DNA of 64,000 nucleotides, taken from positions 501,823-565,822 of the forward strand of contig JAHHDT010000006.1 in assembly GCA_019739225.1 (NCBI GenBank), given 5' to 3'. Shown here one piece after another: positions 1-64,000 of the stretch. The notes under the pieces are model-generated. The model did no database searches. It saw only the letters and a program-made list of their open reading frames with translations, and had not been told where the DNA came from. Each line of letters begins with the position of its first letter. Position 1 is the first letter of the stretch. Both the position numbers and the translations under genes were made by a program. The DNA comes from Aquamicrobium sp. (lineage in GTDB: Bacteria > Pseudomonadota > Alphaproteobacteria > Rhizobiales > Rhizobiaceae).

Positions 1-146
1 CCACAGGCACGACCATCGTCGCTCGCGCCGATGCAGGCTCGCCCATCAAGGTCAGCGATGCGGTCAAGGTCGGCTTCACGCTCGACCGCGTTCATCTTTT
101 CGGGACGGACGGGCAGGCGCTGCGGGCATGGCCGCGCAACGCCTGA
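1..146 (+). CDS. ABC transporter ATP-binding protein, C-terminal fragment
   Basis: Only the last ~47 codons are inside the window; the reading frame starts at base 3 and ends with TGA at 144-146. The residues include DAVKVGFTLDRVHLFGTDG, which resembles the C-terminal TOBE (OB-fold) segment of sugar, polyamine or iron ABC importer ATPases such as UgpC, PotA or FbpC. In those proteins this region follows the ATPase domain and binds regulators or substrate. The ATPase domain and the rest of the operon lie upstream of the window, so the substrate cannot be named. The gene ends 7 bases before the convergent symporter gene. The call rests on a short fragment and is moderate. Confidence 0.55.
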   Translation, partial: TGTTIVARADAGSPIKVSDAVKVGFTLDRVHLFGTDGQALRAWPRNA

Positions 147-153
147 TTGCCTG

Positions 154-1023
154 CTACAGTGCGGGCTGACGCCGGTTCATGATCCAGACCGCGATGCCGC
201 CGACGATGTAGGCGACGAGCCCGTATGCGGCCGGCGGAATGGCGAGCTCGGGATCGTTGAGCATGAATTCGCTCATCGCCAGGGCGATGACGAGTGCGGC
301 ATTGCGGATGCTCATCGACATGGAGAGCGCCACGGCCTGGCGTCGTTCGACGCCAAGCAGGCGCGGCAGGAAATACCCGACTGCCAGCGCGATCAGGTTG
401 AAGGCCACTACGACAGTGCCGACGGTCGGCCCCCAGGAGGAGAGCAGGCTCCACTGGCTGATGAGCGCGAAGATCACGACCAGCGCCAGGAAGATCGTGG
501 CGAGCGCCTTCACTGGCCTGTCGAGCTTTGCGGCGAGGTCGGGATACCGGCTGCGGATGAAAACGCCGACGAGTGCCGGCACGATTGCGATGGCGAAAAT
601 CTGCAACACCTGCACGATTTCCAGCCGCACATCCGTGGTTTCCCCATAGAAGGCGAAAAGTGACAGGTTGACGATGACCGGCAGCGTCAGCAGCGCCAGC
701 ATCGAGGTGAATGCCGCCATGGACAGGCTGAGGGCGACGTCGCCGCGCGCGAGGTGCGTGTAGAGAGCGGCAGATGTGCCGCCGGGGCTTGCCGCCAGCA
801 ACATCATGCCCATGGCGACGGCCGCCGGCACGCCGGCAACCTTCACGAGCGCGAAACAGAGTGCGGGCAGCAGCAGGATATGGCAGAAAAGCCCGACAAT
901 GACCGGCCACGGTCTGGCGAGGACGCGCGTGAAGTCCTCAAGCCTGAGGGACAGCCCGAGCCCCAGCATGATAATGACAAGCGCCGCCGGCAGGCCGACG
1001 CTCAAGGCCAGACTGGATTGCAT
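154..1023 (-). CDS. Bile acid:sodium symporter (BASS) family transporter
   Basis: A 289-residue protein that is almost entirely hydrophobic, with about nine or ten predicted membrane segments, the usual size of BASS-family (SBF) carriers. Features seen include an early LGLGLSLR segment, the stretch LLAASPGGTSAALYTHLARGD around residues 75-95 that resembles the family's conserved substrate/sodium region, and SMSIRNAALVIALAMSE near residue 235. BASS members move organic anions (bile acids, pantoate, pyruvate and others) with sodium in the inner membrane. The sequence does not show the substrate. The gene stands alone, ends convergently with the ABC ATPase fragment, and is divergent from the ECF sigma factor across about 120 bases. 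Confidence 0.85.
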   Translation of the reverse strand: MQSSLALSVGLPAALVIIMLGLGLSLRLEDFTRVLARPWPVIVGLFCHILLLPALCFALVKVAGVPAAVAMGMMLLAASPGGTSAALYTHLARGDVALSLSMAAFTSMLALLTLPVIVNLSLFAFYGETTDVRLEIVQVLQIFAIAIVPALVGVFIRSRYPDLAAKLDRPVKALATIFLALVVIFALISQWSLLSSWGPTVGTVVVAFNLIALAVGYFLPRLLGVERRQAVALSMSMSIRNAALVIALAMSEFMLNDPELAIPPAAYGLVAYIVGGIAVWIMNRRQPAL

Positions 1024-1142
1024 ATGACCATCCCCGATTTCGGCGCAAATATTAGCGGGAAGTCATCTATGAAGTCTTACCATGCGGCGAATGCACAGCG
1101 GACCATTGCAATGACGGCGGGACGCGCTAGCTTGATCATCCG

Positions 1143-1697
1143 ATGACGTCACCCAGGCCCACCTCGCAGGACATCACCAAGCTTATCGTTCGCGTGTCCA
1201 TGAAGGACAGGGCTGCATTCGATTTGCTTTACCGACGAACGAGCGCGAAACTCTTCGGTGTTTGCCTTCGTGTCTTGAGCGACCGGGGTGAGGCTGAGGA
1301 AGCGTTGCAGGACGTCTACGTCAAGATATGGACCAAGGCGGATCGTTTCGCGGTATCCGAGCTGAGCCCGATCTCGTGGCTCGTCGCAATCGCGCGGAAC
1401 CATTCGATCGACCGGATACGCGCGCGTCGTGAGCGGACGACGGCGATCGATGCCGCGCTCGAGGTGCCGGACGAAAAGCCGGATCCGGAAGCGGAGGCGG
1501 TTGCGGGCGGCGAGCGGGATAGAATTCATTCCTGCCTCCAGGAGCTGGAGCAGGACAGGGCAGCGGCTGTGCGGGCGGCCTATCTGAACGGCGACAGCTA
1601 TGCTGAGCTGGCCGAGCGGTTCTCGGTGCCGCTCAACACGATGCGAACCTGGCTGCGACGCAGCCTGATGAAGTTGAAGGAATGCCTGGAGCGATGA
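1143..1697 (+). CDS. ECF-family RNA polymerase sigma factor (SigK-like)
   Basis: A 184-residue ECF sigma factor. The sigma-2 domain spans about residues 20-90, with DLLYRRTSAKLFGVCLRVL and EEALQDVYVKIWTKA. The sigma-4 helix-turn-helix spans about 130-180, with SYAELAERFSVPLNTMRTWLRRSLMKLKECL. The pattern is that of the SigK/RpoE group paired with RskA-type anti-sigma factors. It directs RNA polymerase to a small regulon when the anti-sigma factor releases it. The next gene, which overlaps by 4 bases, is that RskA-type anti-sigma factor, and a fasciclin gene follows. I could not identify a convincing promoter motif shared upstream of this gene and the fasciclin gene. Confidence 0.9.
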   Translation: MTSPRPTSQDITKLIVRVSMKDRAAFDLLYRRTSAKLFGVCLRVLSDRGEAEEALQDVYVKIWTKADRFAVSELSPISWLVAIARNHSIDRIRARRERTTAIDAALEVPDEKPDPEAEAVAGGERDRIHSCLQELEQDRAAAVRAAYLNGDSYAELAERFSVPLNTMRTWLRRSLMKLKECLER

Positions 1698-2416
1698 CGC
1701 CGGCCCACGACAGAGATCTGGAACACGGAGGCGACGATGCACTCGCCGCCGAGTACGTTCTGGGCGTGTTGCCTGGCGACGAGCGGCTGGCCGTCGCGCG
1801 GCGTATCGAGGAAGACGCAGCTTTTTCCATCCTCGTTGGCGCCTGGGAGGAGCGGCTTTCGCCCCTTAACGCGGGGTACGAGGATGTTGAGCCGCCTGCC
1901 TCGCTCAAGACGCTTGTCGACGCTCGATTGTTCGAGCGGCCGGATCGTAAGCCGGAGCCCAGGCCTAGTTTCTTTGAGAGCCTTGCCTTCTGGCGGGGCC
2001 TTGCCGGTGCGGCTGTAGCTGCTCTTGCCATCGCGATCGCCCTGCCGTTTTTGCAGCCTGCGGCAGTGCCAGAGGCTGCGCCGCGTCTTGTGGCGTCGCT
2101 GGCAGATGACGGAACCGACGTGCGCTATCTTGCGGTTTACGATGGACACTCCGGCGACATCGGGCTGTCCCATGTCACAGGCGACAGGGCGCAAGGGCGC
2201 GATTTCGAACTCTGGTTGATTGAGGGCAATGCGGCTCCGGTGTCGCTCGGTGTGGTGCCGGTCGGTGCCAGCGTGCATGTTCCCGTGGCGCCGGCGCACC
2301 GTCAGATGATTGCGTCCGGCGCGCTCTTTGCGATCAGCCTGGAGCCGGAAGGCGGTTCGCCGACCGGCCAGCCGACGGGACCGGTCGTGGCGGCGGGCGA
2401 CTTGCGCTCCATCTAA
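1694..2416 (+). CDS. RskA-type anti-sigma factor (membrane)
   Basis: About 240 residues. The N-terminal cytoplasmic part has ALAAEYVLGVLPGDER, the anti-sigma zinc-finger-like (ASD) region seen in RskA proteins. A single membrane segment, GLAGAAVAALAIAIALPF, lies near residues 100-120. The C-terminal RskA domain follows, with LAVYDGHSGDIGLSH and FELWLIEGNAAPVSLGVV. It is expected to hold the preceding ECF sigma factor at the membrane until a signal triggers proteolysis. I chose the ATG at 1694, which overlaps the sigma factor stop as ATGA behind GGAG; an in-frame ATG at 1682 is possible. Overlap with the sigma gene indicates translational coupling. Confidence 0.88.
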   Translation: MTPAHDRDLEHGGDDALAAEYVLGVLPGDERLAVARRIEEDAAFSILVGAWEERLSPLNAGYEDVEPPASLKTLVDARLFERPDRKPEPRPSFFESLAFWRGLAGAAVAALAIAIALPFLQPAAVPEAAPRLVASLADDGTDVRYLAVYDGHSGDIGLSHVTGDRAQGRDFELWLIEGNAAPVSLGVVPVGASVHVPVAPAHRQMIASGALFAISLEPEGGSPTGQPTGPVVAAGDLRSI

Positions 2417-2567
2417 GCGACTTCACGTCTTTCCGGCTGCTGCCTGTCGCGCCCGAGATCAATCGCCCGCATCTTTTTTCACAATGTCTGAAACTTCCGG
2501 AAAGTGGTGTCCGTAGCTCTGTGCGTCCCCATCAGAGGGATTGAAAATTCGAGAGGAGTATCAGGAC

Positions 2568-3128
2568 ATGCACAAGATCACATCCACCATCCTCGCCGGC
2601 GCATTCGCGGCCACCTCGTTTGCAGGGCTTGCCTTCGCGCAGGATAACCCGATGGTCGGCGGTGCCGCCATGTATGCGGACAAGAACATCGTCGAGAACG
2701 CTATGAACTCGGCCGACCACACCACGCTCGTCGCAGCGGTCAAGGCCGCCGACCTCGTCGAGACGCTGCAGGGCGAGGGACCGTTCACGGTCTTCGCGCC
2801 GACCAACGCGGCTTTCGAAGCTCTGCCGGCCGGCACGGTCGATGAACTTCTGAAGCCTGAGAACAAGGACCAGCTCGCCAAGGTCCTGACCTGCCACGTC
2901 GTGGCGGCGGATGCGATGTCCGACGCGATCGGGCAGATGATCGCCGATGACGGCGGCACCCACCCCGTCAGCACGGTCGGCGGCTGCACGCTGCAGGCCA
3001 AGATGGACGGCGACAAGATTACGCTGACCGATGAGACCGGCGGTGTGGCCACCGTCACCATCGCCGATGTGGATCAGTCCAACGGCGTCATCCACGTCAT
3101 CGACAAGGTTCTGCTGCCCGCTGGCTAA
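2568..3128 (+). CDS. Secreted fasciclin (FAS1) domain protein
   Basis: A 186-residue protein with a Sec signal peptide, MHKITSTILAGAFAATSFAG, ending after AFAQ. One FAS1 domain follows. Family motifs visible are TTLVAAVKAADLVETLQGEG and FTVFAPTNAAFEALP (H1 region) and NGVIHVIDKVLLP (H2 region). FAS1 proteins are secreted adhesion or surface proteins. The ATG at 2568 was chosen because GAGAGGAG lies just upstream and the signal peptide starts there; the upstream in-frame start lacks a signal. The gene follows the SigK-like/RskA pair by 151 bases, which suggests regulation by that sigma factor, as for the MPT70/MPT83 fasciclin proteins of Mycobacterium tuberculosis. Confidence 0.9.
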   Translation: MHKITSTILAGAFAATSFAGLAFAQDNPMVGGAAMYADKNIVENAMNSADHTTLVAAVKAADLVETLQGEGPFTVFAPTNAAFEALPAGTVDELLKPENKDQLAKVLTCHVVAADAMSDAIGQMIADDGGTHPVSTVGGCTLQAKMDGDKITLTDETGGVATVTIADVDQSNGVIHVIDKVLLPAG

Positions 3129-3212
3129 CGGCGGGGGCGCAGGCCGGCGGGGCGACGCTACCCGACCCTTCAGCGCCGCCCGTCAGACCGGCAGATACTT
3201 GCGCGATGACAG

Positions 3213-3245
3213 GAAGAGGCCCGGGGCGACGTCCCGGGCCTCTTC
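3213..3245 (+). terminator. Rho-independent terminator-like hairpin after the fasciclin gene
   Basis: A perfect 13-bp inverted repeat (GAAGAGGCCCGGG and its complement) with a 7-base loop. It lies between the convergent fasciclin gene and the small lipoprotein gene and could serve both. The trailing T-run is weak (TCTTCT). Confidence 0.75.
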
Positions 3246-3259
3246 TGCATTCGGAAAGG

Positions 3260-3655
3260 CTATTTGACGTATCTGCGCTCGCTGGTCACATGGGGCGGGC
3301 AGCCGCGATGATGGGCGGCATTGTCCCAGAGCCGGATCGGCGGCGCCAGGCTGACAAGCTGGGAAGAGCCACCCTGCAGCAGAACGCGGTAGGGTCGCAT
3401 GCCCGGATAGCCACCGTTGATCGCTTTAGAGTTGACCATGCCGCAGACTGTGACGTCGCCATAGGCGTTGTCGCGCACCGCGATCATGTGGCTCCAATGG
3501 GCTGAGCGCGGATCGAGAAGATGCGCCGAGACCGTTGCCTTCGTCACTTCGATGTCTGCCGGTGTCAATTCGTGAATCCAGCCCGATTCGACGGTTGAGC
3601 AACCGCCTAGCGCCAACAATGCAGCGGCCACCGCCGCGCTTGTGAATTTTCCCAT
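3260..3655 (-). CDS. Small lipoprotein of unknown function
   Basis: A 131-residue protein starting MGKFTSAAVAAALLALGGC. This is a lipoprotein signal with a lipobox ending at Cys19, so the mature protein should be lipid-anchored in the envelope. The rest is soluble and holds VTVCGMVNSKAINGGYPGMR, a pattern found in many small alphaproteobacterial envelope proteins of no known role. I recognise no catalytic motif. The start at 3655 was preferred over a longer in-frame extension because it begins the lipoprotein signal. It is convergent with the fasciclin gene and divergent from the O-antigen polymerase gene. Confidence 0.75.
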   Translation of the reverse strand: MGKFTSAAVAAALLALGGCSTVESGWIHELTPADIEVTKATVSAHLLDPRSAHWSHMIAVRDNAYGDVTVCGMVNSKAINGGYPGMRPYRVLLQGGSSQLVSLAPPIRLWDNAAHHRGCPPHVTSERRYVK

Positions 3656-3812
3656 AAGGCCGGTCCTCGAAGTTGCAGCGCCATTCTCCCATGGAATGGC
3701 TTGCGCAAGGCTGGTCAGTTCCGTAATGACGCCAAAGGGGCCGATTGCAATCGAAGCTGCTCGTGACAGGTGGCATGTCGCGGGCGGGGCGACTGGTCGT
3801 ATCGGATAGAAC

Positions 3813-5057
3813 TTGAAATACAAGAATGCCTTCGAGCGCAACAATGCGATCTCGGTCTTCCTGATGGGGGCACTCCCCGCGGTCGCCGGCAGCACGATCT
3901 CGGTCATGCTGGCCTGCTTCATGGTCTGGGCCGTCATATCGCTTGCATTCCGGCGGTTCGAATTTCACCTTACGCACGGCGACCGGCTTATCGCGTGGAC
4001 GTTCACCGCCTTCGTGGTCCTCGTGTTTGCAACCGCGCTCATCGGGGAGAATGTCGAGCAGATTCCATCGCATACGCTTTGGTTGCTGCCGTTTCTTTCC
4101 GTTTGGGTAGTGATTCCCCGACTGCGGGCTACGCCTGACATCGACTATCTGCATGTCTTCGCGGTGGGCGCGGCAGTGGGTGCGGTCGGTGCGCTTATGC
4201 TGGGCCTCGTCCAGGTGGTGGGATTCGATCAACGCGCCGAGGGCGGCGCCGGCAATGCGGCCGTCTTCGGCATCATCTCTTTGTGCCTGGCCGCAATCGC
4301 GGGCCTTAATCTCGACGATCCGCGCAGGAATTATCGCATCCTTGCGGTAGCCGGCATCGTGGCCGGGCTGCTGGCGGTTATCCTCTCACTGACCCGCGGC
4401 GTTGCCCTTGTTGCCATCGGCGTTCTGGTCGTGCTGGTCATCTACGCGCCGCGCCGGCGCCTGACCAATGCCACCCGCGCTGCATGGCTTGGGCTCGCGC
4501 TTGCCGTCGCCGCCGCGCTTTACGGTGCCGCAGACCTCATCGCCGACCGCCTGCTGCTCACTGTCGAGGAACTCAGCGATGTGGTGTCCGGCGAAAATTC
4601 GGCCAATATCGGCGAGAGGCTGCGCCTGTGGATCGCTGGATGGAGCGCGATCGGCGAGTCGCCGCTCTGGGGCCACGGGATCCAGAACCGCATGACAAAG
4701 GTTTCGGAGCTGCTGCTGCGCGACGGCCTGCCGATCAAGCACTATAGCCACGCCCACAATGCGTTCATCACCTTTGCGATTGACGGCGGCATCATCGTCC
4801 TTGGCGCGGTGATAGCAGTTCTGGTCATGCCGGTCTTCGTCGCATGGCATGCCCCACGAGACGCGTATCACCGCAAGCGCTTTTTCCTGGCCCTTCAGAT
4901 CAGTCTGATATTCGGTCTTTGCGGACTGACCCAGATCATGTTCAAGCATGACATCATGGACGCCTTCTATATCTTCTCGTCCATTCTGGTGGCAGCCAGC
5001 ATTGCCCATGGACGGCCGCGAGACAGCCGCGAGACGCCGGCACCGCCCGAGGCGTAA
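3813..5057 (+). CDS. O-antigen ligase/polymerase family membrane protein (Wzy_C type)
   Basis: A 414-residue polytopic protein with about ten hydrophobic segments, an early loop containing RFEFHLTHGDRL, and a large periplasmic region. That region holds ANIGERLRLWIAGWSAIGESPLWGHG and HYSHAHNAFITFAIDGG, which matches the Wzy_C/O-antigen ligase signature (…GxG…HxHN…). Such proteins polymerise or attach surface polysaccharide repeat units on the periplasmic face of the inner membrane. The frame opens with TTG at 3813 and has no strong ribosome-binding site. It is the first gene of a small polysaccharide cluster and is convergent with the epimerase gene. Confidence 0.87.
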   Translation: MKYKNAFERNNAISVFLMGALPAVAGSTISVMLACFMVWAVISLAFRRFEFHLTHGDRLIAWTFTAFVVLVFATALIGENVEQIPSHTLWLLPFLSVWVVIPRLRATPDIDYLHVFAVGAAVGAVGALMLGLVQVVGFDQRAEGGAGNAAVFGIISLCLAAIAGLNLDDPRRNYRILAVAGIVAGLLAVILSLTRGVALVAIGVLVVLVIYAPRRRLTNATRAAWLGLALAVAAALYGAADLIADRLLLTVEELSDVVSGENSANIGERLRLWIAGWSAIGESPLWGHGIQNRMTKVSELLLRDGLPIKHYSHAHNAFITFAIDGGIIVLGAVIAVLVMPVFVAWHAPRDAYHRKRFFLALQISLIFGLCGLTQIMFKHDIMDAFYIFSSILVAASIAHGRPRDSRETPAPPEA

Positions 5058-5059
5058 TT

Positions 5060-6016
5060 TCAGGCAGCGGGCGACTGGCCGGCTATGTATGCCGCAAGGC
5101 GCCGGCGGGTATCGTCGGCTGCGTCCCAGCCCGTCGCGGCCAATCGATCCGGCGAGACGACGAGCGGGCCGGACAGCCGCTCCCACATGGCGCCACGCCC
5201 GGCCATTCTGGCGAGACCGGCAAGCAGCGGCTCGGGAAGCGAGAAGATTCTGGGATTTTGGCCGTATCCCGCGCGCATGGCGGCAACGATCTCGGCCAAA
5301 CGCAGCGGACTGCTGTCGCTGACGACATAGGCACCGCCGGCCACCGGGTTCGACAGAACATGAAAGACCGCCGCCGCGAGCCGTTCGACGTCGAGCAACG
5401 ACCTGCGAGCCAGGATGCCGCCGATCGGAAGCGGAAACGGCGTGCGCGCGAGACGAAGCAGGCTGGCCAGGCCGCCGCGCATACCCTCCCCATAGACAGC
5501 GACAGGCCGCAGAATTACGAGGTGGCGGCTGTCGTCGGCAAAGATTTTCGCAAGCCTCGCTTCTGCCTCGAGCTTGGAGTGGCCGTAATCATCGGTAGGC
5601 CGTGCCGGTGAGCCCTCGGTCAACACATTCGGCGATGTGGGGCCGGTGATGGCGCGGATCGACGAAAGAAAGACAAATCGCCCCGGCACGTGGCGACGCG
5701 CGGCGTTTGCGACATGGATGGAAAGATCGACATTGGCGACGCGGTAGTCGTCGTATCGCAAATTGGCCGATGCGTCCGCGATGCCGGCGCAATGGACGAC
5801 GTGGTCGACGCCTGCAACAAGTCGATCCCATGCTCCGGCCTCGGCTTCCGGTGACGGCATCAACGCCCGTTCCGCGGAAGGGAGCTTGAAGCGGTCCGGG
5901 TTGCGCGAGGCGAGACGAACCGCATAGCCTTGCTTTTGCAGGTACCTCGTCACGGCGCTTCCGATAAAGCCGCTCGCCCCGGTGACGAGCACGGTATCGG
6001 ACGGGCCGCCGGTCAT
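5060..6016 (-). CDS. NAD-dependent epimerase/dehydratase (extended SDR)
   Basis: A 318-residue extended short-chain dehydrogenase. The nucleotide-binding motif VTGASGFIGSAV is at residues 11-22. VVHCAGIADAS follows, then FLSSIRAITG as the serine region and DDYGHSKLEAE as the YxxxK catalytic pair. This is the layout of UDP-sugar epimerases and related WcaG-type enzymes acting on nucleotide-activated sugars. The start overlaps the stop of the upstream dehydratase gene by 4 bases, so the two are translationally coupled. Together they likely make or modify a sugar precursor for the exopolysaccharide made by the neighbouring polymerase and glycosyl-1-phosphate transferase. The exact sugar cannot be read from the sequence. 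Confidence 0.88.
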   Translation of the reverse strand: MTGGPSDTVLVTGASGFIGSAVTRYLQKQGYAVRLASRNPDRFKLPSAERALMPSPEAEAGAWDRLVAGVDHVVHCAGIADASANLRYDDYRVANVDLSIHVANAARRHVPGRFVFLSSIRAITGPTSPNVLTEGSPARPTDDYGHSKLEAEARLAKIFADDSRHLVILRPVAVYGEGMRGGLASLLRLARTPFPLPIGGILARRSLLDVERLAAAVFHVLSNPVAGGAYVVSDSSPLRLAEIVAAMRAGYGQNPRIFSLPEPLLAGLARMAGRGAMWERLSGPLVVSPDRLAATGWDAADDTRRRLAAYIAGQSPAA

Positions 6017-7902
6017 TTTTCGGTATACTTGAAAAGGACCTCGACCGCGGCATTGCGATCCGCCTTGGCCACCGCGCCGCTCAGTTGCGCCAGCATATCC
6101 GGAACGGATTCACCGCCGCCGTTCATCCGGCGCGCGCGCAGAATCTTCGAGTGCGCGGTCGGCGTCACGCCCTCGGGATTGTAGAAAAGTTCCTCGTGAA
6201 GCTTTTCGCCCTCCCGCATGCCGATCGTGACGATCTCGATGTCGCCCTCCGGATTGCGGGCATCGCGGACGCTCAGGCCCGCTAGGGCTATCATGTCCTC
6301 GGCCAGATCGCGGATGCGGATGGGCTCGCCCATCTCCAGGAGCAGGATGTCGCCGCTCTCGGAAAGCGCGCCCGCCTGCACGATGAGTTCCGCCGCCTCG
6401 CGCACCGACATGAAATAGCGCGTCATCTTGTCGTCGGTGATCGTCACCGGGCCGCCATTGATGATCTGTTCCTTGAACAGCGGGATCACGGAGCCGCTGG
6501 ATCCGATCACGTTGCCAAAACGAACGCAGGCGAAATTTCGCTCATACGGTTCTTCGAGCGCCCTCACGCCATGATAGCGGACGATCTTTTCCGCCCAGCG
6601 CTTGGTGGCGCCCATGACGCTGGCCGGCCGCACCGCCTTGTCCGAGGAGATCAGGATGAAGTTGCGGACGCCGCAATCGGTCGCGGCCCTTGCCAGCGAC
6701 TCGGTGCCGAGCACGTTGTTGCGAATGCCTTCAAGACTGTTCTGCTCCACGAGATGGACATGCTTGTAGGCTGCGCAGTGATAGATCGTCTCGATACCGT
6801 TCTCGCGGATGACGCGGCGAACAAGTTCGCCGTCCGCGATCGAGCCGAGCACCGTCACCAGCGGGAAAAGCGCCTCGCGCTGCAACTCTCGACCGATCTG
6901 GTAAAGGCCGTGCTCGTTGGTATCCAGCAGAACCAGGCGGGCCGGCTTGAGCTGCGCGATGATGCGGCACAGGGCCGAGCCGATGGAGCCGGCCGCGCCC
7001 GTCACCATAAGCGACCGCCCTTCGATCATGGCGCGAAGCAGCGCCGGGTCGGCCGGCACCTGCGAGCGGCCGAGCAGGTCGTCGATGTCGATGTCGCGGA
7101 CGCGGCTGACGATGTACTTGCCTTCCGCCAGATCGACGATCGAAGGCAGGATTCTGATGTTGACGGGGGCAGTGCCGATCTCGGCAATCAGTTCGCGGCC
7201 GTCCTGACCGGCAAGGGTCGGCGTGGTGACGATGATTTCCTCGACGCCGATATTGGTCACCAGGCGCTTCAGCTCGCTGAGCGCGTAGACGCGTATGCCG
7301 AGCACGTCGAGGCCGTGAAGCGTTGCGTCCTTGCCGATGAAGCCGATGACTTCCCGCTCGCCTGCCGAGCGGAGTGCACCTGCGAGCTGCGTTGCAGCAT
7401 CGCCGGTGCCGTAGATCAGCGTCTTCGTCAGCCCCTTGCTTGTGCGGCTGGTCCGCCAGATCAGCCATTTGGCGCCGAAGCGGCTGCCGGTGATCGTCAG
7501 GATGGAGAGAACCCAGAAAACAGCGGGAATGCTTCGGGGAACGCCCGGGGCTCCCGTCATCGCGGTCAGGAACGCAAGCGCGACCCAACCGAGCACCGCC
7601 AGCGTCACGACCTGCATGATGGTCCAGACGGCGCGATCCGGCAGATATTTCAGCACCGCGCGATAGAGGCCCATGCGCGCGAAAATGGGTATCGCAAGGG
7701 CAGGCGCCGCCAGGATGATGAAAATCTGGGAGGGGTTCGGACGGAACGGTTCGCCAAAGCGCAGCGAGAAGCTGAGCCAGCAGAGGAACGTCAGGGCGAG
7801 CGCATCGAAGAGGATCAGAACCCAGCGCTTGCGATTACGCGAGCTTCGCGAAATCCGATCCCGCAGGCGGTTCAGCGCTGGCGATACGGCAAACATCTTC
7901 AT
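6013..7902 (-). CDS. Polysaccharide biosynthesis nucleoside-diphosphate sugar dehydratase (CapD/FlaA1/WbpM type)
   Basis: A 629-residue two-part protein. The N-terminal ~150 residues carry four hydrophobic membrane segments. A first Rossmann-like region (LIYGTGDAATQLAGAL) follows, then the CapD catalytic SDR domain from about residue 290 with VTGAAGSIGSALCR. Further motifs are IYHCAAYKHVHLVE, ILISSDKAVRPASVMGATKR (SDKAV and the catalytic M/Y-xxxK variant MGATK) and VRFGNVIGSSGSV. Family members are membrane-bound UDP-GlcNAc 4,6-dehydratases or epimerases (WbpM, PglF, FlaA1-like) that make deoxy-amino sugars for surface glycans. It is the upstream gene of a two-gene operon with the epimerase. 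Confidence 0.92.
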   Translation of the reverse strand: MKMFAVSPALNRLRDRISRSSRNRKRWVLILFDALALTFLCWLSFSLRFGEPFRPNPSQIFIILAAPALAIPIFARMGLYRAVLKYLPDRAVWTIMQVVTLAVLGWVALAFLTAMTGAPGVPRSIPAVFWVLSILTITGSRFGAKWLIWRTSRTSKGLTKTLIYGTGDAATQLAGALRSAGEREVIGFIGKDATLHGLDVLGIRVYALSELKRLVTNIGVEEIIVTTPTLAGQDGRELIAEIGTAPVNIRILPSIVDLAEGKYIVSRVRDIDIDDLLGRSQVPADPALLRAMIEGRSLMVTGAAGSIGSALCRIIAQLKPARLVLLDTNEHGLYQIGRELQREALFPLVTVLGSIADGELVRRVIRENGIETIYHCAAYKHVHLVEQNSLEGIRNNVLGTESLARAATDCGVRNFILISSDKAVRPASVMGATKRWAEKIVRYHGVRALEEPYERNFACVRFGNVIGSSGSVIPLFKEQIINGGPVTITDDKMTRYFMSVREAAELIVQAGALSESGDILLLEMGEPIRIRDLAEDMIALAGLSVRDARNPEGDIEIVTIGMREGEKLHEELFYNPEGVTPTAHSKILRARRMNGGGESVPDMLAQLSGAVAKADRNAAVEVLFKYTEK

Positions 7903-8231
7903 GCCCGGGCTTCAGCTACTCGTCTCGCGTTCCGTTGACGCCGTTCAACCATCCCAAGGACGGCCCGACATTCGTTGCCACCTCGATCGAGACGGCAACC
8001 CCTTGCGAAAGTCGCGCATCTACCGTCACACCCCCCCGGAGCCTTGGAATACTGCGATGCCGTAGCGTTTCGCAATCACATTCCGTAGCTTCTTCCCCTC
8101 CGCCAGATAGCCAATTCACACCACGAAGGCAACAATGGCCGCGACAGGTCCATGGGGCGGCTCCGTCGGCGGGCAGGGCGTTGCTCAACAGCGGCCTGTG
8201 CGACGTGCTTCATTGCTGCTATGGCGAGGCG
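7903..8231. other. Intergenic region between divergent polysaccharide genes
   Basis: About 330 bases separate the dehydratase gene and the sugar transferase gene, transcribed away from each other. The interval must hold promoters for both. I found no clear hexamer pair, palindrome or RNA hairpin. In-frame codons upstream of 8232 carry no recognisable protein sequence. Confidence 0.4.
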
Positions 8232-8795
8232 ATGAAAGACACCCCGATGCAGACGGATCAACCCGGCCCTGCCAAGCGCCTGTTTGACCTGGCGCTTGCC
8301 TTGCCCGGCCTCGTGGTCGCTGCGCCGATCGTGCTTGTGGCGATGGCGGTGATCCGCGCCACCTCGGAGGGCCCCGCGATCTTCGCCCAGGAGCGGGTCG
8401 GCCGGCACGAGCAGCCATTCAGGTGCTACAAGCTGCGAACGATGTATATGCATACGCCGCATGTGGCGACCCACGAGGTCGCCGCTTCCGCCATCACACC
8501 GGTTGGCGCGTTTCTTAGACGCTTCAAGATCGACGAACTGCCCCAACTGTGGAACGTGGTGGCCGGGCAGATGAGCATGGTCGGGCCGCGGCCCTGCCTG
8601 CCTGCGCAGGACGAATTGATCCGCCATCGCCGGGTGCTCGGCGTCTTCTCGCTGAGACCGGGCATCACCGGGCTGGCGCAGGTGCGCGGCATCGACATGT
8701 CCAATCCCCACCGATGCGCGAAGACCGATGCGGAATACATGCGCGCGATCTCGCTGCGGGAAGACTTGCGGCTGATCGTGCGTACCGTCGTGTGA
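8232..8795 (+). CDS. Sugar transferase (undecaprenyl-phosphate glycosyl-1-phosphate transferase family)
   Basis: A 187-residue bacterial sugar transferase (Bac_transf domain). It begins with KRLFDLALALPGLVVAAPIV, the membrane helix that starts this domain. FAQERVGRHEQPFRCYKLRTM and GAFLRRFKIDELPQLWNVVAGQMSMVGPRP follow, the hallmark catalytic segments, then FSLRPGITGLAQVRG. These enzymes load the first sugar-phosphate onto undecaprenyl phosphate to start surface polysaccharide synthesis. It lacks the N-terminal multi-helix core of WcaJ, so it is the short PglC-like form. The frame is open from 7935, but homology begins only at this ATG region; ATG 8247 is an alternative. Confidence 0.88.
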   Translation: MKDTPMQTDQPGPAKRLFDLALALPGLVVAAPIVLVAMAVIRATSEGPAIFAQERVGRHEQPFRCYKLRTMYMHTPHVATHEVAASAITPVGAFLRRFKIDELPQLWNVVAGQMSMVGPRPCLPAQDELIRHRRVLGVFSLRPGITGLAQVRGIDMSNPHRCAKTDAEYMRAISLREDLRLIVRTVV

Positions 8796-8848
8796 AGCGT
8801 TTCGCGCCACATTTATGGTTAGCAACTCGTTAAGCCTTCCCGTGCAGA

Positions 8849-11800
8849 ATGCACGCTGCATCAATCTGCGTACGGAGAGCTCTACCGGTGGCTATACGGG
8901 AGGGGCGGGGCGAGCCCGAGACGACTGGAGCAGCGCGTATCCACAAATCTGGGAAGCCGGGTGAAAAATCCGGCGGTGCCGACCTGCGCGCGCAGTACGG
9001 CATTCAGGGCTTTGCCGACACGGACGCCGCCGCGCTTCTTGCCCTGGAGGCGGACTGGTTCTGGGAATCGGACGCGCAGCATCGGATCACGCATCTCTCG
9101 GAAGGCTACCAGGATGTGACCGGTATCGATCCCGCGCGGGTGCTCGGCCGCTCGCGCCTCGACTCGCTTCTTCGCGGCAAAGAGCCGGATGACCGCTCCC
9201 CTGCCCAGCTCAGCGACCTTGTGGCCGGACGGCCATTCGCAAGCTACGTCTATCCCGTCAGAGGCGCGTCACGGCACCGGCGCTGGCTGAGCATTTCCGG
9301 CGTGCCACGTTTTGACGAGCACGGCCAGTTCGCCGGCTATCGCGGTATTGGCCGGGATGTGACCGAAATCCGGCACGTCAACGAGTCCAAACATCGCGAG
9401 GACGAACTCGCCGAGGCCCGCAAGCAGGCGGAAGTCCTGCTCGGAGATCTACAGAGCACGCTCGATTCGCTGGATATGGGCCTGGTCCTGCTCGATCCCG
9501 AACTCAACGCGCAGATGATCAACAAGGCCTTCTACGACATCTGGAAGCTGACTTCCGATGACGTATCCGTCGGCAGTCCGTTCCGCGCGCTGATGGACAT
9601 CAACCGGCACACCGGCATCTACAAGGTGGCGGAAGCGGAATGGGAGGACTATGTCGCCTATCGTCTCGACGAGATCAGGGGCGAAGGGGTGGCGCCGAGG
9701 GAGTTCCAGCGCGGCGACGGCCAGACGCTGATCTACTCCGTCACGGCGCTTTCAGGCGGCAAGCGGCTTATCTCCTATTTCGACATAACGGCGATAAAGG
9801 AGCGGGAAGGTCAGCTCGCCGAGGCACTCGAGCAGGCACGTCTGGCCGAGGCCGTCATCAACAGCGTTCCAAACCCGATTTTCGTCAAGGACGCGAAGCT
9901 GAATTTCGTGATGGCCAACCAGGCTTTCGCGGCGTTTCACGATGCGACGCCAGACGAGCTGATCGGGCGCAGTGGCGCGGATGTCGTCGGCGCCGACGAC
10001 GCGGCCCTGTTCGAGGAAAGTGAGAAGGAAGTCCTGAGGACCGGCGAAATCTTCGAGATCCAGGAGGACTTTGAAGTCTCCGGCATCGAGGGGTCGCGCA
10101 TCGTACGCAAGAACCGGGTTCGTACCGCGAGCGGTCGTGACTACATCGCCTGCTCCATCTTCGACGTGACGGAGATGAAGCGGCGCGAAAGAGACAGCCA
10201 GAAGGCGCACGACTATCTCGCAGGCGTTCTTGAATCGTTTCCCGCGGGTGTCATCATCTACGACAGCAACGACCGTTTCGTGCTGGCGAATCAAATGCTC
10301 GAGGACATGCTTCCCGAGCTGGTTCCGACATGGCAGCGCGGCTGCACCTATCGCGAGGCCATCGAGCTCGGGCACAGCTTCGGCTATTTCCGCGCCTGCG
10401 GTGATCCGGCCGTCGATGCGCTTTACGAGACGGATTACGAGGCTTGGGTCGAGGCCTATATGGATCGCCACGAGCTGCCGCGCGCAGTCTTCGAGCGCCA
10501 GAATCCGGACGGACGCTGGTATCAGGCCCTCGACACGCGCATGCCGGACGGCTCATTCATCGGAATCCGGCTCGACATCACGGAACTCAAGGACCGTGAA
10601 GCCGCGCTGAAGGCCAGCATGGAGCAGATCGAACTCTTCAAGCACGTGCTCGACGATCTGCCGGTGTCCACCTACGTGAAAACCGAAAAGCTGGCGTTTG
10701 AATTCGTCAACAAGGCATGGTGCGAGATCACGGGCATTGCCAAGGAGGAGGCGCTTGGCAAGACCGACCGCGACTTCTTCGGGGAGGAAGGCGAAGGGTT
10801 CGCCGATCGCGATCTCAAGGTGCTCGCGAACGGCCTCCTGGATGAGACAGAAGAGACGCTGACGCGACGCGACGGTACCGTGCGCCAGCTCATCGCGAAG
10901 AAGAGCCGGCTTGTGGGCGGCAACGGCAAGGTCCACCTGATCGGCTCAAGCACCGACATCACCGAACTCAAGCAGCGCGAGGCCGAGCTGCAGGAGGCAC
11001 AGCGAAAGGCGGTGCTGGCCGACCGCGCGAAGTCCGAGTTTCTCGCGAATATGAGCCACGAGATCAGGACGCCCATGAACGGTGTGCTGGGCATGGCGGA
11101 GCTGCTTGCCAGGTCCGAGCTGGATTCGCGCCAGAAGACCTTCACCGACATCATCGTCAAGTCGGGCAATGCGCTGCTGACGATTATCAACGACATTCTG
11201 GACTTCTCCAAGATCGACGCCGGCCAGCTCGTTCTCGATCCCGCACCGTTCCATCTGGCCGAGGCGATCGAAGATGTCGCGACGCTGGTTTCCGCGCGCG
11301 CCAAGGAAAAGGACCTTGAACTGATCGTGCGCGTGGAGCCGGGGTTGCACGACCATTATGTCGGCGACGTCGGACGCGTCCGCCAGATCATCACCAACCT
11401 GCTCGGCAACGCGGTCAAGTTCACCGATGCCGGCCATGTGCTGGTGGACGTCACCGGCGAGGCGCGGGGCAACGAAAGCGTGCTGCGCGTCTCGGTGACC
11501 GATACCGGGATCGGTATTCCGGAAGACAAGCTGGCCCAGGTTTTCGACAAGTTCAGCCAGGTCGACGCGTCCTCGACCCGGCGGCACGAAGGCACAGGCC
11601 TCGGTTTGGCCATCACCTCGCGGCTCGTCGCGATGATGGACGGCGAAATGGGCGTGGAAAGCAGGGAAGGCAAAGGTTCCACATTCTGGTTCACGATCAG
11701 GCTGCCGCGGACCGGAACATCCGGAAAGGAAAGGACCATGCCGATTGACGTATCCGGGGCGAGGGTTCTGGTGATCGACGACAACACCGTGAACCGGACG

Positions 11801-12661
11801 ATCCTGCTCGAACAGCTTGGAAGCTGGGGCTTCGACGCCTGCGCCGCGCAAAGCGGTCAGGAAGGCATCGCCGTATTGAACGCGGTGGCGGGGCTGGGCC
11901 TTCATGTCGACTGCGTCGTCCTCGACTACCAGATGCCAGGCATGACGGGCGGCGATGTAGCGCGCGTCATTCGCGCGACACCCCAGATCGCCGACACGCC
12001 GATCGTCATGCTGACGTCGGTCGATCAATCCCTGGGGCAGGCGAGCTATCGCAGCCTCGACATCGACGCCCATCTCATCAAGCCAGCGCGTTCGTCCGCG
12101 CTTCTAGAGGCGTTGGTCTCGGCAATACAGAAATTCCGGGGCGATGCGCCGGCAATCGAGGATGCCGGGCCGGACCCGACGCAGAAAGAGACGGAAACGC
12201 GCGAGGCACCCGAAGCGCGGCCCGAACTGCGCATCGTGCAGCGGGCACCGGCAGGTGGAAAGGGCGTCGATATCCTCGTTGCTGAGGACAATGAGGTGAA
12301 CCAGCTCGTCTTCACCCAGATCCTGGGCGATACCGGCTATCGCTACGAGATCGTCGGCACTGGAAGGCAGGCCGTCGAGAACTACTGCTCCATGAAGCCC
12401 TCGATGGTACTGATGGATGTTTCCATGCCTGAAATGAACGGCCTGGAAGCCACCGCCAAGATCCGCGAGCTGGAGGCGTCTTCGGGGCGGCATGTCCCGA
12501 TCATCGGCGTGACGGCTCATGCGCTCAAGGGCGACCGCGAACGATGTCTGGAAGCCGGCATGGACGACTATCTGTCCAAGCCGATCAGCCCGAAGACGCT
12601 GATGCAGAAGATCGAGCGCTGGATCGGCGGGACCGCCAACGCGGGCCATCACGCCGGATAG
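8849..12661 (+). CDS. Hybrid sensor histidine kinase with five PAS domains and two receiver domains
   Basis: A 1270-residue soluble-looking hybrid kinase. Five PAS-like segments can be seen at about residues 60-180, 200-310, 325-440, 450-575 and 590-710. Repeated anchors are LEADWFWESD, LDSLDMGLVLLD, VINSVPNPIFVKD, VLESFPAGVIIYD and VLDDLPVSTYVK. HisKA follows with FLANMSHEIRTPMNGVLGM, then HATPase_c with NAVKFTDAGH, DTGIGIPEDKL and GTGLGLAI. REC1 has VLVIDDN and VVLDYQMPG; REC2 has ILVAEDN and VLMDVSMPEMNG. No membrane segment is visible, so it probably senses a cytoplasmic cue. ATG 8849 has no obvious ribosome-binding site; GTG 8888 behind GGAGAG is an alternative start. Its output partner is not nearby. 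Confidence 0.92.
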   Translation: MHAASICVRRALPVAIREGRGEPETTGAARIHKSGKPGEKSGGADLRAQYGIQGFADTDAAALLALEADWFWESDAQHRITHLSEGYQDVTGIDPARVLGRSRLDSLLRGKEPDDRSPAQLSDLVAGRPFASYVYPVRGASRHRRWLSISGVPRFDEHGQFAGYRGIGRDVTEIRHVNESKHREDELAEARKQAEVLLGDLQSTLDSLDMGLVLLDPELNAQMINKAFYDIWKLTSDDVSVGSPFRALMDINRHTGIYKVAEAEWEDYVAYRLDEIRGEGVAPREFQRGDGQTLIYSVTALSGGKRLISYFDITAIKEREGQLAEALEQARLAEAVINSVPNPIFVKDAKLNFVMANQAFAAFHDATPDELIGRSGADVVGADDAALFEESEKEVLRTGEIFEIQEDFEVSGIEGSRIVRKNRVRTASGRDYIACSIFDVTEMKRRERDSQKAHDYLAGVLESFPAGVIIYDSNDRFVLANQMLEDMLPELVPTWQRGCTYREAIELGHSFGYFRACGDPAVDALYETDYEAWVEAYMDRHELPRAVFERQNPDGRWYQALDTRMPDGSFIGIRLDITELKDREAALKASMEQIELFKHVLDDLPVSTYVKTEKLAFEFVNKAWCEITGIAKEEALGKTDRDFFGEEGEGFADRDLKVLANGLLDETEETLTRRDGTVRQLIAKKSRLVGGNGKVHLIGSSTDITELKQREAELQEAQRKAVLADRAKSEFLANMSHEIRTPMNGVLGMAELLARSELDSRQKTFTDIIVKSGNALLTIINDILDFSKIDAGQLVLDPAPFHLAEAIEDVATLVSARAKEKDLELIVRVEPGLHDHYVGDVGRVRQIITNLLGNAVKFTDAGHVLVDVTGEARGNESVLRVSVTDTGIGIPEDKLAQVFDKFSQVDASSTRRHEGTGLGLAITSRLVAMMDGEMGVESREGKGSTFWFTIRLPRTGTSGKERTMPIDVSGARVLVIDDNTVNRTILLEQLGSWGFDACAAQSGQEGIAVLNAVAGLGLHVDCVVLDYQMPGMTGGDVARVIRATPQIADTPIVMLTSVDQSLGQASYRSLDIDAHLIKPARSSALLEALVSAIQKFRGDAPAIEDAGPDPTQKETETREAPEARPELRIVQRAPAGGKGVDILVAEDNEVNQLVFTQILGDTGYRYEIVGTGRQAVENYCSMKPSMVLMDVSMPEMNGLEATAKIRELEASSGRHVPIIGVTAHALKGDRERCLEAGMDDYLSKPISPKTLMQKIERWIGGTANAGHHAG

Positions 12662-12734
12662 GTCCTTCGCCGGCTATGCGACGGCACTCTTCATTCTTTC
12701 CAAGGGTTGCGCGCGCCTGTCGGGTTTTATCCGA

Positions 12735-12767
12735 CTGACGCAAAACTGTCATCCGACTGTCATACAA
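12735..12767 (+). promoter_or_regulatory. Pho box (three tandem 11-bp repeats) upstream of pstS
   Basis: Three consecutive 11-bp units are present: CTGACGCAAAA, CTGTCATCCGA and CTGTCATACAA. The last two carry the perfect PhoB half-site CTGTCAT with 11-bp spacing, as in the PHO box consensus. The site ends 64 bases before the pstS start. Binding of phosphorylated PhoB, encoded at the end of the same operon, should activate the operon in low phosphate. Confidence 0.93.
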
Positions 12768-12831
12768 GGCCGTTATTGCCACTCCCGACGCGTCAAGGCG
12801 TCCAACCGAATTCCGAGCAGGAGTAGGCCCT

Positions 12832-13872
12832 ATGAATAAATTCTTCCTCACGGCGTCGGCGGCTTCGATCGCTGTTGCCGCATCGGTCGGCGTCGCTGCG
12901 GCGCAGTCGCGCGACACGATCCAGATCGCCGGTTCGTCCACCGTTCTTCCCTTTGCCAGCATCGTGGCGGAAGAGTTCGGCAACGCGTTTCCCGAGTTCA
13001 AGACCCCGGTCGTCGGCTCCGGCGGTTCGTCGGGCGGCCTTCGTCAGTTCTGTGGCGGCGTCGGCGAAAACACCATCGACATTGCCAACGCGTCGCGCCG
13101 CATCCGCGCCGGGGAGATCGAGGCCTGCAACGCCGCCGGCGTCAAGGACATCCGTGAAGTCATGATCGGTTACGACGGCATCGTGTTCGCCACCGGCGCC
13201 GACAAGGAAGACTTCGCGCTCGAGCCGGTCCACGTCTTCAAGGCGATCGCCGCCAAGGTTCCGGTCGACGGCGAGCTGGTCGACAACCCCTACACCACCT
13301 GGAACGAAGTCGACGAGTCGCTGCCGAACCAGCCGATCGCCGTCGCGATCCCGGCTTCCAACCACGGCACCCGCGAAGTCTTCGAGGAGCGTGTCGTTCA
13401 CGAAGGCTGCGAGAACGCCGGCATGCCGGAGATGGAAGAAGAGGCTCTCGAGGCTGCCTGCCTCGCGCTGCGCCAGGATGTCGTGGTCGAGATCGCCGGT
13501 GACTACACCGAGACGCTGGCCCGCCTGCAGGCCAATCCGGACACCATCGGCGTGTTCGGCCTGAGCTTCTACGACCAGAACCGCGACTCGCTCAAGGTTG
13601 CGACCATGTCCGGCGTGACCCCGTCGCTCGAGACCATCGCCGCCGGCGAGTATCCGGTTTCGCGTCCGCTGTTCTTCTACGTGAAGGGCGAGCACATCGG
13701 CGTCATCCCGGGTATCGAGGAATATGTCGAGTTCTTCCTGTCCGAGCCGATGGCTGGCCTGGGCGGCACGCTCGAAGGCGCCGGCATGATCCCGGCTCCG
13801 GCTGAAGAGACCGCCGAGGTCCTCGCTTCGTTTCGCGAGGCGAAGGCCCTGACCGCAGCCGACGTCCAGTAG
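12832..13872 (+). CDS. pstS: Phosphate ABC transporter substrate-binding protein
   Basis: A 346-residue periplasmic protein with a signal peptide ending at VGVAAAQ. The phosphate-binding signature follows: IQIAGSSTVLPFASIVAEEF, then VVGSGGSSGGLRQFCGG, DIANASRRI and PASNHGTREVFEE. It captures inorganic phosphate and delivers it to PstCA. It resembles the longer PstS/SphX-type proteins common in marine and soil alphaproteobacteria. The ATG at 12832 follows GCAGGAG. A Pho box precedes the gene and a strong stem-loop separates it from pstC, which would give more PstS than membrane subunits. Confidence 0.95.
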   Translation: MNKFFLTASAASIAVAASVGVAAAQSRDTIQIAGSSTVLPFASIVAEEFGNAFPEFKTPVVGSGGSSGGLRQFCGGVGENTIDIANASRRIRAGEIEACNAAGVKDIREVMIGYDGIVFATGADKEDFALEPVHVFKAIAAKVPVDGELVDNPYTTWNEVDESLPNQPIAVAIPASNHGTREVFEERVVHEGCENAGMPEMEEEALEAACLALRQDVVVEIAGDYTETLARLQANPDTIGVFGLSFYDQNRDSLKVATMSGVTPSLETIAAGEYPVSRPLFFYVKGEHIGVIPGIEEYVEFFLSEPMAGLGGTLEGAGMIPAPAEETAEVLASFREAKALTAADVQ

Positions 13873-13882
13873 TACCCGAAAG

Positions 13883-13911
13883 GGGCGGGGCGCGCCTTCA
13901 GCGCCTCGCCC
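13883..13911 (+). terminator. Intercistronic stem-loop after pstS
   Basis: An 11-bp GC-rich stem (GGGCGGGGCGC pairing with GCGCCTCGCCC, one G-U pair) with a 7-base loop, 10 bases after the pstS stop. A short T-run (CCTTTTCC) follows about 10 bases later. It probably acts as a partial terminator or mRNA 3' stabiliser, uncoupling pstS abundance from pstCAB. Confidence 0.65.
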
Positions 13912-13947
13912 ACTCGCCTTTTCCATGACGTTTGGGGGCACGACCCG

Positions 13948-15318
13948 GTGAATACAGCTCTCGTTGCCGTCCTGCTGCTTGTGTTGCTTGGCTTTGCCTA
14001 CCAGATGGGCTGGTCACGCAGCCGATCGCTCGTCACGAGCGGAGGCAAGCTTCATTCGCGCCCTACATATCACGGCTCCCTTGCCGCAATCTGGGCCCTG
14101 CTGCCCGCCCTTCTCATTCTAGGCCTTTGGGCACTCTTCGGCACCACGGCCACGCGGGCCTATATCCTGGCGCAATTGCCGCCCGAGGTCGCTTCGCTGA
14201 CTGGGGCCGATCTGGAAGGCGCGATAGCCCGCATCCGTCAGATCGAATCCGGCTTCGGCGTGCTTGGCGAGACGGCGCCATGGGAAAATGCTGCGGCGCA
14301 GGCGCTGCGCGAGTTCCGGGTGCTGACCTACGCCGTGGTGCTTGCCGCTGCCGCAGGCACCGGTGCGCTCGGCCTCTTCATGGCAAGGCGGCGCATCACC
14401 GCGCGGCTGCGCGCACGCAACGAAGTCGAAGGTCTCGTCCGGGTCCTGCTGATCGGCTGCTCCGTGGTTGCCATTCTGACGACCGTCGGCATCGTCGCTT
14501 CCCTGCTTTCGGAAGCGATCCGCTTCTTCACCTTCGTCAGCCCTGTCGATTTCTTCTTCGGCACGGTCTGGAACCCTCGCTTTTCGTCGGTCGGGTCTGG
14601 CACTGGGGACTACGGCCTGCTGCCGCTGCTCTGGGGCACTCTGATGGTTGCGACCATCGCGATGATCGTTGCGCTACCCATCGGCCTGATGACCGCGATC
14701 TACCTGTCGCAATACGCACCCCCCAGGGTGCGCAGCACGGTCAAGCCGATTGTCGAGGTTCTGGCGGGCATTCCCACCATCGTCTACGGCTTCTTCGCTC
14801 TGGTGACAGTCGGCCCGTTCCTGGCCGCCATCGGCAACACGCTCGGCATCGATATTCGCGCCACCAGTGCGCTGACGGCCGGCGTGGTGATGGGAATCAT
14901 GATCATCCCGTTCATCTCGTCGCTGTCCGACGATGTGATCCGGCAGGTGCCGCGCGCCATGCGTGACGGCTCGCTGGGGCTCGGCGCAACGCAGTCGGAG
15001 ACCATCAAGCGGGTAATCCTGCCTGCGGCGTTGCCCGGCATCGTCGGCGCCTTCCTGCTGGCCGTCAGCCGCGCCATCGGCGAGACGATGATCGTCGTGC
15101 TCGCGGCCGGCAACAGCCCCTATCTCCGCCTCAATCCGGGCGAACCGGTCTCGACCGTCACGGTCACCATCGTCAACCAGCTCACCGGCGACACCGATTT
15201 CGCGTCGCCGCAGTCGCTCGTCGCCTTCGCGCTCGGCCTGACGCTGTTTGCAATGACCCTCGTCCTCAACGTTGTCGCGCTCTACATCGTGCGCCGCTAT
15301 CGGGAGCAGTACGAATAG
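13948..15318 (+). CDS. pstC: Phosphate ABC transporter permease PstC
   Basis: A 456-residue permease starting at GTG 13948. The N-terminal ~160 residues form an extension with membrane segments typical of alphaproteobacterial PstC. The binding-protein-dependent transport core follows at about 220-445, with YLSQYAPPRVRSTVKPIVEVLAGIPTIVYG and the EAA-loop DGSLGLGATQSETIKRVILPAALPG. It forms the inner-membrane channel with PstA. It lies between pstS and pstA; pstA starts 2 bases after its stop. It is about 100-150 residues longer than E. coli PstC, as is usual in this group. Confidence 0.95.
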   Translation: MNTALVAVLLLVLLGFAYQMGWSRSRSLVTSGGKLHSRPTYHGSLAAIWALLPALLILGLWALFGTTATRAYILAQLPPEVASLTGADLEGAIARIRQIESGFGVLGETAPWENAAAQALREFRVLTYAVVLAAAAGTGALGLFMARRRITARLRARNEVEGLVRVLLIGCSVVAILTTVGIVASLLSEAIRFFTFVSPVDFFFGTVWNPRFSSVGSGTGDYGLLPLLWGTLMVATIAMIVALPIGLMTAIYLSQYAPPRVRSTVKPIVEVLAGIPTIVYGFFALVTVGPFLAAIGNTLGIDIRATSALTAGVVMGIMIIPFISSLSDDVIRQVPRAMRDGSLGLGATQSETIKRVILPAALPGIVGAFLLAVSRAIGETMIVVLAAGNSPYLRLNPGEPVSTVTVTIVNQLTGDTDFASPQSLVAFALGLTLFAMTLVLNVVALYIVRRYREQYE

Positions 15319-15320
15319 CC

Positions 15321-16694
15321 ATGGCTGACACCATCTCCCGTCCGGCTGCCCCGGCCGAGAACGCCGACACCGTCCGCCTCAAGAAGATCAAGGACGGGCT
15401 CACGCGCCGGCACGCCCGGGAACGCCGCTTCCGCGCCTATGGCGTCGCGGCGATCGTCGCGGCCATCGGCTTCGTCGTGATCCTCTTCTCGATGATCCTC
15501 TACAAGGGCCTGCCTGCCTTCACCCAGGCCGAGCTGTCCCTCAACGTCCACTTCGATCCCGAAGTGCTCTCCGCCGACGAGCGGCCGGTTCAGGCCGAGG
15601 GACAATCCGCCGCCGAGTACCAGCGCGCGCTGCTCGGCTGGCAGCGCCAGGTTACCATGCTGAACTGGAACCGGCTCATCGAGGCGGCCATCGTCGAGGC
15701 GGCACCCGATATCGAGATCGACACCCGTTCGGCGCTCTCCATCGTGGAAACCAGCGAGCGCTTCGTTCTGCGCGACATGTTCGTCGAGAACCCCGGCCTG
15801 CTCGGGCAGACGGTTGCCGTCTCGCTGCTTGCCTCGGCCAATGCCGATAACTGGCTGAAGGGCAATATCGACCGCTCGCTGCCTGACAGCCAGCAGCAGC
15901 TTTCGGCCGATGCGCGCGCGCTGGCCGACCGACTGCTTGAAGAAGGCAAGATCCGCTTCGCCTTTGCAGGGCACATCTTCACGAATGTGGATTCGCGCTC
16001 AGCGCCGGCATCGGCCGGCCTCGCGGGCGCCTTCGTCGGTTCGCTCTACATGATGCTGGTCGTCATCGTGCTGGCGGTGCCGATCGGCGTGATGAGCGCG
16101 GTCTATCTGGAGGAGTTCGCGCCCAAGAACCGGCTTACGGACCTGATCGAGGTCAACATCAACAACCTCGCAGCCGTGCCGTCTATCGTGTTCGGTCTTC
16201 TGGGCGCCGCCGTCTTCATCAACTATTTCCGGCTGCCGCTGTCGGCGCCGCTGGTAGGCGGTCTCGTTCTGACGCTGATGACGCTTCCGACGATCATCAT
16301 CGCTACGCGCTCCGCCCTGCGTGCCGTGCCGCCGTCGTTGCGGCAGGCGGCACTCGGCCTCGGCGCATCGAAGACGCAAACCGTGTTCCACCACGTTCTG
16401 CCGGTCACCTATCCCGGCATCCTGACGGCCACCATCATCGGTGTCGCGCAGGCGCTCGGCGAAACCGCCCCGCTGCTGCTGATCGGCATGAACGCATTCG
16501 TTGCACAGATACCCGGGACGCCCATGGACCAGTCCTCAGCGCTGCCGGTCCAGATCTATCTCTGGCAGGGCAACGAAAACCGCAACTTCTTCGAAGCGCG
16601 CACGTCAGCCGCGATCATCGTCCTGCTCGGGCTGATGCTGACGCTCAACGCGATCGCGATCTTCCTGCGGTCGAGACTGGAGCGACGAAATTGA
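15321..16694 (+). CDS. pstA: Phosphate ABC transporter permease PstA
   Basis: A 457-residue permease. After a cytoplasmic N-terminus and one membrane helix ([20 protein letters not shown]) there is a ~150-residue periplasmic insertion (the DUF3333-type region seen in rhizobial PstA). The permease core follows with [32 protein letters not shown] and the EAA-loop [25 protein letters not shown]. It pairs with PstC to form the phosphate channel. Its stop overlaps an in-frame TTG of pstB, and spacing in the operon is tight. Confidence 0.95.
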
Positions 16695-16723
16695 ACGAAC
16701 ATCTGGAAGCGGAGGCCAAGGAA

Positions 16724-17569
16724 ATGCAGATGCCATCCGAGAAGATTGTCGCCAGCACGGACCTCTATTCGATGAAGTCGTCCACGATCCGGACTCCGGA
16801 TGCCGAGGCACGCCCCGTCCGCGTCAAGGCGCGCGAGGTCTGCGTCTTCTACGGTCCCAAGCAGGCGCTGTTCGACGTGTCGATCGACATTCCCGAAAAG
16901 GCCGTCACCGCCTTCATCGGCCCGTCGGGTTGCGGCAAGTCGACGTTTCTGCGCTGCCTCAACCGCATGAACGACACGATTGATGGCGCGCGCGTCACCG
17001 GCCGCATCGAACTGGACGGTGACGACATCTATGACGCCAGCCTCGACGTTGTTGAACTGCGCGCACGTGTCGGCATGGTGTTCCAGAAGCCCAATCCGTT
17101 CCCGAAGTCGATCTACGAGAACATCGCCTACGGGCCGCGTATCCACGGCCTCGCCGCCTCCAAGGCGGACATGGACGGCATCGTCGAATCGAGCCTGCAG
17201 AAGGCCAGCCTCTGGGACGAGGTGAAGGATCGTCTGCAGGAACCGGGCACCGGTCTTTCGGGCGGCCAGCAGCAGCGCCTGTGCATCGCGCGCGCCATCG
17301 CCGTTTCGCCGGAGGTGATCCTCATGGACGAGCCGTGTTCCGCGCTCGACCCGATCGCGACCGCCAAGATCGAGGAACTGATCGACGAACTGCGCGAGAA
17401 CTACACGATTGCCATCGTCACTCACTCGATGCAGCAGGCCGCCCGCGTTTCCCAGCGCACCGCCTTCTTCCATCTCGGCAATCTCGTCGAGGAAGGCCCG
17501 ACCGACCAGATATTCACCAGCCCCGCCGAGAAGCGGACGCAGGACTACATCACCGGCCGCTTCGGCTGA
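16724..17569 (+). CDS. pstB: Phosphate ABC transporter ATP-binding protein
   Basis: About 281 residues. Walker A is GPSGCGKST, the Q-loop is [19 protein letters not shown], the ABC signature is [14 protein letters not shown], Walker B is [13 protein letters not shown] and the H-loop is IVTHSMQQA. It powers phosphate import through PstCA. I chose ATG 16724 because GGAGG lies 8 bases upstream; the frame is open back to a TTG at 16691 that overlaps the pstA stop. The first ~30 residues are not part of the conserved domain. phoU follows after 29 bases. Confidence 0.95.
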
Positions 17570-17598
17570 CGGTCCCGGAAGAGCCCGAGGAGGCAAAC

Positions 17599-18306
17599 AT
17601 GGGTGAGCACACGGTCACGTCGTTCGACGACGATCTCGGCCATATCGACCAGTTGATCCGCGACATGGGCGATCTCGCCGGCGCGATGGTCGCCGCCGCG
17701 ACCCGGTCGCTGTTGCAGAACGACACCGCGCTGGCGCAGCGGGTGATTTCGGATGATGTGGTGATGGATGCCCGTCAGCGCGAACTGGACGACCGCGCCA
17801 TCACGCTGATCGCCAAGCGCCAGCCCATGGCGCAGGATCTGCGATCGGTCGTCGGCGCGATCCGCATGGCGGCAGACCTGGAACGTATCGGCGACCTGGC
17901 CAAGAACATCGCCAAGCGCGTCAACGCGGTGGGCGAAGGCTCGGCGCCGCGCGGGCTTTCCCATTCCATCGACACGATGGCCCAGATGGTGATGGACCAG
18001 GTCGGCGCGGTGATCGCTGCCTATGAGGCACGCGACGCGAAAAACCTTGTAAGCCTGCGCGAGGACGACGAAAAGATCGACGTGCAATACACGGCCGTCT
18101 TCCGCGAGCTGCTCACCTACATGATGGAAGACCCGCGCAACATCACCGCCTGTACGCATCTGCTGTTCTGCGCCAAGAACCTGGAACGCATCGGCGACCA
18201 TGTGACCAACATCGCCGAAAACGCGTATTATATCGTGACCGGCCAGCAATTGCCGCTGAACCGTCCCAAGCTGGACGAAACGTCCGTGACCGTGGACAGC
18301 GAGTGA
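17599..18306 (+). CDS. phoU: Phosphate signalling protein PhoU
   Basis: A 235-residue all-helical protein with two PhoU repeats of about 100 residues each. Each carries the metal-binding-type motif: RMAADLERIGDLAKNIAKR and FCAKNLERIGDHVTNIAENAYY. PhoU couples the PstSCAB transporter to phosphate signalling and represses the Pho regulon in high phosphate. The ATG at 17599 follows GAGGAGG; earlier in-frame codons overlap pstB and are not coding. It is directly upstream of phoB in the operon. Confidence 0.95.
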   Translation: MGEHTVTSFDDDLGHIDQLIRDMGDLAGAMVAAATRSLLQNDTALAQRVISDDVVMDARQRELDDRAITLIAKRQPMAQDLRSVVGAIRMAADLERIGDLAKNIAKRVNAVGEGSAPRGLSHSIDTMAQMVMDQVGAVIAAYEARDAKNLVSLREDDEKIDVQYTAVFRELLTYMMEDPRNITACTHLLFCAKNLERIGDHVTNIAENAYYIVTGQQLPLNRPKLDETSVTVDSE

Positions 18307-18324
18307 CCGCAGAGAGAATTATCG

Positions 18325-19014
18325 ATGATTGCACCCAAGATCATGGTGGTGGAGGACGAGGAGCCGCTGGGGGTGCTTCTCAAATACAATCTGGAAGCCG
18401 AAGGTTATCAGGTCGAGGTGATCGGTCGTGGAGATGAAGCGGAGATCAGGCTGCGCGAAAGCACGCCCGACCTGCTGGTGCTCGACTGGATGGTGCCCGG
18501 CATTTCCGGCATCGAGCTTTGCCGGCGGCTGCGGATGCGCCCGGAGACCGAGCGCCTGCCGATCATCATGCTGACCGCGCGCGGCGAGGAAACGGACCGG
18601 GTGCGGGGCCTCTCGACCGGCTCCGACGACTATCTGGTCAAGCCGTTCTCGACGCCGGAATTCATCGCCCGGGTCCGCGCGCTGCTGCGCCGCGCCAAGC
18701 CAGAGGTGCTTTCATCGGTGCTGAAGGTCGGAGACATCGTTCTCGACCGCGAGACGCATCGCGTGCATCGCGGCAAGTCCGAGATCAGGCTTGGCCCGAC
18801 GGAGTTCCGCCTGCTGGAATTCATGATGCAGCATCCGGGCCGCGTCTTCTCGCGCGGGCAATTGCTCGACAATGTCTGGGGCGAGACGATCTACATCGAC
18901 GAGCGCACCGTTGACGTGCATGTCGGCCGGCTGCGCAAGGCGGTCAACAATGGCCGTCTGCCCGACGTGATCCGCACCATACGTGGCGCGGGCTACGCGA
19001 TCCGCGAGGCATAG
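18325..19014 (+). CDS. phoB: Phosphate regulon response regulator PhoB
   Basis: A 229-residue OmpR-family regulator. The receiver domain (residues 5-120) has VVEDEEPLG and the phospho-acceptor region LLVLDWMVPG, then a KPF motif. The C-terminal winged helix has GPTEFRLLEFMMQHPGRVFSRGQLLDNVWG and DVHVGRLRKAVN. It binds Pho boxes such as the one before pstS when phosphorylated by PhoR. It is the last gene of the pst operon. No phoR is encoded next to it in this window, so its cognate kinase is elsewhere. Confidence 0.95.
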   Translation: MIAPKIMVVEDEEPLGVLLKYNLEAEGYQVEVIGRGDEAEIRLRESTPDLLVLDWMVPGISGIELCRRLRMRPETERLPIIMLTARGEETDRVRGLSTGSDDYLVKPFSTPEFIARVRALLRRAKPEVLSSVLKVGDIVLDRETHRVHRGKSEIRLGPTEFRLLEFMMQHPGRVFSRGQLLDNVWGETIYIDERTVDVHVGRLRKAVNNGRLPDVIRTIRGAGYAIREA

Positions 19015-19114
19015 CGGCCGATACTCCTGCGCTTCGGTTCCGCTTGCAGGCGGCAGGTGCGCCATGCTTTCCTGCCTTCACTGAGGGAGGAGCGGGCAGG
19101 GCCCGTAGGCGGCA

Positions 19115-20425
19115 ATGCGTTTTCTTGTCCATGTCGTGCTGATTGCGGCTGTTCTGGGTCTTGTGGGCTCCGCCCGCGCGCAATCCGACGAGCGGGCCGT
19201 GGAGGTTGCACGGACATGGTACCGGCTCACGCTCGAGCTGGTGCGTCATACGCCAACCTATTCGCCGCCCGTCGCGAGTCGGTCCCTGGCTTATCTGGGC
19301 GTTGCCGCGCAGGAAGCGCTTGCCGGCGGGCGGCCGTCGACGCGCTCGTTTGCAGGCCAGCTCAACGGGCTGGAAGCCTTTCCTCCACGGCCTGATGGCA
19401 TCTACGATGAGGCGGTCGTTCTACAGGGCGCGCTCACGATCTCGACGCGCCACTTTTTCAGCAATACCGGGCCGACCGGCCAGCGCGCGATGGATGCCAT
19501 CGGGAAGCGTCTCGATACTCTAGTCTCGGAGGGCGTCGACGCGGACGTTCTTGAGCGGAGCCTTGCGTATGGGCAGGTGATTGCCGGCCATGTGATCGAA
19601 TGGTCCGCTGACGATGGTGGGGCTGTCGTGGAGAACATGGGCTTTCCGCACGACTATGTTCTGACGGAGGGGCCGCAACATTGGGTTCCCACCAGTCTTA
19701 TCGCGCAGCAGCAGGCGCCGTTGTTGCCCGCCTGGGGCACCAACCGCACATTTGCCATGCCTGACGGCGCCACATGCGGCGTGCCGCCACCGCCCGATTA
19801 CAGTGAGGAGAAAGGCAGCGCGTTCCATAACGAGGCCATGGAAGTCTACGAAGCGGCGAAGGGGCTGACGCCGGAGCAGCGGGAAATTGCCCGGTTCTGG
19901 TCGGATGACCCGATGCTGTCGCCGACACCGCCCGGCCACTGGATTTCGATTGCGCTGCAACTGCTCGAAGCGGAAGGTGCGGATGCCGAGCGCACCGTCG
20001 ACGTGCTCGGGCGGCTCGGCATCGTTCTCGCCGATTCCTTCATTGGATGCTGGGAAGCCAAATACCGCTACGACCTCGTGCGTCCGGTGACGTATATCAG
20101 GCGGCACATAGACGCGAAGTGGCAGCCCGACCTCATCACGCCGCCCTTCCCCGAATATCCCAGCGGCCACAGCACGCAATCGGGCGCTGCGGCCATCGTG
20201 CTGGAGGATCTGTTTGGTGCGACGTTTGCCTTCGAAGACGAAACCCATGTGGACGACGGACTGCCGCCCCGGCATTTCGAAAGCTTCCGAGAGGCGGCCG
20301 AAGAAGCCGCGATCTCGCGGCTCTATGGCGGCATTCATTATCGAGCCGCCATCGAAAACGGGCTGGAGCAGGGCTACTGCATCGGCGCCTACACCAACGG
20401 GCTGGTGACGCGGGGAGCGGAATGA
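19115..20425 (+). CDS. Vanadium-dependent haloperoxidase/PAP2-superfamily secreted protein
   Basis: A 436-residue protein with a signal peptide ending near ARAQ (residue 23). The vanadate/phosphate site of the haloperoxidase–PAP2 superfamily is visible in order: K316 and R323 in KYRYDLVRP, then 349-PSGHST with the acid-base His352, then R402 and H408 in SRLYGGIHYRAA. The length and spacing fit bacterial vanadium-chloroperoxidase-like proteins rather than small PAP2 phosphatases. It could oxidise halides with peroxide or act as an acid phosphatase; the residues alone cannot decide. It is translationally coupled to the following FG-GAP/ASPIC gene and lies downstream of phoB. Confidence 0.85.
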   Translation: MRFLVHVVLIAAVLGLVGSARAQSDERAVEVARTWYRLTLELVRHTPTYSPPVASRSLAYLGVAAQEALAGGRPSTRSFAGQLNGLEAFPPRPDGIYDEAVVLQGALTISTRHFFSNTGPTGQRAMDAIGKRLDTLVSEGVDADVLERSLAYGQVIAGHVIEWSADDGGAVVENMGFPHDYVLTEGPQHWVPTSLIAQQQAPLLPAWGTNRTFAMPDGATCGVPPPPDYSEEKGSAFHNEAMEVYEAAKGLTPEQREIARFWSDDPMLSPTPPGHWISIALQLLEAEGADAERTVDVLGRLGIVLADSFIGCWEAKYRYDLVRPVTYIRRHIDAKWQPDLITPPFPEYPSGHSTQSGAAAIVLEDLFGATFAFEDETHVDDGLPPRHFESFREAAEEAAISRLYGGIHYRAAIENGLEQGYCIGAYTNGLVTRGAE

Positions 20426-22017
20426 TGCGCCACGTCGTTTCAGTGCTCTTTCTTTCGGTCGGCATTTGCGTACCCGTGCTTGCCGCGGACGGGCCGGTCG
20501 TGCCCAATTTCATCGAGGAGACGGCGACTGCCGGTGTCGATGCTGTTTACGAAGGCGATTGGGAGTTCATGGTGGGCGGCGGCGTTGCCGCATTCGATTG
20601 CAGCGAAGACGGTTTTGCCGACCTCTATGTCGCCGGCGGCTCTGCGGCGGCCCATTTCTACCGCAATGTCAGCGACGTGGGCGGAAAGCTGCGTTTCGAG
20701 CGCTTCGAGGCCGGCCTCGAACTTGAAGGCGTGACGGGCGCCTATCCGATCGACATCGACAGCGACGGCATCACCGACCTCGCAGTCCTGCGTGTCGGTG
20801 AAAACGTGCTGATGCGTGGGCTCGGCGGTTGTCGTTTCGAGCGAGCCAACGAAGCCTGGGGCTTCGATGGCGGCGAGGCGTGGTCGACCGCTTTGGCCGC
20901 GACCTGGGAACGCGGGGCCTCCTGGCCGACCTTGGCGGTCGGCAATTACATCGATCGCAAGGAAGAAGGCTTTCCGTGGGGCTCCTGCACGGACAACTGG
21001 CTGCACCGTCCCGCCGCCGGCGCGAATCGGTTCGGCACGCCGTTTGCGCTGAAGCCCAGCTACTGCGCGCTTTCCATGCTCTTCACGGACTGGAATCGGT
21101 CCGGCACACCGTCGCTGCGCGTCTCCAACGATCGCGAATATTACAAGGGCGGCCAGGAACAGCTCTGGCGCATCGAGCCGGGCGCCACGCCATCGCTTTA
21201 TACGCCGGAGGAAGGCTGGGAGCGGTTGCGCATCTGGGGCATGGGCATTGCATCCTACGATCTCGATGCCGACGGCTATCCCGAATATTTCCTGACCAGC
21301 ATGGCCGACAACAAGCTGCAGACGCTTGCCAGTGGTGAGGATCCGTCACCTCGGCCTACCTACGCCGACACCGCCTTCGCCAAGGGCGTGACGGCACACC
21401 GCCCTTATGTCGGAGACAATCTGCGGCCAAGCACGGCGTGGCACGCGCAGTTCGAGGACGTCAACAATGACGGCCTTGCGGACCTCTTCGTCGCGAAAGG
21501 CAATGTCGCGAAGATGCCTGATTTCGCCGAGGAGGACCCGAACAACCTCCTGCTACAGCGGCCCGACGGCACGTTCGAGGAAGCCGGTGACCGGGCAGGC
21601 GTTGCCAGCGTCGAGATAGGACGTGGTGCGGCGCTGGCCGATCTCAACCTCGACGGACTTCTCGATCTGGTGGTCGTCAACCGATGGCACACCGCTCAGA
21701 CCTGGCGCAATACGGGGGGCGACACAGGGCGCTGGTTGCAGGTCCGGCTGGAGCAGGATGCGCCCAATCGCGACGCTCTCGGCGCATGGATAGAGGTTCG
21801 CTGCGGTGACACGGTGCTGCGCCGCGAGGTGTCGTCGGGCGGAGGGCATGCCGGCGGCCAGAGCGGCTGGCACCATTTCGGGCTCGGAGACGAGGCGAAG
21901 GGCGAAATCCGCGTTATCTGGCCGGACGGCGACGCAGGCGCATGGCAGGATTTCGATGCCGACGGCTTCTATCTGCTGCGCCGCGGTGCAGCGCCAACAG
22001 CCTGGACGCCGGGGTAG
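20425..22017 (+). CDS. Secreted CRTAC1-type protein with FG-GAP/VCBS repeats and ASPIC/UnbV domain
   Basis: About 530 residues. The signal peptide is VVSVLFLSVGICVPVLAA. It has repeated FG-GAP/VCBS-type calcium-binding loops such as FDCSEDGFADLYV, DIDSDGITDLAV, YDLDADGYPEYF, DVNNDGLADLFV and DLNLDGLLDLVV. The C-terminal ASPIC/UnbV segment has WLQVRLEQDAPNRDALGAWIEV. Such beta-propeller proteins are extracellular or periplasmic and often sit beside haloperoxidase-like genes. The start overlaps the haloperoxidase stop; of two adjacent ATGs (20422 and 20425) the second has better spacing from GGGGAG. The molecular role is unknown. Confidence 0.87.
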   Translation: MRHVVSVLFLSVGICVPVLAADGPVVPNFIEETATAGVDAVYEGDWEFMVGGGVAAFDCSEDGFADLYVAGGSAAAHFYRNVSDVGGKLRFERFEAGLELEGVTGAYPIDIDSDGITDLAVLRVGENVLMRGLGGCRFERANEAWGFDGGEAWSTALAATWERGASWPTLAVGNYIDRKEEGFPWGSCTDNWLHRPAAGANRFGTPFALKPSYCALSMLFTDWNRSGTPSLRVSNDREYYKGGQEQLWRIEPGATPSLYTPEEGWERLRIWGMGIASYDLDADGYPEYFLTSMADNKLQTLASGEDPSPRPTYADTAFAKGVTAHRPYVGDNLRPSTAWHAQFEDVNNDGLADLFVAKGNVAKMPDFAEEDPNNLLLQRPDGTFEEAGDRAGVASVEIGRGAALADLNLDGLLDLVVVNRWHTAQTWRNTGGDTGRWLQVRLEQDAPNRDALGAWIEVRCGDTVLRREVSSGGGHAGGQSGWHHFGLGDEAKGEIRVIWPDGDAGAWQDFDADGFYLLRRGAAPTAWTPG

Positions 22018-22029
22018 CTGGCGCGTTCT

Positions 22030-23271
22030 TCAGGCCACGGCCTTGCCGGCGGTCTCGACGGCGGCGCCTGGGGCGAAAATATCCTGATCGACGAAGGTCA
22101 ATGCCTGGCGTGCGCAGCCGTCACGTATCAGTGGCGTCTCGTCGGGTTCGAGATCGAACGAGATCGCGGCGTTGTGCTGGCCGCCGGCGGTTTTCGAGAT
22201 CGCGTCGCGCAGTGCCGGCTCGATCACGTCGAATGCCGAGGATCCAAGCCCGACGATTGCCACCGGGGCCGGATCGAACAGGGCAAAGAGGCTGCCGAGG
22301 CCGAAGCCGATCGCCTCGCCAGCCTTGCGGAAGGCTTCGCGTTCGCGGCCGTCGTGATCGCGCGCGGCGGCAGCCAGCGCCAGCATCGTCGCGTCGTCGA
22401 TGTCGGCGGCAGGCTGCGCGTATTCGCTTTCGCCGCGCGCATGCCGGAATATGGCGTAGTTGCCCGCATAGGCCTCTATACAGCCGCGCCGGCCGCAGCG
22501 GCACTGCGCGCCGTCTGGCACATGGATCATGTGGCCGAACTCGCCACCCGAGGAGTGCGAGCCGGTAAAGAGCTCGCCGCGCAGCACCAGCCCCATGCCG
22601 ATGCCGTTCGACAGGAGGATGGTGAAGAAGTTGTCGCGGTAGCGGTCGGGCGCACGGCCGCGCAAGGCCACGGCGATCATGTTGCAGTCGTTTTCCACGG
22701 TGACAGGAATGCCGAAGGCGGTTTCCAGCGCATTGGCGAATTGAATGTCGCTATGCGGCGTGATCGGCGACCACATCAGCTTGCGCGCCTCGGAATCGGT
22801 GATGCCCTGGATCGCCAGCGTCATGCGCAGCACCGGGCCGTGGTCCGGTTCCATGCGCGCCAGCAGCCTGCCAACGGCGGCGGTGACGGCTTCGACGAGG
22901 CCGCTGGCCGTCATCGTCAGCGTCGCGGGGCGCGAAATATCGTGTATGATGGCCTTGCCCGAATAGTCGATCAAGGAAGCGGAGAGCGAGTTGAGCGAAA
23001 GGGCGATGGAGACGACGGTGGCCGCGCGTGGGTTGAGGCCGAGCGCAACCTGCGGACGGCCGCGCTTGAGGGCCGCCGTTTCGCCGGTCTTGGCCTGCGC
23101 CAGGATTCCTTCCTCGATCAGGTCGGCGGAGATCGTCGATATGGTGGAATTGCTGAGCCCGGTGACGGCGGCGATCTCGGTCCGCGATGGCTGTCCCGCA
23201 CGCCGCACGGCGGCAATCACCATTGCGCGATTGCGGCGCCGAAGATCGTCGTGGCGTACGCCGACCGTCAT
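22030..23271 (-). CDS. ROK-family transcriptional repressor (xylose-type, NagC/XylR-like)
   Basis: A 413-residue ROK regulator. The N-terminal winged helix-turn-helix has GQPSRTEIAAVTGLSNSTISTISADLIEEG. The ROK sugar-kinase-like domain follows, with VENDCNMIAVALRG, GIGMGLVLRGELFTGSHSSGGEFGHM and the zinc motif CRCGRRGCIEAYAG. It is divergently transcribed from xylFHG and probably represses it until xylose or a related sugar binds. The start ATG 23271 is preferred because upstream in-frame codons lie in the intergenic region and precede the HTH with non-homologous residues. A 23-bp palindrome between the genes is its likely operator. Confidence 0.9.
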   Translation of the reverse strand: MTVGVRHDDLRRRNRAMVIAAVRRAGQPSRTEIAAVTGLSNSTISTISADLIEEGILAQAKTGETAALKRGRPQVALGLNPRAATVVSIALSLNSLSASLIDYSGKAIIHDISRPATLTMTASGLVEAVTAAVGRLLARMEPDHGPVLRMTLAIQGITDSEARKLMWSPITPHSDIQFANALETAFGIPVTVENDCNMIAVALRGRAPDRYRDNFFTILLSNGIGMGLVLRGELFTGSHSSGGEFGHMIHVPDGAQCRCGRRGCIEAYAGNYAIFRHARGESEYAQPAADIDDATMLALAAAARDHDGREREAFRKAGEAIGFGLGSLFALFDPAPVAIVGLGSSAFDVIEPALRDAISKTAGGQHNAAISFDLEPDETPLIRDGCARQALTFVDQDIFAPGAAVETAGKAVA

Positions 23272-23343
23272 GTTCCCATCCTCCCTGGTGCGCCGCCGGT
23301 CTAGCCGCCTTCCGGCAGCTTTGCCAGCATCGCGCAGAAGATA

Positions 23344-23372
23344 TTGACACACGGCTTCCGCTGAGTCATTAT
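23344..23372 (+). promoter_or_regulatory. Sigma-70-type promoter of xylFHG
   Basis: TTGACA at 23344-23349, a 17-base spacer, and CATTAT at 23367-23372. The predicted transcription start (about 23379) falls inside the adjacent palindrome, so a bound repressor would block initiation. Confidence 0.7.
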
Positions 23373-23394
23373 TTTTTTCGAGGCTCGAAAAAAA
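23372..23394. promoter_or_regulatory. Palindromic operator, likely ROK repressor site
   Basis: A perfect inverted repeat of TTTTTTTCGAG and CTCGAAAAAAA around a single G (11+1+11 bases). It overlaps the end of the xylF -10 element and the predicted start site and lies 77 bases upstream of the repressor gene's own start. Position and symmetry fit a dimeric repressor site. The link to the neighbouring ROK protein is an inference. Confidence 0.75.
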
Positions 23395-23459
23395 GAGCTT
23401 CGCATCTGTTGTAGAGCAAGTGTCATCAAGCGCTCCAACGGGGCGCAGGGAGGAACATC

Positions 23460-24503
23460 ATGAAGAGATTTGCAACCGCCATGCTGGCGGGCGTCGCCAT
23501 GTCGCTCACGCTTTCAGCCGCGGCTCATGCCGAAGGCAAGATCATCGGCGTGTCCTGGTCGAATTTTCAGGAAGAGCGCTGGAAGACCGACGAAGCGGCG
23601 ATGAAGGCCGCGATCGAGGGCGCCGGCAACACCTACATCTCGGCCGATGCGCAGTCGTCCGCCGCCAAGCAGCTTACCGACGTCGAGGCTCTGATCTCGC
23701 AGGGCGCCAACGCCCTCATCATCCTGGCGCAGGATGCCAGCGCAATCGGCCCGGCAGTCGAGAACGCGGTCGCCGAAGGCATTCCCGTCGTGGGCTATGA
23801 CCGCCTGATCGAGAACGAGAATGCCTTCTACCTGACCTTCGACAACAAGGAAGTGGGCCGCATGCAGGCGCGCGCCGTGTTCGAAGTTGCGCCCGAAGGC
23901 AACTACGCGTTCATCAAGGGCTCGTCGGCCGATCCGAACGCCGACTTCCTGTTCTCCGGCCAGATGGAAGTTCTCAAGGAAGCGATCGACAGCGGCGCGA
24001 TCAAGAATGTCGGCGAGGCCTACACGGATGGCTGGCTGCCTGCTAACGCGCAGCGCAACATGGAGCAGATCCTGACCCAGAACAACAACGAGGTCGACGC
24101 GGTCGTGGCGTCTAACGACGGCACCGCCGGCGGCGTCGTTGCTGCGCTCGAGGCACAGGGTCTTGCCGGTTCGGTGCCGGTTTCCGGCCAGGATGGCGAC
24201 CATGCCGCACTGAACCGCGTTGCGCTCGGAACCCAGACCGTTTCGGTCTGGAAGGATGCGCGTGAACTCGGCAAGGCGGCGGCAGAGATCGCCAACCAGC
24301 TTTCCGAAGGCACCGCGATGGATGGGGTGGAAGGCGCCATGAAGTGGTCCGACGGCCCGAACGGCGTCGAGATGAACGCGATCTTCCTGTCGCCCAACCC
24401 GATCACGCGCGACAACCTCAACGAGGTCATCGACGCCGGGTGGGTGTCCAAGGAAGTCGTTTGCCAGGGCGTGGCCGCCGGCACCGTGGCTGCCTGCGAC
24501 TGA
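23460..24503 (+). CDS. xylF: Xylose ABC transporter substrate-binding protein
   Basis: A 347-residue periplasmic sugar-binding protein with a signal peptide ending AAHAEG. It aligns in order with XylF: IIGVSWSNFQEERWKTDE, GANALIILAQDASAIGPAVENA, VVGYDRLIENENAFYLTFDN, FIKGSSADPNADFLFSGQM, DGWLPANAQRNMEQILTQNN and VVASNDGTAGGVVAALEAQG. It should bind D-xylose and feed XylH/XylG. AGGGAGGAAC lies before the ATG. A strong stem-loop separates it from xylH, consistent with excess binding protein. Confidence 0.93.
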   Translation: MKRFATAMLAGVAMSLTLSAAAHAEGKIIGVSWSNFQEERWKTDEAAMKAAIEGAGNTYISADAQSSAAKQLTDVEALISQGANALIILAQDASAIGPAVENAVAEGIPVVGYDRLIENENAFYLTFDNKEVGRMQARAVFEVAPEGNYAFIKGSSADPNADFLFSGQMEVLKEAIDSGAIKNVGEAYTDGWLPANAQRNMEQILTQNNNEVDAVVASNDGTAGGVVAALEAQGLAGSVPVSGQDGDHAALNRVALGTQTVSVWKDARELGKAAAEIANQLSEGTAMDGVEGAMKWSDGPNGVEMNAIFLSPNPITRDNLNEVIDAGWVSKEVVCQGVAAGTVAACD

Positions 24504-24520
24504 TCGCTACCTGCTGTCGA

Positions 24521-24553
24521 AAACGCCGCGGTTCGACCGAAACCGCGGCGTTT
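24521..24553 (+). terminator. Intercistronic stem-loop between xylF and xylH
   Basis: A perfect 13-bp stem (AAACGCCGCGGTT and its complement) with a 7-base loop, 18 bases after the xylF stop and ending in TTT. It is probably a partial terminator or 3' stabiliser of xylF mRNA. Confidence 0.7.
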
Positions 24554-24711
24554 CACCAGAGCGGCGGGCGTTATGACGAACGCGCTTCCGCCGCCGCAGC
24601 TTGGTTTCCTGGGCGCATTTGTACCGCGCCGGACGATACCGTCTGGCTGCAAAATGCTCTAAGCTGAAATTGCCGGCACCGGTTTCCGTGCTGCCGGACG
24701 GGAGGACGACA

Positions 24712-26022
24712 ATGTCGGATGCCACCACCCATGCGCCGGTTGACAAGGCGCGGGCCAGCGAGCTCGGCCCTGTCGCACGCTTTCTCAAGGCAACGGAACT
24801 CGACACCCGCATGCTTGGGATGATCGGCGCGCTGGTGCTGATTTGGATCGTGTTCCATCTGCTGTCCGGGGGGCTGTTCCTGACCCCGCGCAACCTTTGG
24901 AACCTGTCGGTCCAGTCGTCATCTATCGCGGTGATGGCGACCGGCATGGTGCTGGTCATCGTAACCCGCAATATAGACCTTTCGGTCGGGTCCGTCCTCG
25001 GCTTCGCGGGCATGATCATGGGCGTGACGCAAGCCGAGGTGCTGCCCAGCCTCATCGGTTTCGGCCATCCGGCCATGTGGCTGCTGGCTGCCCTTGTCGG
25101 CCTTGCTGTCGGTGTTGCCGTAGGCGCGCTGCATGGGTTCATCATTGCCTATCTCGGTGTGCCGGCCTTCATCGTGACGCTCGGCGGACTGCTTGTGTGG
25201 CGCGGCGCGGCATGGTGGGTGACAAGCGGCCGTACCGTCGCACCGATGGACGCCACTTTCCGCCTGATGGGCGGTGGGCCTGACGGTGCGATCGGTGCGA
25301 CATGGAGCTGGATCGTCGGTTTCGCGGCCTGCGCGGCGGTTGTTCTGATGCTGGTCGCCGGGCGCACCCAACGGCGGCGCTTCAACTTTCCGCTGCGCCC
25401 CGTATGGGCGGAAGTCTTCCTGGCCGTCGTGGCGTGCGGGCTGATCCTCGGTGCTGTCTCGGTTGCCAATTCCTATCCGTGGCCGGTCGGCATCGTACGC
25501 CGCTACTTCGAGGCGCTCGGTCAGGAGGTGCCGGAAAACGTGTTCATCGCGCACGGCATCGCCATTCCTGTTCTGATCGCGCTCGGCGTCGGCATCATCA
25601 TGACGTTCGTTTCCACGCGCACCCGCTTCGGCCGTTATGTTTTCGCCATCGGCGGCAATCCGGAGGCGGCCATGCTTGCCGGCATCAACACGCGCTGGGT
25701 GACGATGAAGATCTTCATGGTGATGGGTGGCCTGGCAGCCATCGCGGCCATGATCTCGACCGCGCGCCTAAATGCGGCCACGAACGCGCAGGGTACGCTC
25801 GACGAACTGCTGACGATCGCCGCGGCCGTGATTGGCGGCACCTCGCTGTCGGGCGGCGTCGGCACCATTGTCGGCGCGATGATCGGCGCCGTTTTGATGC
25901 AGTCACTCGCCTCGGGCATGATCCTGCTCGGTGTAGACACGCCGTTGCAGAACATCGTCGTCGGGTTGGCGCTTGTCGTCGCCGTTTGGCTCGACACCGT
26001 CTATCGCCGCCGCGTTCAGTAG
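24712..26022 (+). CDS. xylH: Xylose ABC transporter permease
   Basis: A 436-residue permease of the ribose/xylose (BPD_transp_2) type with about ten membrane segments. Recognisable parts are NLSVQSSSIAVMATGMVLVIVTRNIDLSVGS, GVPAFIVTLGGLLVWRG, RFGRYVFAIGGNPEAAMLAGIN, and TLDELLTIAAAVIGGTSLSGG VGTIVGA near the C-terminus. The length matches XylH, which is longer than RbsC. ATG 24712 follows GGGAGGACGACA; earlier in-frame codons lie in the intergenic region. It forms the sugar channel with XylG acting as ATPase. Confidence 0.93.
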   Translation: MSDATTHAPVDKARASELGPVARFLKATELDTRMLGMIGALVLIWIVFHLLSGGLFLTPRNLWNLSVQSSSIAVMATGMVLVIVTRNIDLSVGSVLGFAGMIMGVTQAEVLPSLIGFGHPAMWLLAALVGLAVGVAVGALHGFIIAYLGVPAFIVTLGGLLVWRGAAWWVTSGRTVAPMDATFRLMGGGPDGAIGATWSWIVGFAACAAVVLMLVAGRTQRRRFNFPLRPVWAEVFLAVVACGLILGAVSVANSYPWPVGIVRRYFEALGQEVPENVFIAHGIAIPVLIALGVGIIMTFVSTRTRFGRYVFAIGGNPEAAMLAGINTRWVTMKIFMVMGGLAAIAAMISTARLNAATNAQGTLDELLTIAAAVIGGTSLSGGVGTIVGAMIGAVLMQSLASGMILLGVDTPLQNIVVGLALVVAVWLDTVYRRRVQ

Positions 26023-26034
26023 GGGAGGATGAAC

Positions 26035-26820
26035 ATGGCAAGCCAGTCACCGCTCGTCGAGATGAAGAACATCTCGATCTCTTTCGGCGGCATTCATGCC
26101 GTCGACGACGCCTCGATCGACCTTCATGCGGGCGAGGTTGTCGCCTTGCTCGGCCATAACGGCGCCGGCAAGTCGACGCTGATCAAGATCCTGTCGGGCG
26201 CCTACAAGCGCGACGCCGGCGAGATTTTCGTCAATGGCGAGGAAGCTTCGATCCACAATCCGCGCGATGCCAAGAAATACGGCATCGAGACGATCTACCA
26301 GACGCTGGCTCTGGCCGACAATGTGGATGCCGCCGCCAACCTGTTCCTCGGTCGCGAATTACGCACGCCATGGGGCACGCTCGACGACGTTGCGATGGAA
26401 TCGGAAACCCGCAAGGTGATGGGGCGGCTCAATCCGCGTTTCCAGCGTTTCAAGGAGCCGGTCATCAAGCTCTCCGGCGGGCAGCGCCAGTCCGTTGCAA
26501 TCGCGCGCGCGATACACTTCAACGCCCGCATCCTCATCATGGACGAGCCTACGGCGGCACTCGGGCCGCAGGAGACGGCTCAGGTCGGCGAACTGGTGAA
26601 GCAGCTCAAGGCGGACGGCATCGGCATCTTCCTGATCAGCCATGACATCCACGACGTCTTCGATCTCGCAGACCGGGTCTGCGTGATGAAGAACGGGCAG
26701 GTGGTGGGCACGGCCAGCACGAAAGACGTCACCAAGGACGAGGTGCTGGGCATGATCATTCTCGGTAAGTGCCCGCCCGGTGCTGTGCCCGGTCCTGGAG
26801 CAATGCGCGAGGCGGCCTGA
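26035..26820 (+). CDS. xylG: Sugar ABC transporter ATP-binding protein, single-domain XylG/FrcA type
   Basis: A 261-residue ATPase. Walker A is GHNGAGKST, the signature is [15 protein letters not shown], Walker B is [15 protein letters not shown] and the H-loop is LISHDIHD. It has one ABC domain, whereas E. coli XylG and RbsA have two fused; the single-domain form resembles rhizobial FrcA, so a dimer is expected. I chose ATG 26035 because AGGGGAGG sits 6 bases before it; ATG 26029 abuts that site. It completes the xylFHG operon, and a bidirectional terminator follows. The symbol is given from operon context. Confidence 0.88.
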
Positions 26821-26846
26821 CGCCACGCTTTCTGCCTGAATGTAAA

Positions 26847-26872
26847 AAAAGGGGCCCGCGCGGGCCCCTTTT
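26847..26872. terminator. Bidirectional rho-independent terminator
   Basis: A perfect palindrome with a 12-bp arm (AAAAGGGGCCCG and complement) and a two-base loop, flanked by A-run and T-run on both sides. It lies between the convergent xylG gene and the small lipoprotein gene and should stop transcription from both. Confidence 0.92.
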
Positions 26873-26895
26873 CTCTTCGATTGATGGCTGAGCGC

Positions 26896-27153
26896 CTAAC
26901 AGCGGTCGGTGTAGACCTGACCGTACTGATCGCGGTAGCGGCAGTAGCCGGGGCGGTCGGCCACGCGGCCAAGCAGATAGCCACTGGCGCCACCGATGGC
27001 CGCGCCGGCCAGAGCGCCGCTTACACGACCCGTAGCGAGACCGCCCACAGCCGCGCCAACCGCTGCGCCGCCAACGCCGGTCTGTTCAGCAGTGGTGCAG
27101 CCTGCTGCGCCCAAACTTGCGACGACCGCTGCCGCCAACATCAATTTCTTCAT
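26896..27153 (-). CDS. Small glycine-zipper lipoprotein
   Basis: An 85-residue protein with a lipoprotein signal, [19 protein letters not shown], whose Cys19 is the lipidation site. A glycine-zipper stretch ([17 protein letters not shown] and [17 protein letters not shown]) follows, and the tail is short, ending with [16 protein letters not shown]. Glycine-zipper lipoproteins of this size are common outer-membrane or envelope components in alphaproteobacteria with no assigned biochemical role. The start at 27153 begins the signal peptide; upstream in-frame codons are not supported. Confidence 0.8.
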
Positions 27154-27386
27154 ACCTGCCTCCATTGTTGCAATCACCCTTCCACCAGCACCATGCCGCC
27201 AGCTTATGGCCTTATCAAGTCCCCCTCGGCATGCGCATCGCCACATGATTGCGTCGGGATTTGACGACAAGGAAACTTGCGAAACGCAAAAGGGTTCCCG
27301 ACATGCCGGTTGGACTCGTCGGGCCCTTCATATTTTGACAATGCGTCAGGCGCTAGAGTCCGCCGGTTCGGCAAAGAGGCGTATCA

Positions 27387-28301
27387 ATGAAGGGCGCGGC
27401 AAGGCTCGAAGCATTTCTCGAGATGATGAGCGCGGAGCGTGGCGCGAGCGCCAACACGCTCGAGGCCTATCGGCGGGATCTTGAGGATGCCGCAAGCTTC
27501 GTTCGGGGCGGACTTGCATCGGCCACGCCCGACGACATCCGCGGCTGGCTGGATGACGTCGCGTCACGGGGGTTCGCACCGTCCTCGCAGGCGCGCAAGC
27601 TGTCGGCTGTGCGTCAGTTCTTCAAGTTTCTCTATGTCGAGGGCCTTCGCACCGATGATCCGACCGGCATCATCGACACGCCCAGGAAGGGTCGGGCCCT
27701 TCCCAAGACGATGCGCGAAAACGCTGTCACGCTGCTGCTGGAGCGCGCCGAGACGGAAAAACAGGCGGCAGCGGATGAGGCGGAGCGCCTGACCGCATGC
27801 CGCCTGCATGCATTGGTCGAAACGCTCTATGCCACGGGGCTGCGCGTCTCCGAACTGGTGTCGCTGCCGGTCACGGTGGCCCTGCGCGACGAGCGTTTCT
27901 TCGTCGTTCGCGGCAAGGGCGGCAAGGAACGGATGGTGCCGCTTTCCCAGAAGGCGCGGGGCGCGCTGCGGGACTGGCTGGAAGCCAGGGCGCGGGATGC
28001 CCGGCTCAAGGAAAGCCCGTTCCTGTTCCCGGCGTCGTCGGAAAGCGGCCATTTGCCCCGGCAGGTCTTTGCGCGTGAGCTGAAGGCGCTTGCGGGGCGG
28101 GCAGGGGTGCCGGCCGCCAAGGTGTCGCCGCACGTGCTGAGGCATGCGTTTGCCAGCCATCTGTTGCAGAACGGAGCCGATCTGCGCGCCGTGCAGCAGC
28201 TTCTCGGCCACGCAGACATATCCACGACCCAGATTTACACTCATGTGCTCGAAAACCGGCTGGTTGAACTGGTAAGCCAGCATCATCCGCTTGCCGAGTA
28301 G
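27387..28301 (+). CDS. xerD: Site-specific tyrosine recombinase XerD
   Basis: A 304-residue tyrosine recombinase. The N-terminal SAM-like core-binding domain (residues 5-90) has [15 protein letters not shown]. The catalytic domain has the first Arg in [13 protein letters not shown], Lys in [23 protein letters not shown] (HxxR), [16 protein letters not shown] (His and the nucleophilic Tyr). With XerC it resolves chromosome dimers at dif during cell division. It is followed 84 bases later by accA on the same strand. Confidence 0.94.
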
Positions 28302-28385
28302 CGCTCGGATCGTTATGTGAAGCCCCCAACAGCGCATTTTTCGCGCCTTTCGACCGCTCAATCACCTCCAGATACAGTAGGGCGA

Positions 28386-29336
28386 ATGTTCAACTATCTC
28401 GATTTCGAAAAACCGGTTGCCGACCTCGAAGGCAAGATTCTCGAGCTGAAGAAGCTCTCGGAGAGTGGTGAGTCGGTGGATGTCGGAGACGAGATCGCTC
28501 GGCTGGAAAAGCGCTCCCAGGATGCGCTGCGCGAGGCCTACAGGCAGTTGACGCCGTGGCAAAAGGTGCAGGTGGCGCGTCACCCCGACCGTCCGCATTG
28601 CCTAGACTATGTGCGTGGCCTTTTCACCGAATTCACGCCGCTTGCGGGCGACCGGGCCTTTGGCGAGGACAATGCGGTGATCGCGGGTTTCGCGCGGTTC
28701 CAGGGCGAGGCGGTTGCGTTGCTCGGGCTTGAAAAGGGCAACGACACCCAAACCCGCATCAAGCACAATTTCGGCAGCGCGCGCCCCGAGGGCTATCGCA
28801 AGGCGGTGCGCGTCATGGAGATGGCCGACCGCTTCGGTATTCCGGTGGTCAGCCTGGTCGATACCGCCGGCGCCTATCCGGGTATCGGTGCGGAGGAGCG
28901 TGGCCAGGCGGAAGCCATCGCACGTTCGACGTCCGCGTGCCTGTCGCTGCGCTCGCCCAACGTGTCGGTCATCATCGGCGAGGGCGGTTCCGGCGGTGCG
29001 ATCGCGATCGCAGTCGCCAACCACGTCTATATGCTTGAGCATTCCATCTATTCGGTGATTTCGCCGGAAGGTGCAGCCTCCATTCTCTGGCGCGACACGA
29101 CGCGCTCCAAGGATGCCGCCACCAACATGAAGATCACCGCACAGGATCTTCTGGAACTCAAGATCATCGACGGCGTGATCGCCGAGCCGCTCGGCGGTGC
29201 ACATCGCGGTACGGAAGCGATAATCAAGGCCACTGGCGAGCAGATCGCCAAGGGGTTTGAAGACCTTTCCGGTGCGAATATGGACTATCGCGAGCACCGT
29301 CGCGAAAAGTTCCTTGCGATGGGCCGTACGCTCTAG
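28386..29336 (+). CDS. accA: Acetyl-CoA carboxylase carboxyltransferase subunit alpha
   Basis: A 316-residue protein beginning MFNYLDFEKPVADLEGKI. The carboxyltransferase core follows: HPDRPHCLDYVRGLFTEFTPLAGDRAFGED, GYRKAVRVMEMADRFGIPVVSLVDTAGAYPGIGAEERGQ, and SVIIGEGGSGGAIAIAVAN. With AccD it transfers carboxyl from biotin to acetyl-CoA, the committed step of fatty acid synthesis in the cytoplasm. The start at 28386 matches the usual AccA N-terminus; the frame is open for 23 further codons upstream without homology. Confidence 0.96.
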   Translation: MFNYLDFEKPVADLEGKILELKKLSESGESVDVGDEIARLEKRSQDALREAYRQLTPWQKVQVARHPDRPHCLDYVRGLFTEFTPLAGDRAFGEDNAVIAGFARFQGEAVALLGLEKGNDTQTRIKHNFGSARPEGYRKAVRVMEMADRFGIPVVSLVDTAGAYPGIGAEERGQAEAIARSTSACLSLRSPNVSVIIGEGGSGGAIAIAVANHVYMLEHSIYSVISPEGAASILWRDTTRSKDAATNMKITAQDLLELKIIDGVIAEPLGGAHRGTEAIIKATGEQIAKGFEDLSGANMDYREHRREKFLAMGRTL

Positions 29337-29380
29337 CGGGCAATTGCACCACCGTTTTGCCACAAAATCGCCGCGTCTGT

Positions 29381-29395
29381 ACTTTCAATGAAAGT
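29381..29395. repeat. Short palindrome upstream of the L,D-transpeptidase gene
   Basis: ACTTTCAATGAAAGT, a 15-base inverted repeat around one base, in the 208-base gap between accA and the next gene. It shares the centre TCAATGA with a second palindrome 79 bases downstream. Confidence 0.5.
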
Positions 29396-29459
29396 GACGC
29401 TGCATTGCTTTCGCCGGGTGCGAAAAGGTAAATATTGCGGTAAGAACTTTTCAAGGTTA

Positions 29460-29476
29460 ACCGATCAATGATCGGT
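29460..29476. repeat. 17-bp perfect palindrome upstream of the L,D-transpeptidase gene
   Basis: ACCGATCAATGATCGGT is a perfect 8+1+8 inverted repeat ending 68 bases before the transpeptidase gene start. It could be an operator for a dimeric regulator or a small mRNA leader hairpin. Confidence 0.5.
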
Positions 29477-29544
29477 ATCGGGGCACAAGCAGTTTCGGGG
29501 ACGGACGGCCCCGGCATTCAAACCAGAGTACGATCCGCGATCCA

Positions 29545-30741
29545 ATGAAGACCAGTATCGCACGCGCCGGCCTTTTGATGATGGCAGCCCTTTTCATCGC
29601 GGGTTGCACCGAGGCCACATTCGAGGACCTCGCGCCCAAGGCGGAGAAGAGGCTGCCGCCCGCGCTCGTGCAGTCCATGCGCGCCAAGGGCATGTCGACG
29701 ACCTCGCCGATCATGGTGCGCATCTTCAAGGAAGAGGCGGTGCTGGAAGTCTGGAAGCAGAAGGACAACGGCCGCTACGACCTCGCCACCAGCTACGACA
29801 TATGCAAGTGGTCCGGAAAGCTGGGGCCCAAATTCACGGAAGGCGACAGGCAGGCGCCCGAAGGCTTCTATACGGTGCGTCCGCATCAGATGAACCCGCA
29901 GTCGAGTTATCACCTCTCGTTCAACATCGGCTTCCCTAACGCTTACGACCGGGCGCACGGCCGCACCGGCCAGCATCTGATGGTGCATGGCGCATGCTCG
30001 TCGGCGGGCTGCTACTCCATGACCGACGAACAGGTCGAGCAGATTTACGCTTTTGCCCGCGATGCATTCAAAGGCGGCCAGACCGACTTCCAGATCCAGG
30101 CTTTCCCCTTCCGCATGACGGCCGCCAACATGGCGCGTTACCAGGACGACCCGAACTACGAGTTCTGGACCATGCTCAAGGAAGGCTACGACCACTTCGA
30201 GATCACCAAGGTCCCGCCGAAGGTCGACGTCTGCGGCAAGCGTTACGTGTTCAACCAGATCGCGCCGGCGGGAACGACATTCTCGCCGACCGCCGCCTGT
30301 CCGTCGACCACGCAGCCCGAATCGCTCTCGGTCGCCTATCGCAGCTTTCAGTCCAGTTATGACACGGCCTTCTCCGCCGCGCTGGGTTCCGGCAAATCGT
30401 CGACGCCTGCGCCGACGATTGCCGGCGTGAAGGAGGCCGCACTGGTCGCCGACTGGTCGCGTCGCCGCGCGCGTGGCGAGAAGGTGACCCGCCTGCCGCC
30501 GTCGCTGGAGCGGCCGCAGGTCCTGATGGCCGAAGAGCAGAAGGCGCCGCAGAAGCTCGAGGCGACGGTTGCCGCCGTCCCCACGCCGGCTCCGGCCACC
30601 CAGCAGGCAGCCGCCGCCCCGACCCCCGAGGCCGAAGGCAACGCCCAGTCGGAGACCGTGGCTGCCGGAGCGCAGGCCACGCAACCCGAGCGTGAGGGCA
30701 AGAGCCTGCGCCGCCGACTGCTTGGCATGTTTGGCGGCTAA
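29545..30741 (+). CDS. YkuD-type L,D-transpeptidase lipoprotein (YafK-like)
   Basis: A 398-residue protein. The lipoprotein signal ends LFIAGC (Cys21). A YafK-type L,D-transpeptidase domain follows, with VRIFKEEAVLEVWKQKD, APEGFYTVRPHQMNP and the catalytic motif HGACSSAGCYSM (His and nucleophilic Cys). The C-terminal ~130 residues are low-complexity, rich in Ala, Pro and Thr, ending in a basic tail RRRLLGMFGG. Such enzymes remodel peptidoglycan or detach lipoproteins from it in the periplasm. The next gene, TusA-like, starts at the base after its stop codon. Confidence 0.88.
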   Translation: MKTSIARAGLLMMAALFIAGCTEATFEDLAPKAEKRLPPALVQSMRAKGMSTTSPIMVRIFKEEAVLEVWKQKDNGRYDLATSYDICKWSGKLGPKFTEGDRQAPEGFYTVRPHQMNPQSSYHLSFNIGFPNAYDRAHGRTGQHLMVHGACSSAGCYSMTDEQVEQIYAFARDAFKGGQTDFQIQAFPFRMTAANMARYQDDPNYEFWTMLKEGYDHFEITKVPPKVDVCGKRYVFNQIAPAGTTFSPTAACPSTTQPESLSVAYRSFQSSYDTAFSAALGSGKSSTPAPTIAGVKEAALVADWSRRRARGEKVTRLPPSLERPQVLMAEEQKAPQKLEATVAAVPTPAPATQQAAAAPTPEAEGNAQSETVAAGAQATQPEREGKSLRRRLLGMFGG

Positions 30742-30981
30742 TTGCTTCGCGACGCAGCCGAAACGTATGATCTCAGGGGTTTGAACTGCCCGCTGCCGGT
30801 GCTGCGCGCGAAAAAGCGGCTGGCCGGCATGCCTGTCGGTGCGCAGCTGTGGGTCGAGACGACCGACCCGCTCGCCGTCATCGACATTCCAGCGTTCTGC
30901 GCCGATAGCGGCCACAGGCTTGTCTCCGCCGAGGACGCGTCCGGCGGTGGCAACCGCTTCCTGATCGAACGGGGCGGTTGA
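30742..30981 (+). CDS. TusA/SirA-like sulfurtransferase family protein
   Basis: A 79-residue protein of the TusA family. The signature is YDLRGLNCPLPVLRAKKRL with the conserved CPxP motif (Cys is the sulfur carrier), followed by VETTDPLAVIDIPAFCADSGH. TusA-type proteins relay sulfur for tRNA thiolation or for oxidation and molybdenum cofactor pathways in the cytoplasm. It begins with TTG immediately after the transpeptidase stop, so translation is probably coupled. No other sulfur-relay gene is nearby, so the pathway is not known. Confidence 0.85.
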   Translation: MLRDAAETYDLRGLNCPLPVLRAKKRLAGMPVGAQLWVETTDPLAVIDIPAFCADSGHRLVSAEDASGGGNRFLIERGG

Positions 30982-30988
30982 GCGCTGC

Positions 30989-32086
30989 TCAGCCTTTGTA
31001 GCCGGCAATGGCGAGCGGGTTTTCAGCGAGCGCGGCGCGGTCCGGCGTGTCGATGGCCGGTTCGTTCGTGAAGGCGGTAAAAAGCCGCCTCACATAATCC
31101 TCCGGCAGGTCGAAGGCGATGATGACGATCCTGGTGCCACGCGGGCCCTCCGGCCAGCCGGGCAGGCGCGCGGGCGGATGAAGCAGCGTCTGAACGCCGT
31201 GAATGACCAGCGGGCGGTCCGGGTCTTCCGCAAGCTCGATCACGCCCTTCATGCGCAGCAACTTGCTGCCCTGGGTCGAACGCAGCAGGTCGAGGAACAT
31301 TTCGATCGCAGAGAACGAAACCGGCCTGTCGTGAACGAGTGACACCGTGGTTACACGATCGTCGTGATGATGGTGATGGCCGTGATCATGATGCTCATGG
31401 TCGTGATCATGATGGTCGTGCTGCCGCTCCTCACCTAGCCAGCGGCGGACATCGGCGATCTTGGAATTCGGATCGTAGAGCCCGCAATCCAGCAGGTCCG
31501 ACGCTCTCGTTGAGAAGACGCTGCCATCAAGGATCGGTGCATTGGGGTTGAGCGCGCGCAACCGCGCGCGCAGCGTCCCGCTCTCGTCGGCGAGATCGGA
31601 CTTCGTCAGCACGATCCGATCGGCCACTGCTACCTGCCGCACGGCCTGCTCGTGGGTGTCGAGCGTTGACCCCGCGTTGACGGCGTCAACCACGCAGACC
31701 ACGCCGTCCAGCCGCAGCGCCTGGGCCAGCACCGGGTGCCCCATTACCGATTGCAGGACGGGCACGGGATCGGCGAGCCCGGTCGTTTCGATGACGATGC
31801 GTTTCAGCGGGGCGATGCGGCCGGTCTGCACCCGGTCGATCAGATCAGCCAGCGTGTCGACGAGTTCGCCGCGGACCGTGCAGCACAGGCAACCGTCAGA
31901 TAGTTCGATCACGCCGTCCGACGCCTGCTCGACCAGCATGTGGTCGATGGAGACCTCGCCGAATTCGTTGACGATGACAGCGGTGTTCTGAAGCGCCGGG
32001 TCTTTCAGCAGCCTGTTGAGCAGCGTGGTCTTGCCCGCCCCGAGGAAGCCGGTGAGGATCGAGACCGCGATCGGTTCGTGGATCAC
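30989..32086 (-). CDS. CobW/COG0523-family GTPase with histidine-rich metal-binding stretch
   Basis: A 365-residue G3E GTPase. Walker A is TGFLGAGKTTLLNRLL, the CxCC metal site is DGCLCCTVRGEL, and IVIETTGLADPVPVLQ and the NKxD variant LTKSDLAD are present. A His/Asp-rich run with more than a dozen histidines (about residues 235-265) precedes the CobW C-terminal domain. This family inserts or delivers zinc, cobalt or other metals into target proteins. I chose GTG 32086, 4 bases after the stop of the carboxypeptidase gene; ATG 32122 is an alternative. The His-rich loop is probably the metal reservoir. The client protein is unknown. Confidence 0.88.
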   Translation of the reverse strand: MIHEPIAVSILTGFLGAGKTTLLNRLLKDPALQNTAVIVNEFGEVSIDHMLVEQASDGVIELSDGCLCCTVRGELVDTLADLIDRVQTGRIAPLKRIVIETTGLADPVPVLQSVMGHPVLAQALRLDGVVCVVDAVNAGSTLDTHEQAVRQVAVADRIVLTKSDLADESGTLRARLRALNPNAPILDGSVFSTRASDLLDCGLYDPNSKIADVRRWLGEERQHDHHDHDHEHHDHGHHHHHDDRVTTVSLVHDRPVSFSAIEMFLDLLRSTQGSKLLRMKGVIELAEDPDRPLVIHGVQTLLHPPARLPGWPEGPRGTRIVIIAFDLPEDYVRRLFTAFTNEPAIDTPDRAALAENPLAIAGYKG

Positions 32087-32090
32087 CTGT

Positions 32091-33185
32091 TCAGCCGCCT
32101 TCCGCCATCGCCGCTGGCGCATAATCCGGGCGCGGGGTAGGGATCGGCACGTCGGCATAGCGCGGTGCCTTCGATTCCGGGCCTGTCGCACCGCCAAGCG
32201 CCACGGCGACCGCTACGCGCTCGCGCGTCGGCTCCTTGATATAGGGAGAGGTGTACACGGGGTGCCCTTCGGGACCGCGCGCTTCGGTGACCGCCTTCCA
32301 GTGCGCCTCGGTGCAGATCACCGGACGCAGGTTCACAGCGCTCGGTGCCTCCTTGCCTGAAGGGCGTAGCTGGCCGAGATAGGGCGCGGTATCCCCCGGG
32401 GTCGCAAAGCCGCGCTCCAGCAGATTGGCGGCCTTGTCCGCGCGCGCCTCCACTGTTGGCTCGCCGATCACGACGGCCATCAGGCTGCGTCCGCCTCGGG
32501 TGGCGGTGGCGATCAGGTTGAAGCCCGAGGGGCAGGTGTAGCCCGTCTTCATGCCGTTGGCGCCGTCGAAGCGCATGATCAGGTCGTTGTGGTTCTCGAG
32601 CAGTTTGCCACCGGCTTGCAGGGCTTCCATGCTGAAATAATGCGCGTGCTGGGGAAACTCGTTGCGCAGGGCCATCGCCAGCACTGCAAGGTCGCGTGCG
32701 TTGGTCGTCTGCTCGTCGGCATGAAGCCCGTGGGGATTGACGAAACGTGTGCCGGACATGCCGAGGCGCTGCGCTTCGGCGTTCATGCGTGCCGCGAACG
32801 CGCTGCGCGAGCCAGCCACGCTTTCGGCGAGCGCCGTTGCGATGTCGTTGGCCGACTTGACCATCAATATCTTGATCGCATTGTCCACGGTCAACACGGA
32901 GCCGGGCTTGTAGCCCATCTTGCTGGGCGGCTCCTTTGCGGCGCGCTCGGAGATGCGCACCGGCGAATCGAACGCGATCTCCCCAGCCTTCACGGCACGA
33001 AACGTCACCAGCACCGTCATTAACTTGGTCAGCGAAGCCGGATACCAGGGCGCAAACGCATCCTCCTGCTCCAGCACCTTGCCGGTGTTGAGGTCCACAA
33101 GAACCGCCGGGCCGGCCTGTGCCGCGCCTGCCGCGAACACGGTCGCCAATGCCAGCCCTATCGTCGGGAAAAAACGCCGCCGCAT
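32091..33185 (-). CDS. D-alanyl-D-alanine carboxypeptidase (DacA/DacF, penicillin-binding protein 5/6 type)
   Basis: A 364-residue peptidase S11 protein with a signal peptide ending GAAQAG. The active-site motifs are in order: SxxK in PASLTKLMT, SxN in VKSANDIATALAE, and KTG in GMKTGYTCPSGF. It trims the terminal D-Ala from peptidoglycan pentapeptides in the periplasm. ATG 33185 is preferred to the TTG two codons earlier. The downstream CobW-type gene starts 4 bases after its stop. The C-terminus (about residues 285-364) is low in homology and proline-rich, without a clear membrane anchor. Confidence 0.9.
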   Translation of the reverse strand: MRRRFFPTIGLALATVFAAGAAQAGPAVLVDLNTGKVLEQEDAFAPWYPASLTKLMTVLVTFRAVKAGEIAFDSPVRISERAAKEPPSKMGYKPGSVLTVDNAIKILMVKSANDIATALAESVAGSRSAFAARMNAEAQRLGMSGTRFVNPHGLHADEQTTNARDLAVLAMALRNEFPQHAHYFSMEALQAGGKLLENHNDLIMRFDGANGMKTGYTCPSGFNLIATATRGGRSLMAVVIGEPTVEARADKAANLLERGFATPGDTAPYLGQLRPSGKEAPSAVNLRPVICTEAHWKAVTEARGPEGHPVYTSPYIKEPTRERVAVAVALGGATGPESKAPRYADVPIPTPRPDYAPAAMAEGG

Positions 33186-33394
33186 GATCAATCCAAAATC
33201 GCCTCTTGCCGAATTCGCCCGCTGGTCATTAAGGTTCCGCCGAGGTGGCGAGCGCCACCCATCATTTGCCGAAACAACAGGACCCGGACGTTCACCCCCT
33301 GCTATTTAGCCTATGTGACGCCAAGATGGCAAAGCCGTCGTGGTTTGATACCGGTTGGGGAACGAATACGGGGCAAGCATGAGGGGCTGAGCGG

Positions 33395-34561
33395 ATGCCA
33401 ATTCTCAATCGCGTCGCGGAGCTGCACGACGAAGTCACCGGATGGCGCCGCCACCTGCACACCATCCCGGAACTTCTCTACGACGTGCATCAGACGGCGG
33501 GCTTTGTCGAAGGCAAGCTGCGCGAATTCGGCTGTGACGAGGTCGTGCCCGGCCTGGGGCGGACCGGCGTTGTCGGCATCATCAAGGGCAATCTCGGCGA
33601 CGGGCCGACGATTGGCCTGCGCGCCGACATGGACGCGCTGCCGCTGAACGAGATTACCGGCAAGCCCTATGCCTCGCAGACGGCCGGCAAGATGCACGCC
33701 TGCGGCCATGACGGCCACACCGCCATGCTGCTGGGCGCGGCGAAATATCTCGCTGAGACCCGCAACTTCGCAGGCTCGGTCGCGGTGATCTTCCAACCCG
33801 CCGAAGAGGGCGGCGCCGGCGGCAGGGCCATGGTACAGGACGGGATGATGGAGCGCTTCGGCATCTCGCGCGTCTTCGGGATGCACAACATGCCGGGCCT
33901 TCCGGTTGGCCAGTTCGCGATCCGTCCGGGTCCGATCATGGCCGCGACGGCAGAGTTCACCATCACGGTCAAGGGGCGCGGCGGGCATGCAGCCATGCCG
34001 CATGGCACGGTCGATCCCATCGTGATCGCCAGCCAGATCGTGCAGGGCCTGCAGACCATCGCGGCGCGCTCGGTCGATCCGATCGATTCGATCGTTGTGT
34101 CCGTGACCAAGTTCCACGCGGGCGATGCTTACAACGTCATTCCTCAGGAGGCGCAGCTCGCCGGTACGATCCGTACGCTGCGCACGGAGGTGGGCGAGGC
34201 TTCCCGTGAGCGCATGCGCGCCATCTGCCAGGGTATCGCCGCCGCGCACGGCGCTACCGTCGATGTCGACATCGACGTGAACTACCCCGTCACTTTCAAC
34301 AATGCCGAGGAAACCGAGTTTGCCTCGGGCATCGCCATTGAAGTGGCCGGCGCGCCGCAGGTGAATACCGACATCAACCCGGTGATGGGCGGCGAGGATT
34401 TCTCCTACATGCTGGAGGCCCGTCCCGGGGCCTTCATCTTTGCGGGCAATGGCGACACCGCCAACCTCCACAACCCCGCCTACGACTTCAACGACGAGCT
34501 GATCCCGCACGGAATCTCGTATTGGGTGCGGCTGACGGAAACCGCGCTCGGACGGGCCTGA
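33395..34561 (+). CDS. M20 family amidohydrolase (hippurate hydrolase/N-acyl-amino acid hydrolase type)
   Basis: A 388-residue zinc amidohydrolase of the M20D group. Metal-site motifs are GLRADMDALPL, MHACGHDGHTAMLLGAA and VIFQPAEEGGAGGRAM, with GGEDFSYMLE near the C-terminus. The dimerisation domain lies between, from about residue 185. These cytoplasmic enzymes cleave N-acyl amino acids, hippurate or indole-acetyl-amino acids. Substrate cannot be told from sequence. A stem-loop (ACGGGCCT and complement, bases 34552-34570) overlaps the stop codon. The gene is divergent from the carboxypeptidase gene across about 210 bases. Confidence 0.9.
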   Translation: MPILNRVAELHDEVTGWRRHLHTIPELLYDVHQTAGFVEGKLREFGCDEVVPGLGRTGVVGIIKGNLGDGPTIGLRADMDALPLNEITGKPYASQTAGKMHACGHDGHTAMLLGAAKYLAETRNFAGSVAVIFQPAEEGGAGGRAMVQDGMMERFGISRVFGMHNMPGLPVGQFAIRPGPIMAATAEFTITVKGRGGHAAMPHGTVDPIVIASQIVQGLQTIAARSVDPIDSIVVSVTKFHAGDAYNVIPQEAQLAGTIRTLRTEVGEASRERMRAICQGIAAAHGATVDVDIDVNYPVTFNNAEETEFASGIAIEVAGAPQVNTDINPVMGGEDFSYMLEARPGAFIFAGNGDTANLHNPAYDFNDELIPHGISYWVRLTETALGRA

Positions 34562-34625
34562 CAGGCCCGTTCGTCAGCCCAAAACGGTTGGCGAAAGGCC
34601 GCGAAACGTCTATACCGCGCTCAGC

Positions 34626-34702
34626 GGTCCCGTAGCTCAGCAGGATAGAGCATCAGATTCCTAATCTGAGGGTCACAGGTTCGAATCCTGTCGGGATCAC
34701 CA
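34626..34702 (+). tRNA. tRNA-Arg (anticodon CCT)
   Basis: A complete cloverleaf of 77 bases. The acceptor GGTCCCG pairs with CGGGATC; the D-stem is GCTC/GAGC; the anticodon stem is TCAGA/TCTGA with loop TTCCTAA (anticodon CCT at 34660-34662). The T-arm is ACAGG-TTCGAAT-CCTGT, and the discriminator A plus CCA are encoded. It reads AGG arginine codons. Confidence 0.97.
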
Positions 34703-34878
34703 CATTCCGTCGATTGCGCTCGATAGCCGCCTATTTCCGCCGCGTGAAAGGCTGGGGTGGTCAGTGGAAACGGCAGGTTAGTAGTGACAATGCCAGGAAA
34801 GCCGCTGGCTGCAAGTCGGCCGGCCGTCCCGAAAACGAACGAGTTGCGCGGATCGGTGCCGATGCCTGCCCAACTCCT

Positions 34879-35772
34879 TCACAAGATTCTGCGTGCTCGA
34901 AGTGTCTCCTTGAACAATTCGAAGGCCGTCGTGCCCCGCCGGTCGGGGTAGTATAGATGGTAGCCGGCGAACGGCTCACACCACGGCTCGAGCAGGCGTG
35001 TGAGGCGGCCATCGGCAATCGGTGCCGCTACCAGATCCTCCAGGATGTAGAGGATGCCGAAACCCTCGATGGCGGCGGCCACCAGCAGGTCGCCGTCGTT
35101 GAACACCGGCCCACGGCCTGGCGTTACCGTCACCGCACGACCGTCACGTTCGAACGACCACGGAGACAGGTCGCCGTGCGCGTCGCCATAGGCGATACAG
35201 CGATGTGCCGGGAGGTCGGTGGGCTCTGTCGGCGCCGGATGGTCGCTCAGATAGCCGGGTGCGGCCACCACCGCGACACGAAGCGGAGGCCCGACCGGGA
35301 GCGCGATCATGTCCTTCTCCAATCGCTCGCCGAGCCGGATGCCCGCATCGAAGCGGCCCGCCACGACGTCCGTCATCCCATCTTCTACGCACACCTCCAC
35401 CTCAATGCCGGGGTGGCGGCGCATGAAGGATGGCAGAACCGGCCACAGCACCGTGTCCGCAGCGTGTTTGCCTGATGTGATCCGGACGGTGCCGATCGCC
35501 GCCCCGCGTGCTTGGGACAGCGCCTCGATCTCGTCGTCCAGTCCGGCGAGCGCCGGCGACAGGGTCGCGAGCAGGCGCTCGCCGGCCTCGGTCGGGGCGA
35601 CACTGCGCGTCGTGCGGGAGAGCAGGCGAAAGCCGAGTTGTCCCTCCAGCCGCTTCATGGTCTGGCTCAACGCCGACTGCGTGACTCCGAGCCGGCGCGC
35701 GGCGCGCGTGAAGCTGCGATCGGAGGCGATTGCCGCGAAGATGGCGAGGTCGCCGAGCTGATCCGGGCGCAT
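34879..35772 (-). CDS. LysR-family transcriptional regulator
   Basis: A 297-residue LysR regulator. The N-terminal HTH has IFAAIASDRSFTRAARRLGVTQSALSQTMKRLEGQLG (residues ~10-47) and is followed by LLSRTTRSVAPTEAGERLL. The substrate-binding domain follows from about residue 90, with GTVRITSGKHAADTVLWPVLPSF. It belongs to the large DsdC/AaeR-like subgroup that often controls an adjacent oxidoreductase. It is divergently transcribed from the SDR gene, with 101 AT-richer bases between, which suggests that it regulates that gene. The inducer is unknown. Confidence 0.92.
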   Translation of the reverse strand: MRPDQLGDLAIFAAIASDRSFTRAARRLGVTQSALSQTMKRLEGQLGFRLLSRTTRSVAPTEAGERLLATLSPALAGLDDEIEALSQARGAAIGTVRITSGKHAADTVLWPVLPSFMRRHPGIEVEVCVEDGMTDVVAGRFDAGIRLGERLEKDMIALPVGPPLRVAVVAAPGYLSDHPAPTEPTDLPAHRCIAYGDAHGDLSPWSFERDGRAVTVTPGRGPVFNDGDLLVAAAIEGFGILYILEDLVAAPIADGRLTRLLEPWCEPFAGYHLYYPDRRGTTAFELFKETLRARRIL

Positions 35773-35873
35773 TGATAATCCCTGCTACTGGGGCCTATTA
35801 TTTATTAGCCCATTATTTCGATTGGTTAGCAAATCTACCTAGTCTGCGATAGCAAAGAAGCGAGGAGCAGATA

Positions 35874-36701
35874 ATGGGCAGTATTTGGCTGATAACGGGC
35901 ACAAGCCGGGGGCTAGGGCGCGAGATCGCGCGCGCGGCGCTTGATGCGGGCGAGACGGTGGTGGCAACGGCACGGTCGGTTGACGCGGTGCGCGATGCCT
36001 TCGCGGACGTACACGATGGTCTGCACGCCCTCGCGCTTGATATAACGGACACTGAAGCCGCCAACGCGGTTGCCGTCGAGACCATCGAGCGGTTCGGTGC
36101 GATCGATGTGCTTGTCAACAATGCCGGCTATGCCGAGCTGGGCTTCTTCGAGACCTTCACCGACGCCGAGGTGCGGCGTCAATTCGAGGTCAATTTGTTC
36201 GGCACGATGAACGTCGCGCGCGCCGTCGTCCCCCACATGCGTGAGCGTCGCTCAGGGCTCGTCGTCACTATCTCGTCGGTAAGCGGGTTGGTCTCCAATG
36301 CTGGGGGAGCGGTCTACGCGGCGTCGAAGTTCGCGGTCGAGGGATGGATGGAGGGCTTTGCGGAGGAGCTGGCACCGTTCGGCATTGGCTCGCTTCTGGT
36401 CGAGCCGGGAATGCTCCGCACAGATTTCATGGACGGCAAGTCGGCGAGCTTCGGCGGCATCGACATTCCGGACTATGCCGAAGCGGTCGCGCAGTATCGC
36501 GCTTTCGTGGACGGGGCCAATGGCAACCAGCCGGGCGATCCGAAGTTGCTGGCCGCCAGGATCGTGGCGCTTGCTTCGCAGGGCGAGACGCCCTTGCGGC
36601 TCGTGTTCGGCGACGACGCCCGACAGTGGGCCGGAACGAAGGTGGGCCAATTGCGGCAACAGATCGCCCGATCGGCTGATCGCGCTGATACGACAGACTA
36701 G
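35874..36701 (+). CDS. SDR family NAD(P)-dependent oxidoreductase
   Basis: A 275-residue classical short-chain dehydrogenase. The cofactor motif is LITGTSRGLGREIA (TGxxxGxG), followed by VLVNNAGYAELG, the catalytic Ser in VTISSVSGLVSN and the YxxxK pair in VYAASKFAVEGWMEG. The cofactor is probably NADP, judged by ATARS after the second strand. Substrate is unknown. The ATG follows GCGAGGAGCAGATA. The gene is divergent from the LysR regulator, which probably controls it. Confidence 0.92.
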   Translation: MGSIWLITGTSRGLGREIARAALDAGETVVATARSVDAVRDAFADVHDGLHALALDITDTEAANAVAVETIERFGAIDVLVNNAGYAELGFFETFTDAEVRRQFEVNLFGTMNVARAVVPHMRERRSGLVVTISSVSGLVSNAGGAVYAASKFAVEGWMEGFAEELAPFGIGSLLVEPGMLRTDFMDGKSASFGGIDIPDYAEAVAQYRAFVDGANGNQPGDPKLLAARIVALASQGETPLRLVFGDDARQWAGTKVGQLRQQIARSADRADTTD

Positions 36702-37133
36702 GCCCGGCAAGTGAGGTGATCTCCGGCCCAGCCCGTCCGAACGACCGCATTGGGGGTCGCTCGCAGTCTTCTGGTTGGCCGCCCCTCACCATTCATTTAT
36801 GGGGCTATGGCGAAGATGTAGTTCTCATCATCGCCTGTGGCGGCTCGCCAGCTTTCTCTTTCCGAAGAAAAAGCTTGCCGTGGCGCTTCAAGTGATTGGT
36901 GGCCAGGGCACACGGCTGGCATCCATCCCGAAAACCTATGCGCGCGTGCAAAAGTGTATGCCCGAGGGATCGCCGATACGCTCGTTCGCCATCGCTGGTT
37001 AATAGCCTTCCTGCGGCGGGGGTCCGTCGTGAGGCGGGCTGAACGCCTGTTCCAACGCAAGACAGCCCAAATCGGATGACGCTGCACAGCGGAATTGACG
37101 CTGCGCGCGGTTTCTTTGGTACAGGAGGCATTC
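36702..37133. other. Long intergenic region without a recognised gene
   Basis: About 430 bases between the SDR gene and the serine protease gene. Short frames exist on both strands (for example 36775-37002 and 36805-37131), but none has a ribosome-binding site plus a recognisable protein. A ribosome-binding site for the protease (AGGAGG, 37123-37128) lies at its end. I see no clear RNA fold. Confidence 0.4.
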
Positions 37134-40106
37134 ATGGCAGATAGGGCGAAGGCTTGGCGCGGGCGCCTTTTGGGCGCGATCGCGGCCGGTCTTTTGGTTT
37201 CGACGGGAGCGGGCCCGTCCGTGGCATCGGGGGAGGCACCCGCTGCCGTGACCCGCAAATTAGAGAAGCACGAGGCTTTGTGGGCGAAGCTCGCCGCCAA
37301 CCCCGAGGCGCGGCTGCCGATGATTGTCCGGTTCGACATGCCTGCGCTGCCCGATGCCGCCAGCTTCGCCAGCCCGGCGGCCGCGGACGAGGCCCATGCA
37401 AAAGCAATCCATGCGGCGCAGGACAGGATCCTCGCGGCGGCTTTCCCGCAAGGCGCACTGTCTTCCGCGTCAGCGGCGGAGAAGAATCTGAAGCGCATGG
37501 ACTTCTCGCCGATGTTCGGCATCGCCGCCAGCGCGGACGAGATCGCGCGCTTTGCCGCCGATCCGAACGTGACCCTCATCCAGGAGGATCGCCTCAGCAA
37601 GCCGTCACTGAACGAGTCGCTGCCGCTGATCCAGATGCCGGCGATGTATGCGGCCGGCGCAACGGGCAACGGGCACCACGTGGCTGTGCTCGACACCGGC
37701 GGCCGGCGTAGCCATCAATTCCTTTCGAGCCGTATCAATTCCGAAGCCTGCTACAACACAACCGGGATCCAGGGCTCCGTCAGCCAGTGTCCGGGTGGCG
37801 CGAGTTCCTCCACCGCCACGGGATCGGGCGAGGACTGCACGGCGAGCAACATCTATGGATGCGGGCACGGCACGCACGTCGCCGGCACGGTCGCGGGCTA
37901 CAACACCGCGCCTGCCTCGGGACAGCCGACGAGCGGCGTTGCCCGTGATGCGCGTCTGATCTCGATCAACGTGTTCTCGCGCTTTCCGGCGAATTCGAGC
38001 AGCCCCTGTGGCGCAATTCCCGGATACACCCATTGCGTCCTGACCTTCGATACAGACCAGATCCGCGGACTCGAGCGGGTCTATGCCCTGCGCAATACCC
38101 ACAAGATCGCGGCCATCAACATGAGCCTGGGTGGAGGGCAGAATTTTTCGCACTGCGACAACGACGCACGCAAACCGATCATCGACCAGCTCAAGGCCGC
38201 ACGCATCGCGACGGTCATTGCGGCGGGCAATGACGGCTACGATTCCTCCGTCGGTGCGCCGGGCTGCATTTCCAGTGCGGTGACGGTTGGTTCCTCCGAC
38301 AAGTGGGACTTCCGTTCCGACTTCTCCAACTGGGGCAGCCTGGTGGACGTGGTCGCGCCCGGCTCGGACATCTATTCGTCCTACATCAACGGCAGCGCCA
38401 ACAACTACTTCTCGTTCAGTTCCGGCACCTCGATGGCATCGCCGCATGTGGCGGGCGCGTTCGCGGCACTGCGCGACGCGTTCCCGAATGCCACGGTCGA
38501 TCAGATCGAGAATGCGCTCAAATCGACCGGCGAGGGCATCTCCTCGGCCGGGGTGGTGAAGCCGCGTATCAACGTCAACGACGCGCGCATCGTGCTTGGC
38601 GGCGGTACACCGCCACCGCCTCCAACCGGGCCCGAAAACAACCACTTCGTAAACCGTATTACGGTGCCTCTGCCGGCCGCCGGCGCTACACGGACGGTCA
38701 CTGGCTCGAACGTCGGGGGAACGGCGGAGGGCGGCGAGCCTATTCACGCAGGCAAACACAGTGCGCTCAACAGTGTGTGGTGGCGCTATACACCGACCGC
38801 ATCCGGGCAGATCACCATCGATACGCTCGGCAGCAATTTCGACACCGTTCTCGCCGTGTACCGGGGCTCGTCCGTCGCCTCGCTGGTCGAAGTCGCCTCC
38901 AACGACGATGCCGATTACTACACGATCCAGTCGCAGGTGAGGTTCAACGCGACGGCGGGTGTCGAGTACCAGATCGCGGTTGCCGGCTACATGAACGAGG
39001 CAGGCAACATACGGCTGAGCTTTCATGGTGGTGCGGCGGCGGCACCCGCCAACGACAATTTCGTCGACAGGCGCAACATAAATCCACCATCGCGCGTGGG
39101 TTCGCGGCGTACCGTCACCGGGTCGACGATACTTGCAACCGCAGAGCGGTTCGAACCATACCACGCAGGCTGGAGAAACTCGCGCAATAGCGTCTGGTAC
39201 CGTTTCACGCCACAGAGCACGGGCCGGGTGACCATCGACACCAGAGGCAGTGATTTTGACACGATACTGGCGGTCTATTCGCGCAACAGCCTGCGTCACC
39301 TTACCGAGGTCGCCTCAAACAACAATTCGGTCGGACTTGGCCGTCAGTCGCGGGTCAGCTTCAGAGCTATAGCTGGGCGCCAGTACCAAATCGCAATCGT
39401 GGGATATGGCAATCGCGGCGGCAATATTCGGCTCAACATTACCGGCGGTGAGCCTATCAGGCGATCGTCGATGCTGGAGAGTGCTGCGGCTGCCGACAGG
39501 GTCAGTGGTCCGTTTGCTCCATCACAAGCTGTCGACGGGGTATCCTCCAACGCTGCGGCGCAGTCCGTAAGCCCATCGGCTGCAACACTGCCGCTTTTGC
39601 AGCAGGGCAAGTCGTTTCGTCGGGCAGGCGATACGAATGACATAGCAACCGGTTTAAAGCCGGCGCCGACCAGCAGCACCCAGGATGTAAAGCTTCTCAG
39701 CACGGTTGTGGCTTCAGGCACTGATGCCCTGCTGCCGGATGGTGGGGGCGAGAGCGTTGCTGCAATGCTGGCCGTGACGAATGCCGGCAGCCGAGCGGCG
39801 AGGGTCACGGCGGAGCTGTCGTTCGTCTCGGCGGATGGTGTTTCAACTCCAGTTCCGGCAGGGCTGTCGATCTGCCGGACACACGCAAGCAACGGAACAT
39901 GCGTCGGCGTCAAGTCGACGTCCGTGGTCTTTGATGCCGAACCGGATCGCGTGATCACATTCGCGGCGTTTGCCAGCAGTCGCGAGAACGTGAGCGCGCT
40001 TCAATCCGGCCACAGCGTTCTTCAGGTCCGGTTCCGGCAGGGTGATAACACCGTGGGAACAGCCAGCCTGGAAATGGACGGTACGCACGTAATCGGTTCG
40101 CTGTAA
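37134..40106 (+). CDS. Secreted S8 (subtilisin-like) serine protease with two PPC-like repeats
   Basis: A 990-residue protein. A signal peptide (LLGAIAAGLLVSTGAG) is followed by an inhibitor-like propeptide (about 45-150). The peptidase S8 domain has the catalytic triad D187 (VAVLDTGG), H245 (GHGTHVAGTVAG) and S433 (SGTSMASPHVAGAF). After a Pro-rich linker (GGGTPPPPPTGPENN) come two homologous ~135-residue beta-rich repeats, at about 500-630 and 637-771. Each contains HAG…NSVW(W/Y)R(Y/F)TP and FDT(V/I)LAVY motifs like pre-peptidase C-terminal domains. The last ~220 residues are not recognised. The start has AGGAGG 5 bases upstream. It is probably exported and self-processed. Confidence 0.92.
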   Translation: MADRAKAWRGRLLGAIAAGLLVSTGAGPSVASGEAPAAVTRKLEKHEALWAKLAANPEARLPMIVRFDMPALPDAASFASPAAADEAHAKAIHAAQDRILAAAFPQGALSSASAAEKNLKRMDFSPMFGIAASADEIARFAADPNVTLIQEDRLSKPSLNESLPLIQMPAMYAAGATGNGHHVAVLDTGGRRSHQFLSSRINSEACYNTTGIQGSVSQCPGGASSSTATGSGEDCTASNIYGCGHGTHVAGTVAGYNTAPASGQPTSGVARDARLISINVFSRFPANSSSPCGAIPGYTHCVLTFDTDQIRGLERVYALRNTHKIAAINMSLGGGQNFSHCDNDARKPIIDQLKAARIATVIAAGNDGYDSSVGAPGCISSAVTVGSSDKWDFRSDFSNWGSLVDVVAPGSDIYSSYINGSANNYFSFSSGTSMASPHVAGAFAALRDAFPNATVDQIENALKSTGEGISSAGVVKPRINVNDARIVLGGGTPPPPPTGPENNHFVNRITVPLPAAGATRTVTGSNVGGTAEGGEPIHAGKHSALNSVWWRYTPTASGQITIDTLGSNFDTVLAVYRGSSVASLVEVASNDDADYYTIQSQVRFNATAGVEYQIAVAGYMNEAGNIRLSFHGGAAAAPANDNFVDRRNINPPSRVGSRRTVTGSTILATAERFEPYHAGWRNSRNSVWYRFTPQSTGRVTIDTRGSDFDTILAVYSRNSLRHLTEVASNNNSVGLGRQSRVSFRAIAGRQYQIAIVGYGNRGGNIRLNITGGEPIRRSSMLESAAAADRVSGPFAPSQAVDGVSSNAAAQSVSPSAATLPLLQQGKSFRRAGDTNDIATGLKPAPTSSTQDVKLLSTVVASGTDALLPDGGGESVAAMLAVTNAGSRAARVTAELSFVSADGVSTPVPAGLSICRTHASNGTCVGVKSTSVVFDAEPDRVITFAAFASSRENVSALQSGHSVLQVRFRQGDNTVGTASLEMDGTHVIGSL

Positions 40107-40136
40107 CGCTCTCCAGCGGTAGGTTTGAAAGTCAAA

Positions 40137-40168
40137 AGCCCCGCGGCCGAAAGGCTGCGGGGCTGTTG
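40137..40168 (+). terminator. Terminator-like hairpin after the serine protease gene
   Basis: A 12-bp GC-rich stem (AGCCCCGCGGCC pairing with GGCTGCGGGGCT, one G-U pair) closed by a GAAA tetraloop, 31 bases after the stop codon, followed by a weak T-run (GTTGCC). Confidence 0.75.
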
Positions 40169-40267
40169 CCTGAGCGACCCCCTCTCCGGGCGTCGCGTTC
40201 ATGGGTGACAGATTCATACCGCTAGGGCAAGCCAGCCCTTGAGCGTCTGGGCGAAAAAGCTCCAGAC

Positions 40268-40380
40268 AAAGAAAAACCCGCCGGGGGAGGAGGTCCGGCG
40301 GGTCAATCTGAAGCGCGGCAAGGGAGGAGGTTCGCCGCGCCAGGTTGTCGGCTTTCTGGGAGGAGGTAGATCGCCGACAC
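40268..40380 (-). ncRNA. Small RNA with three CCUCCUCCC anti-Shine-Dalgarno loops (alpha-r14/NfeR1-like)
   Basis: Read on the minus strand, this ~112-nt interval folds into three consecutive hairpins. Their stems are TGTCGGC (40346-40352 with 40373-40379), GCGCGGC (40313-40319 with 40334-40340) and CCCGCCGG (40277-40284 with 40295-40302). Each loop carries the same nine bases, CCTCCTCCC (plus-strand positions 40358, 40322 and 40285). The last hairpin is followed by TTTTTCTTT, so it doubles as the rho-independent terminator. A promoter lies just upstream. Known alphaproteobacterial sRNAs with this loop (rhizobial alpha-r14/NfeR1, Rhodobacter CcsR) pair with ribosome-binding sites. There is no open reading frame here. 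Confidence 0.88.
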
Positions 40381-40385
40381 CGGTG

Positions 40386-40413
40386 AAATAGAAATTGGCG
40401 GCCCCGAATTCAA
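40386..40413 (-). promoter_or_regulatory. Predicted sigma-70 promoter of the small RNA
   Basis: On the minus strand, TTGAAT (40408-40413) and CTATTT (40386-40391) are separated by 16 bases, similar to the rhizobial vegetative promoter pattern. The predicted start (about 40380) coincides with the first base of the first hairpin. Confidence 0.6.
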
Positions 40414-40583
40414 TTGCAGAATCTGCATGGCTGCCTTGCGAGAACGGCTGCGCCGTTCCGCCGCAGCGTCGCTTGCTGGATTCCAAGCCGCACGCCCATC
40501 CCGCGAGGGGTTGTGCGGGATGCTGGACAGTGTCTGCGCGCAGGTCCATGATCGCGAAGTCTCAGGAGAGGAGGCCCCAAATC

Positions 40584-40838
40584 ATGGGCATTGAAAGTCT
40601 TATCGTCTTCATCCTTATCGGTGCGGTCGCCGGTTGGCTGGCGGGCCAGTTGGTCAAGGGCTACGGTTTCGGCCTGCTGGGCAACATCGTTGTCGGCATA
40701 GTCGGCGCGTTCATTGCCGGCTTTCTTTTTCCCGCCCTCGGCATCAGCCTCGGCAGCGGGGTTATCGCCGCAATCATTCACGCCACCATCGGCGCCGTGA
40801 TCCTGCTGGTGCTCATCAGGCTGATCAAGCAGGCCTAG
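40584..40838 (+). CDS. GlsB/YeaQ/YmgE family small membrane protein
   Basis: An 84-residue, three-helix membrane protein (transglycosylase-associated, Pfam Transgly_assoc type). The pattern is GAVAGWLAGQLVKGYGFGLLGNIVVGIVGAFIAGFLFP followed by a last helix, VIAAIIHATIGAVILLVLIRL. Family members are small, stress-inducible inner-membrane proteins of unknown biochemistry. The ATG at 40584 has GGAGAGGAGG upstream, which itself is complementary to the CCUCCU loop of the adjacent sRNA. An inverted repeat at 40846-40866 separates it from the convergent next gene. Confidence 0.85.
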   Translation: MGIESLIVFILIGAVAGWLAGQLVKGYGFGLLGNIVVGIVGAFIAGFLFPALGISLGSGVIAAIIHATIGAVILLVLIRLIKQA

Positions 40839-40852
40839 GCCTTGCGCCGGCG

Positions 40853-41167
40853 CTATCGGCGCCGGCTGCCAAACACGGTGGCGGCAGCAATTGTCAGCGC
40901 CACCAGCCCGACCACTGCAACGGTCCGCGTCGGATTGGCGCGGATCGTTTCCTCGAAATCATGCGCACGCCGTCGAATGACGGGCAGGGCATCCGAGACC
41001 CGCTCCGCCAGGTCCGCATAGAGATCGCTCGCCTGGTCGCGCGTATCGCGATAGGCGCTGCTCCCTTGCCTCGACATGGCCTTTCCGAGCGCGGCGACTT
41101 CCTTGCGCAGAGCTCCGATCTCCTGATGAAGATCAAGTGGGTTCTGGTGTCTTGAAAACAGCGCCAT
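40853..41167 (-). CDS. DUF883/ElaB-like tail-anchored protein
   Basis: A 104-residue protein with an N-terminal helical region (LHQEIGALRKEVAALGKAMSRQG, likely coiled coil), an amphipathic middle (YADLAERVSDALPVIRRRAHDFEETIRANP) and a C-terminal membrane anchor (TVAVVGLVALTIAAATVFG) ending in basic residues. This is the layout of ElaB/YqjD/DUF883 proteins, tail-anchored and linked to ribosome association in stationary phase in E. coli. It resembles the protein at 53180-53518. An EcfG-type promoter match lies 73 bases upstream, suggesting general stress control. Confidence 0.78.
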   Translation of the reverse strand: MALFSRHQNPLDLHQEIGALRKEVAALGKAMSRQGSSAYRDTRDQASDLYADLAERVSDALPVIRRRAHDFEETIRANPTRTVAVVGLVALTIAAATVFGSRRR

Positions 41168-41239
41168 ACTGAAAACTCCGTGCCTGAAATGTCAGCGTCG
41201 CACCGCCGCTTGAAAAAAGCGGCGGTGGGCTTGCTCCGG

Positions 41240-41265
41240 CAACGGAATAGCAAGCCAAATGGTTC
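41240..41265 (-). promoter_or_regulatory. EcfG-type promoter match upstream of the DUF883-like gene
   Basis: On the minus strand, GGAAC (41261-41265) and CGTT (41240-41243) with a 17-base spacer, 73 bases upstream of the gene start. Confidence 0.65.
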
Positions 41266-41318
41266 CGTCCAGATGGCGGCGCGCCGTGCAGAACGGCGCG
41301 CCGCCGTCTGAGGGACGG

Positions 41319-43511
41319 TCAGTCCAGGCCTCTTGCGATGGTGCGCGTTCCGACGAGACCCTTCTGGTAGACGAAGACCCCCACGGCAATCACGAGACCG
41401 GCGATGTCGGTCGCCAGCCCGCCCTTGATCATCGCCAGCGCTCCTGCCAGCAGCAGCACACGCATGACTGCGTTGAGCGGGCCGAAGAACCATGCTTGCA
41501 CGGCCGCCGAAAGCAGGTAGACACCAAGGCATGCCGTGGCGAACACGTGTAGGATCTCCAGCCACGAGCCCTGCATCAGCAGCGCCTGCGAGTAGAAGAA
41601 CATGAACGGCACCACGAATGCTGCGAGGCCGAATTTGAAAGCCTCGACCGATGTTCGCATCGGGTCGGACCCCGACAAGGCCGCGCCGGCGTAGGCAGCA
41701 AGCGCCACCGGCGGCGTGATCGCTGACATCACCGCGTAGTAGAAGACGAAGAAATGCGCCGTCAGCACCGGTATGCCGAGCGAGATCAGGCCCGGCGCGA
41801 CGACGGCGGCTGCGACGGCGTAGGCAGCGGTTGTCGGCATGCCCATGCCGAGGATGATCGATATGCACATGGCGAAGAACAGCGCCAGCAACTGGTTCTG
41901 TTCCGCGATGCCCAGAAGCAGCGTCGAGAAACGCGCGCCGACGCCGGTCAGCGCGATCACGCCGACGATGATGCCTGCGCAGGCGCAGACGGCAACGAGC
42001 TGGATCGACATCTTGGCCGCCAGCTCGAAGGCGCCGAGGACCGAGCGTACGCCCATGCGGTGCGGCGTCAGCCAGCTCACCACCGCCGCCGAGACCATCG
42101 CCAGTGTGCCGGCGCGGATGACTGAGTATCCCGCGAACAGCGAATAGATCAGGATCACGATAGGAAAGAACAGATAGGCCTGTTTCAGGAGTTCCTTGAA
42201 GACAGGCAGCTCGTTTTTCGGCAGGCCCTTCATGCCGAGCTTGGTCGCCTGCAGATCGACCATGAAGTAGATGGAAGCGAAATAGAGGATCGACGGGATC
42301 AGTGCGGCGATCACGATCTCGGTGTAGGGAATGCCCGTCACCTCGGCCATGATGAAGGCGCCAGCGCCCATGATCGGCGGCATGATCTGGCCACCCGAGG
42401 AGGCAGCCGCCTCGATCGCGCCGGCGCTCCTGGCGGGATAGCCGACACGTTTCATCAGGGGGATCGTCAACGACCCGGTGGAGACGACGTTACCGGCCGA
42501 GGTGCCGTTGATCATGCCCATCAGGCCGGACGCGAAGACCGCCACCTTGGCCGGGCCGCCACGCGCGCGGCCTGCCGCGGCGAAGGCGAAGTTGACGAAA
42601 TAGTCGCCCACTTTCGATGCCTGAAGAAAGGCGGCGAAGGTGATGAACAGGATGATGTAGGTGGAAGACACGGCGACCGGATCGCCGAGGATGCCCTGGT
42701 CCGTGTAGATGTAGGTGAAGAACCGTTCGGGTGAGTACCCGCGGTGGGCCAGGAAACCCGGCAGATAGGGGCCTGCGAAGGAATAGAGGATGAATATGCC
42801 GGCGATGGCTACGAGCGCGAGGCCCGCTACGCGCCGCGTCAGCTCCAGGATGAGCAGCGCGCCCACCAGCGCGGCGTGGAAGTCGGCCGGCTGTGCCAGT
42901 GCGGTGCCTGCGCGCAGGCGGATGGCCTGGACGTTGAAGAGGATGTAGCCGGCGACGGTGACGGCGGCGATGGCCAGCAGCAGGTCCGACCAGTGAACCC
43001 CGCCGCGGTCCTTGCGCGGGAAGAACCAGCTTCCCGCGATCGCCGCGATGGTGCCGACGATCAGCGGCAGGCCATAGGTGCCGAAGACCAGGGCCGGCGG
43101 GCTGACGAGGCCCGCTGTCCACCATGCCGCCCAGGCGAAGCCGACCATGGCCGCGCCATAAAGCACACCGGCCGCGGCGACCAGCGCGATCGCCATTTCA
43201 AGCGGCTTGAGCTGCAGGAAGCGCGATCTGCCGTCGGTGTCGCCGACATTGCTGGATGAAAACAGGATGAAGCCGATGAGCAGGCCGCCGGCGACGTGTG
43301 TTACCCGATAGGCCCAGGTTTCCAGCGGATAGAGGTTCATCACCCCGATGTGGAAGACGGTATAGGCGATGCACAGCGCCACCAGCACCCAACCGAGACG
43401 CTCTCCTGCGAAGTCGCGTTGATTGGTGGCCAGAGCTTCCTCGTCGGCCCCTCGAGACACGATCTGCTCGACGGCTGCGGACTCTGTCTTGATCTTTTCC
43501 GCGTCGGTCAT
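41319..43511 (-). CDS. TRAP transporter fused permease (TAXI-type, 4TM/12TM)
   Basis: A 730-residue polytopic protein fusing a DctQ-like small subunit (N-terminal ~four helices) to a DctM-like large subunit, as in TAXI TRAP systems. Landmarks are FYAVMSAITPPVALAAYAGAALSGSDPMRT and GLMGMINGTSAGNVVSTGSLTIPLMKRVGY, plus ASSGGQIMPPIMGAGAFIMAEVTG. It imports a substrate using a sodium gradient and a periplasmic TAXI binding protein, whose gene lies upstream. The ATG at 43511 follows GGGAGGATAGCC. The substrate is probably a dicarboxylate or glutamate-like anion, judged from the adjacent DctB/DctD pair, but this is inference. Confidence 0.92.
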   Translation of the reverse strand: MTDAEKIKTESAAVEQIVSRGADEEALATNQRDFAGERLGWVLVALCIAYTVFHIGVMNLYPLETWAYRVTHVAGGLLIGFILFSSSNVGDTDGRSRFLQLKPLEMAIALVAAAGVLYGAAMVGFAWAAWWTAGLVSPPALVFGTYGLPLIVGTIAAIAGSWFFPRKDRGGVHWSDLLLAIAAVTVAGYILFNVQAIRLRAGTALAQPADFHAALVGALLILELTRRVAGLALVAIAGIFILYSFAGPYLPGFLAHRGYSPERFFTYIYTDQGILGDPVAVSSTYIILFITFAAFLQASKVGDYFVNFAFAAAGRARGGPAKVAVFASGLMGMINGTSAGNVVSTGSLTIPLMKRVGYPARSAGAIEAAASSGGQIMPPIMGAGAFIMAEVTGIPYTEIVIAALIPSILYFASIYFMVDLQATKLGMKGLPKNELPVFKELLKQAYLFFPIVILIYSLFAGYSVIRAGTLAMVSAAVVSWLTPHRMGVRSVLGAFELAAKMSIQLVAVCACAGIIVGVIALTGVGARFSTLLLGIAEQNQLLALFFAMCISIILGMGMPTTAAYAVAAAVVAPGLISLGIPVLTAHFFVFYYAVMSAITPPVALAAYAGAALSGSDPMRTSVEAFKFGLAAFVVPFMFFYSQALLMQGSWLEILHVFATACLGVYLLSAAVQAWFFGPLNAVMRVLLLAGALAMIKGGLATDIAGLVIAVGVFVYQKGLVGTRTIARGLD

Positions 43512-43623
43512 GGCTATCCTCCCTGGCATGCGCCTGCGTTCGCAGCGCTATCGCCGATCCTTGCCGTGAGCGAAGACGGGCGCCGATCGATCCGATCGGA
43601 GCCCGTCAGGTCGCCTTGTGCGA

Positions 43624-44598
43624 TTACTGTCCCTTGAGTTCGTCCGGGATCGCGATACCGGCTTCCTCGTAATAGCGCACCGCGCCGGGATGGAAGGGCA
43701 GGAAGGTATTCTTATCGGTGTTGGCCGCAATGGTTTCTGCCGCCGTGGCGTGGATCGCCTTCATGCGGTCGTTGTTTTCCATCACCAGCTTGGTGATCTC
43801 GTAGGCCAGCGATTCCGGCATTTCCTGATGAGCCACCGCAAAGTTCCACAGGCTGACCGTTCCCTGCGGGTCCGGATAGCCTTCATACAGACCGCCTGGA
43901 ATGTCGAAGGCGGCGAGTTCCGGACGGGCTTCGAGGATCTTGGCTGCTTCGTCGCCGGTGAAGGCGAAGATGTTGACCGGGTTTTCCGCCGCGATCTGTG
44001 CGAAGGCTGCGATCGGCACGCCGGCCGCGAAGGCGAAGGCGTCGATCAGGCCGTCCTTGACCTGGCTCACGGCGTCGTTGGCGCCGGAGTAGCTGATGTC
44101 GGCGGTGACGCCGTTGATCTCGAAGAAGCGCGGCCAGTAGGTCGCCGCCGTGCCGCCCGCCGGGCCCACGGAGACACGCTTGCCTTCCAGGTCCGCCAGA
44201 GTCTCGATACCGGACGACTTCAGCGCCACGGCCTGAAACGGCGTCTGGTACATGGGGAACAGGGCGCGCAGGCTCTTGTGCTCGACGCCGGGCGCAAGCT
44301 CGCTCTCACCCATCCAGGCCTCGTAGGCCGGACCCATCGTCACGAGACCGATCTGGTGGTCGCCGGTCTCTACCAGCGTGGCGTTCTGCACCGGGCCGCC
44401 GGTGACCTCGCCGGAAGCGTTGACGCCGAGCGACTCGGTGATCAGGCCTGCGAGGCCGGTTCCGTAGATGAAGTAGGTGCCGCCCTGGCTGGCGGTGCCG
44501 ATGGTCAGGCTGGTCGGCCAGCCCTCGCGATCCTGCGCGGATGCCGGTACGGCAAGAAGCGTGGCTGCAGCCATCGCTGCAATGGTGAAGTGGCGCAT
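43624..44598 (-). CDS. TAXI-family TRAP transporter solute-binding protein
   Basis: A 324-residue periplasmic protein with a signal peptide (AAMAAATLLAVPASAQ). It has the TAXI start LTIGTASQGGTYFIYGTGLAGLITESLG and later LADLEGKRVSVGPAGGTAATYWPRFFEINGV and SQVKDGLIDAFAFAAGVP. It binds the substrate for the fused permease, which is 112 bases downstream. The ATG at 44598 follows GGGAGGATTACCC. A candidate sigma-54 promoter and palindromes lie upstream, between it and the divergently ending DctD-type gene. Confidence 0.9.
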   Translation of the reverse strand: MRHFTIAAMAAATLLAVPASAQDREGWPTSLTIGTASQGGTYFIYGTGLAGLITESLGVNASGEVTGGPVQNATLVETGDHQIGLVTMGPAYEAWMGESELAPGVEHKSLRALFPMYQTPFQAVALKSSGIETLADLEGKRVSVGPAGGTAATYWPRFFEINGVTADISYSGANDAVSQVKDGLIDAFAFAAGVPIAAFAQIAAENPVNIFAFTGDEAAKILEARPELAAFDIPGGLYEGYPDPQGTVSLWNFAVAHQEMPESLAYEITKLVMENNDRMKAIHATAAETIAANTDKNTFLPFHPGAVRYYEEAGIAIPDELKGQ

Positions 44599-44683
44599 GG
44601 GTAATCCTCCCGGTCTGCGTGTTGTTGTCGGCCGCCCGGTCCGCAAGTTTCCTCCCGAAGCCCTGGCGGTTGAACGCAGCACA

Positions 44684-44700
44684 TGCAGAGCACACGCCCT
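44684..44700 (-). promoter_or_regulatory. Candidate sigma-54 promoter upstream of the TAXI binding protein
   Basis: On the minus strand AGGGCGTGTGCTCTGCA has the essential GG-N10-GC spacing and a TGCA end, with a partial match to the -24 element. It lies 85 bases upstream of the gene. The match is imperfect and is offered because a sigma-54-dependent activator is encoded next door. Confidence 0.4.
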
Positions 44701-44740
44701 TGCGCAACGGCCTTTGGGTGGCGATGCGGTTATTGACCGT

Positions 44741-44806
44741 CACAAAATGTGCAGGATGGGTGGATTCCGTAACATCGCGCCGAAACGGCGTGTGGGTTCC
44801 GACACA
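44741..44806. promoter_or_regulatory. Cluster of inverted repeats, possible DctD-type upstream activating sites
   Basis: Three inverted repeats are seen: CACAAAATGTG (44741-44751), CGCCGAAACGGCG (44778-44790) and TGTGGGTTCCGACACA (44791-44806, TGTG-N8-CACA). They lie 40-120 bases upstream of the candidate sigma-54 promoter, the usual place for activator binding sites. Binding by the adjacent DctD-like protein is inferred. Confidence 0.45.
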
Positions 44807-44816
44807 AGATCGCGCG

Positions 44817-46175
44817 TCAGCGCCCGTCGGCTCGTGCATCCGCGGGGTCGCCCTGCCGGCCCAGCGCGTATCGCTGCATCTTCTCGTACAGCGTTTTTCT
44901 GGAGATGCCGAGCTCCTCATAGACGGGCTTCAGACTGCCGCCATGAGCCTGCAGCGCACTGGCAATGACGGAGCGCTCGAAGCGCGCAACCCGCTCCGCC
45001 AGCTTCGCCGTGGTGTTGTCTGCCACGTCGACCAGCCCTTCGAGGTCGAGGCCCAGCACGCAGCGGTCTGCGGCGTTGCGCAGTTCCCGGACATTGCCCG
45101 GCCATTCGCGTCGCGCGATCTCCGCCAGAAGTTGCGAAGAGACCTCGGCCATCTCGCGCCGATGGCGGCCGGCAGCTTCTCGCAGAAGCTGCAGGAACAG
45201 GGTCGGCACATCCTCGCGCCGGGCCGACAGTGGCGGCACGTTCAACGTGACCACGTTGAGCCGATAGAGCAGGTCGGCCCGGAAGCGCCCCTGCGCGACC
45301 TCGTCTTCCAGCTTCACCTTGCTGGTGGCTATGAAGCGCACGTCGAGCGGTATCTGCTCGTTGGAGCCGAGGCGCACGATGACGCGATCCTCGATGACCC
45401 GGAGCAGCCGCGCCTGCAGATCCGCGGGCATCGAACCGATCTCGTCCAGCAGCACCGTGCCGCCGCGCGCGTGCTCGAACTTGCCGTACCGCGCCCGCAG
45501 CGCGCCAGGGAACGCACCGATTTCATGGCCGAACAACTCACTCTCGATCAGGTTGCCGGGCAGGGCCGCGCAGTTGATGACCACGAACGGCCTGTTGGCG
45601 CGGCCGCTGATGTCGTGCACCGCGCGCGCGACGACCTCCTTGCCGACGCCCGTGTCGCCGACGATCAGCAGGTCGGCATCGGTGCCGCCCACTGCCCGCA
45701 GCCGGTAGCGAAGGTCGATCATGGCGGCGGAGCGCCCTGGAAGCCGCGATTCGATGTCGTCCGGGTGGCCGGCGGCGGCGCGCAGCACCCGGTTTTCGAG
45801 CACGAGCGTGCGCCGGTCGAGCGCGCGCTTGGCGACATCGGCCAGATGCTGGGCGGAGAAGGGCTTTTCGATGAAGTCATAGGCCCCTTCGCGCATCGCC
45901 CGCACCGCAAGCTGCACGTCGCCATGCCCCGTCACCAGAATGACCGGCACGTCGGCATCGATGTCGCGGACCCTGGCAAGCAATGTCATGCCGTCCATGC
46001 CCGGCATGCGGATGTCGGTGATGAGCACGCCATGGAAGCCAGGCGTGATGTAGCTGAGCGCACCCTCCGCGTTCGCGAACTCGCGCACGGCTACGCCGGC
46101 AAGTTGCAGCGATTGCGCCGTCGAATGCCTGATCTCCTCCTCGTCATCGACGAGGAGTACCGTTGGCGCCTTCAT
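44817..46175 (-). CDS. Sigma-54-dependent response regulator (DctD-like)
   Basis: A 452-residue NtrC-family regulator. The receiver has VLLVDDEEEIRHS, the phospho-acceptor region VLITDIRMPGMDG and ILVTGHGD. The AAA+ domain has Walker A GDTGVGKE, ESELFGHEIGAFPGA and Walker B GGTVLLDEIGSMP, then RADLLYRLNVVTL and WPGNVRELRNAADRCVLG. A Fis-type HTH is at the end: LKPVYEELGISRKTLYEKM. In the GAFTGA loop that contacts sigma-54, the Thr is replaced by Pro (residue 223). It likely activates the neighbouring TRAP genes on a signal from the DctB-like kinase, whose gene overlaps its start by 4 bases. Confidence 0.92.
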   Translation of the reverse strand: MKAPTVLLVDDEEEIRHSTAQSLQLAGVAVREFANAEGALSYITPGFHGVLITDIRMPGMDGMTLLARVRDIDADVPVILVTGHGDVQLAVRAMREGAYDFIEKPFSAQHLADVAKRALDRRTLVLENRVLRAAAGHPDDIESRLPGRSAAMIDLRYRLRAVGGTDADLLIVGDTGVGKEVVARAVHDISGRANRPFVVINCAALPGNLIESELFGHEIGAFPGALRARYGKFEHARGGTVLLDEIGSMPADLQARLLRVIEDRVIVRLGSNEQIPLDVRFIATSKVKLEDEVAQGRFRADLLYRLNVVTLNVPPLSARREDVPTLFLQLLREAAGRHRREMAEVSSQLLAEIARREWPGNVRELRNAADRCVLGLDLEGLVDVADNTTAKLAERVARFERSVIASALQAHGGSLKPVYEELGISRKTLYEKMQRYALGRQGDPADARADGR

Positions 46176-48013
46176 TCGGCCGCCTCGCTGACGGGCAGTT
46201 CGGCGGCGTCGAGCACGATCGTCGCAACCGTGCCGCCTTCGGGATGGCGCTCGACGGTGAGACTGCCACCGAAATCCTTGACGATGTTGTAGGAGATCGA
46301 AAGCCCGAGCCCGAGCCCCTTGCCGACACCTTTGGTGGAGAAGAAGGGGTCGAAGATGCGTTCCGCGATGGCCGCGGGGACGCCGGGACCTCGATCGCGC
46401 ACGGTGATCGTCACACTGGCGCCCGCGGTGGAAGCAGTCAGGTCGATGCGCCGGTCGGGCAATCCTTCGATCGCGTCGGCCGCGTTGGAAAGAATATTGA
46501 CCAGCACCTGCTGCAGCCGCACGGAGCCTGCCTTGACGGCCGGCGGTTCAGCACCCAGATCGACAACGATCCGGGCGTCGGCCGCATTCAGCCGCCAGGC
46601 GACGATTTCCAGTGTGTCCCTCACCACATCGTCCAGCGAAACGGGCCGCAGCTTCTGGTTCGGCTTTCGGGCAAAATTGCGCAGGTGCCTGCTGATCGCG
46701 GCCATGCGGTCGGTCAGCTTGGAGATGCGGGCAACGGCATCGCCGGCCTCGTCAGCGCGGCCGCGTTCGAGCAGGATCGCTGCGTTGTCGGCATAAGTGC
46801 GAACGGCGGCCAGCGGCTGGTTGAATTCGTGCGACAGCGCCGCCGACATCTGGCCCAGGGCTGCCAGCTTGCCGGCCTGAACGAGATCCGACTGGGTCTT
46901 GCGCAGCGCGCGCTCGGTGGCGCGGCGTTCGGCTACCTCTTCCTCCAGCCGGTTGTTGACGGCGGCAAGATCGGCCGTGCGTTCCTCCACCCGCCGCTCG
47001 AGCTGCTCCTGAGCTTCCTGCTGAACCTGCAAGCGCTCGGCCAAACGCGCGCGACGCTGCAGCCACGCGGCAACGCCGGTGGCACCAAGTCCCAGCAGAA
47101 GCACCATTGCGGCAACGACGGTCAGCGCCTGCGCGCGGGCGGACGCCGTATCCAGCAGCACGCTAACCGTCCAGTCGGCCTGTGGCATGCTTTCGCCGAC
47201 GACGAGGTATTCGCGCATGCCCTCTTCATTGGAGATCGTCAGCAGGTTGTGGCCGCGCGGCGTGCCCCCCTCGCTTACCGGCAACTCGGTGAGGTTTGCG
47301 TTCGCGTAGCGGCGTGTGGCGGCGGTGCGCGCGAGACGGTCGTCGGTCAGCGGCAGGATCGCCGAGAACAGCCAGTCGCGTCGGCCCGTCATGAAGATGA
47401 TGCCTTCGGGGTCGGTGACGATGATCTCGTACTCGCCGCCGCGCCATGAGCTTTCGATGGAGTCCATGTCGACCTTGAAGACCACGACCCCACCGATCCT
47501 GTCGCCCACGCGGATCGGTGCGCCGAAATAGTAGCCGCGCTTGAGGGATGTGGTTCCGAGCGCGAAGAAACGGCCCTCTCCGCCGGCGATGGCGTCGAAG
47601 AAATAGGGACGGTAGCTGAAGTTCTCGCCGACGAAAGTCGGGGTCTGGTCGTAGTTGGAGGCGGCGATCGTGAGGCCGTCCGGCAGCATGACATAGATGT
47701 CGGACGATTCGAGCAGGGCATTGACCGATTTGAGATAGCGGTTCATCGCGTCCACCCGGGCTGCATCGCCAGGGTGGCCGACGAGGTCCTTGACGTCTTG
47801 ATGGTCCGCAATCAGCTCGGGCAGCTTTTCGTAGCGTGCAAGCTGGCCTCGCAGCGCAGTCACCGCGAGGCCGAGGGTGTTTTCGCCGCGTATTGCCGCC
47901 TGGTCCAGATAATAGGCGGTCATCAGACGCGAGCCGAAATAGGCGACAAGCACGCATAGAAAGGCCGCAGCCACGCCCAGGGTAATAGAATGTCGCCGCC
48001 AAAGCCTGTTCAT
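46172..48013 (-). CDS. Sensor histidine kinase (DctB-like)
   Basis: A 613-residue membrane kinase. The N-terminal helix is LGVAAAFLCVLVAYFGSRLM. A ~250-residue periplasmic double-PDC/dCache sensor follows, with SSDIYVMLPDGLTIAASNYDQTPTFVGENFSYRPYF and GYYFGAPIRVGDRIGGVVVFKVDMD. Next come a second helix (VVAAMVLLLGLGATGVAAWL), a coiled linker, HisKA with LGQMSAALSHEFNQPLAAVRTYADNAAILLERG, and HATPase_c with NILSNAADAIEGLP and GVGKGLGLGLSISYNIV. This is the DctB C4-dicarboxylate sensor arrangement. It is in an operon with the DctD-like regulator and beside the TRAP genes. Confidence 0.93.
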   Translation of the reverse strand: MNRLWRRHSITLGVAAAFLCVLVAYFGSRLMTAYYLDQAAIRGENTLGLAVTALRGQLARYEKLPELIADHQDVKDLVGHPGDAARVDAMNRYLKSVNALLESSDIYVMLPDGLTIAASNYDQTPTFVGENFSYRPYFFDAIAGGEGRFFALGTTSLKRGYYFGAPIRVGDRIGGVVVFKVDMDSIESSWRGGEYEIIVTDPEGIIFMTGRRDWLFSAILPLTDDRLARTAATRRYANANLTELPVSEGGTPRGHNLLTISNEEGMREYLVVGESMPQADWTVSVLLDTASARAQALTVVAAMVLLLGLGATGVAAWLQRRARLAERLQVQQEAQEQLERRVEERTADLAAVNNRLEEEVAERRATERALRKTQSDLVQAGKLAALGQMSAALSHEFNQPLAAVRTYADNAAILLERGRADEAGDAVARISKLTDRMAAISRHLRNFARKPNQKLRPVSLDDVVRDTLEIVAWRLNAADARIVVDLGAEPPAVKAGSVRLQQVLVNILSNAADAIEGLPDRRIDLTASTAGASVTITVRDRGPGVPAAIAERIFDPFFSTKGVGKGLGLGLSISYNIVKDFGGSLTVERHPEGGTVATIVLDAAELPVSEAAE

Positions 48014-48088
48014 GCGCAGTCGCCGGTTCTTGCTCTCGCGCCGACTATAGCGCGGCGTGGAGCTTCGAGTCGAACGGGTGCGCTGCGG

Positions 48089-48385
48089 CTAGCTCCTCAG
48101 CACGTCGGACCATTCCGGGTGGCGGCGAAACTGCGCGGCCGCGAACGGGCACAACGGGATGATCTTCTTGCCGGCAGCCCGCGCGTCCTCGACCGCGCGC
48201 GCGACCAGCCGTGCACCGACGCCCTGGCCGCGGAAAGCATCCGGCACTTCGGTGTGGTCGATGATGAGCTGGTGTTCGCCGACCTTCGTGAACGTCATCT
48301 CCGCCTCGGCACCGCTTTGTGCCTTGACGAGGTAGCGGCCCTTGGCGCCGTTGTCCTCGAGTTCGATGTTTGCTTCATCGTTCAT
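48089..48385 (-). CDS. GNAT-family N-acetyltransferase (YidJ/NATD1-like)
   Basis: A 98-residue short acetyltransferase-like protein. The acetyl-CoA loop is VPDAFRGQGVGARLVARAVEDARAAG (Q/RxxGxG/A motif) and is followed by KIIPLCPFAAAQFRRHPEW, typical of the small NATD1/YidJ group. Its substrate is unknown. The start overlaps the end of the hydrolase gene by 11 bases, with a GAGGAGAAGCTG ribosome-binding site inside that gene, so the three genes here form one operon with the dioxygenase-like gene. Confidence 0.88.
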   Translation of the reverse strand: MNDEANIELEDNGAKGRYLVKAQSGAEAEMTFTKVGEHQLIIDHTEVPDAFRGQGVGARLVARAVEDARAAGKKIIPLCPFAAAQFRRHPEWSDVLRS

Positions 48386-49016
48386 CAGCTTCTCCTCGTC
48401 GCCTTGCTGGCGCCGCGGACAGGAATGCTTCCGCGCTCAGAATTTCCGCCTGGCGTATTTCGTGGCCCCCTTCATGCCACAGCAATTCCACGTCTGCCCC
48501 GAGCTTTCGCAGGTCGGCTTCCAGCTTCTGCGTGAGCGCCGGGGGGCAGATCGGATCGCGTTGCCCGGCGGTAATCAGTATCTGGGTGCCGGCGAGCGAG
48601 CCGTCCACCTGCGGCTCGAAGGGTATCAGCGGGTGCATCATTACGGCCTTGTCGAACAGGTCGGGTGCGGCGAACAGAACTGATGCAAGGATATTGGCAC
48701 CGTTAGAATAACCGAGGCCGACAACCGCCGAGGGTTTCTTATGCTCGACATGCGCGCGGACGAACTCCGTCATCTTGCGCGTCGCGCGGGCCAGATCGTC
48801 CATGTCGTAGACGCCTTCGCCGGTTCGGCGGAAGTAGCGGGCCGCGCCGTGTTCGGAAACGTCGCCGCGCGGTGCGATCACGGTTGCCGTGGGCATCAGC
48901 TCGCGACCGAGGCCGAGGAACTGGTTCTCGTCAGCGCCGGTTCCGTGGAACACGAAGAAAAGGGGACCGCCGGGCTCTCCCTCGGCGGCCTTGTGGATGT
49001 ATGTGTCGATCGTCAT
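48375..49016 (-). CDS. Alpha/beta hydrolase (phospholipase/carboxylesterase, MhqD-like)
   Basis: A 213-residue esterase-fold protein. The nucleophile elbow is VGLGYSNGANILAS (GxSxG), with Asp in ITAGQRDPICP and His in HEGGHEI completing the triad. Oxyanion residues lie near FVFHGTGADENQF. It matches the carboxylesterase type encoded beside ring-cleaving dioxygenases (MhqD with MhqO in Bacillus quinone stress). It is directly downstream of the dioxygenase-like gene (4-base gap) and overlaps the GNAT gene. Hydrolysis of the ring-cleavage product is plausible but unproven. Confidence 0.87.
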   Translation of the reverse strand: MTIDTYIHKAAEGEPGGPLFFVFHGTGADENQFLGLGRELMPTATVIAPRGDVSEHGAARYFRRTGEGVYDMDDLARATRKMTEFVRAHVEHKKPSAVVGLGYSNGANILASVLFAAPDLFDKAVMMHPLIPFEPQVDGSLAGTQILITAGQRDPICPPALTQKLEADLRKLGADVELLWHEGGHEIRQAEILSAEAFLSAAPARRRGEADER

Positions 49017-49020
49017 CGCC

Positions 49021-49956
49021 TCAGTCCTCGATCGGCTGGAGATGGCTCTCCAGATAGGGTCTCAGGTGCTCGTGCTGCGACGGCAGCTTCAAGGCCTCGC
49101 CCAGATGCTTCGTGTCCTCGTCGCGATCGAAGCCGGGTTCGTTGGTGGCGACCTCGAACAGGACGCCGCCGGGCGTACGGAAATAGATCGCCCAGAAGTA
49201 ATCGCGGTCGATCACCGGCGTCACCTGATAGCCCGTGTCCATCAGCGCCTTTCGAACTTCGAGCTGCTTTGCGCGGGTCTCGACGGCGAAGGCGACGTGA
49301 TGAACCGAGCCGGCACCTTGCCGTGCATGGCCAAGTACGGGCAGTGATTCGACGTCGATGACGTCGGCGCCGTTGCTGTCGCCCTTGACCGCGAAGCGGC
49401 GAACGGAGCCGGCCTTGTCGATCTCCTCGTAGTTCATGAACTTGAGAAGCTCGGCCGTCGCCCCACCGTCCTGCAGACGCATCGAGACCGAATGGAAACC
49501 CCGGATCGCTTCGTCGTTGCCGACGCCGCCATTGGTCCACGGCGCGCGGTTGTCATCGCGGGTCTCGACGAGTGCAAACCCGTCGCCATCGGGACCATCG
49601 AATACAAGACGCCGTTCGCCAAAAAGCTCGACGCGCTTGAGCCCGGCCACGCCGCTGTCGGCGAGATGCTTCTCCCAGAATGCAAGCGTTCCCTCGGGAA
49701 CCGAGAAGGCAGTGATGCCGACCTCGCCGGTTCCGGGACGACCGCGCGCCGCGTCCGGAAACGGAAAGTAGGTCATGACCGAACCGGGCGTGCCGAATTC
49801 GTCCGCGTAATACAGGTGATAGACGTCCGGCGCGTCGAAGTTGACGGTTTTCTTGACACGGCGAAGGCCGAGCTTGTGGGTGAAGAAGTCGTTGTTCTCT
49901 TTGGCGTCACGCGCCAGCGAGGTCACGTGATGAAGTCCCTTGATCTGGTCGAGCAT
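49021..49956 (-). CDS. Ring-cleaving dioxygenase, VOC/glyoxalase family (MhqO-like)
   Basis: A 311-residue two-module vicinal-oxygen-chelate protein. The first module starts IKGLHHVTSLARDAKENNDFF (His ligand) and the second has AGSVHHVAFAVE (second His) and GGVLFEVATNEPGF (Glu ligand). This is the 2-His-1-Glu metal site of extradiol dioxygenases such as MhqO/LinE, which open hydroquinone rings. The ATG 49956 has AAGGGAGC upstream. It leads an operon with the carboxylesterase and GNAT genes. A role in quinone or aromatic detoxification is inferred from the pairing. Confidence 0.88.
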   Translation of the reverse strand: MLDQIKGLHHVTSLARDAKENNDFFTHKLGLRRVKKTVNFDAPDVYHLYYADEFGTPGSVMTYFPFPDAARGRPGTGEVGITAFSVPEGTLAFWEKHLADSGVAGLKRVELFGERRLVFDGPDGDGFALVETRDDNRAPWTNGGVGNDEAIRGFHSVSMRLQDGGATAELLKFMNYEEIDKAGSVRRFAVKGDSNGADVIDVESLPVLGHARQGAGSVHHVAFAVETRAKQLEVRKALMDTGYQVTPVIDRDYFWAIYFRTPGGVLFEVATNEPGFDRDEDTKHLGEALKLPSQHEHLRPYLESHLQPIED

Positions 49957-50111
49957 GGTCGGGCTCCCTTGCGTTTGCCGCACGATCGCGGCGCTTGGGA
50001 CCATATGTCGTGCAAAGCGGCCCGGAGGAAAGTCTGCGGCTGTGCAATAGACCGTGCTGGATTATTGAACAATGAAGACGCCATCGTTCACTTTGCGCTG
50101 GGAATTGCAAG

Positions 50112-50141
50112 AAAAAGGCCCGCGCCGGGGCGCGGGCCTTT
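50112..50141 (-). terminator. Rho-independent terminator of the PRC-barrel gene
   Basis: A perfect 12-bp stem (AAAGGCCCGCGC and complement) with a CGGG/CCCG tetraloop. On the minus strand it is followed by TTTTTC, 22 bases after the stop codon of the PRC-barrel gene. Confidence 0.9.
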
Positions 50142-50162
50142 ATCGACTTCCGGCCGAAAATC

Positions 50163-51269
50163 TTACTGTGCCGGATCGGTCATCAGAAGCTGGTCGTCAC
50201 GATTTTCGGCGAAAGAGCCTTCATCGTATTCGGCCTGGGCCTCGAGCTGCTCCTGGGTGAACGTCGTGTACAGGTAGTACTCGCCGTCGGCATCCGACAG
50301 GAACGCCAGATTGTCCATGCCCACTGCAACCGCCTTCTCGCCGATGCCGAGGAAGCCGCCGACGTCGATGATGACGGCATCAACCGAACCGTCGTCGGTC
50401 AGGATCACGTCACCGATCTCGCCGATGTTCTCGTCATCGGCACCGTAGACGGTGGTGCCGACGAAGTCCTCGGCACTAATATCGCCGGTCGGAACTTCGT
50501 TGAGCGACGAGCGATCGATTGCAGACGTCTGGGTCTCATCCGTCTCGGTCATCGATTCATCGGCAGGGGCAGCGGCCGTTTCCTCATCGGCCGGCGCAGC
50601 TTCCTCGCTGGCAGCCATGTCATCAGCAGGTGCTGCTTCCTCGGTTGCGGCCATGTCGTCGGCCGGAGCTGCTTCTTCCGTCGCAGCCATGTCGTCCTCG
50701 GCAGGAGCCGGAGCGGCAGCCATGTCATCAGCCGGAGCGGCCGCGTCATCGGTCATGCCGGCTTCATCTTCTGCCACCGGTGCAGCGGCGAGATCCTCGG
50801 CCGTGGCGGGCTGGGTGTTGCCAACCTCGGCATCAGCCGGCTGCATCTCATAGGCTGCAAGGTCGAACTCTTCCTGAGCCTCGAGAGCCTCGCGGGTCGT
50901 CTCGACGACGATGTATTCCTCACCGTCCATTTCGGTCCACTCGGCCAGATCATACTGCAGAGCGACCTGCTTTTCGCCAATGCCGAGGAAGCCGCCGACA
51001 CCGACGACGATCGCCTGGATATTGCCCTCGCTGTCGAGGACCAGATCCTTGACTTCGCCGATGTTCTCGGCGTCCTCGCCGGTACCGTTATAGACGGTCT
51101 CGCCGATCAGGTTGGATGCAAGGTGTCCCTCGGCATGCTTCACCTGGGGCTGCGGCGCAGCTTCCATCGGGGCATCAGCGGACGGGGCGGGGGCGGTGGT
51201 CTGCGCCACGGCAGCGCCGGTTGCAATAAGCGTTGCGATGGCAGTTGTCGCCAAAAGGTTCCGGATCAT
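50163..51269 (-). CDS. Secreted protein with two PRC-barrel domains joined by an acidic Ala-rich linker
   Basis: A 368-residue protein with a signal peptide (LLATTAIATLIATGAAVAQ). PRC-barrel domain 1 (about 50-130) has IGEVKDLVLDSEGNIQAIVV GVGGFLGIGEKQVAL, and domain 2 (about 270-345) has IGEIGDVILTDDGSVDAVII DVGGFLGIGEKAVAV. Between them is a ~130-residue low-complexity linker of Asp, Glu, Ala and Pro with repeated DDMAATEEAAPA. PRC barrels are protein- or ligand-binding modules, and envelope versions of unknown role are common in Rhizobiales. A potential EcfG promoter is 93 bases upstream and a terminator follows. Confidence 0.87.
   Translation of the reverse strand: MIRNLLATTAIATLIATGAAVAQTTAPAPSADAPMEAAPQPQVKHAEGHLASNLIGETVYNGTGEDAENIGEVKDLVLDSEGNIQAIVVGVGGFLGIGEKQVALQYDLAEWTEMDGEEYIVVETTREALEAQEEFDLAAYEMQPADAEVGNTQPATAEDLAAAPVAEDEAGMTDDAAAPADDMAAAPAPAEDDMAATEEAAPADDMAATEEAAPADDMAASEEAAPADEETAAAPADESMTETDETQTSAIDRSSLNEVPTGDISAEDFVGTTVYGADDENIGEIGDVILTDDGSVDAVIIDVGGFLGIGEKAVAVGMDNLAFLSDADGEYYLYTTFTQEQLEAQAEYDEGSFAENRDDQLLMTDPAQ
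50599..50739. repeat. 36-bp minisatellite inside the PRC-barrel gene
   Basis: Three imperfect 36-base units (50599-50634, 50635-50670, 50671-50706) and a shortened 33-base fourth unit encode DDMAA(S/T)EEAAPA in tandem. The repeat keeps frame and would allow length variation by slippage. Confidence 0.8.
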
Positions 51270-51361
51270 GTTAAACTCTCCTTGTGCATGTTCCTTTGCA
51301 CGGTCGCGTCCGGAACCAAACTTTCGCAGGGGAGGTCCGGACGTGACCTTCACAACCGGAC

Positions 51362-51387
51362 AACGTGGCCACCGGCGATCTGGTTCC
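51362..51387 (-). promoter_or_regulatory. EcfG-type promoter match upstream of the PRC-barrel gene
   Basis: On the minus strand, GGAAC (51383-51387) and CGTT (51362-51365) with a 17-base spacer, 93 bases upstream of the gene start. Confidence 0.5.
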
Positions 51388-51520
51388 GACTCAATAATTC
51401 TCTCTGTTCCGGCGCATCGGGTCGGAACGATCCGCCTCTCTCGCGCATTGATGCTTGCTGTGCTGTCTCCGGCACAACCCATTTCTTCCCCATGACTCGA
51501 ATCTGGAGACCTGCAAGACC

Positions 51521-52426
51521 ATGCGCTTCCAGATCATTCTCAACCGCGAAGGCGGGACGCTGCGCACGCTCGATCTCGCCGTCTTTACGGCCGGTCTTCG
51601 CACCATGCTGAACGAGGCAGGTCACCAGGTTATGGTGGCTGTCGTTGCGGGCAAAGAGATCGAGTACGCCCTAGACGAAGCGCTTGCCGGCGACTGCGAT
51701 GTCGTCATGGTCGGCGGCGGCGACGGCACGGTGTCTTGCGCTGCCGGCAAGCTCATGGGCAGCGACAAGGCGCTTGCGATACTTCCCGCAGGTACAATGA
51801 ACCTGTTTGCAAGGAGCCTGGGAATTCCGCTCGAACTGGAGGCTGCGGCCGCCGCGCTTCGCGACGGACAGTTTCGCGATGTCGATGTGGCAAGCGCCAA
51901 CGGCAAGCCGTTTGTCCATCAGTTTTCGGTCGGGCTCCACGCAAAGCTCATTCGTCTGCGCGAGAAGGAAGTGTTCGGCTCACGCCTCGGCAAGATAAGG
52001 GCTTCCATCCGCGCAGGCTTCGGTGCTTTCTTCAGGCCGCCGCGCATGAGGATCGGTCTAACACTCGATGACGGCGGGGAAAGAATGCTGGCGACGGCCG
52101 GCATCGGCATCACCAACAATGTCTTCGGCGAAGGGCACTTGCCTTATGCCGACGTTCCGGATGCCGGGGTGCTTGGCATCTACGTGACGCGGTCGCGCAC
52201 GCGCACCGACATGATATTGCTCGCGCTGAACATGCTGCTTGGACGCTGGAAGACGAACGACCAGGTGGAGATGCTGACGGCCCAGGAGGTCAAGCTACGC
52301 GTGCTCGCGCGCCACGAACGTTTCGGGTGTGCGATGGATGGTGAGCTATGCGACCTGGAAAGGGAGACGATCCTGCGCAGCCATCCGGGTTCGCTGAAGG
52401 TGCTGGTGCCGGCAGGATCGCAATAG
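51521..52426 (+). CDS. Diacylglycerol kinase/sphingosine kinase-like lipid kinase (YegS type)
   Basis: A 301-residue DAGK_cat protein. The nucleotide-binding region is MVGGGDGTVSCAAGKLM (GGGDGT), followed by LAILPAGTMNLFARSLGIP. The C-terminal lipid-kinase domain follows, with DAGVLGIYVTRSRTRTDM and RFGCAMDGELCDLERE. Such enzymes phosphorylate lipids or sphingoid-like alcohols at the inner membrane. The ATG 51521 was chosen at the start of homology (RFQIILNREGGT). It is divergent from the PRC-barrel gene and convergent with the small membrane protein gene, 3 bases away. Confidence 0.88.
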   Translation: MRFQIILNREGGTLRTLDLAVFTAGLRTMLNEAGHQVMVAVVAGKEIEYALDEALAGDCDVVMVGGGDGTVSCAAGKLMGSDKALAILPAGTMNLFARSLGIPLELEAAAAALRDGQFRDVDVASANGKPFVHQFSVGLHAKLIRLREKEVFGSRLGKIRASIRAGFGAFFRPPRMRIGLTLDDGGERMLATAGIGITNNVFGEGHLPYADVPDAGVLGIYVTRSRTRTDMILLALNMLLGRWKTNDQVEMLTAQEVKLRVLARHERFGCAMDGELCDLERETILRSHPGSLKVLVPAGSQ

Positions 52427-52429
52427 GCT

Positions 52430-52633
52430 CTATCCCGCAGGCTGCGTGTCTTCTGCCGCGGGCTGTTCGGCGGGCGCGCCGCCGACCGGATCTTCGGGAT
52501 CGATTGCACCGCCAAAGATACCCACGCCCCACCACACCAGCATGGCGAGCGCAAGAGCGCAGACAAGCACCACCAGAACCTGCCAGCCACTGCGTCCCTG
52601 ACGGGCTTTGTTCTTGTCCACGGTCTTGGTCAT
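52430..52633 (-). CDS. Small single-pass membrane protein, unknown function
   Basis: A 67-residue protein with a basic N-terminus (TKTVDKNKARQGRSG), one membrane helix (WQVLVVLVCALALAMLVWWGV) and an acidic, Pro/Ala-rich tail. No known motif is seen. The ATG is preceded by GGAG (CCGGAGTTTCCAG on the coding strand). It is the last gene of a likely three-gene operon whose first gene, a DUF883 protein, has an EcfG promoter, so a general stress role is inferred. Confidence 0.7.
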   Translation of the reverse strand: MTKTVDKNKARQGRSGWQVLVVLVCALALAMLVWWGVGIFGGAIDPEDPVGGAPAEQPAAEDTQPAG

Positions 52634-52717
52634 CTGGAAACTCCGGTGTCAGAAATTACTCTCCGACACCAATGCGGCCGAGGCCGTCGAGGTTCCCGCG
52701 AGGCCCCGGCAAATATC

Positions 52718-53176
52718 TCAATCGGAGATGTTGTCTCCGCCGTCACCAGGCGGGGTGTTTTCGCGCATTACAGCCCACGCGAGAGCAGCGACGGCAGGCA
52801 CTACGAGGGCCAGACCGGCCTTGCGGCTGGCAAGCAGCGTCGGCAGCATGGCAAAAGCAGCAGCGCCAGCGAGGGCTTTGGCCTCGCTCTTGCGACGTTT
52901 GGCGACGCGACGCTCACGCGCCCGAGCGGTCAGAGAACTGATTCCCAGCAACAGCAGTGCGACCACGATAAATCCACCCGCGAAGGCCAGGGCCGCTTCC
53001 ACCGCGCCGATTTCCTGAGCTGCGGCAATGAAGCCTGCTACGATCAGAAAGCCGACGCCGCAAAGCCCCAGCAATCCCGCGAACAGATATAAGATCGCTT
53101 TCCGGCGCGCGCGCGCGACCGCTTCCGACGCTTCGCCGGAAACGATCGATGCGATCAATGATACCAGCGCTCCCAC
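52718..53176 (-). CDS. Putative holin-like/DUF1469-type membrane protein
   Basis: A 152-residue protein with a short N-terminal amphipathic helix (SLIASIVSGEASEAVARARR) and about four membrane segments, including YLFAGLLGLCGVGFLIVAGFI and AFAGGFIVVALLLLGISSL. A cytoplasmic stretch ARARERRVAKRRKSEAK sits between the second and third segments. It resembles the Actinobacterial Holin-X/DUF1469 (YqjE-type) family, which in E. coli is encoded beside the ElaB-like YqjD. It lies 3 bases after the DUF883 gene stop, matching that pairing. The 'holin' name is a family label, not evidence of lysis function. Confidence 0.78.
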   Translation of the reverse strand: MGALVSLIASIVSGEASEAVARARRKAILYLFAGLLGLCGVGFLIVAGFIAAAQEIGAVEAALAFAGGFIVVALLLLGISSLTARARERRVAKRRKSEAKALAGAAAFAMLPTLLASRKAGLALVVPAVAALAWAVMRENTPPGDGGDNISD

Positions 53177-53179
53177 GTG

Positions 53180-53518
53180 TCAGCGACGCGAAAGAAGTGC
53201 CAGGAAATAACCGATGCCTACGGCGATCGCGAGCGAGCTTATGGGCTTCTCGCGCACGGCGTCCGACACCTGCTTTTCAAGGTCGCTGGCGTTGGTGCGG
53301 ATGTTTTCCATTGCTGCCTCGCCCTTGACGCGTAGCTGCTCGGCTCCCTCGGTCGCCGCGCGCTTCGCTGCGGAATAGGAATGCTGACCGGTTGCCGAGA
53401 GCTGTGCGCTCAGCCGCGCCACATCTTCCCGCAGCCGCGCGATCTCGGCTTCGAGGTCTTCGGGCTTCGCCTTGGTACCGTTGCCTCGGGTCACCTTGCC
53501 GGTTGGTGCGGTCGCCAT
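53180..53518 (-). CDS. DUF883/YqjD-like tail-anchored protein
   Basis: A 112-residue protein with a charged helical N-terminal part (LEAEIARLREDVARLSAQLSATG, coiled coil) and an amphipathic middle. The C-terminal anchor is EKPISSLAIAVGIGYFLALLSRR, the hallmark of ElaB/YqjD/DUF883 proteins. In E. coli YqjD binds ribosomes and the membrane in stationary phase. The ATG 53518 follows a GGGAGTAACGAA site; a longer upstream frame is possible. It heads the three-gene operon with the holin-like and small membrane proteins and has a perfect EcfG promoter 32 bases upstream. Confidence 0.87.
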   Translation of the reverse strand: MATAPTGKVTRGNGTKAKPEDLEAEIARLREDVARLSAQLSATGQHSYSAAKRAATEGAEQLRVKGEAAMENIRTNASDLEKQVSDAVREKPISSLAIAVGIGYFLALLSRR

Positions 53519-53549
53519 TTCGTTACTCCCTTTGATGTTGCCGTCGAAC

Positions 53550-53574
53550 AACGTCCGACAATAGCGCAGGTTCC
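53550..53574 (-). promoter_or_regulatory. EcfG promoter of the DUF883 operon
   Basis: On the minus strand, GGAAC (53570-53574) and CGTT (53550-53553) with a 16-base spacer; the -10 element ends 32 bases from the gene start. A full match to the alphaproteobacterial general stress consensus. Confidence 0.85.
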
Positions 53575-53608
53575 CGCGCAGCGTGAAGCGATGTCTTGGC
53601 GGGTCCCG

Positions 53609-54367
53609 TCAGATGAATGGTCGCAAGCTGTCATCCGACGGGTCCCACCCCGACAGTTCCGCCAGTCGGTCGATGTCGAGCACTTCGCAGCCGCCATCGC
53701 GCCACCGGACGAGCTTTCGATCTATCAGCTTGCGGACCGTCTTATTGGTGTGGACGAGCGAAAGGCCGAGCGTATCGGCGAAGTGCTGCTGGGTGATCGG
53801 CAGCGTGGCGGCAGCGCCGTTGAACATGCCCACGATGCGGGCGCGGCTGGCCAGGAATGCGATCAGATAAGCTAGGCGCTCCAGTGCCGAACGTCTGCCC
53901 ACGCTCAGCAGGTTCTCGTCCAGCATGCACTCTTCGCGTGATGCGATCCATGTGACGTCGTAGGCGAGTTCGGGGTGCTCGCGATAGAGCGACAGCAGTT
54001 CACCGCGCTCGAACACGCAGAGCGTCATCGGCGACAGCGTTTCAACGGAGTGCTGGATTTCGTCCATAAGGGTGCCCTGCAGGCCCACGAGATCACCCGG
54101 CAAGACATAGTTGACGATCTGACGCCGTCCGTCAGGCAGCAGCTTGTAGCGGAAACCCCAACCCATCAGAACGGTATAAAGATGCGGATTACGAGTGCCT
54201 TCGGCCAGCACTGTGGCGCCCTTGTCGACGGACAGTTCGCCGCGCTTGAAGCGCGATATGAAATCCAGTTCCTTGGGCTTCAGCTTGCGGAAGACGTCTT
54301 GCCGAGCCAGAGGGCATTTCTCGCACGGGTATTTGCGCTCGGAGCGCAATTTGACCTCTTCCTTCAT
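53609..54367 (-). CDS. Crp/Fnr-family transcriptional regulator
   Basis: A 252-residue regulator. A cyclic-nucleotide-binding-like beta barrel spans residues ~25-150, with ELSVDKGATVLAEGTRNPHLYTVLMGWGFRYKLLPDGRRQIVNYVLPGDLVG spread across it. The C-terminal winged helix has LPITQQHFADTLGLSLVHTNKTVRKLIDRKL. The N-terminus carries a CEKCPL pair of cysteines, but the four-cysteine cluster of oxygen-sensing Fnr is not present, so iron-sulfur sensing is unlikely. Start ATG 54367 was chosen over one 8 codons earlier. It is divergent from the single-domain response regulator gene. Confidence 0.9.
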   Translation of the reverse strand: MKEEVKLRSERKYPCEKCPLARQDVFRKLKPKELDFISRFKRGELSVDKGATVLAEGTRNPHLYTVLMGWGFRYKLLPDGRRQIVNYVLPGDLVGLQGTLMDEIQHSVETLSPMTLCVFERGELLSLYREHPELAYDVTWIASREECMLDENLLSVGRRSALERLAYLIAFLASRARIVGMFNGAAATLPITQQHFADTLGLSLVHTNKTVRKLIDRKLVRWRDGGCEVLDIDRLAELSGWDPSDDSLRPFI

Positions 54368-54451
54368 GGAGCCCCCAACCGCCTTGCCCACGTCACGTTT
54401 GGGGTATTAAACGCGCCACTGTGGGCAAGGTTGCCGCTGTGTCTTTTTTAA

Positions 54452-54904
54452 ATGACAGAACGCTGGCGATCGGCCACATATCGCCTCTCACGGAGACTTG
54501 AAATTTTGCAGGATATTCGGCTGGACGGCATGCACGTCCTCGTCATGGAGGATGAATTCCTCATCGCGATGGACGTTGAGCAGCTATGTCGCGAACACGG
54601 CGCCACGGCGGTGACGATCGTTCGACAGATCGAGGATCTAGGCGAAAATCCTCTCGAGGGCGAGCCGTTCCATGTCGCCGTGCTTGACCTCATGCTCGGC
54701 GGCGTTCCGACCACCGACTTCGCAAGTACGTTGAGCGAACGCGGCATCCCGTTTGTCTTCGCTACGGGCCACACCGATGTCGAGGCACGGTTCGGTACCG
54801 GCCCGGACATCGAGGTGGTCGCTAAACCCTACGGGGGGCCGGATCTCATCGCCGCGCTCGGTCGTGCGATCGAGCGCAGGCGCGGTGAGTCAGGCAGCGT
54901 TTGA
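54452..54904 (+). CDS. Single-domain response regulator (FAT-GUY type)
   Basis: About 150 residues with only a receiver domain. The acidic pocket is VLVMEDEFLIAMDVEQL, the phospho-acceptor is in VAVLDLMLGG, and the signature is IPFVFATGH followed by VVAKPYGG (the conserved Lys). The PF-FATG motif marks the FAT-GUY receivers, several of which relay phosphate to PhyR in Alphaproteobacteria. It ends 15 bases inside the 3' end of ecfG on the opposite strand. The first ~25 residues precede the domain, so a start nearer MHVLV (54530) is possible. Confidence 0.85.
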   Translation: MTERWRSATYRLSRRLEILQDIRLDGMHVLVMEDEFLIAMDVEQLCREHGATAVTIVRQIEDLGENPLEGEPFHVAVLDLMLGGVPTTDFASTLSERGIPFVFATGHTDVEARFGTGPDIEVVAKPYGGPDLIAALGRAIERRRGESGSV

Positions 54905-55447
54905 TCCCATAACCTGAGCGGAAATCGCATCGGGGCCGAAATCGGCCTCGCCGCTCACGTTGAGGATTTCCTGGAGCCGGCTGCGAGCCCGGCTGACCCG
55001 GCTCTTGATGGTGCCGACCGCGCAGTCGCAAATTTCGGCGGCCTCTTCGTAGGAGAATCCCGACGCGCCGATCAGGATGATCGCTTCACGCTGGTCCTCG
55101 GGAAGCGTCTCCAGCGCCGTGCGGAAATCTTCGAGATCCATCGACCCCTGCTGGGCGGGATGCACCGCCAGCCGCGCTGTGATGACGCCGTCGCTGTCCT
55201 GAACCTCGCGACCGCGCTTGCGCATCTGGGAATAGAATTCGTTGCGCAGGATGGTGAAAACCCACGCCTTCAGATTTGTACCCGGCTGAAAGGACGCCTG
55301 CTTGTCCCAGGCCTTGACCAGCGTTTCCTGTACGAGGTCATCAGCCTTGTCGGCATTTTGGGCCAGAGACATGGCGAACGCACGCAGGCTGGGTATGGCG
55401 CCCAGCAAATCTTGCTTGAAGGTCGATGCGTCGTCGGCCATGGTCAT
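54890..55447 (-). CDS. ecfG: General stress ECF sigma factor EcfG (RpoE2-type)
   Basis: A 185-residue ECF sigma factor. The sigma-2 region has LRAFAMSLAQNADKADDLVQETLVKAWDK and NLKAWVFTILRNEFYSQMRKRGRE. The sigma-4 region has LPEDQREAIILIGASGFSYEEAAEICDCAVGTIKSRVSRARSRLQEIL. This is the EcfG signature. It drives transcription from GGAAC-N16-CGTT promoters when PhyR removes NepR. The start overlaps the nepR stop by 4 bases, so the two are translationally coupled. The 3' end overlaps the convergent response regulator gene by 15 bases. Confidence 0.96.
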   Translation of the reverse strand: MTMADDASTFKQDLLGAIPSLRAFAMSLAQNADKADDLVQETLVKAWDKQASFQPGTNLKAWVFTILRNEFYSQMRKRGREVQDSDGVITARLAVHPAQQGSMDLEDFRTALETLPEDQREAIILIGASGFSYEEAAEICDCAVGTIKSRVSRARSRLQEILNVSGEADFGPDAISAQVMGSNAA

Positions 55448-55656
55448 TGTCCCTCGCCGGCTGGCGTGGCACCGGATTTCTCGCTCTCCTCAAGCTGCTT
55501 GAGCAGGTTGGCAAACCTGTCAGGCACCTCATCGGAAACGAGATCGTCATAATATTGCTTGAGTTTGCGGCCGATTTCAGAATTCGGCCCCAGCGTTTCC
55601 GAGCGGCGCCCCGCCTTGTTCTGGCCACCCGTTGCGGCCGCTATATTTGGCTTCAT
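55444..55656 (-). CDS. nepR: Anti-sigma factor NepR
   Basis: A 70-residue protein with the NepR core: NSEIGRKLKQYYDDLVSDEVPDRFANLLKQLEE, two helices that clamp EcfG. The N- and C-termini are flexible and not conserved. NepR holds EcfG inactive and is captured by phosphorylated PhyR (partner switch). It is the first gene of nepR-ecfG, and an EcfG promoter lies upstream, so the pair is self-activated. Confidence 0.95.
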   Translation of the reverse strand: MKPNIAAATGGQNKAGRRSETLGPNSEIGRKLKQYYDDLVSDEVPDRFANLLKQLEESEKSGATPAGEGQ

Positions 55657-55747
55657 GCTTATGTCTCTAGCCCCCGGTCTGTCGAATCATTCAACCTCAG
55701 GTCCGTTATTGTCCGCATCGCCTGCGGACCCTCATATGGTGGGCTTC

Positions 55748-55772
55748 AACGTGCGATGTTCGATATCGTTCC
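55748..55772 (-). promoter_or_regulatory. EcfG promoter of nepR-ecfG
   Basis: On the minus strand, GGAAC (55768-55772) and CGTT (55748-55751) with a 16-base spacer, 92 bases upstream of nepR. Only 9 bases separate it from the oppositely oriented phyR promoter. Confidence 0.9.
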
Positions 55773-55781
55773 GCAATTGCG

Positions 55782-55806
55782 GGAACTTTTTTGAATGTCC
55801 CGCGTT
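55782..55806 (+). promoter_or_regulatory. EcfG promoter of phyR
   Basis: GGAAC (55782-55786), 16-base spacer, CGTT (55803-55806), 61 bases upstream of the phyR ATG. It forms a back-to-back pair with the nepR-ecfG promoter. Confidence 0.9.
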
Positions 55807-55866
55807 TTTGACTTTCTGACAGCCTGCCGGCTTTCATCCAAACGTCACTGAGGGAGACGCCATACC

Positions 55867-56661
55867 ATGAGTTTATCCGCAAGGATCGCGCCGCACTTGC
55901 CTTATCTGCGGCGCTTTTCCCGTGCCGTAACAGGATCGCAGAACAGCGGCGACGCGCTGGTTGCAGCCACGCTTGAAGCGATCATCACCGACGTCAGCGT
56001 ATTTCCGAAGCTGTCCAGCGACAGGATTTCGCTTTACCGCGTCTTCACCGCACTCTTCACGTCAGTGAGTATCCGCGTTCCCGAGGCCGATGATTCTGCT
56101 GGTTGGGAAAGCCGCGCGGCAGCAAATCTGTCTGCCCTTGCACCCATGCCGCGTCAGGCGTTCCTGCTTGTGGCGGTCGAAGGCTTTTCGGAGGCTGAGG
56201 CTGCTGAAATCCTCGACGTGGAGGAAGACCGCTTCGCTGAACTGATCGCCGAAGCGAGCGACGAAATTTCGCGTCAGGTGGCGACCGACGTTCTCATCAT
56301 CGAGGATGAACCGCTTATCGCGATGGACATCGAGGAGATGGTTGAAAGCCTTGGACACCGGGTCGTCGGGACCGCCCGCACGCACAAGGAAGCCGTCGCG
56401 ATGTTTGCAAGCAAGAGGCCCAAGATGGTTCTTGCCGACATCCAGCTCGCAGATGGCTCGTCCGGCATCGATGCCGTAAACGAAATCCTCGCCGGTACCC
56501 CGGTTCCGGTGATCTTTATCACGGCCTTCCCCGAGCGCCTGCTTACCGGCGAGCGTCCGGAGCCTGCGTTCCTTGTCACCAAGCCGTTCAATCCGGACAT
56601 GGTCAAGGCGCTCATCAGCCAGGCCCTGTTCTTCGACCGGCAGGCAAAAGCCGCAGCCTGA
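55867..56661 (+). CDS. phyR: General stress response regulator PhyR
   Basis: A 264-residue protein. The N-terminal sigma-like (EcfG-mimic) domain covers residues ~1-130, with RIAPHLPYLRRFSRAVTGSQNSGDALV and GFSEAEAAEILDVEEDRFAELIAEA. The C-terminal receiver has VLIIEDEPLIAMDIEEMV, phospho-Asp in VLADIQLADG, and FLVTKPFN. When phosphorylated, the sigma-like domain binds NepR and frees EcfG. It is divergent from nepR-ecfG with shared EcfG promoters in the 210-base gap. TGAGGGAGACG precedes the ATG. Confidence 0.96.
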   Translation: MSLSARIAPHLPYLRRFSRAVTGSQNSGDALVAATLEAIITDVSVFPKLSSDRISLYRVFTALFTSVSIRVPEADDSAGWESRAAANLSALAPMPRQAFLLVAVEGFSEAEAAEILDVEEDRFAELIAEASDEISRQVATDVLIIEDEPLIAMDIEEMVESLGHRVVGTARTHKEAVAMFASKRPKMVLADIQLADGSSGIDAVNEILAGTPVPVIFITAFPERLLTGERPEPAFLVTKPFNPDMVKALISQALFFDRQAKAAA

Positions 56662-56687
56662 CGGCAATCATTCTGCCGTTGCCTGAC

Positions 56688-56720
56688 AAAGAGGGTCGCC
56701 CGTTTGGCGGCCTTCTCTTT
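56688..56720 (+). terminator. Terminator after phyR
   Basis: An imperfect stem, AAAGAG…GTCGCC with GGCGGCC…CTCTTT, with a two-base bulge and a CGTTT loop, 26 bases after the phyR stop and T-rich at the end. The next gene has its own EcfG promoter. Confidence 0.65.
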
Positions 56721-56757
56721 GGCCTCGTTGCGCCGGTGTGGTTTGCGTCAAGCGCAC

Positions 56758-56782
56758 GGAACCAAAAGCAGAAAACAGCGTT
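56758..56782 (+). promoter_or_regulatory. EcfG promoter of the DUF1328 gene
   Basis: GGAAC (56758-56762), 16-base spacer, CGTT (56779-56782), 30 bases upstream of the small membrane protein's ATG. Confidence 0.88.
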
Positions 56783-56811
56783 TCAAGATTACAGGTTCAA
56801 GGAGATATACC

Positions 56812-56979
56812 ATGCTTTACTGGGCTCTCGTGTTTCTCGTCGTCGCAATCATTGCAGGTGCGCTCGGCTTTGGTGGTATCGCGGGTGCGTCTGCAGGTAT
56901 TGCGCAGATACTGTTCTTCATCTTTCTCGCCTTCCTGGTTATCTCGCTCGTTGCGGGGCTGATGCGCCGGGCAGGTTAA
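56812..56979 (+). CDS. DUF1328 small membrane protein
   Basis: A 55-residue protein with two membrane helices ([20 protein letters not shown] and [22 protein letters not shown]) and a short Arg tail. This is the DUF1328/YtjA pattern: small stress-induced proteins of unknown function found widely in proteobacteria. The ATG follows AAGGAGATATACC. A perfect EcfG promoter just upstream places it in the general stress regulon. Confidence 0.9.
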
Positions 56980-57119
56980 AGGATGATCCCCGCTTCAATG
57001 CATTTCCGCACGCGGGGATGCATGGAAGGGGCGGAGTTCGCAGACCCCTCAGCTTCGCACTTCGCCACCCGCCGGATGCTGCAGGTCGTCGACTCTGCGG
57101 CGTCCGGCGGCGTTCGTGT

Positions 57120-57144
57120 GGAACTGAAAGCCACAAGTTTCGTT
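57120..57144 (+). promoter_or_regulatory. EcfG promoter of the sensor kinase gene
   Basis: GGAAC (57120-57124), 16-base spacer, CGTT (57141-57144), 97 bases upstream of the ATG chosen for the kinase and 55 bases upstream of the alternative TTG at 57200. Confidence 0.82.
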
Positions 57145-57241
57145 GCATAGTGAAATTTGCGTTTTGCATCGAAGGCGCAGGGCGGCATAATTCTATGGGT
57201 TGTATGATGTGTTCGACGAAAGTCGGGGGGACGAAGTGGAA

Positions 57242-58198
57242 ATGAGGCGGGGAATGTTGCGCGCGTTGCGCAACACCGGCATCATCGTCATCTACCAGAC
57301 ACCCGACTTGCGCGTGCAATGGGGGCAGAACGTCCCTGCCGAGTGGTCGGCCGACGATATTGCCGGCAAAGTCGACAATCAGTTCATGCCTGCGGCTGCG
57401 ATCGAGAGGATCGTGGAGCGCAAACGTGCCGTATTGGCTTCCGGCGCGCCTGAAATGCTGGAGTTTCGTTCCGGCGTTGATGATGGCGGGCGCTGGTACG
57501 ACATGTGGATCGATGCCGACACCGATGACGATGGCGCAATCGCGGGCGTGGTAACGACGATCGTCGAGATCACCGAACGCAAGCGGCGCGAGCAAACTCT
57601 GCGCACCTTGCTGCGCGAGGTCAGCCATCGTTCCAAGAACCTGCTAGCCATCATCCAGAGCATCGCGACGCAGACGGGGCGTTATTCGAGCAGTATCGAC
57701 ACGTTTCTCGACAGGTTCCGTGGCCGCCTGCAATCGCTCGCTTCATCCCAGGATCTGGTGACGTCGTCCAACTGGCGTGGCGCCATGCTGAGCGAACTGG
57801 TGGAGGGTCAGGTTGCACGCTACCGAGGCGAGGTGGACGACAGCGTCAGCCTTGAGGGCGTCGACGTTTACCTCAATCCCAACGCCGCCCTCCACATCGG
57901 TCTCGCCCTGCACGAACTCGTGGTCAATTCCATGAGCCATGGCGCGCTGGCGCGCCCCAACGGCCATGCCCGTCTGACGAGCTCCCTCAACGGAGCCGGC
58001 GGCGGCGCCCCCACTCTGGTGCTGGTCTGGAGCGAACGCACCAACGCGGTCGAGATGCAGGACGAGAAGCGCTTCGGCAGCGTTGCGCTGGAGCGCGTCG
58101 TTCCGCTGTCACTCGACGGCAAGGCGGAATTCCACCTTGAGAAAGACCGTCTCGACTATCGCCTCGAAGTGCCGGCTGCGAATTTCGAAGCCGACTGA
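57242..58198 (+). CDS. HWE/HisKA_2 family sensor histidine kinase
   Basis: About 318 residues: an N-terminal PAS-like domain (NTGIIVIYQTPDLRVQWGQNVP to VVTTIVEITERKRREQ), then the HisKA_2/HWE box LLREVSHRSKNLLAIIQSIATQTGRYSSS with the phospho-accepting His. HATPase_c follows with LHIGLALHELVVNSMSHGALA. There is no membrane segment, so it is cytoplasmic. Kinases of this class phosphorylate PhyR or single-domain receivers. ATG 57242 was chosen; TTG 57200 is in frame. An EcfG promoter precedes it, giving a likely feedback loop within the stress response. The sensed signal is unknown. Confidence 0.88.
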   Translation: MRRGMLRALRNTGIIVIYQTPDLRVQWGQNVPAEWSADDIAGKVDNQFMPAAAIERIVERKRAVLASGAPEMLEFRSGVDDGGRWYDMWIDADTDDDGAIAGVVTTIVEITERKRREQTLRTLLREVSHRSKNLLAIIQSIATQTGRYSSSIDTFLDRFRGRLQSLASSQDLVTSSNWRGAMLSELVEGQVARYRGEVDDSVSLEGVDVYLNPNAALHIGLALHELVVNSMSHGALARPNGHARLTSSLNGAGGGAPTLVLVWSERTNAVEMQDEKRFGSVALERVVPLSLDGKAEFHLEKDRLDYRLEVPAANFEAD

Positions 58199-58224
58199 CT
58201 CCACCCTTCACAAGACGATAAAAA

Positions 58225-58250
58225 ACAAGCCGGTCGCAGGACCGGCTTGT
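58225..58250. terminator. Hairpin terminator after the kinase gene
   Basis: A perfect 11-bp stem (ACAAGCCGGTC and complement) with a 4-base loop, 26 bases after the kinase stop. Its A-run lies on the left, so the T-run is on the minus strand; it could stop transcripts from both sides. Confidence 0.7.
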
Positions 58251-58387
58251 CGCAAATGTCAGGGTGTTGCCTTGGTTGGCGACCGGCCGCCCACTCGGAG
58301 GGGGCGATTGGGGGTGCAGGCGACCGGTCGCCGGCAATTAACGCGCGGTGCCGTTCCTGGTTCCATGGCACACGTTAACTTTTCAGC

Positions 58388-58412
58388 GGAACCGTGGCGG
58401 CACTCGCACGTT
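58388..58412 (+). promoter_or_regulatory. EcfG promoter of a small membrane protein
   Basis: GGAAC (58388-58392), 16-base spacer, CGTT (58409-58412). The -10 element is 22 bases from ATG 58434 and 34 from ATG 58446. Confidence 0.82.
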
Positions 58413-58445
58413 CATCTGCGATCCCGGCTTGTCATGGAGACGACG

Positions 58446-58628
58446 ATGATTTCGCAGATGAACGCGGTGCACGAAGGTGCCCGGCTTGCGATGGGTGACC
58501 ATCGGGCTGCGGATCCGCTGCTCCGGCGCAGCCGTCGGCCTGCCGGCGGTCTCCACCAAAGGCTCCTGGCTGCGTTAGCCTCGGCGCTGCTGGTCGCCGC
58601 GATTGCCGCGATGGTCTTCGCGGGCTAG
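58446..58628 (+). CDS. Small single-pass membrane protein under an EcfG promoter
   Basis: A ~60-residue protein, ISQMNAVHEGARLAMGDHRA at the N-terminus, an Arg-rich middle (LLRRSRRPAGGLHQR) and one C-terminal membrane helix (LLAALASALLVAAIAAMVFAG). No family is recognised. TGGAGA lies 5 bases before ATG 58446; ATG 58434 in the same frame is possible and gives 64 residues. The tail-anchored layout and the promoter fit a general stress membrane protein. It is convergent with the next small gene, 7 bases away. Confidence 0.62.
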   Translation: MISQMNAVHEGARLAMGDHRAADPLLRRSRRPAGGLHQRLLAALASALLVAAIAAMVFAG

Positions 58629-58635
58629 ACGCCCT

Positions 58636-58785
58636 CTACCGCTGCGGATTGAGGCGTTCCGGCGGGATGCGTACCGTCATCTCTCCCTTGTTCGGCTCAA
58701 CATAGAGCACGAGCGCATACATGCTGCCGTAAACCAGCCCGGCCAGGATCGCCAGAGTGGTCAGGAGTCGGAACAGAGTCGGCAT
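58636..58785 (-). CDS. Small conserved-looking membrane protein
   Basis: A 49-residue protein: PTLFRLLTTLAILAGLVYGS leads a membrane helix that continues with MYALVLYVEP, followed by a short soluble tail, NKGEMTVRIPPERLNPQR. Proteins of this form are commonly encoded just upstream of aroK in Rhizobiales, often annotated as hypothetical. The tail is expected in the periplasm. The ATG at 58785 has a weak GGGCGATGC upstream. Longer upstream frames on this strand have no homology. Confidence 0.68.
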   Translation of the reverse strand: MPTLFRLLTTLAILAGLVYGSMYALVLYVEPNKGEMTVRIPPERLNPQR

Positions 58786-59040
58786 GCATCGCCCTTGAAC
58801 TTTTTTGCCCGTTGAACCGGTCCCGTTATGGGACGGGTGCACGGCCATTTCAAGGACGAGAAACGACGCGAACTGGCTGCGATGCTTGACGCGGTACGGC
58901 TTTTCATGTCGATACCGGCCTCGAAGGACGGAGGCGATGGCGGACCCGATGTGTCGCGACATTTCGAGCTTGCGCCGCCGCAGGCATTGCCATGCGGTGC
59001 CGGCGGCGTGTGAGGTCCTCTCCAGTCGGCGGGGGGCGTC

Positions 59041-59640
59041 GTGACAACCGCCGTACCGCATCCTGCCTCGACCATCCGCGATCGTCTCGGTGACCGTGTC
59101 GTCGTGTTTGTCGGGCTGATGGGGGCCGGCAAGACCGCGATCGGGCGCAAGGTGGCACAGGCGCTGCAGCTTCCCTTCGTCGACAGCGATCACGAGATCG
59201 AAACCGTCTCGCGCATGACGGTGCCGGAGCTTTTCGAGCGGTACGGGGAACCCGAATTTCGCGCGCTCGAGCAGCGTGTCATCGAGCGGCTGCTGCGCGA
59301 AGGACCGCGCGTCGTCTCGACAGGAGGCGGCGCCTTCATGAATGCGCAGACGCGCGAGGCGATCGCAGAGCATGGCATCTCGATATGGCTCAAGGCCGAT
59401 CTCGACCTGCTGATGGAGCGCGTTGCGAAGAAGCAGAACCGGCCGCTTCTGAAGAATGCTGATCCGCGCGGGATCATGGCCAAGCTGATGGCGGATCGCT
59501 ATCCGGTCTATGCGCTTGCCGATGTCATGGTGGAGACTCGCGACGCCAAGCGTGAATTGATAACCGATGAGGCTCTTCAGGCGCTCGGCCACCATCTGGA
59601 GCGGCTCGCCATGAGTGACGAAACGAGAGCCACATCATGA
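59041..59640 (+). CDS. aroK: Shikimate kinase
   Basis: A 199-residue kinase. Walker A is [15 protein letters not shown], the shikimate-site region is [20 protein letters not shown] and [15 protein letters not shown], followed by [10 protein letters not shown] and the lid [12 protein letters not shown]. It phosphorylates shikimate, the fifth step in chorismate synthesis. It starts with GTG 59041 and its stop overlaps the aroB start by 4 bases. The first ~18 residues are an extension typical of the rhizobial enzyme. Confidence 0.95.
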
Positions 59641-60764
59641 CCACCGATACAGGCGGAGTCCGTAACGTTCACGTCGAGCTCGGCAGCCGCGGCTACGATA
59701 TTCTCATCGGCGGCGGGTTGCTGGCGTCTGCGGGCACCGCGCTTGCGCGACGCCTCAAGGGTGCGCGCGCAGCCATCGTCACCGACGAGAATGTCGCCGC
59801 CCGGCATTCTGCCGCCCTCAAGCAAAGCCTGGAAGCTGCCGGCATTGCCACGACGGATATTGTCATCGCGCCGGGGGAGCGCAGCAAGAGCTTCGCGGTG
59901 CTCCAGCAGGTTGTCGACGAGGTTCTGGCGGCCCGGCTCGAACGTGGCGACGTGGTGATCGCGCTTGGTGGCGGTGTCGTCGGCGATCTTGCCGGTTTCG
60001 TCGCAGGTATCGTGCGCCGAGGCATGGCCTTCGTGCAGGTGCCGACCTCGCTTCTGGCGCAGGTGGATTCCTCCGTCGGCGGCAAGACCGGTATCAATAC
60101 GGCGCACGGCAAGAACCTCGTCGGTGTTTTCCAGCAGCCGGCGCTCGTCATCGCCGATACCGACGTGCTCGACACGCTGCCTGCGCGTGAATTTCGCGCC
60201 GGCTATGCCGAGGTCGTCAAATACGGGCTCATCGATCGTCCGGACTTCTTCACCTGGCTGGAGGCCAATTGGCGGGACATCTTCGCCGGCGGCCCGGCGC
60301 GCGTGGAAGCGATCGCGGTCTCCTGCCAGGCCAAGGCAGACGTGGTCGCGCGCGACGAGCTGGAGACGGGCGATCGGGCACTGCTGAACCTCGGCCACAC
60401 CTTCGGCCATGCGCTGGAGGCTGCGACCGGCTACGATAGCGCGCGTCTGGTTCACGGCGAAGGCGTTGCCATCGGCATGGCTCTGGCGCATCGCTTCTCA
60501 AGCCGGCTGAATCTGGCGAGCCCGGACGATGCGGGCCGAGTCGAGGCACATCTGTCGGCGGTTGGCCTGCCGGTCTCGGTTGCCGAGATTTCCGGGGACT
60601 TGCCGGGACCGGAGCGTATGCTTGACTATATTGCCCAGGACAAAAAGGTGTCGCGGGGTGCATTGACCTTCATCCTCACGCGCGGAATCGGCCGCTCATT
60701 CGTCGCAAGGGATGTGCCGGCCTCGGAAGTGCTGTCGTTCCTCAAGGAGAACCTGCCCTCATGA
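59637..60764 (+). CDS. aroB: 3-dehydroquinate synthase
   Basis: A 375-residue enzyme. The NAD-binding and active-site parts are [48 protein letters not shown] and [14 protein letters not shown]. The metal ligands lie in [17 protein letters not shown] and [11 protein letters not shown]. It converts DAHP to 3-dehydroquinate in the shikimate pathway. It is coupled to aroK upstream and to the corC-like gene downstream, each with ATGA-type 4-base overlaps. Confidence 0.96.
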
Positions 60765-62032
60765 ACCTGGAGATGTGGCTCACGCTCGCGGCGATCGCGG
60801 TGCTGATCGCCCTGTCGTTCCTGTTTTCCGGCACCGAGACGGGCGTGACGGCAGTGTCGCGCGCGCGCCTGCATTCGCTTGCAAACAGCGGCGACAAGCG
60901 CGCCACGGTGGTCGAACGGCTGATCGAGCGTCGCGACCGACTGGTGGGCGCGCTGCTGATCGGCAACAATCTGGTCAACATTCTCGCCTCGGCGCTGGCG
61001 ACCAGCCTGCTTCTTTCGATCTTCGGCCAGAGCGGCGTCATCTACGCGACGATTGCGATGACGGTCACGCTGGTGATCTTCTCGGAGATATTGCCGAAGT
61101 CCTGGGCGCTGGCGAAGCCCGAGCAGTTCGCGCTGTTCGTCTCGCCGTTTGCCCGATTGGTGGTCTTGCTGTTCGGCGGGCTTTCGACCGGGGCAAACTG
61201 GATCGTGCGTCACCTGCTCTCGCTGTTCGGCGTCAGCCTTGCGCGAGACGATTCCATGCTCTCCGCCCACGAGGAACTGCGCGGAACCGTCGCCGTGCTT
61301 CACCGCGAGGGTTCCGTCGTCAAGCAGGACCGGGACCGTATGGGCGGACTGCTCGACCTGCACGAGCTCGAAGTCTCCGACATCATGATCCACCGCACCA
61401 ACATGCGCATGGTCAATGCGGATGATCCACCCGAAACGCTGGTCCGCGAGATCCTGCAGAGCCCCCATACGCGCATGCCGCTGTGGAAGGGTACGACGGA
61501 AAACATCGTCGGCGTGATTCACGCCAAGGATCTGTTGCGTGCGCTCAATGAAGTCGGCAACGACTTTGCCAAGATCGACATCATGAAGGTGGCGTCGAAG
61601 CCCTGGTTCGTGCCCGACACGACGTCCCTGCAGGATCAGCTCAACGCGTTCCTGCGCCGCAAGTCGCACTTCGCGATCGTCGTCGACGAGTATGGCGAGG
61701 TCGAAGGGCTGGTGACGCTCGAAGACATCATCGAGGAGATTGTCGGTGAAATCGCCGACGAGCACGATGTCGAGATGCAGGGCGTGAAGCAGGAAGCCGA
61801 CGGCTCGGTGGTCGTCGAGGGTTCCGTGCCGATCCGCGATCTCAACCGCGCACTCGACTGGAACCTACCCGACGAGGAAGCGACGACGATTGCCGGCCTC
61901 GTCATTCACGAAACGCAGTCGATCCCGGAAGAGAAGCAGGCCTTCACCTTCCACGGCAAGCGCTTCATCGTGATGAAACGCGACAAGAACCGCATCACGC
62001 GCATAAGGATCAGGCCTGCGGAAGGGGCATGA
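60761..62032 (+). CDS. HlyC/CorC family membrane transporter (CNNM-type, CBS domains)
   Basis: A 423-residue protein with an N-terminal CNNM/DUF21 membrane domain (three to four helices; FLFSGTETGVTAVSRARLHSLA and LLIGNNLVNILASALATSLL). Two CBS domains lie at ~205-330, with LEVSDIMIHRTNMRMV and FAIVVDEYGEVEGLVTLEDIIEEIVGEIADEHD. A C-terminal CorC_HlyC domain follows, with LPDEEATTIAGLVIHE. These proteins take part in magnesium or cobalt transport or resistance. It is the last gene of the aroK-aroB-corC operon, as in many Rhizobiales. Confidence 0.93.
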   Translation: MNLEMWLTLAAIAVLIALSFLFSGTETGVTAVSRARLHSLANSGDKRATVVERLIERRDRLVGALLIGNNLVNILASALATSLLLSIFGQSGVIYATIAMTVTLVIFSEILPKSWALAKPEQFALFVSPFARLVVLLFGGLSTGANWIVRHLLSLFGVSLARDDSMLSAHEELRGTVAVLHREGSVVKQDRDRMGGLLDLHELEVSDIMIHRTNMRMVNADDPPETLVREILQSPHTRMPLWKGTTENIVGVIHAKDLLRALNEVGNDFAKIDIMKVASKPWFVPDTTSLQDQLNAFLRRKSHFAIVVDEYGEVEGLVTLEDIIEEIVGEIADEHDVEMQGVKQEADGSVVVEGSVPIRDLNRALDWNLPDEEATTIAGLVIHETQSIPEEKQAFTFHGKRFIVMKRDKNRITRIRIRPAEGA

Positions 62033-62062
62033 CAAGAGCGCCTCATGGCAGGCAGATAGCGC

Positions 62063-62365
62063 TCACCACCGCGTCTTTTCGCCCGGCGCAGCCGGCTCGA
62101 TCGCCAGTGCATGGACGCTTGCCGCCAGTTCGTCGGCCAGGAGCGCGTTGACTGCGCGGTGACGCTCTATCCTGCTCATCTTTGCGAAGGCCTCTGCCAC
62201 GATACGGACACGGAAATGGGTTTCACCCGTGCCATCGAACGTCTCGTGGTGGCCGGACTCCGTATGGTGATGTCCAGCGTGCAGATGGCTCTCGTTGATG
62301 ACGGCGAGGCGTTCCGGTGAAAACGCCGCGGCAAGCTTCGCTTCGATCGTGGACTGGATGGACAA
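62063..62365 (-). CDS. BolA family protein
   Basis: A 100-residue BolA protein. The family core is visible: IEAKLAAAFSPERLAVINESHLHAGH, then ETHFRVRIVAEAFAKMSRIERHRAVNALLADEL and VHALAIEPAAPGE. A His-rich loop (HLHAGHHHTESGHHE) may take part in metal or iron-sulfur contact with a glutaredoxin partner. BolA proteins act in iron regulation and the stress response. It is convergent with corC and divergent from the J-domain gene. Confidence 0.93.
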   Translation of the reverse strand: MSIQSTIEAKLAAAFSPERLAVINESHLHAGHHHTESGHHETFDGTGETHFRVRIVAEAFAKMSRIERHRAVNALLADELAASVHALAIEPAAPGEKTRW

Positions 62366-62513
62366 GGTCGGTTTCCTTCACCATATGAGGACGGTCTCAC
62401 GCCCCTAGGTATCGTTTCGATTCATGCGGTTGGGGGATCATCCCGCAAATGTCAATTCTTGTATCGCACTGCGAAGAGACCATAATCGTCTGGCTGCTTC
62501 GGCTCGGGAACGC

Positions 62514-63131
62514 ATGAAACCCTATTCGAAATATTTCGAGAAGATTAAGGTCCGCCGCGATCCGCAGGCGGAGCTGAAGTCGCGCGCGCCGATCTGTCAG
62601 TGGGATGGCTGCGAGGAGGCTGGAACCCATCGCGCGCCCGTGGGCCGCATGCGCGAGGGCGAATATTTCCAGTTCTGCTTCAACCACGTGCGCGAATACA
62701 ACAAGGGTTTCAACTACTTCTCGGGGCTGGCCGACAGCGAGGTTGCCCGCTACCAGAAGGAAGCGATGACCGGCCACCGGCCAACGTGGAAGCTGGGCGT
62801 CAACGGCCATTCGCGCTCTACCCCCGACTATGCGCAGAAGCGCTCGGGTGCCGCGGGCTATTACAATCGCGTGCGCGATCCGTTCGGCATGTTTGGTGGC
62901 GAGCGGGATCCGGAGCGTCCGCGGACGCGCAAGCTCAAGTCTCTTGAGGCCAAGGCGCTGGAAACGCTTGGACTTGAGGCCAGCGCGACTGGCGCGGCCA
63001 TAAAGTCGCGTTATAAGGAACTCGTGAAGCGCCACCATCCGGATGCGAATGGCGGCGATAGGGGTTCGGAAGACCGGTTTCGCGATGTTCTGCAAGCTTA
63101 CCGCGTGCTCAAACAAGCAGGTTTGTGTTAG
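62514..63131 (+). CDS. J-domain (DnaJ-like) protein
   Basis: A 205-residue protein with a short N-terminal part (KPYSKYFEKIKVRRDP) and a Cys-containing middle (PICQWDGCEEAGTHRAP and FCFNHVREYN). The J domain is at the C-terminus (about 140-205): LETLGLEASATGAAIKSRYKELVKRHHPDANGG with the HPD motif. A C-terminal J domain with a zinc-binding-like N-terminal part is typical of the alphaproteobacterial protein encoded before cobS. It presumably stimulates DnaK. The start ATG 62514 begins the conserved region. Confidence 0.9.
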   Translation: MKPYSKYFEKIKVRRDPQAELKSRAPICQWDGCEEAGTHRAPVGRMREGEYFQFCFNHVREYNKGFNYFSGLADSEVARYQKEAMTGHRPTWKLGVNGHSRSTPDYAQKRSGAAGYYNRVRDPFGMFGGERDPERPRTRKLKSLEAKALETLGLEASATGAAIKSRYKELVKRHHPDANGGDRGSEDRFRDVLQAYRVLKQAGLC

Positions 63132-63209
63132 CGACGCGGTCTGCTAAAGACGGCCCCCGAAGATGACAGGAACACTGGCGGCAGCGTTGCTTCCGCGTGT
63201 GGAGGCATG

Positions 63210-64000
63210 ATGAACAAGCACGATCGCGACATCGCAAACCTTCCCGACACCACCGTCTCGGTGAAGGACACTTTCGGTTTCGAGTCCTCGATGGTGGTGC
63301 CGGCCTATTCGGACGCCAACGAACATGTGCCGGACGTTGATCCGGACTATCTGTTCGACCGTCAGACCACGCTCGCCATCCTCTCGGGCTTTGCCTACAA
63401 CCGCCGCGTGATGGTCTCCGGCTATCACGGCACAGGCAAGTCGACCCATATCGAGCAGGTCGCGGCGCGGTTGAACTGGCCCTGCGTGCGCATCAACCTC
63501 GACAGCCACGTCAGCCGTATCGACCTCGTCGGCAAGGACGCAATCGTCGTCAAGGAAGGCATGCAGGTTACCGAGTTCCGGGACGGCATCCTGCCTTGGG
63601 CCTATCAGCACAACGTCGCGCTGGTCTTCGACGAATATGACGCCGGCCGGCCCGACGTGATGTTCGTCATCCAGCGCGTGCTTGAATCCTCCGGCCGGCT
63701 GACGCTGCTCGACCAGAGCCGCGTCATTCGTCCTCACCCGGCATTCCGCCTGTTCGCCACCGCCAATACGGTCGGCCTCGGCGACACGACCGGCCTCTAT
63801 CACGGTACCCAGCAGATCAACCAGGCGCAGATGGACCGCTGGTCCATCGTCACCACGCTGAACTACCTGCCGCATGACAACGAGGTCGAGATCGTCCTGG
63901 CGAAGGCCAAGCACTTCCGCACCGAGAAAGGGCGCGACATCGTCAACAAGATGGTGCGGGTCGCGGACATGACGCGTTCCGCCTTCATCAATGGCGACCT
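63210..64000 (+). CDS. cobS: Aerobic cobaltochelatase subunit CobS (5' part)
   Basis: The first 263 codons of an AAA+ ATPase; the frame runs off the window. It begins [21 protein letters not shown] and has Walker [18 protein letters not shown], Walker [16 protein letters not shown], and sensor-like [21 protein letters not shown]. CobS with CobT and CobN inserts cobalt into hydrogenobyrinate diamide in aerobic cobalamin synthesis; cobT is expected just beyond the window. Of the adjacent ATGs (63207 and 63210) the second is better spaced from GGAGG. Confidence 0.95.

Follow-up and report, generated by a model that had tools for sequence, protein, structure and literature searches.

The locus examined here raises a question about three adjacent hairpins, read from the minus strand of a 64,000-nucleotide stretch of the genome of Aquamicrobium sp. 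(the window; the genome itself is referred to as the own genome, G000): do they form the gene of a small RNA (sRNA) with a promoter of its own, and would such an RNA act on the gene beside it, on mRNAs encoded elsewhere, or on both? The answer that we consider highly probable, taken together with the whole of the mechanism proposed for it, is that the locus is the gene of a trans-acting sRNA of the ar14 family (NfeR1-type, 'cuckoo').

According to this explanation, a sigma-70-like promoter would give rise to an RNA of about 110 nt folded into three hairpins, the last of which is the terminator, the anatomy being shown by sequence and covariation and transcription being presumed. The anti-Shine-Dalgarno 9-mer exposed in each loop would pair with GGGAGGAGG-type start regions and block translation; both the pairing and the block are described for NfeR1 of Sinorhizobium meliloti in passages of PMC10746234 and PMC8844928. 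Transcription is probably activated by a LysR regulator resembling LsrB/VtlR, whose gene lies between trxB and an AbcR-type RNA, and the main targets are probably nutrient-uptake mRNAs. Such a gene would extend NfeR1, a studied regulator, to a bacterium of the Aquamicrobium / 'Mesorhizobium' sediminum type, leaving the presumed role of the ar14 family unchanged.

Architecture of the hairpin array

The predicted sRNA occupies positions 40268-40379 of the minus strand, as delimited by the Rfam model RF02344, folding and covariation, and its 5' end near 40379 is placed from the -10 box. Hairpin 1 (40346-40379) has arms at 40379-40368 and 40357-40346 around the loop CCUCCUCCC at 40358-40366; hairpin 2 (40313-40340) has arms at 40340-40332 and 40321-40313 and the same loop at 40322-40330; hairpin 3 (40268-40303) has arms at 40303-40295 and 40284-40276, with the loop at 40285-40293, all three being recognised from fold, covariation and sequence. 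At these three loop positions the minus strand carries the 9-mer CCTCCTCCC, with spacings of 37 and 36 bases. A preliminary description of this DNA had reported three adjacent hairpins exposing the same nine bases at intervals of 36-37, and both the 9-mer positions and the fold bear it out. Hairpin 3 is followed by TTTTTCTTT at 40276-40268, and this U tract after a stem that is kept in relatives agrees with the earlier view that it doubles as an intrinsic, rho-independent terminator.

In the 64-kb window the 9-mer CCTCCTCCC occurs three times only, always in the array; by chance a mean of 0.52 per window is expected, and three copies, however scattered, were reached in 4 of 100 shuffles. Across the own genome, paired 9-mers 18-46 bases apart are found at three places, compared with none for the reversed pattern. 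The array folds at -59.5 kcal/mol (z -3.43; none of 200 shuffles was as good), with every 9-mer in a hairpin loop.

The promoter previously proposed, TTGAAT-N16-CTATTT, would be sigma-70-like and lies at 40386-40413 of the minus strand, with a putative -35 box (TTGAAT, 40413-40408), a spacer of 16 and a putative -10 box (CTATTT, 40391-40386), and its TTG and TA are invariant in 11 related sequences. A simple consensus scan of the window, whose rules demanded a stronger -10 and a terminator loop of at most 8, listed neither the promoter nor the terminator of the array.

Family membership and distribution

The covariance-model search suggested for the proposed kinship with alpha-r14/NfeR1 returned Rfam ar14 (RF02344) at 70.8 bits against a cut-off of 58.8 (E 9.2e-11), over the full model length and at 40385-40269. 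At the Rfam cut-offs the window contains ar14 and one tRNA only; matches to RF02345 (AbcR/alpha-r15) lie elsewhere, and an AbcR/alpha-r15 identity was rejected for the window element, which has no RF02345 match in the window. Alpha-r14/NfeR1 transcripts are Hfq-independent, measure 115-123 nt and are induced by stress or low nitrogen. Excerpts on the NfeR1/cuckoo family (PMC10746234, PMC3927594, PMC7143759) allow a closer comparison with S. meliloti (SmelA075/SmelA099, 'cuckoo' RNAs): shared features are three CCUCCUCCC-loop hairpins with variable stems, an own sigma-70 promoter, an LsrB-type box and several copies per genome, whereas the window element differs in the GlsB-like gene that adjoins it in its genus and, with respect to the Rfam ar14 consensus, in a shorter loop spacing. 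Judged by model score and structure, the element is a new member of this already known family (NfeR1, 'cuckoo' RNAs) of rhizobia and relatives.

At E <=0.001, ar14 was matched in 44 of 60 genomes, the own genome counted in, and the cut-off was exceeded in 36 of the 60. Of the 36 same-family genomes 35 had a match, and the 14 control genomes had none. The own genome holds four matches, three above the cut-off and a fourth at 34.3 bits and lacking a perfect 9-mer, and its counts include duplicates, since the assembly repeats stretches. Near-identical genes stand on contig C2 and at the start of C5, the AbcR-trxB locus is present twice, at the ends of C1 and C7, and contamination is 4.66%. Tandem ar14 matches were observed elsewhere, eight in G030 (L176, L177) and four in a row in both G034 (L170) and G027 (L166).

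Conservation in the genus

The alignment comprised eleven genus sequences, among them those of Mesorhizobium microcysteis (G003), M. sediminum (G004, the sister genome) and Aquamicrobium aerolatum (G007); G001, G002 and G007 contribute two copies each, so the aligned sequences are not all orthologues. The preliminary description had named a lack of loop conservation in related genomes as evidence against the sRNA; the loop 9-mers are intact in all 33 instances. Meanwhile the stems vary: 17 of 30 stem pairs are altered on both sides, with 92.6% of cells still paired, and the covariation score is 0.463 compared with at most 0.149 when one arm is slid. The alignment has 24 further pair types, no more than the shuffles give (mean 28.3). 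The helix of hairpin 3 pairs in 99 of 99 cells (100%), and two inner pairs of hairpin 1 are mismatched in 8 of the 11 sequences and normal in 3. In the orthologue-like copies of G003, G004, G005, G006 and G007, loops, stems and the -35/-10 core are all kept. The array structure, to judge from this pattern of change, is under selection.

The same alignment bears on whether the hairpins might instead belong to a protein-coding frame, given that a 111-aa ORF on the minus strand (40549-40214) stays open through them. In the sister genome G004 a one-base insertion in hairpin 3 shifts this frame, and the variation in the array follows base pairing; on these two grounds a coding frame through the hairpins was ruled out, and we regard it as extremely improbable.

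Genomic contexts of ar14 arrays

Arrays of at least two hairpins were collected from loci fetched for part of the ar14 matches, giving 86 arrays at 78 loci in 34 genomes; the hairpin finder was coarse, recovering two of the three hairpins of the window. Each array was classed by the gene lying at most 260 nt upstream, identified by tblastn, which replaced regular expressions. A DUF1127 gene precedes 29 arrays and a phasin gene 11, leaving 46 that follow neither. Each class has one clear representative in the own genome, the window copy being the unlinked one, with no DUF1127 or phasin gene found within 260 nt upstream.

The DUF1127-linked copy of the own genome (C1:436202; PF06568, 64.1 bits) includes its best ar14 match (101.1 bits), directly behind a 45-aa DUF1127 gene (L068:4055-4192, hairpins from 4222), and has the layout of the known CcaF1-CcsR. 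This linkage is already published: as excerpts of PMC10253847 describe, the CcsR RNAs of Rhodobacter sphaeroides are processed from a transcript that begins with the DUF1127 gene. CcsR1-4, which accompany CcaF1 (DUF1127), share the anti-Shine-Dalgarno loop motif, as noted for RS0680a in part of PMC3927594, but they are cut from the DUF1127 transcript, whereas the window copy has no such gene upstream although another copy in its genome does. The kinship with CcsR that had been proposed thus stands for the loop motif and fails for the origin from a DUF1127 transcript. A CcsR-type origin of the window copy was ruled out on the ground that neither a DUF1127 nor a phasin gene lies within 260 nt upstream.

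The phasin-linked copy of the own genome lies at C5:1051742 (PF09361, 57.6 bits), and the class comprises the arrays of L069, L042, L050, L054, L058, L062, L067, L152, L168, L173 and L175. At L069 the phasin gene spans 3771-4226 and the hairpins begin at 4262. Across the set, the array starts 32-101 nt behind the phasin gene in 11 of the 34 array-bearing genomes, with phasin identities of 65-100% to the own protein. In the openly licensed literature we found no paper tying ar14-type RNAs to phasin or GlsB.

A putative LsrB/VtlR operator

Upstream of the promoter, a probable LsrB/VtlR operator, CGCAAGGCAGCCATGCA, is predicted at 40424-40440 of the minus strand from a match to a published box. 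That box, GCAT-N3-TG-N3-T, is given for VtlR/LsrB in passages of PMC7486931 and PMC8844928, and an exact match to it runs along the plus strand at 40425-40437. The form given for NfeR1 in part of PMC10746234, TGCA-N6-GCAT, fits the window operator with two mismatches.

In either orientation, the published box lies upstream of 20 of the 46 unlinked arrays and of 1 of the 40 DUF1127- or phasin-linked ones, the exception being an array of G021 (L136) that the tblastn relabelling moved to the DUF1127 class. The associated Fisher P of 4e-6 is indicative only, since related genomes contributed non-independent arrays. For the 54 arrays first called independent, resampling gave an expectation of 1.96 boxed arrays, and 21 were seen. 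The palindrome TGCATGGCNGCCATGCA, with at most 4 mismatches, precedes 29 of those 54 and none of the 32 others; because this palindrome came out of the arrays themselves, the published box tests the association more cleanly. The exact box is missing from 26 of the 46 unlinked arrays. It is also common, with 12 occurrences in the window, and a box-related 17-mer with at most 2 mismatches is found 120 times in the own genome against 41 times in reverse; the box alone being not rare, the argument is carried by its fixed position and its conservation. Within the genus alignment the exact box is present in G003, G004 and G006 and in the second copies of G001 and G007, while the looser palindrome is found with 3 mismatches in G005 and the first G007 copy, with 4 in the second G002 copy and with 5 in the first copies of G001 and G002. 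These distributions suggest the LsrB box as a mark of ar14 genes that have putative promoters of their own, nearly absent from those located behind protein genes, and a rule based on the box would sort this multi-copy family by its inputs. Such a sorting, together with the predicted phasin-linked copies, goes slightly beyond the published work that we found.

The number of copies also raises the possibility that the window gene is an intact but silent, or nearly silent, paralogue whose function is carried by other copies. Four ar14 matches are present in the own genome, and, as stated in part of PMC7143759, one of six NfeR1 copies of S. meliloti is reliably detected, so any given copy may be nearly silent. 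Against this, the five orthologue-like copies keep loops, stems and promoter core, and three of them (G003, G004 and G006) have the exact box; we consider a silent gene unlikely.

More tentatively, and with somewhat more doubt than confidence, the three classes may represent three inputs to one triple-CCUCCUCCC effector: an LsrB-boxed promoter responding to redox or nutrient state, and the 3' ends of two protein genes, one for DUF1127 and the other for a phasin (storage-granule protein). If this were true, nutrient uptake would be tied to carbon storage through the phasin-linked copy; proteins resembling PhaB and GlgC, both named by eye, count among the nine ORFs with perfect loop complements described below.

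The presumed regulator has a candidate in the own genome, where trxB, a LysR gene and an AbcR (ar15) RNA stand in a row at L214 (G000:C1:1121988-1125099). The LysR gene is likened by this gene order to vtlR of Agrobacterium, for which the arrangement is described in a passage of PMC7486931. An LsrB-type box precedes the AbcR gene by 50-62 bases from the 5' end of the ar15 model, close to the position of the S. meliloti abcR1 box (-61 to -49 in the relevant part of PMC8844928). AbcR1 and AbcR2 (alpha-r15, RF02345) resemble the window element in the loop CUCCUCCC and, as far as predicted for the latter, in the activation of AbcR1 by LsrB and in their transporter targets, as excerpted from PMC8844928, and differ from it, an ar14 RNA, in having another fold with two anti-Shine-Dalgarno motifs.

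Three further elements were observed in the upstream region. The sequence TGC-N11-GCA, an NtrC-like site, is found at 40449-40465 and is identical in G003 and G004; to our knowledge, such an NtrC site of alpha-r14/NfeR1 is reported for plant symbionts only. It occurs at 6 of 21 boxed arrays against 1.59 expected, three of the six being near relatives and one the LsrB-type palindrome itself. Between the sRNA gene and glsB lie two inverted repeats, GAACGGC-N3-GCCGTTC at 40442-40458, which overlaps the NtrC-like site, and CATCCCGC-N10-GCGGGATG at 40497-40522.

Flanking genes and a possible local target

As described earlier, the element is located between a protease gene and a GlsB-type gene. The former encodes a subtilase (Peptidase_S8 by Pfam; 37137-40106, plus strand, start taken at an internal ATG), is convergent and serves as context; it is 83-95% identical to the G004 subtilase in three main pieces. 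The latter, divergent at 40584-40838 of the plus strand, encodes a GlsB-like small membrane protein of 84 aa (Transgly_assoc, PF04226 by Pfam). Its ribosome-binding site, GGAGAGGAGG, lies at 40565-40574, before the ATG at 40584, and not at 40570-40590 where it had been placed.

The sRNA might act mainly on this divergent neighbour, its loops pairing with the glsB ribosome-binding site; the two genes would then make up a local unit of control, and LsrB might act on both promoters. The loop pairs with the glsB start at -15.6 kcal/mol in G000 and G004, and among 52 other window ORFs two, including one with a doubtful internal start, equal or surpass this value; moreover, glsB is divergent and adjacent to the array, at 175-198 bp, in four of the eight genus genomes (G000, G003, G004 and G007), and the exact LsrB/VtlR box is oriented towards it. 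Against such a unit, the pairing falls to -11.1 in G003, -10.3 in G006 and -10.4 kcal/mol in G007, values of ordinary sites, and the 7-base match at start-codon distance seen at glsB recurs at 136 sites in the genome (21 reversed). The box is found, too, before copies located away from glsB. The gene lies 2.2 kb from the array in G006, and the best GlsB matches of G001, G002 and G005 are distant, with at most 45% identity. Outside the genus, 11 genomes encode a GlsB with 57% identity or more, and in none of them was an ar14 match found nearby, the nearest being 50 kb off (G035), under strict search filters by which weak matches could be missed. Outside the genus the pairing ranges from -5.3 to -10.8 kcal/mol, except for -13.4 in G054; of all 14 GlsB loci entered in the pairing comparison, 12 yielded values.

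The predicted loop-glsB pairing is therefore strong in the window's species but neither unusual nor conserved, since it drops outside G000 and G004 and is matched by 2 of 52 ORFs. The proposal that glsB is a direct local target retains the -15.6 kcal/mol pairing of G000 and G004 and is narrowed by an adjacency seen only within the genus, which makes glsB a weakly supported candidate. As the main, conserved target it was rejected as unsupported on the basis of genus-only adjacency, pairing in two species and 136 like sites, and a unit acting chiefly on glsB appears improbable. The trans-acting ar14 sRNA is retained as the preferred reading.

Predicted targets of the trans-acting RNA

NfeR1 represses ntrB (in part of PMC10746234) and two periplasmic binding-protein mRNAs (in part of PMC8844928) via its loops. 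For the window sRNA, the pattern GGGAGGAGG-N3-10-ATG was found 16 times in the own genome, compared with 2 times in reverse, and these perfect sites led to nine ORFs after six sites with ORFs below 100 aa were discarded and a near-identical pair was merged into one. Pfam identifies six of the nine as transport proteins (two ABC ATPases, an ABC permease, two TRAP proteins and EutH), in comparison with 1 of 20 control ORFs (Fisher P 0.0011). The controls were taken from behind AAGGAGA sites, namely the first 30 of 101, on contigs C1-C3, with 10 dropped as short or repeated. The remaining three ORFs encode a short-chain reductase, a nucleotidyltransferase and an MmeI-like methylase; by eye, we take the reductase to be similar to PhaB and another enzyme to GlgC. 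The perfect site recurs before one ABC ATPase in G001, G002 and G007, and before the nucleotidyltransferase in G003. On the strength of nine ORFs and controls from three contigs, the window sRNA most likely represses the translation of transporter mRNAs, and by analogy with NfeR1 its earlier description as a global regulator is plausible.

Within the window itself, two nearby genes on the minus strand at 41319-44682, one for a TRAP (DctM) protein and one for an NMT1-like binding protein, are plausible targets of the usual class: the loop pairs with their GGGAGGA start regions at -13.2 and -13.3 kcal/mol, respectively.
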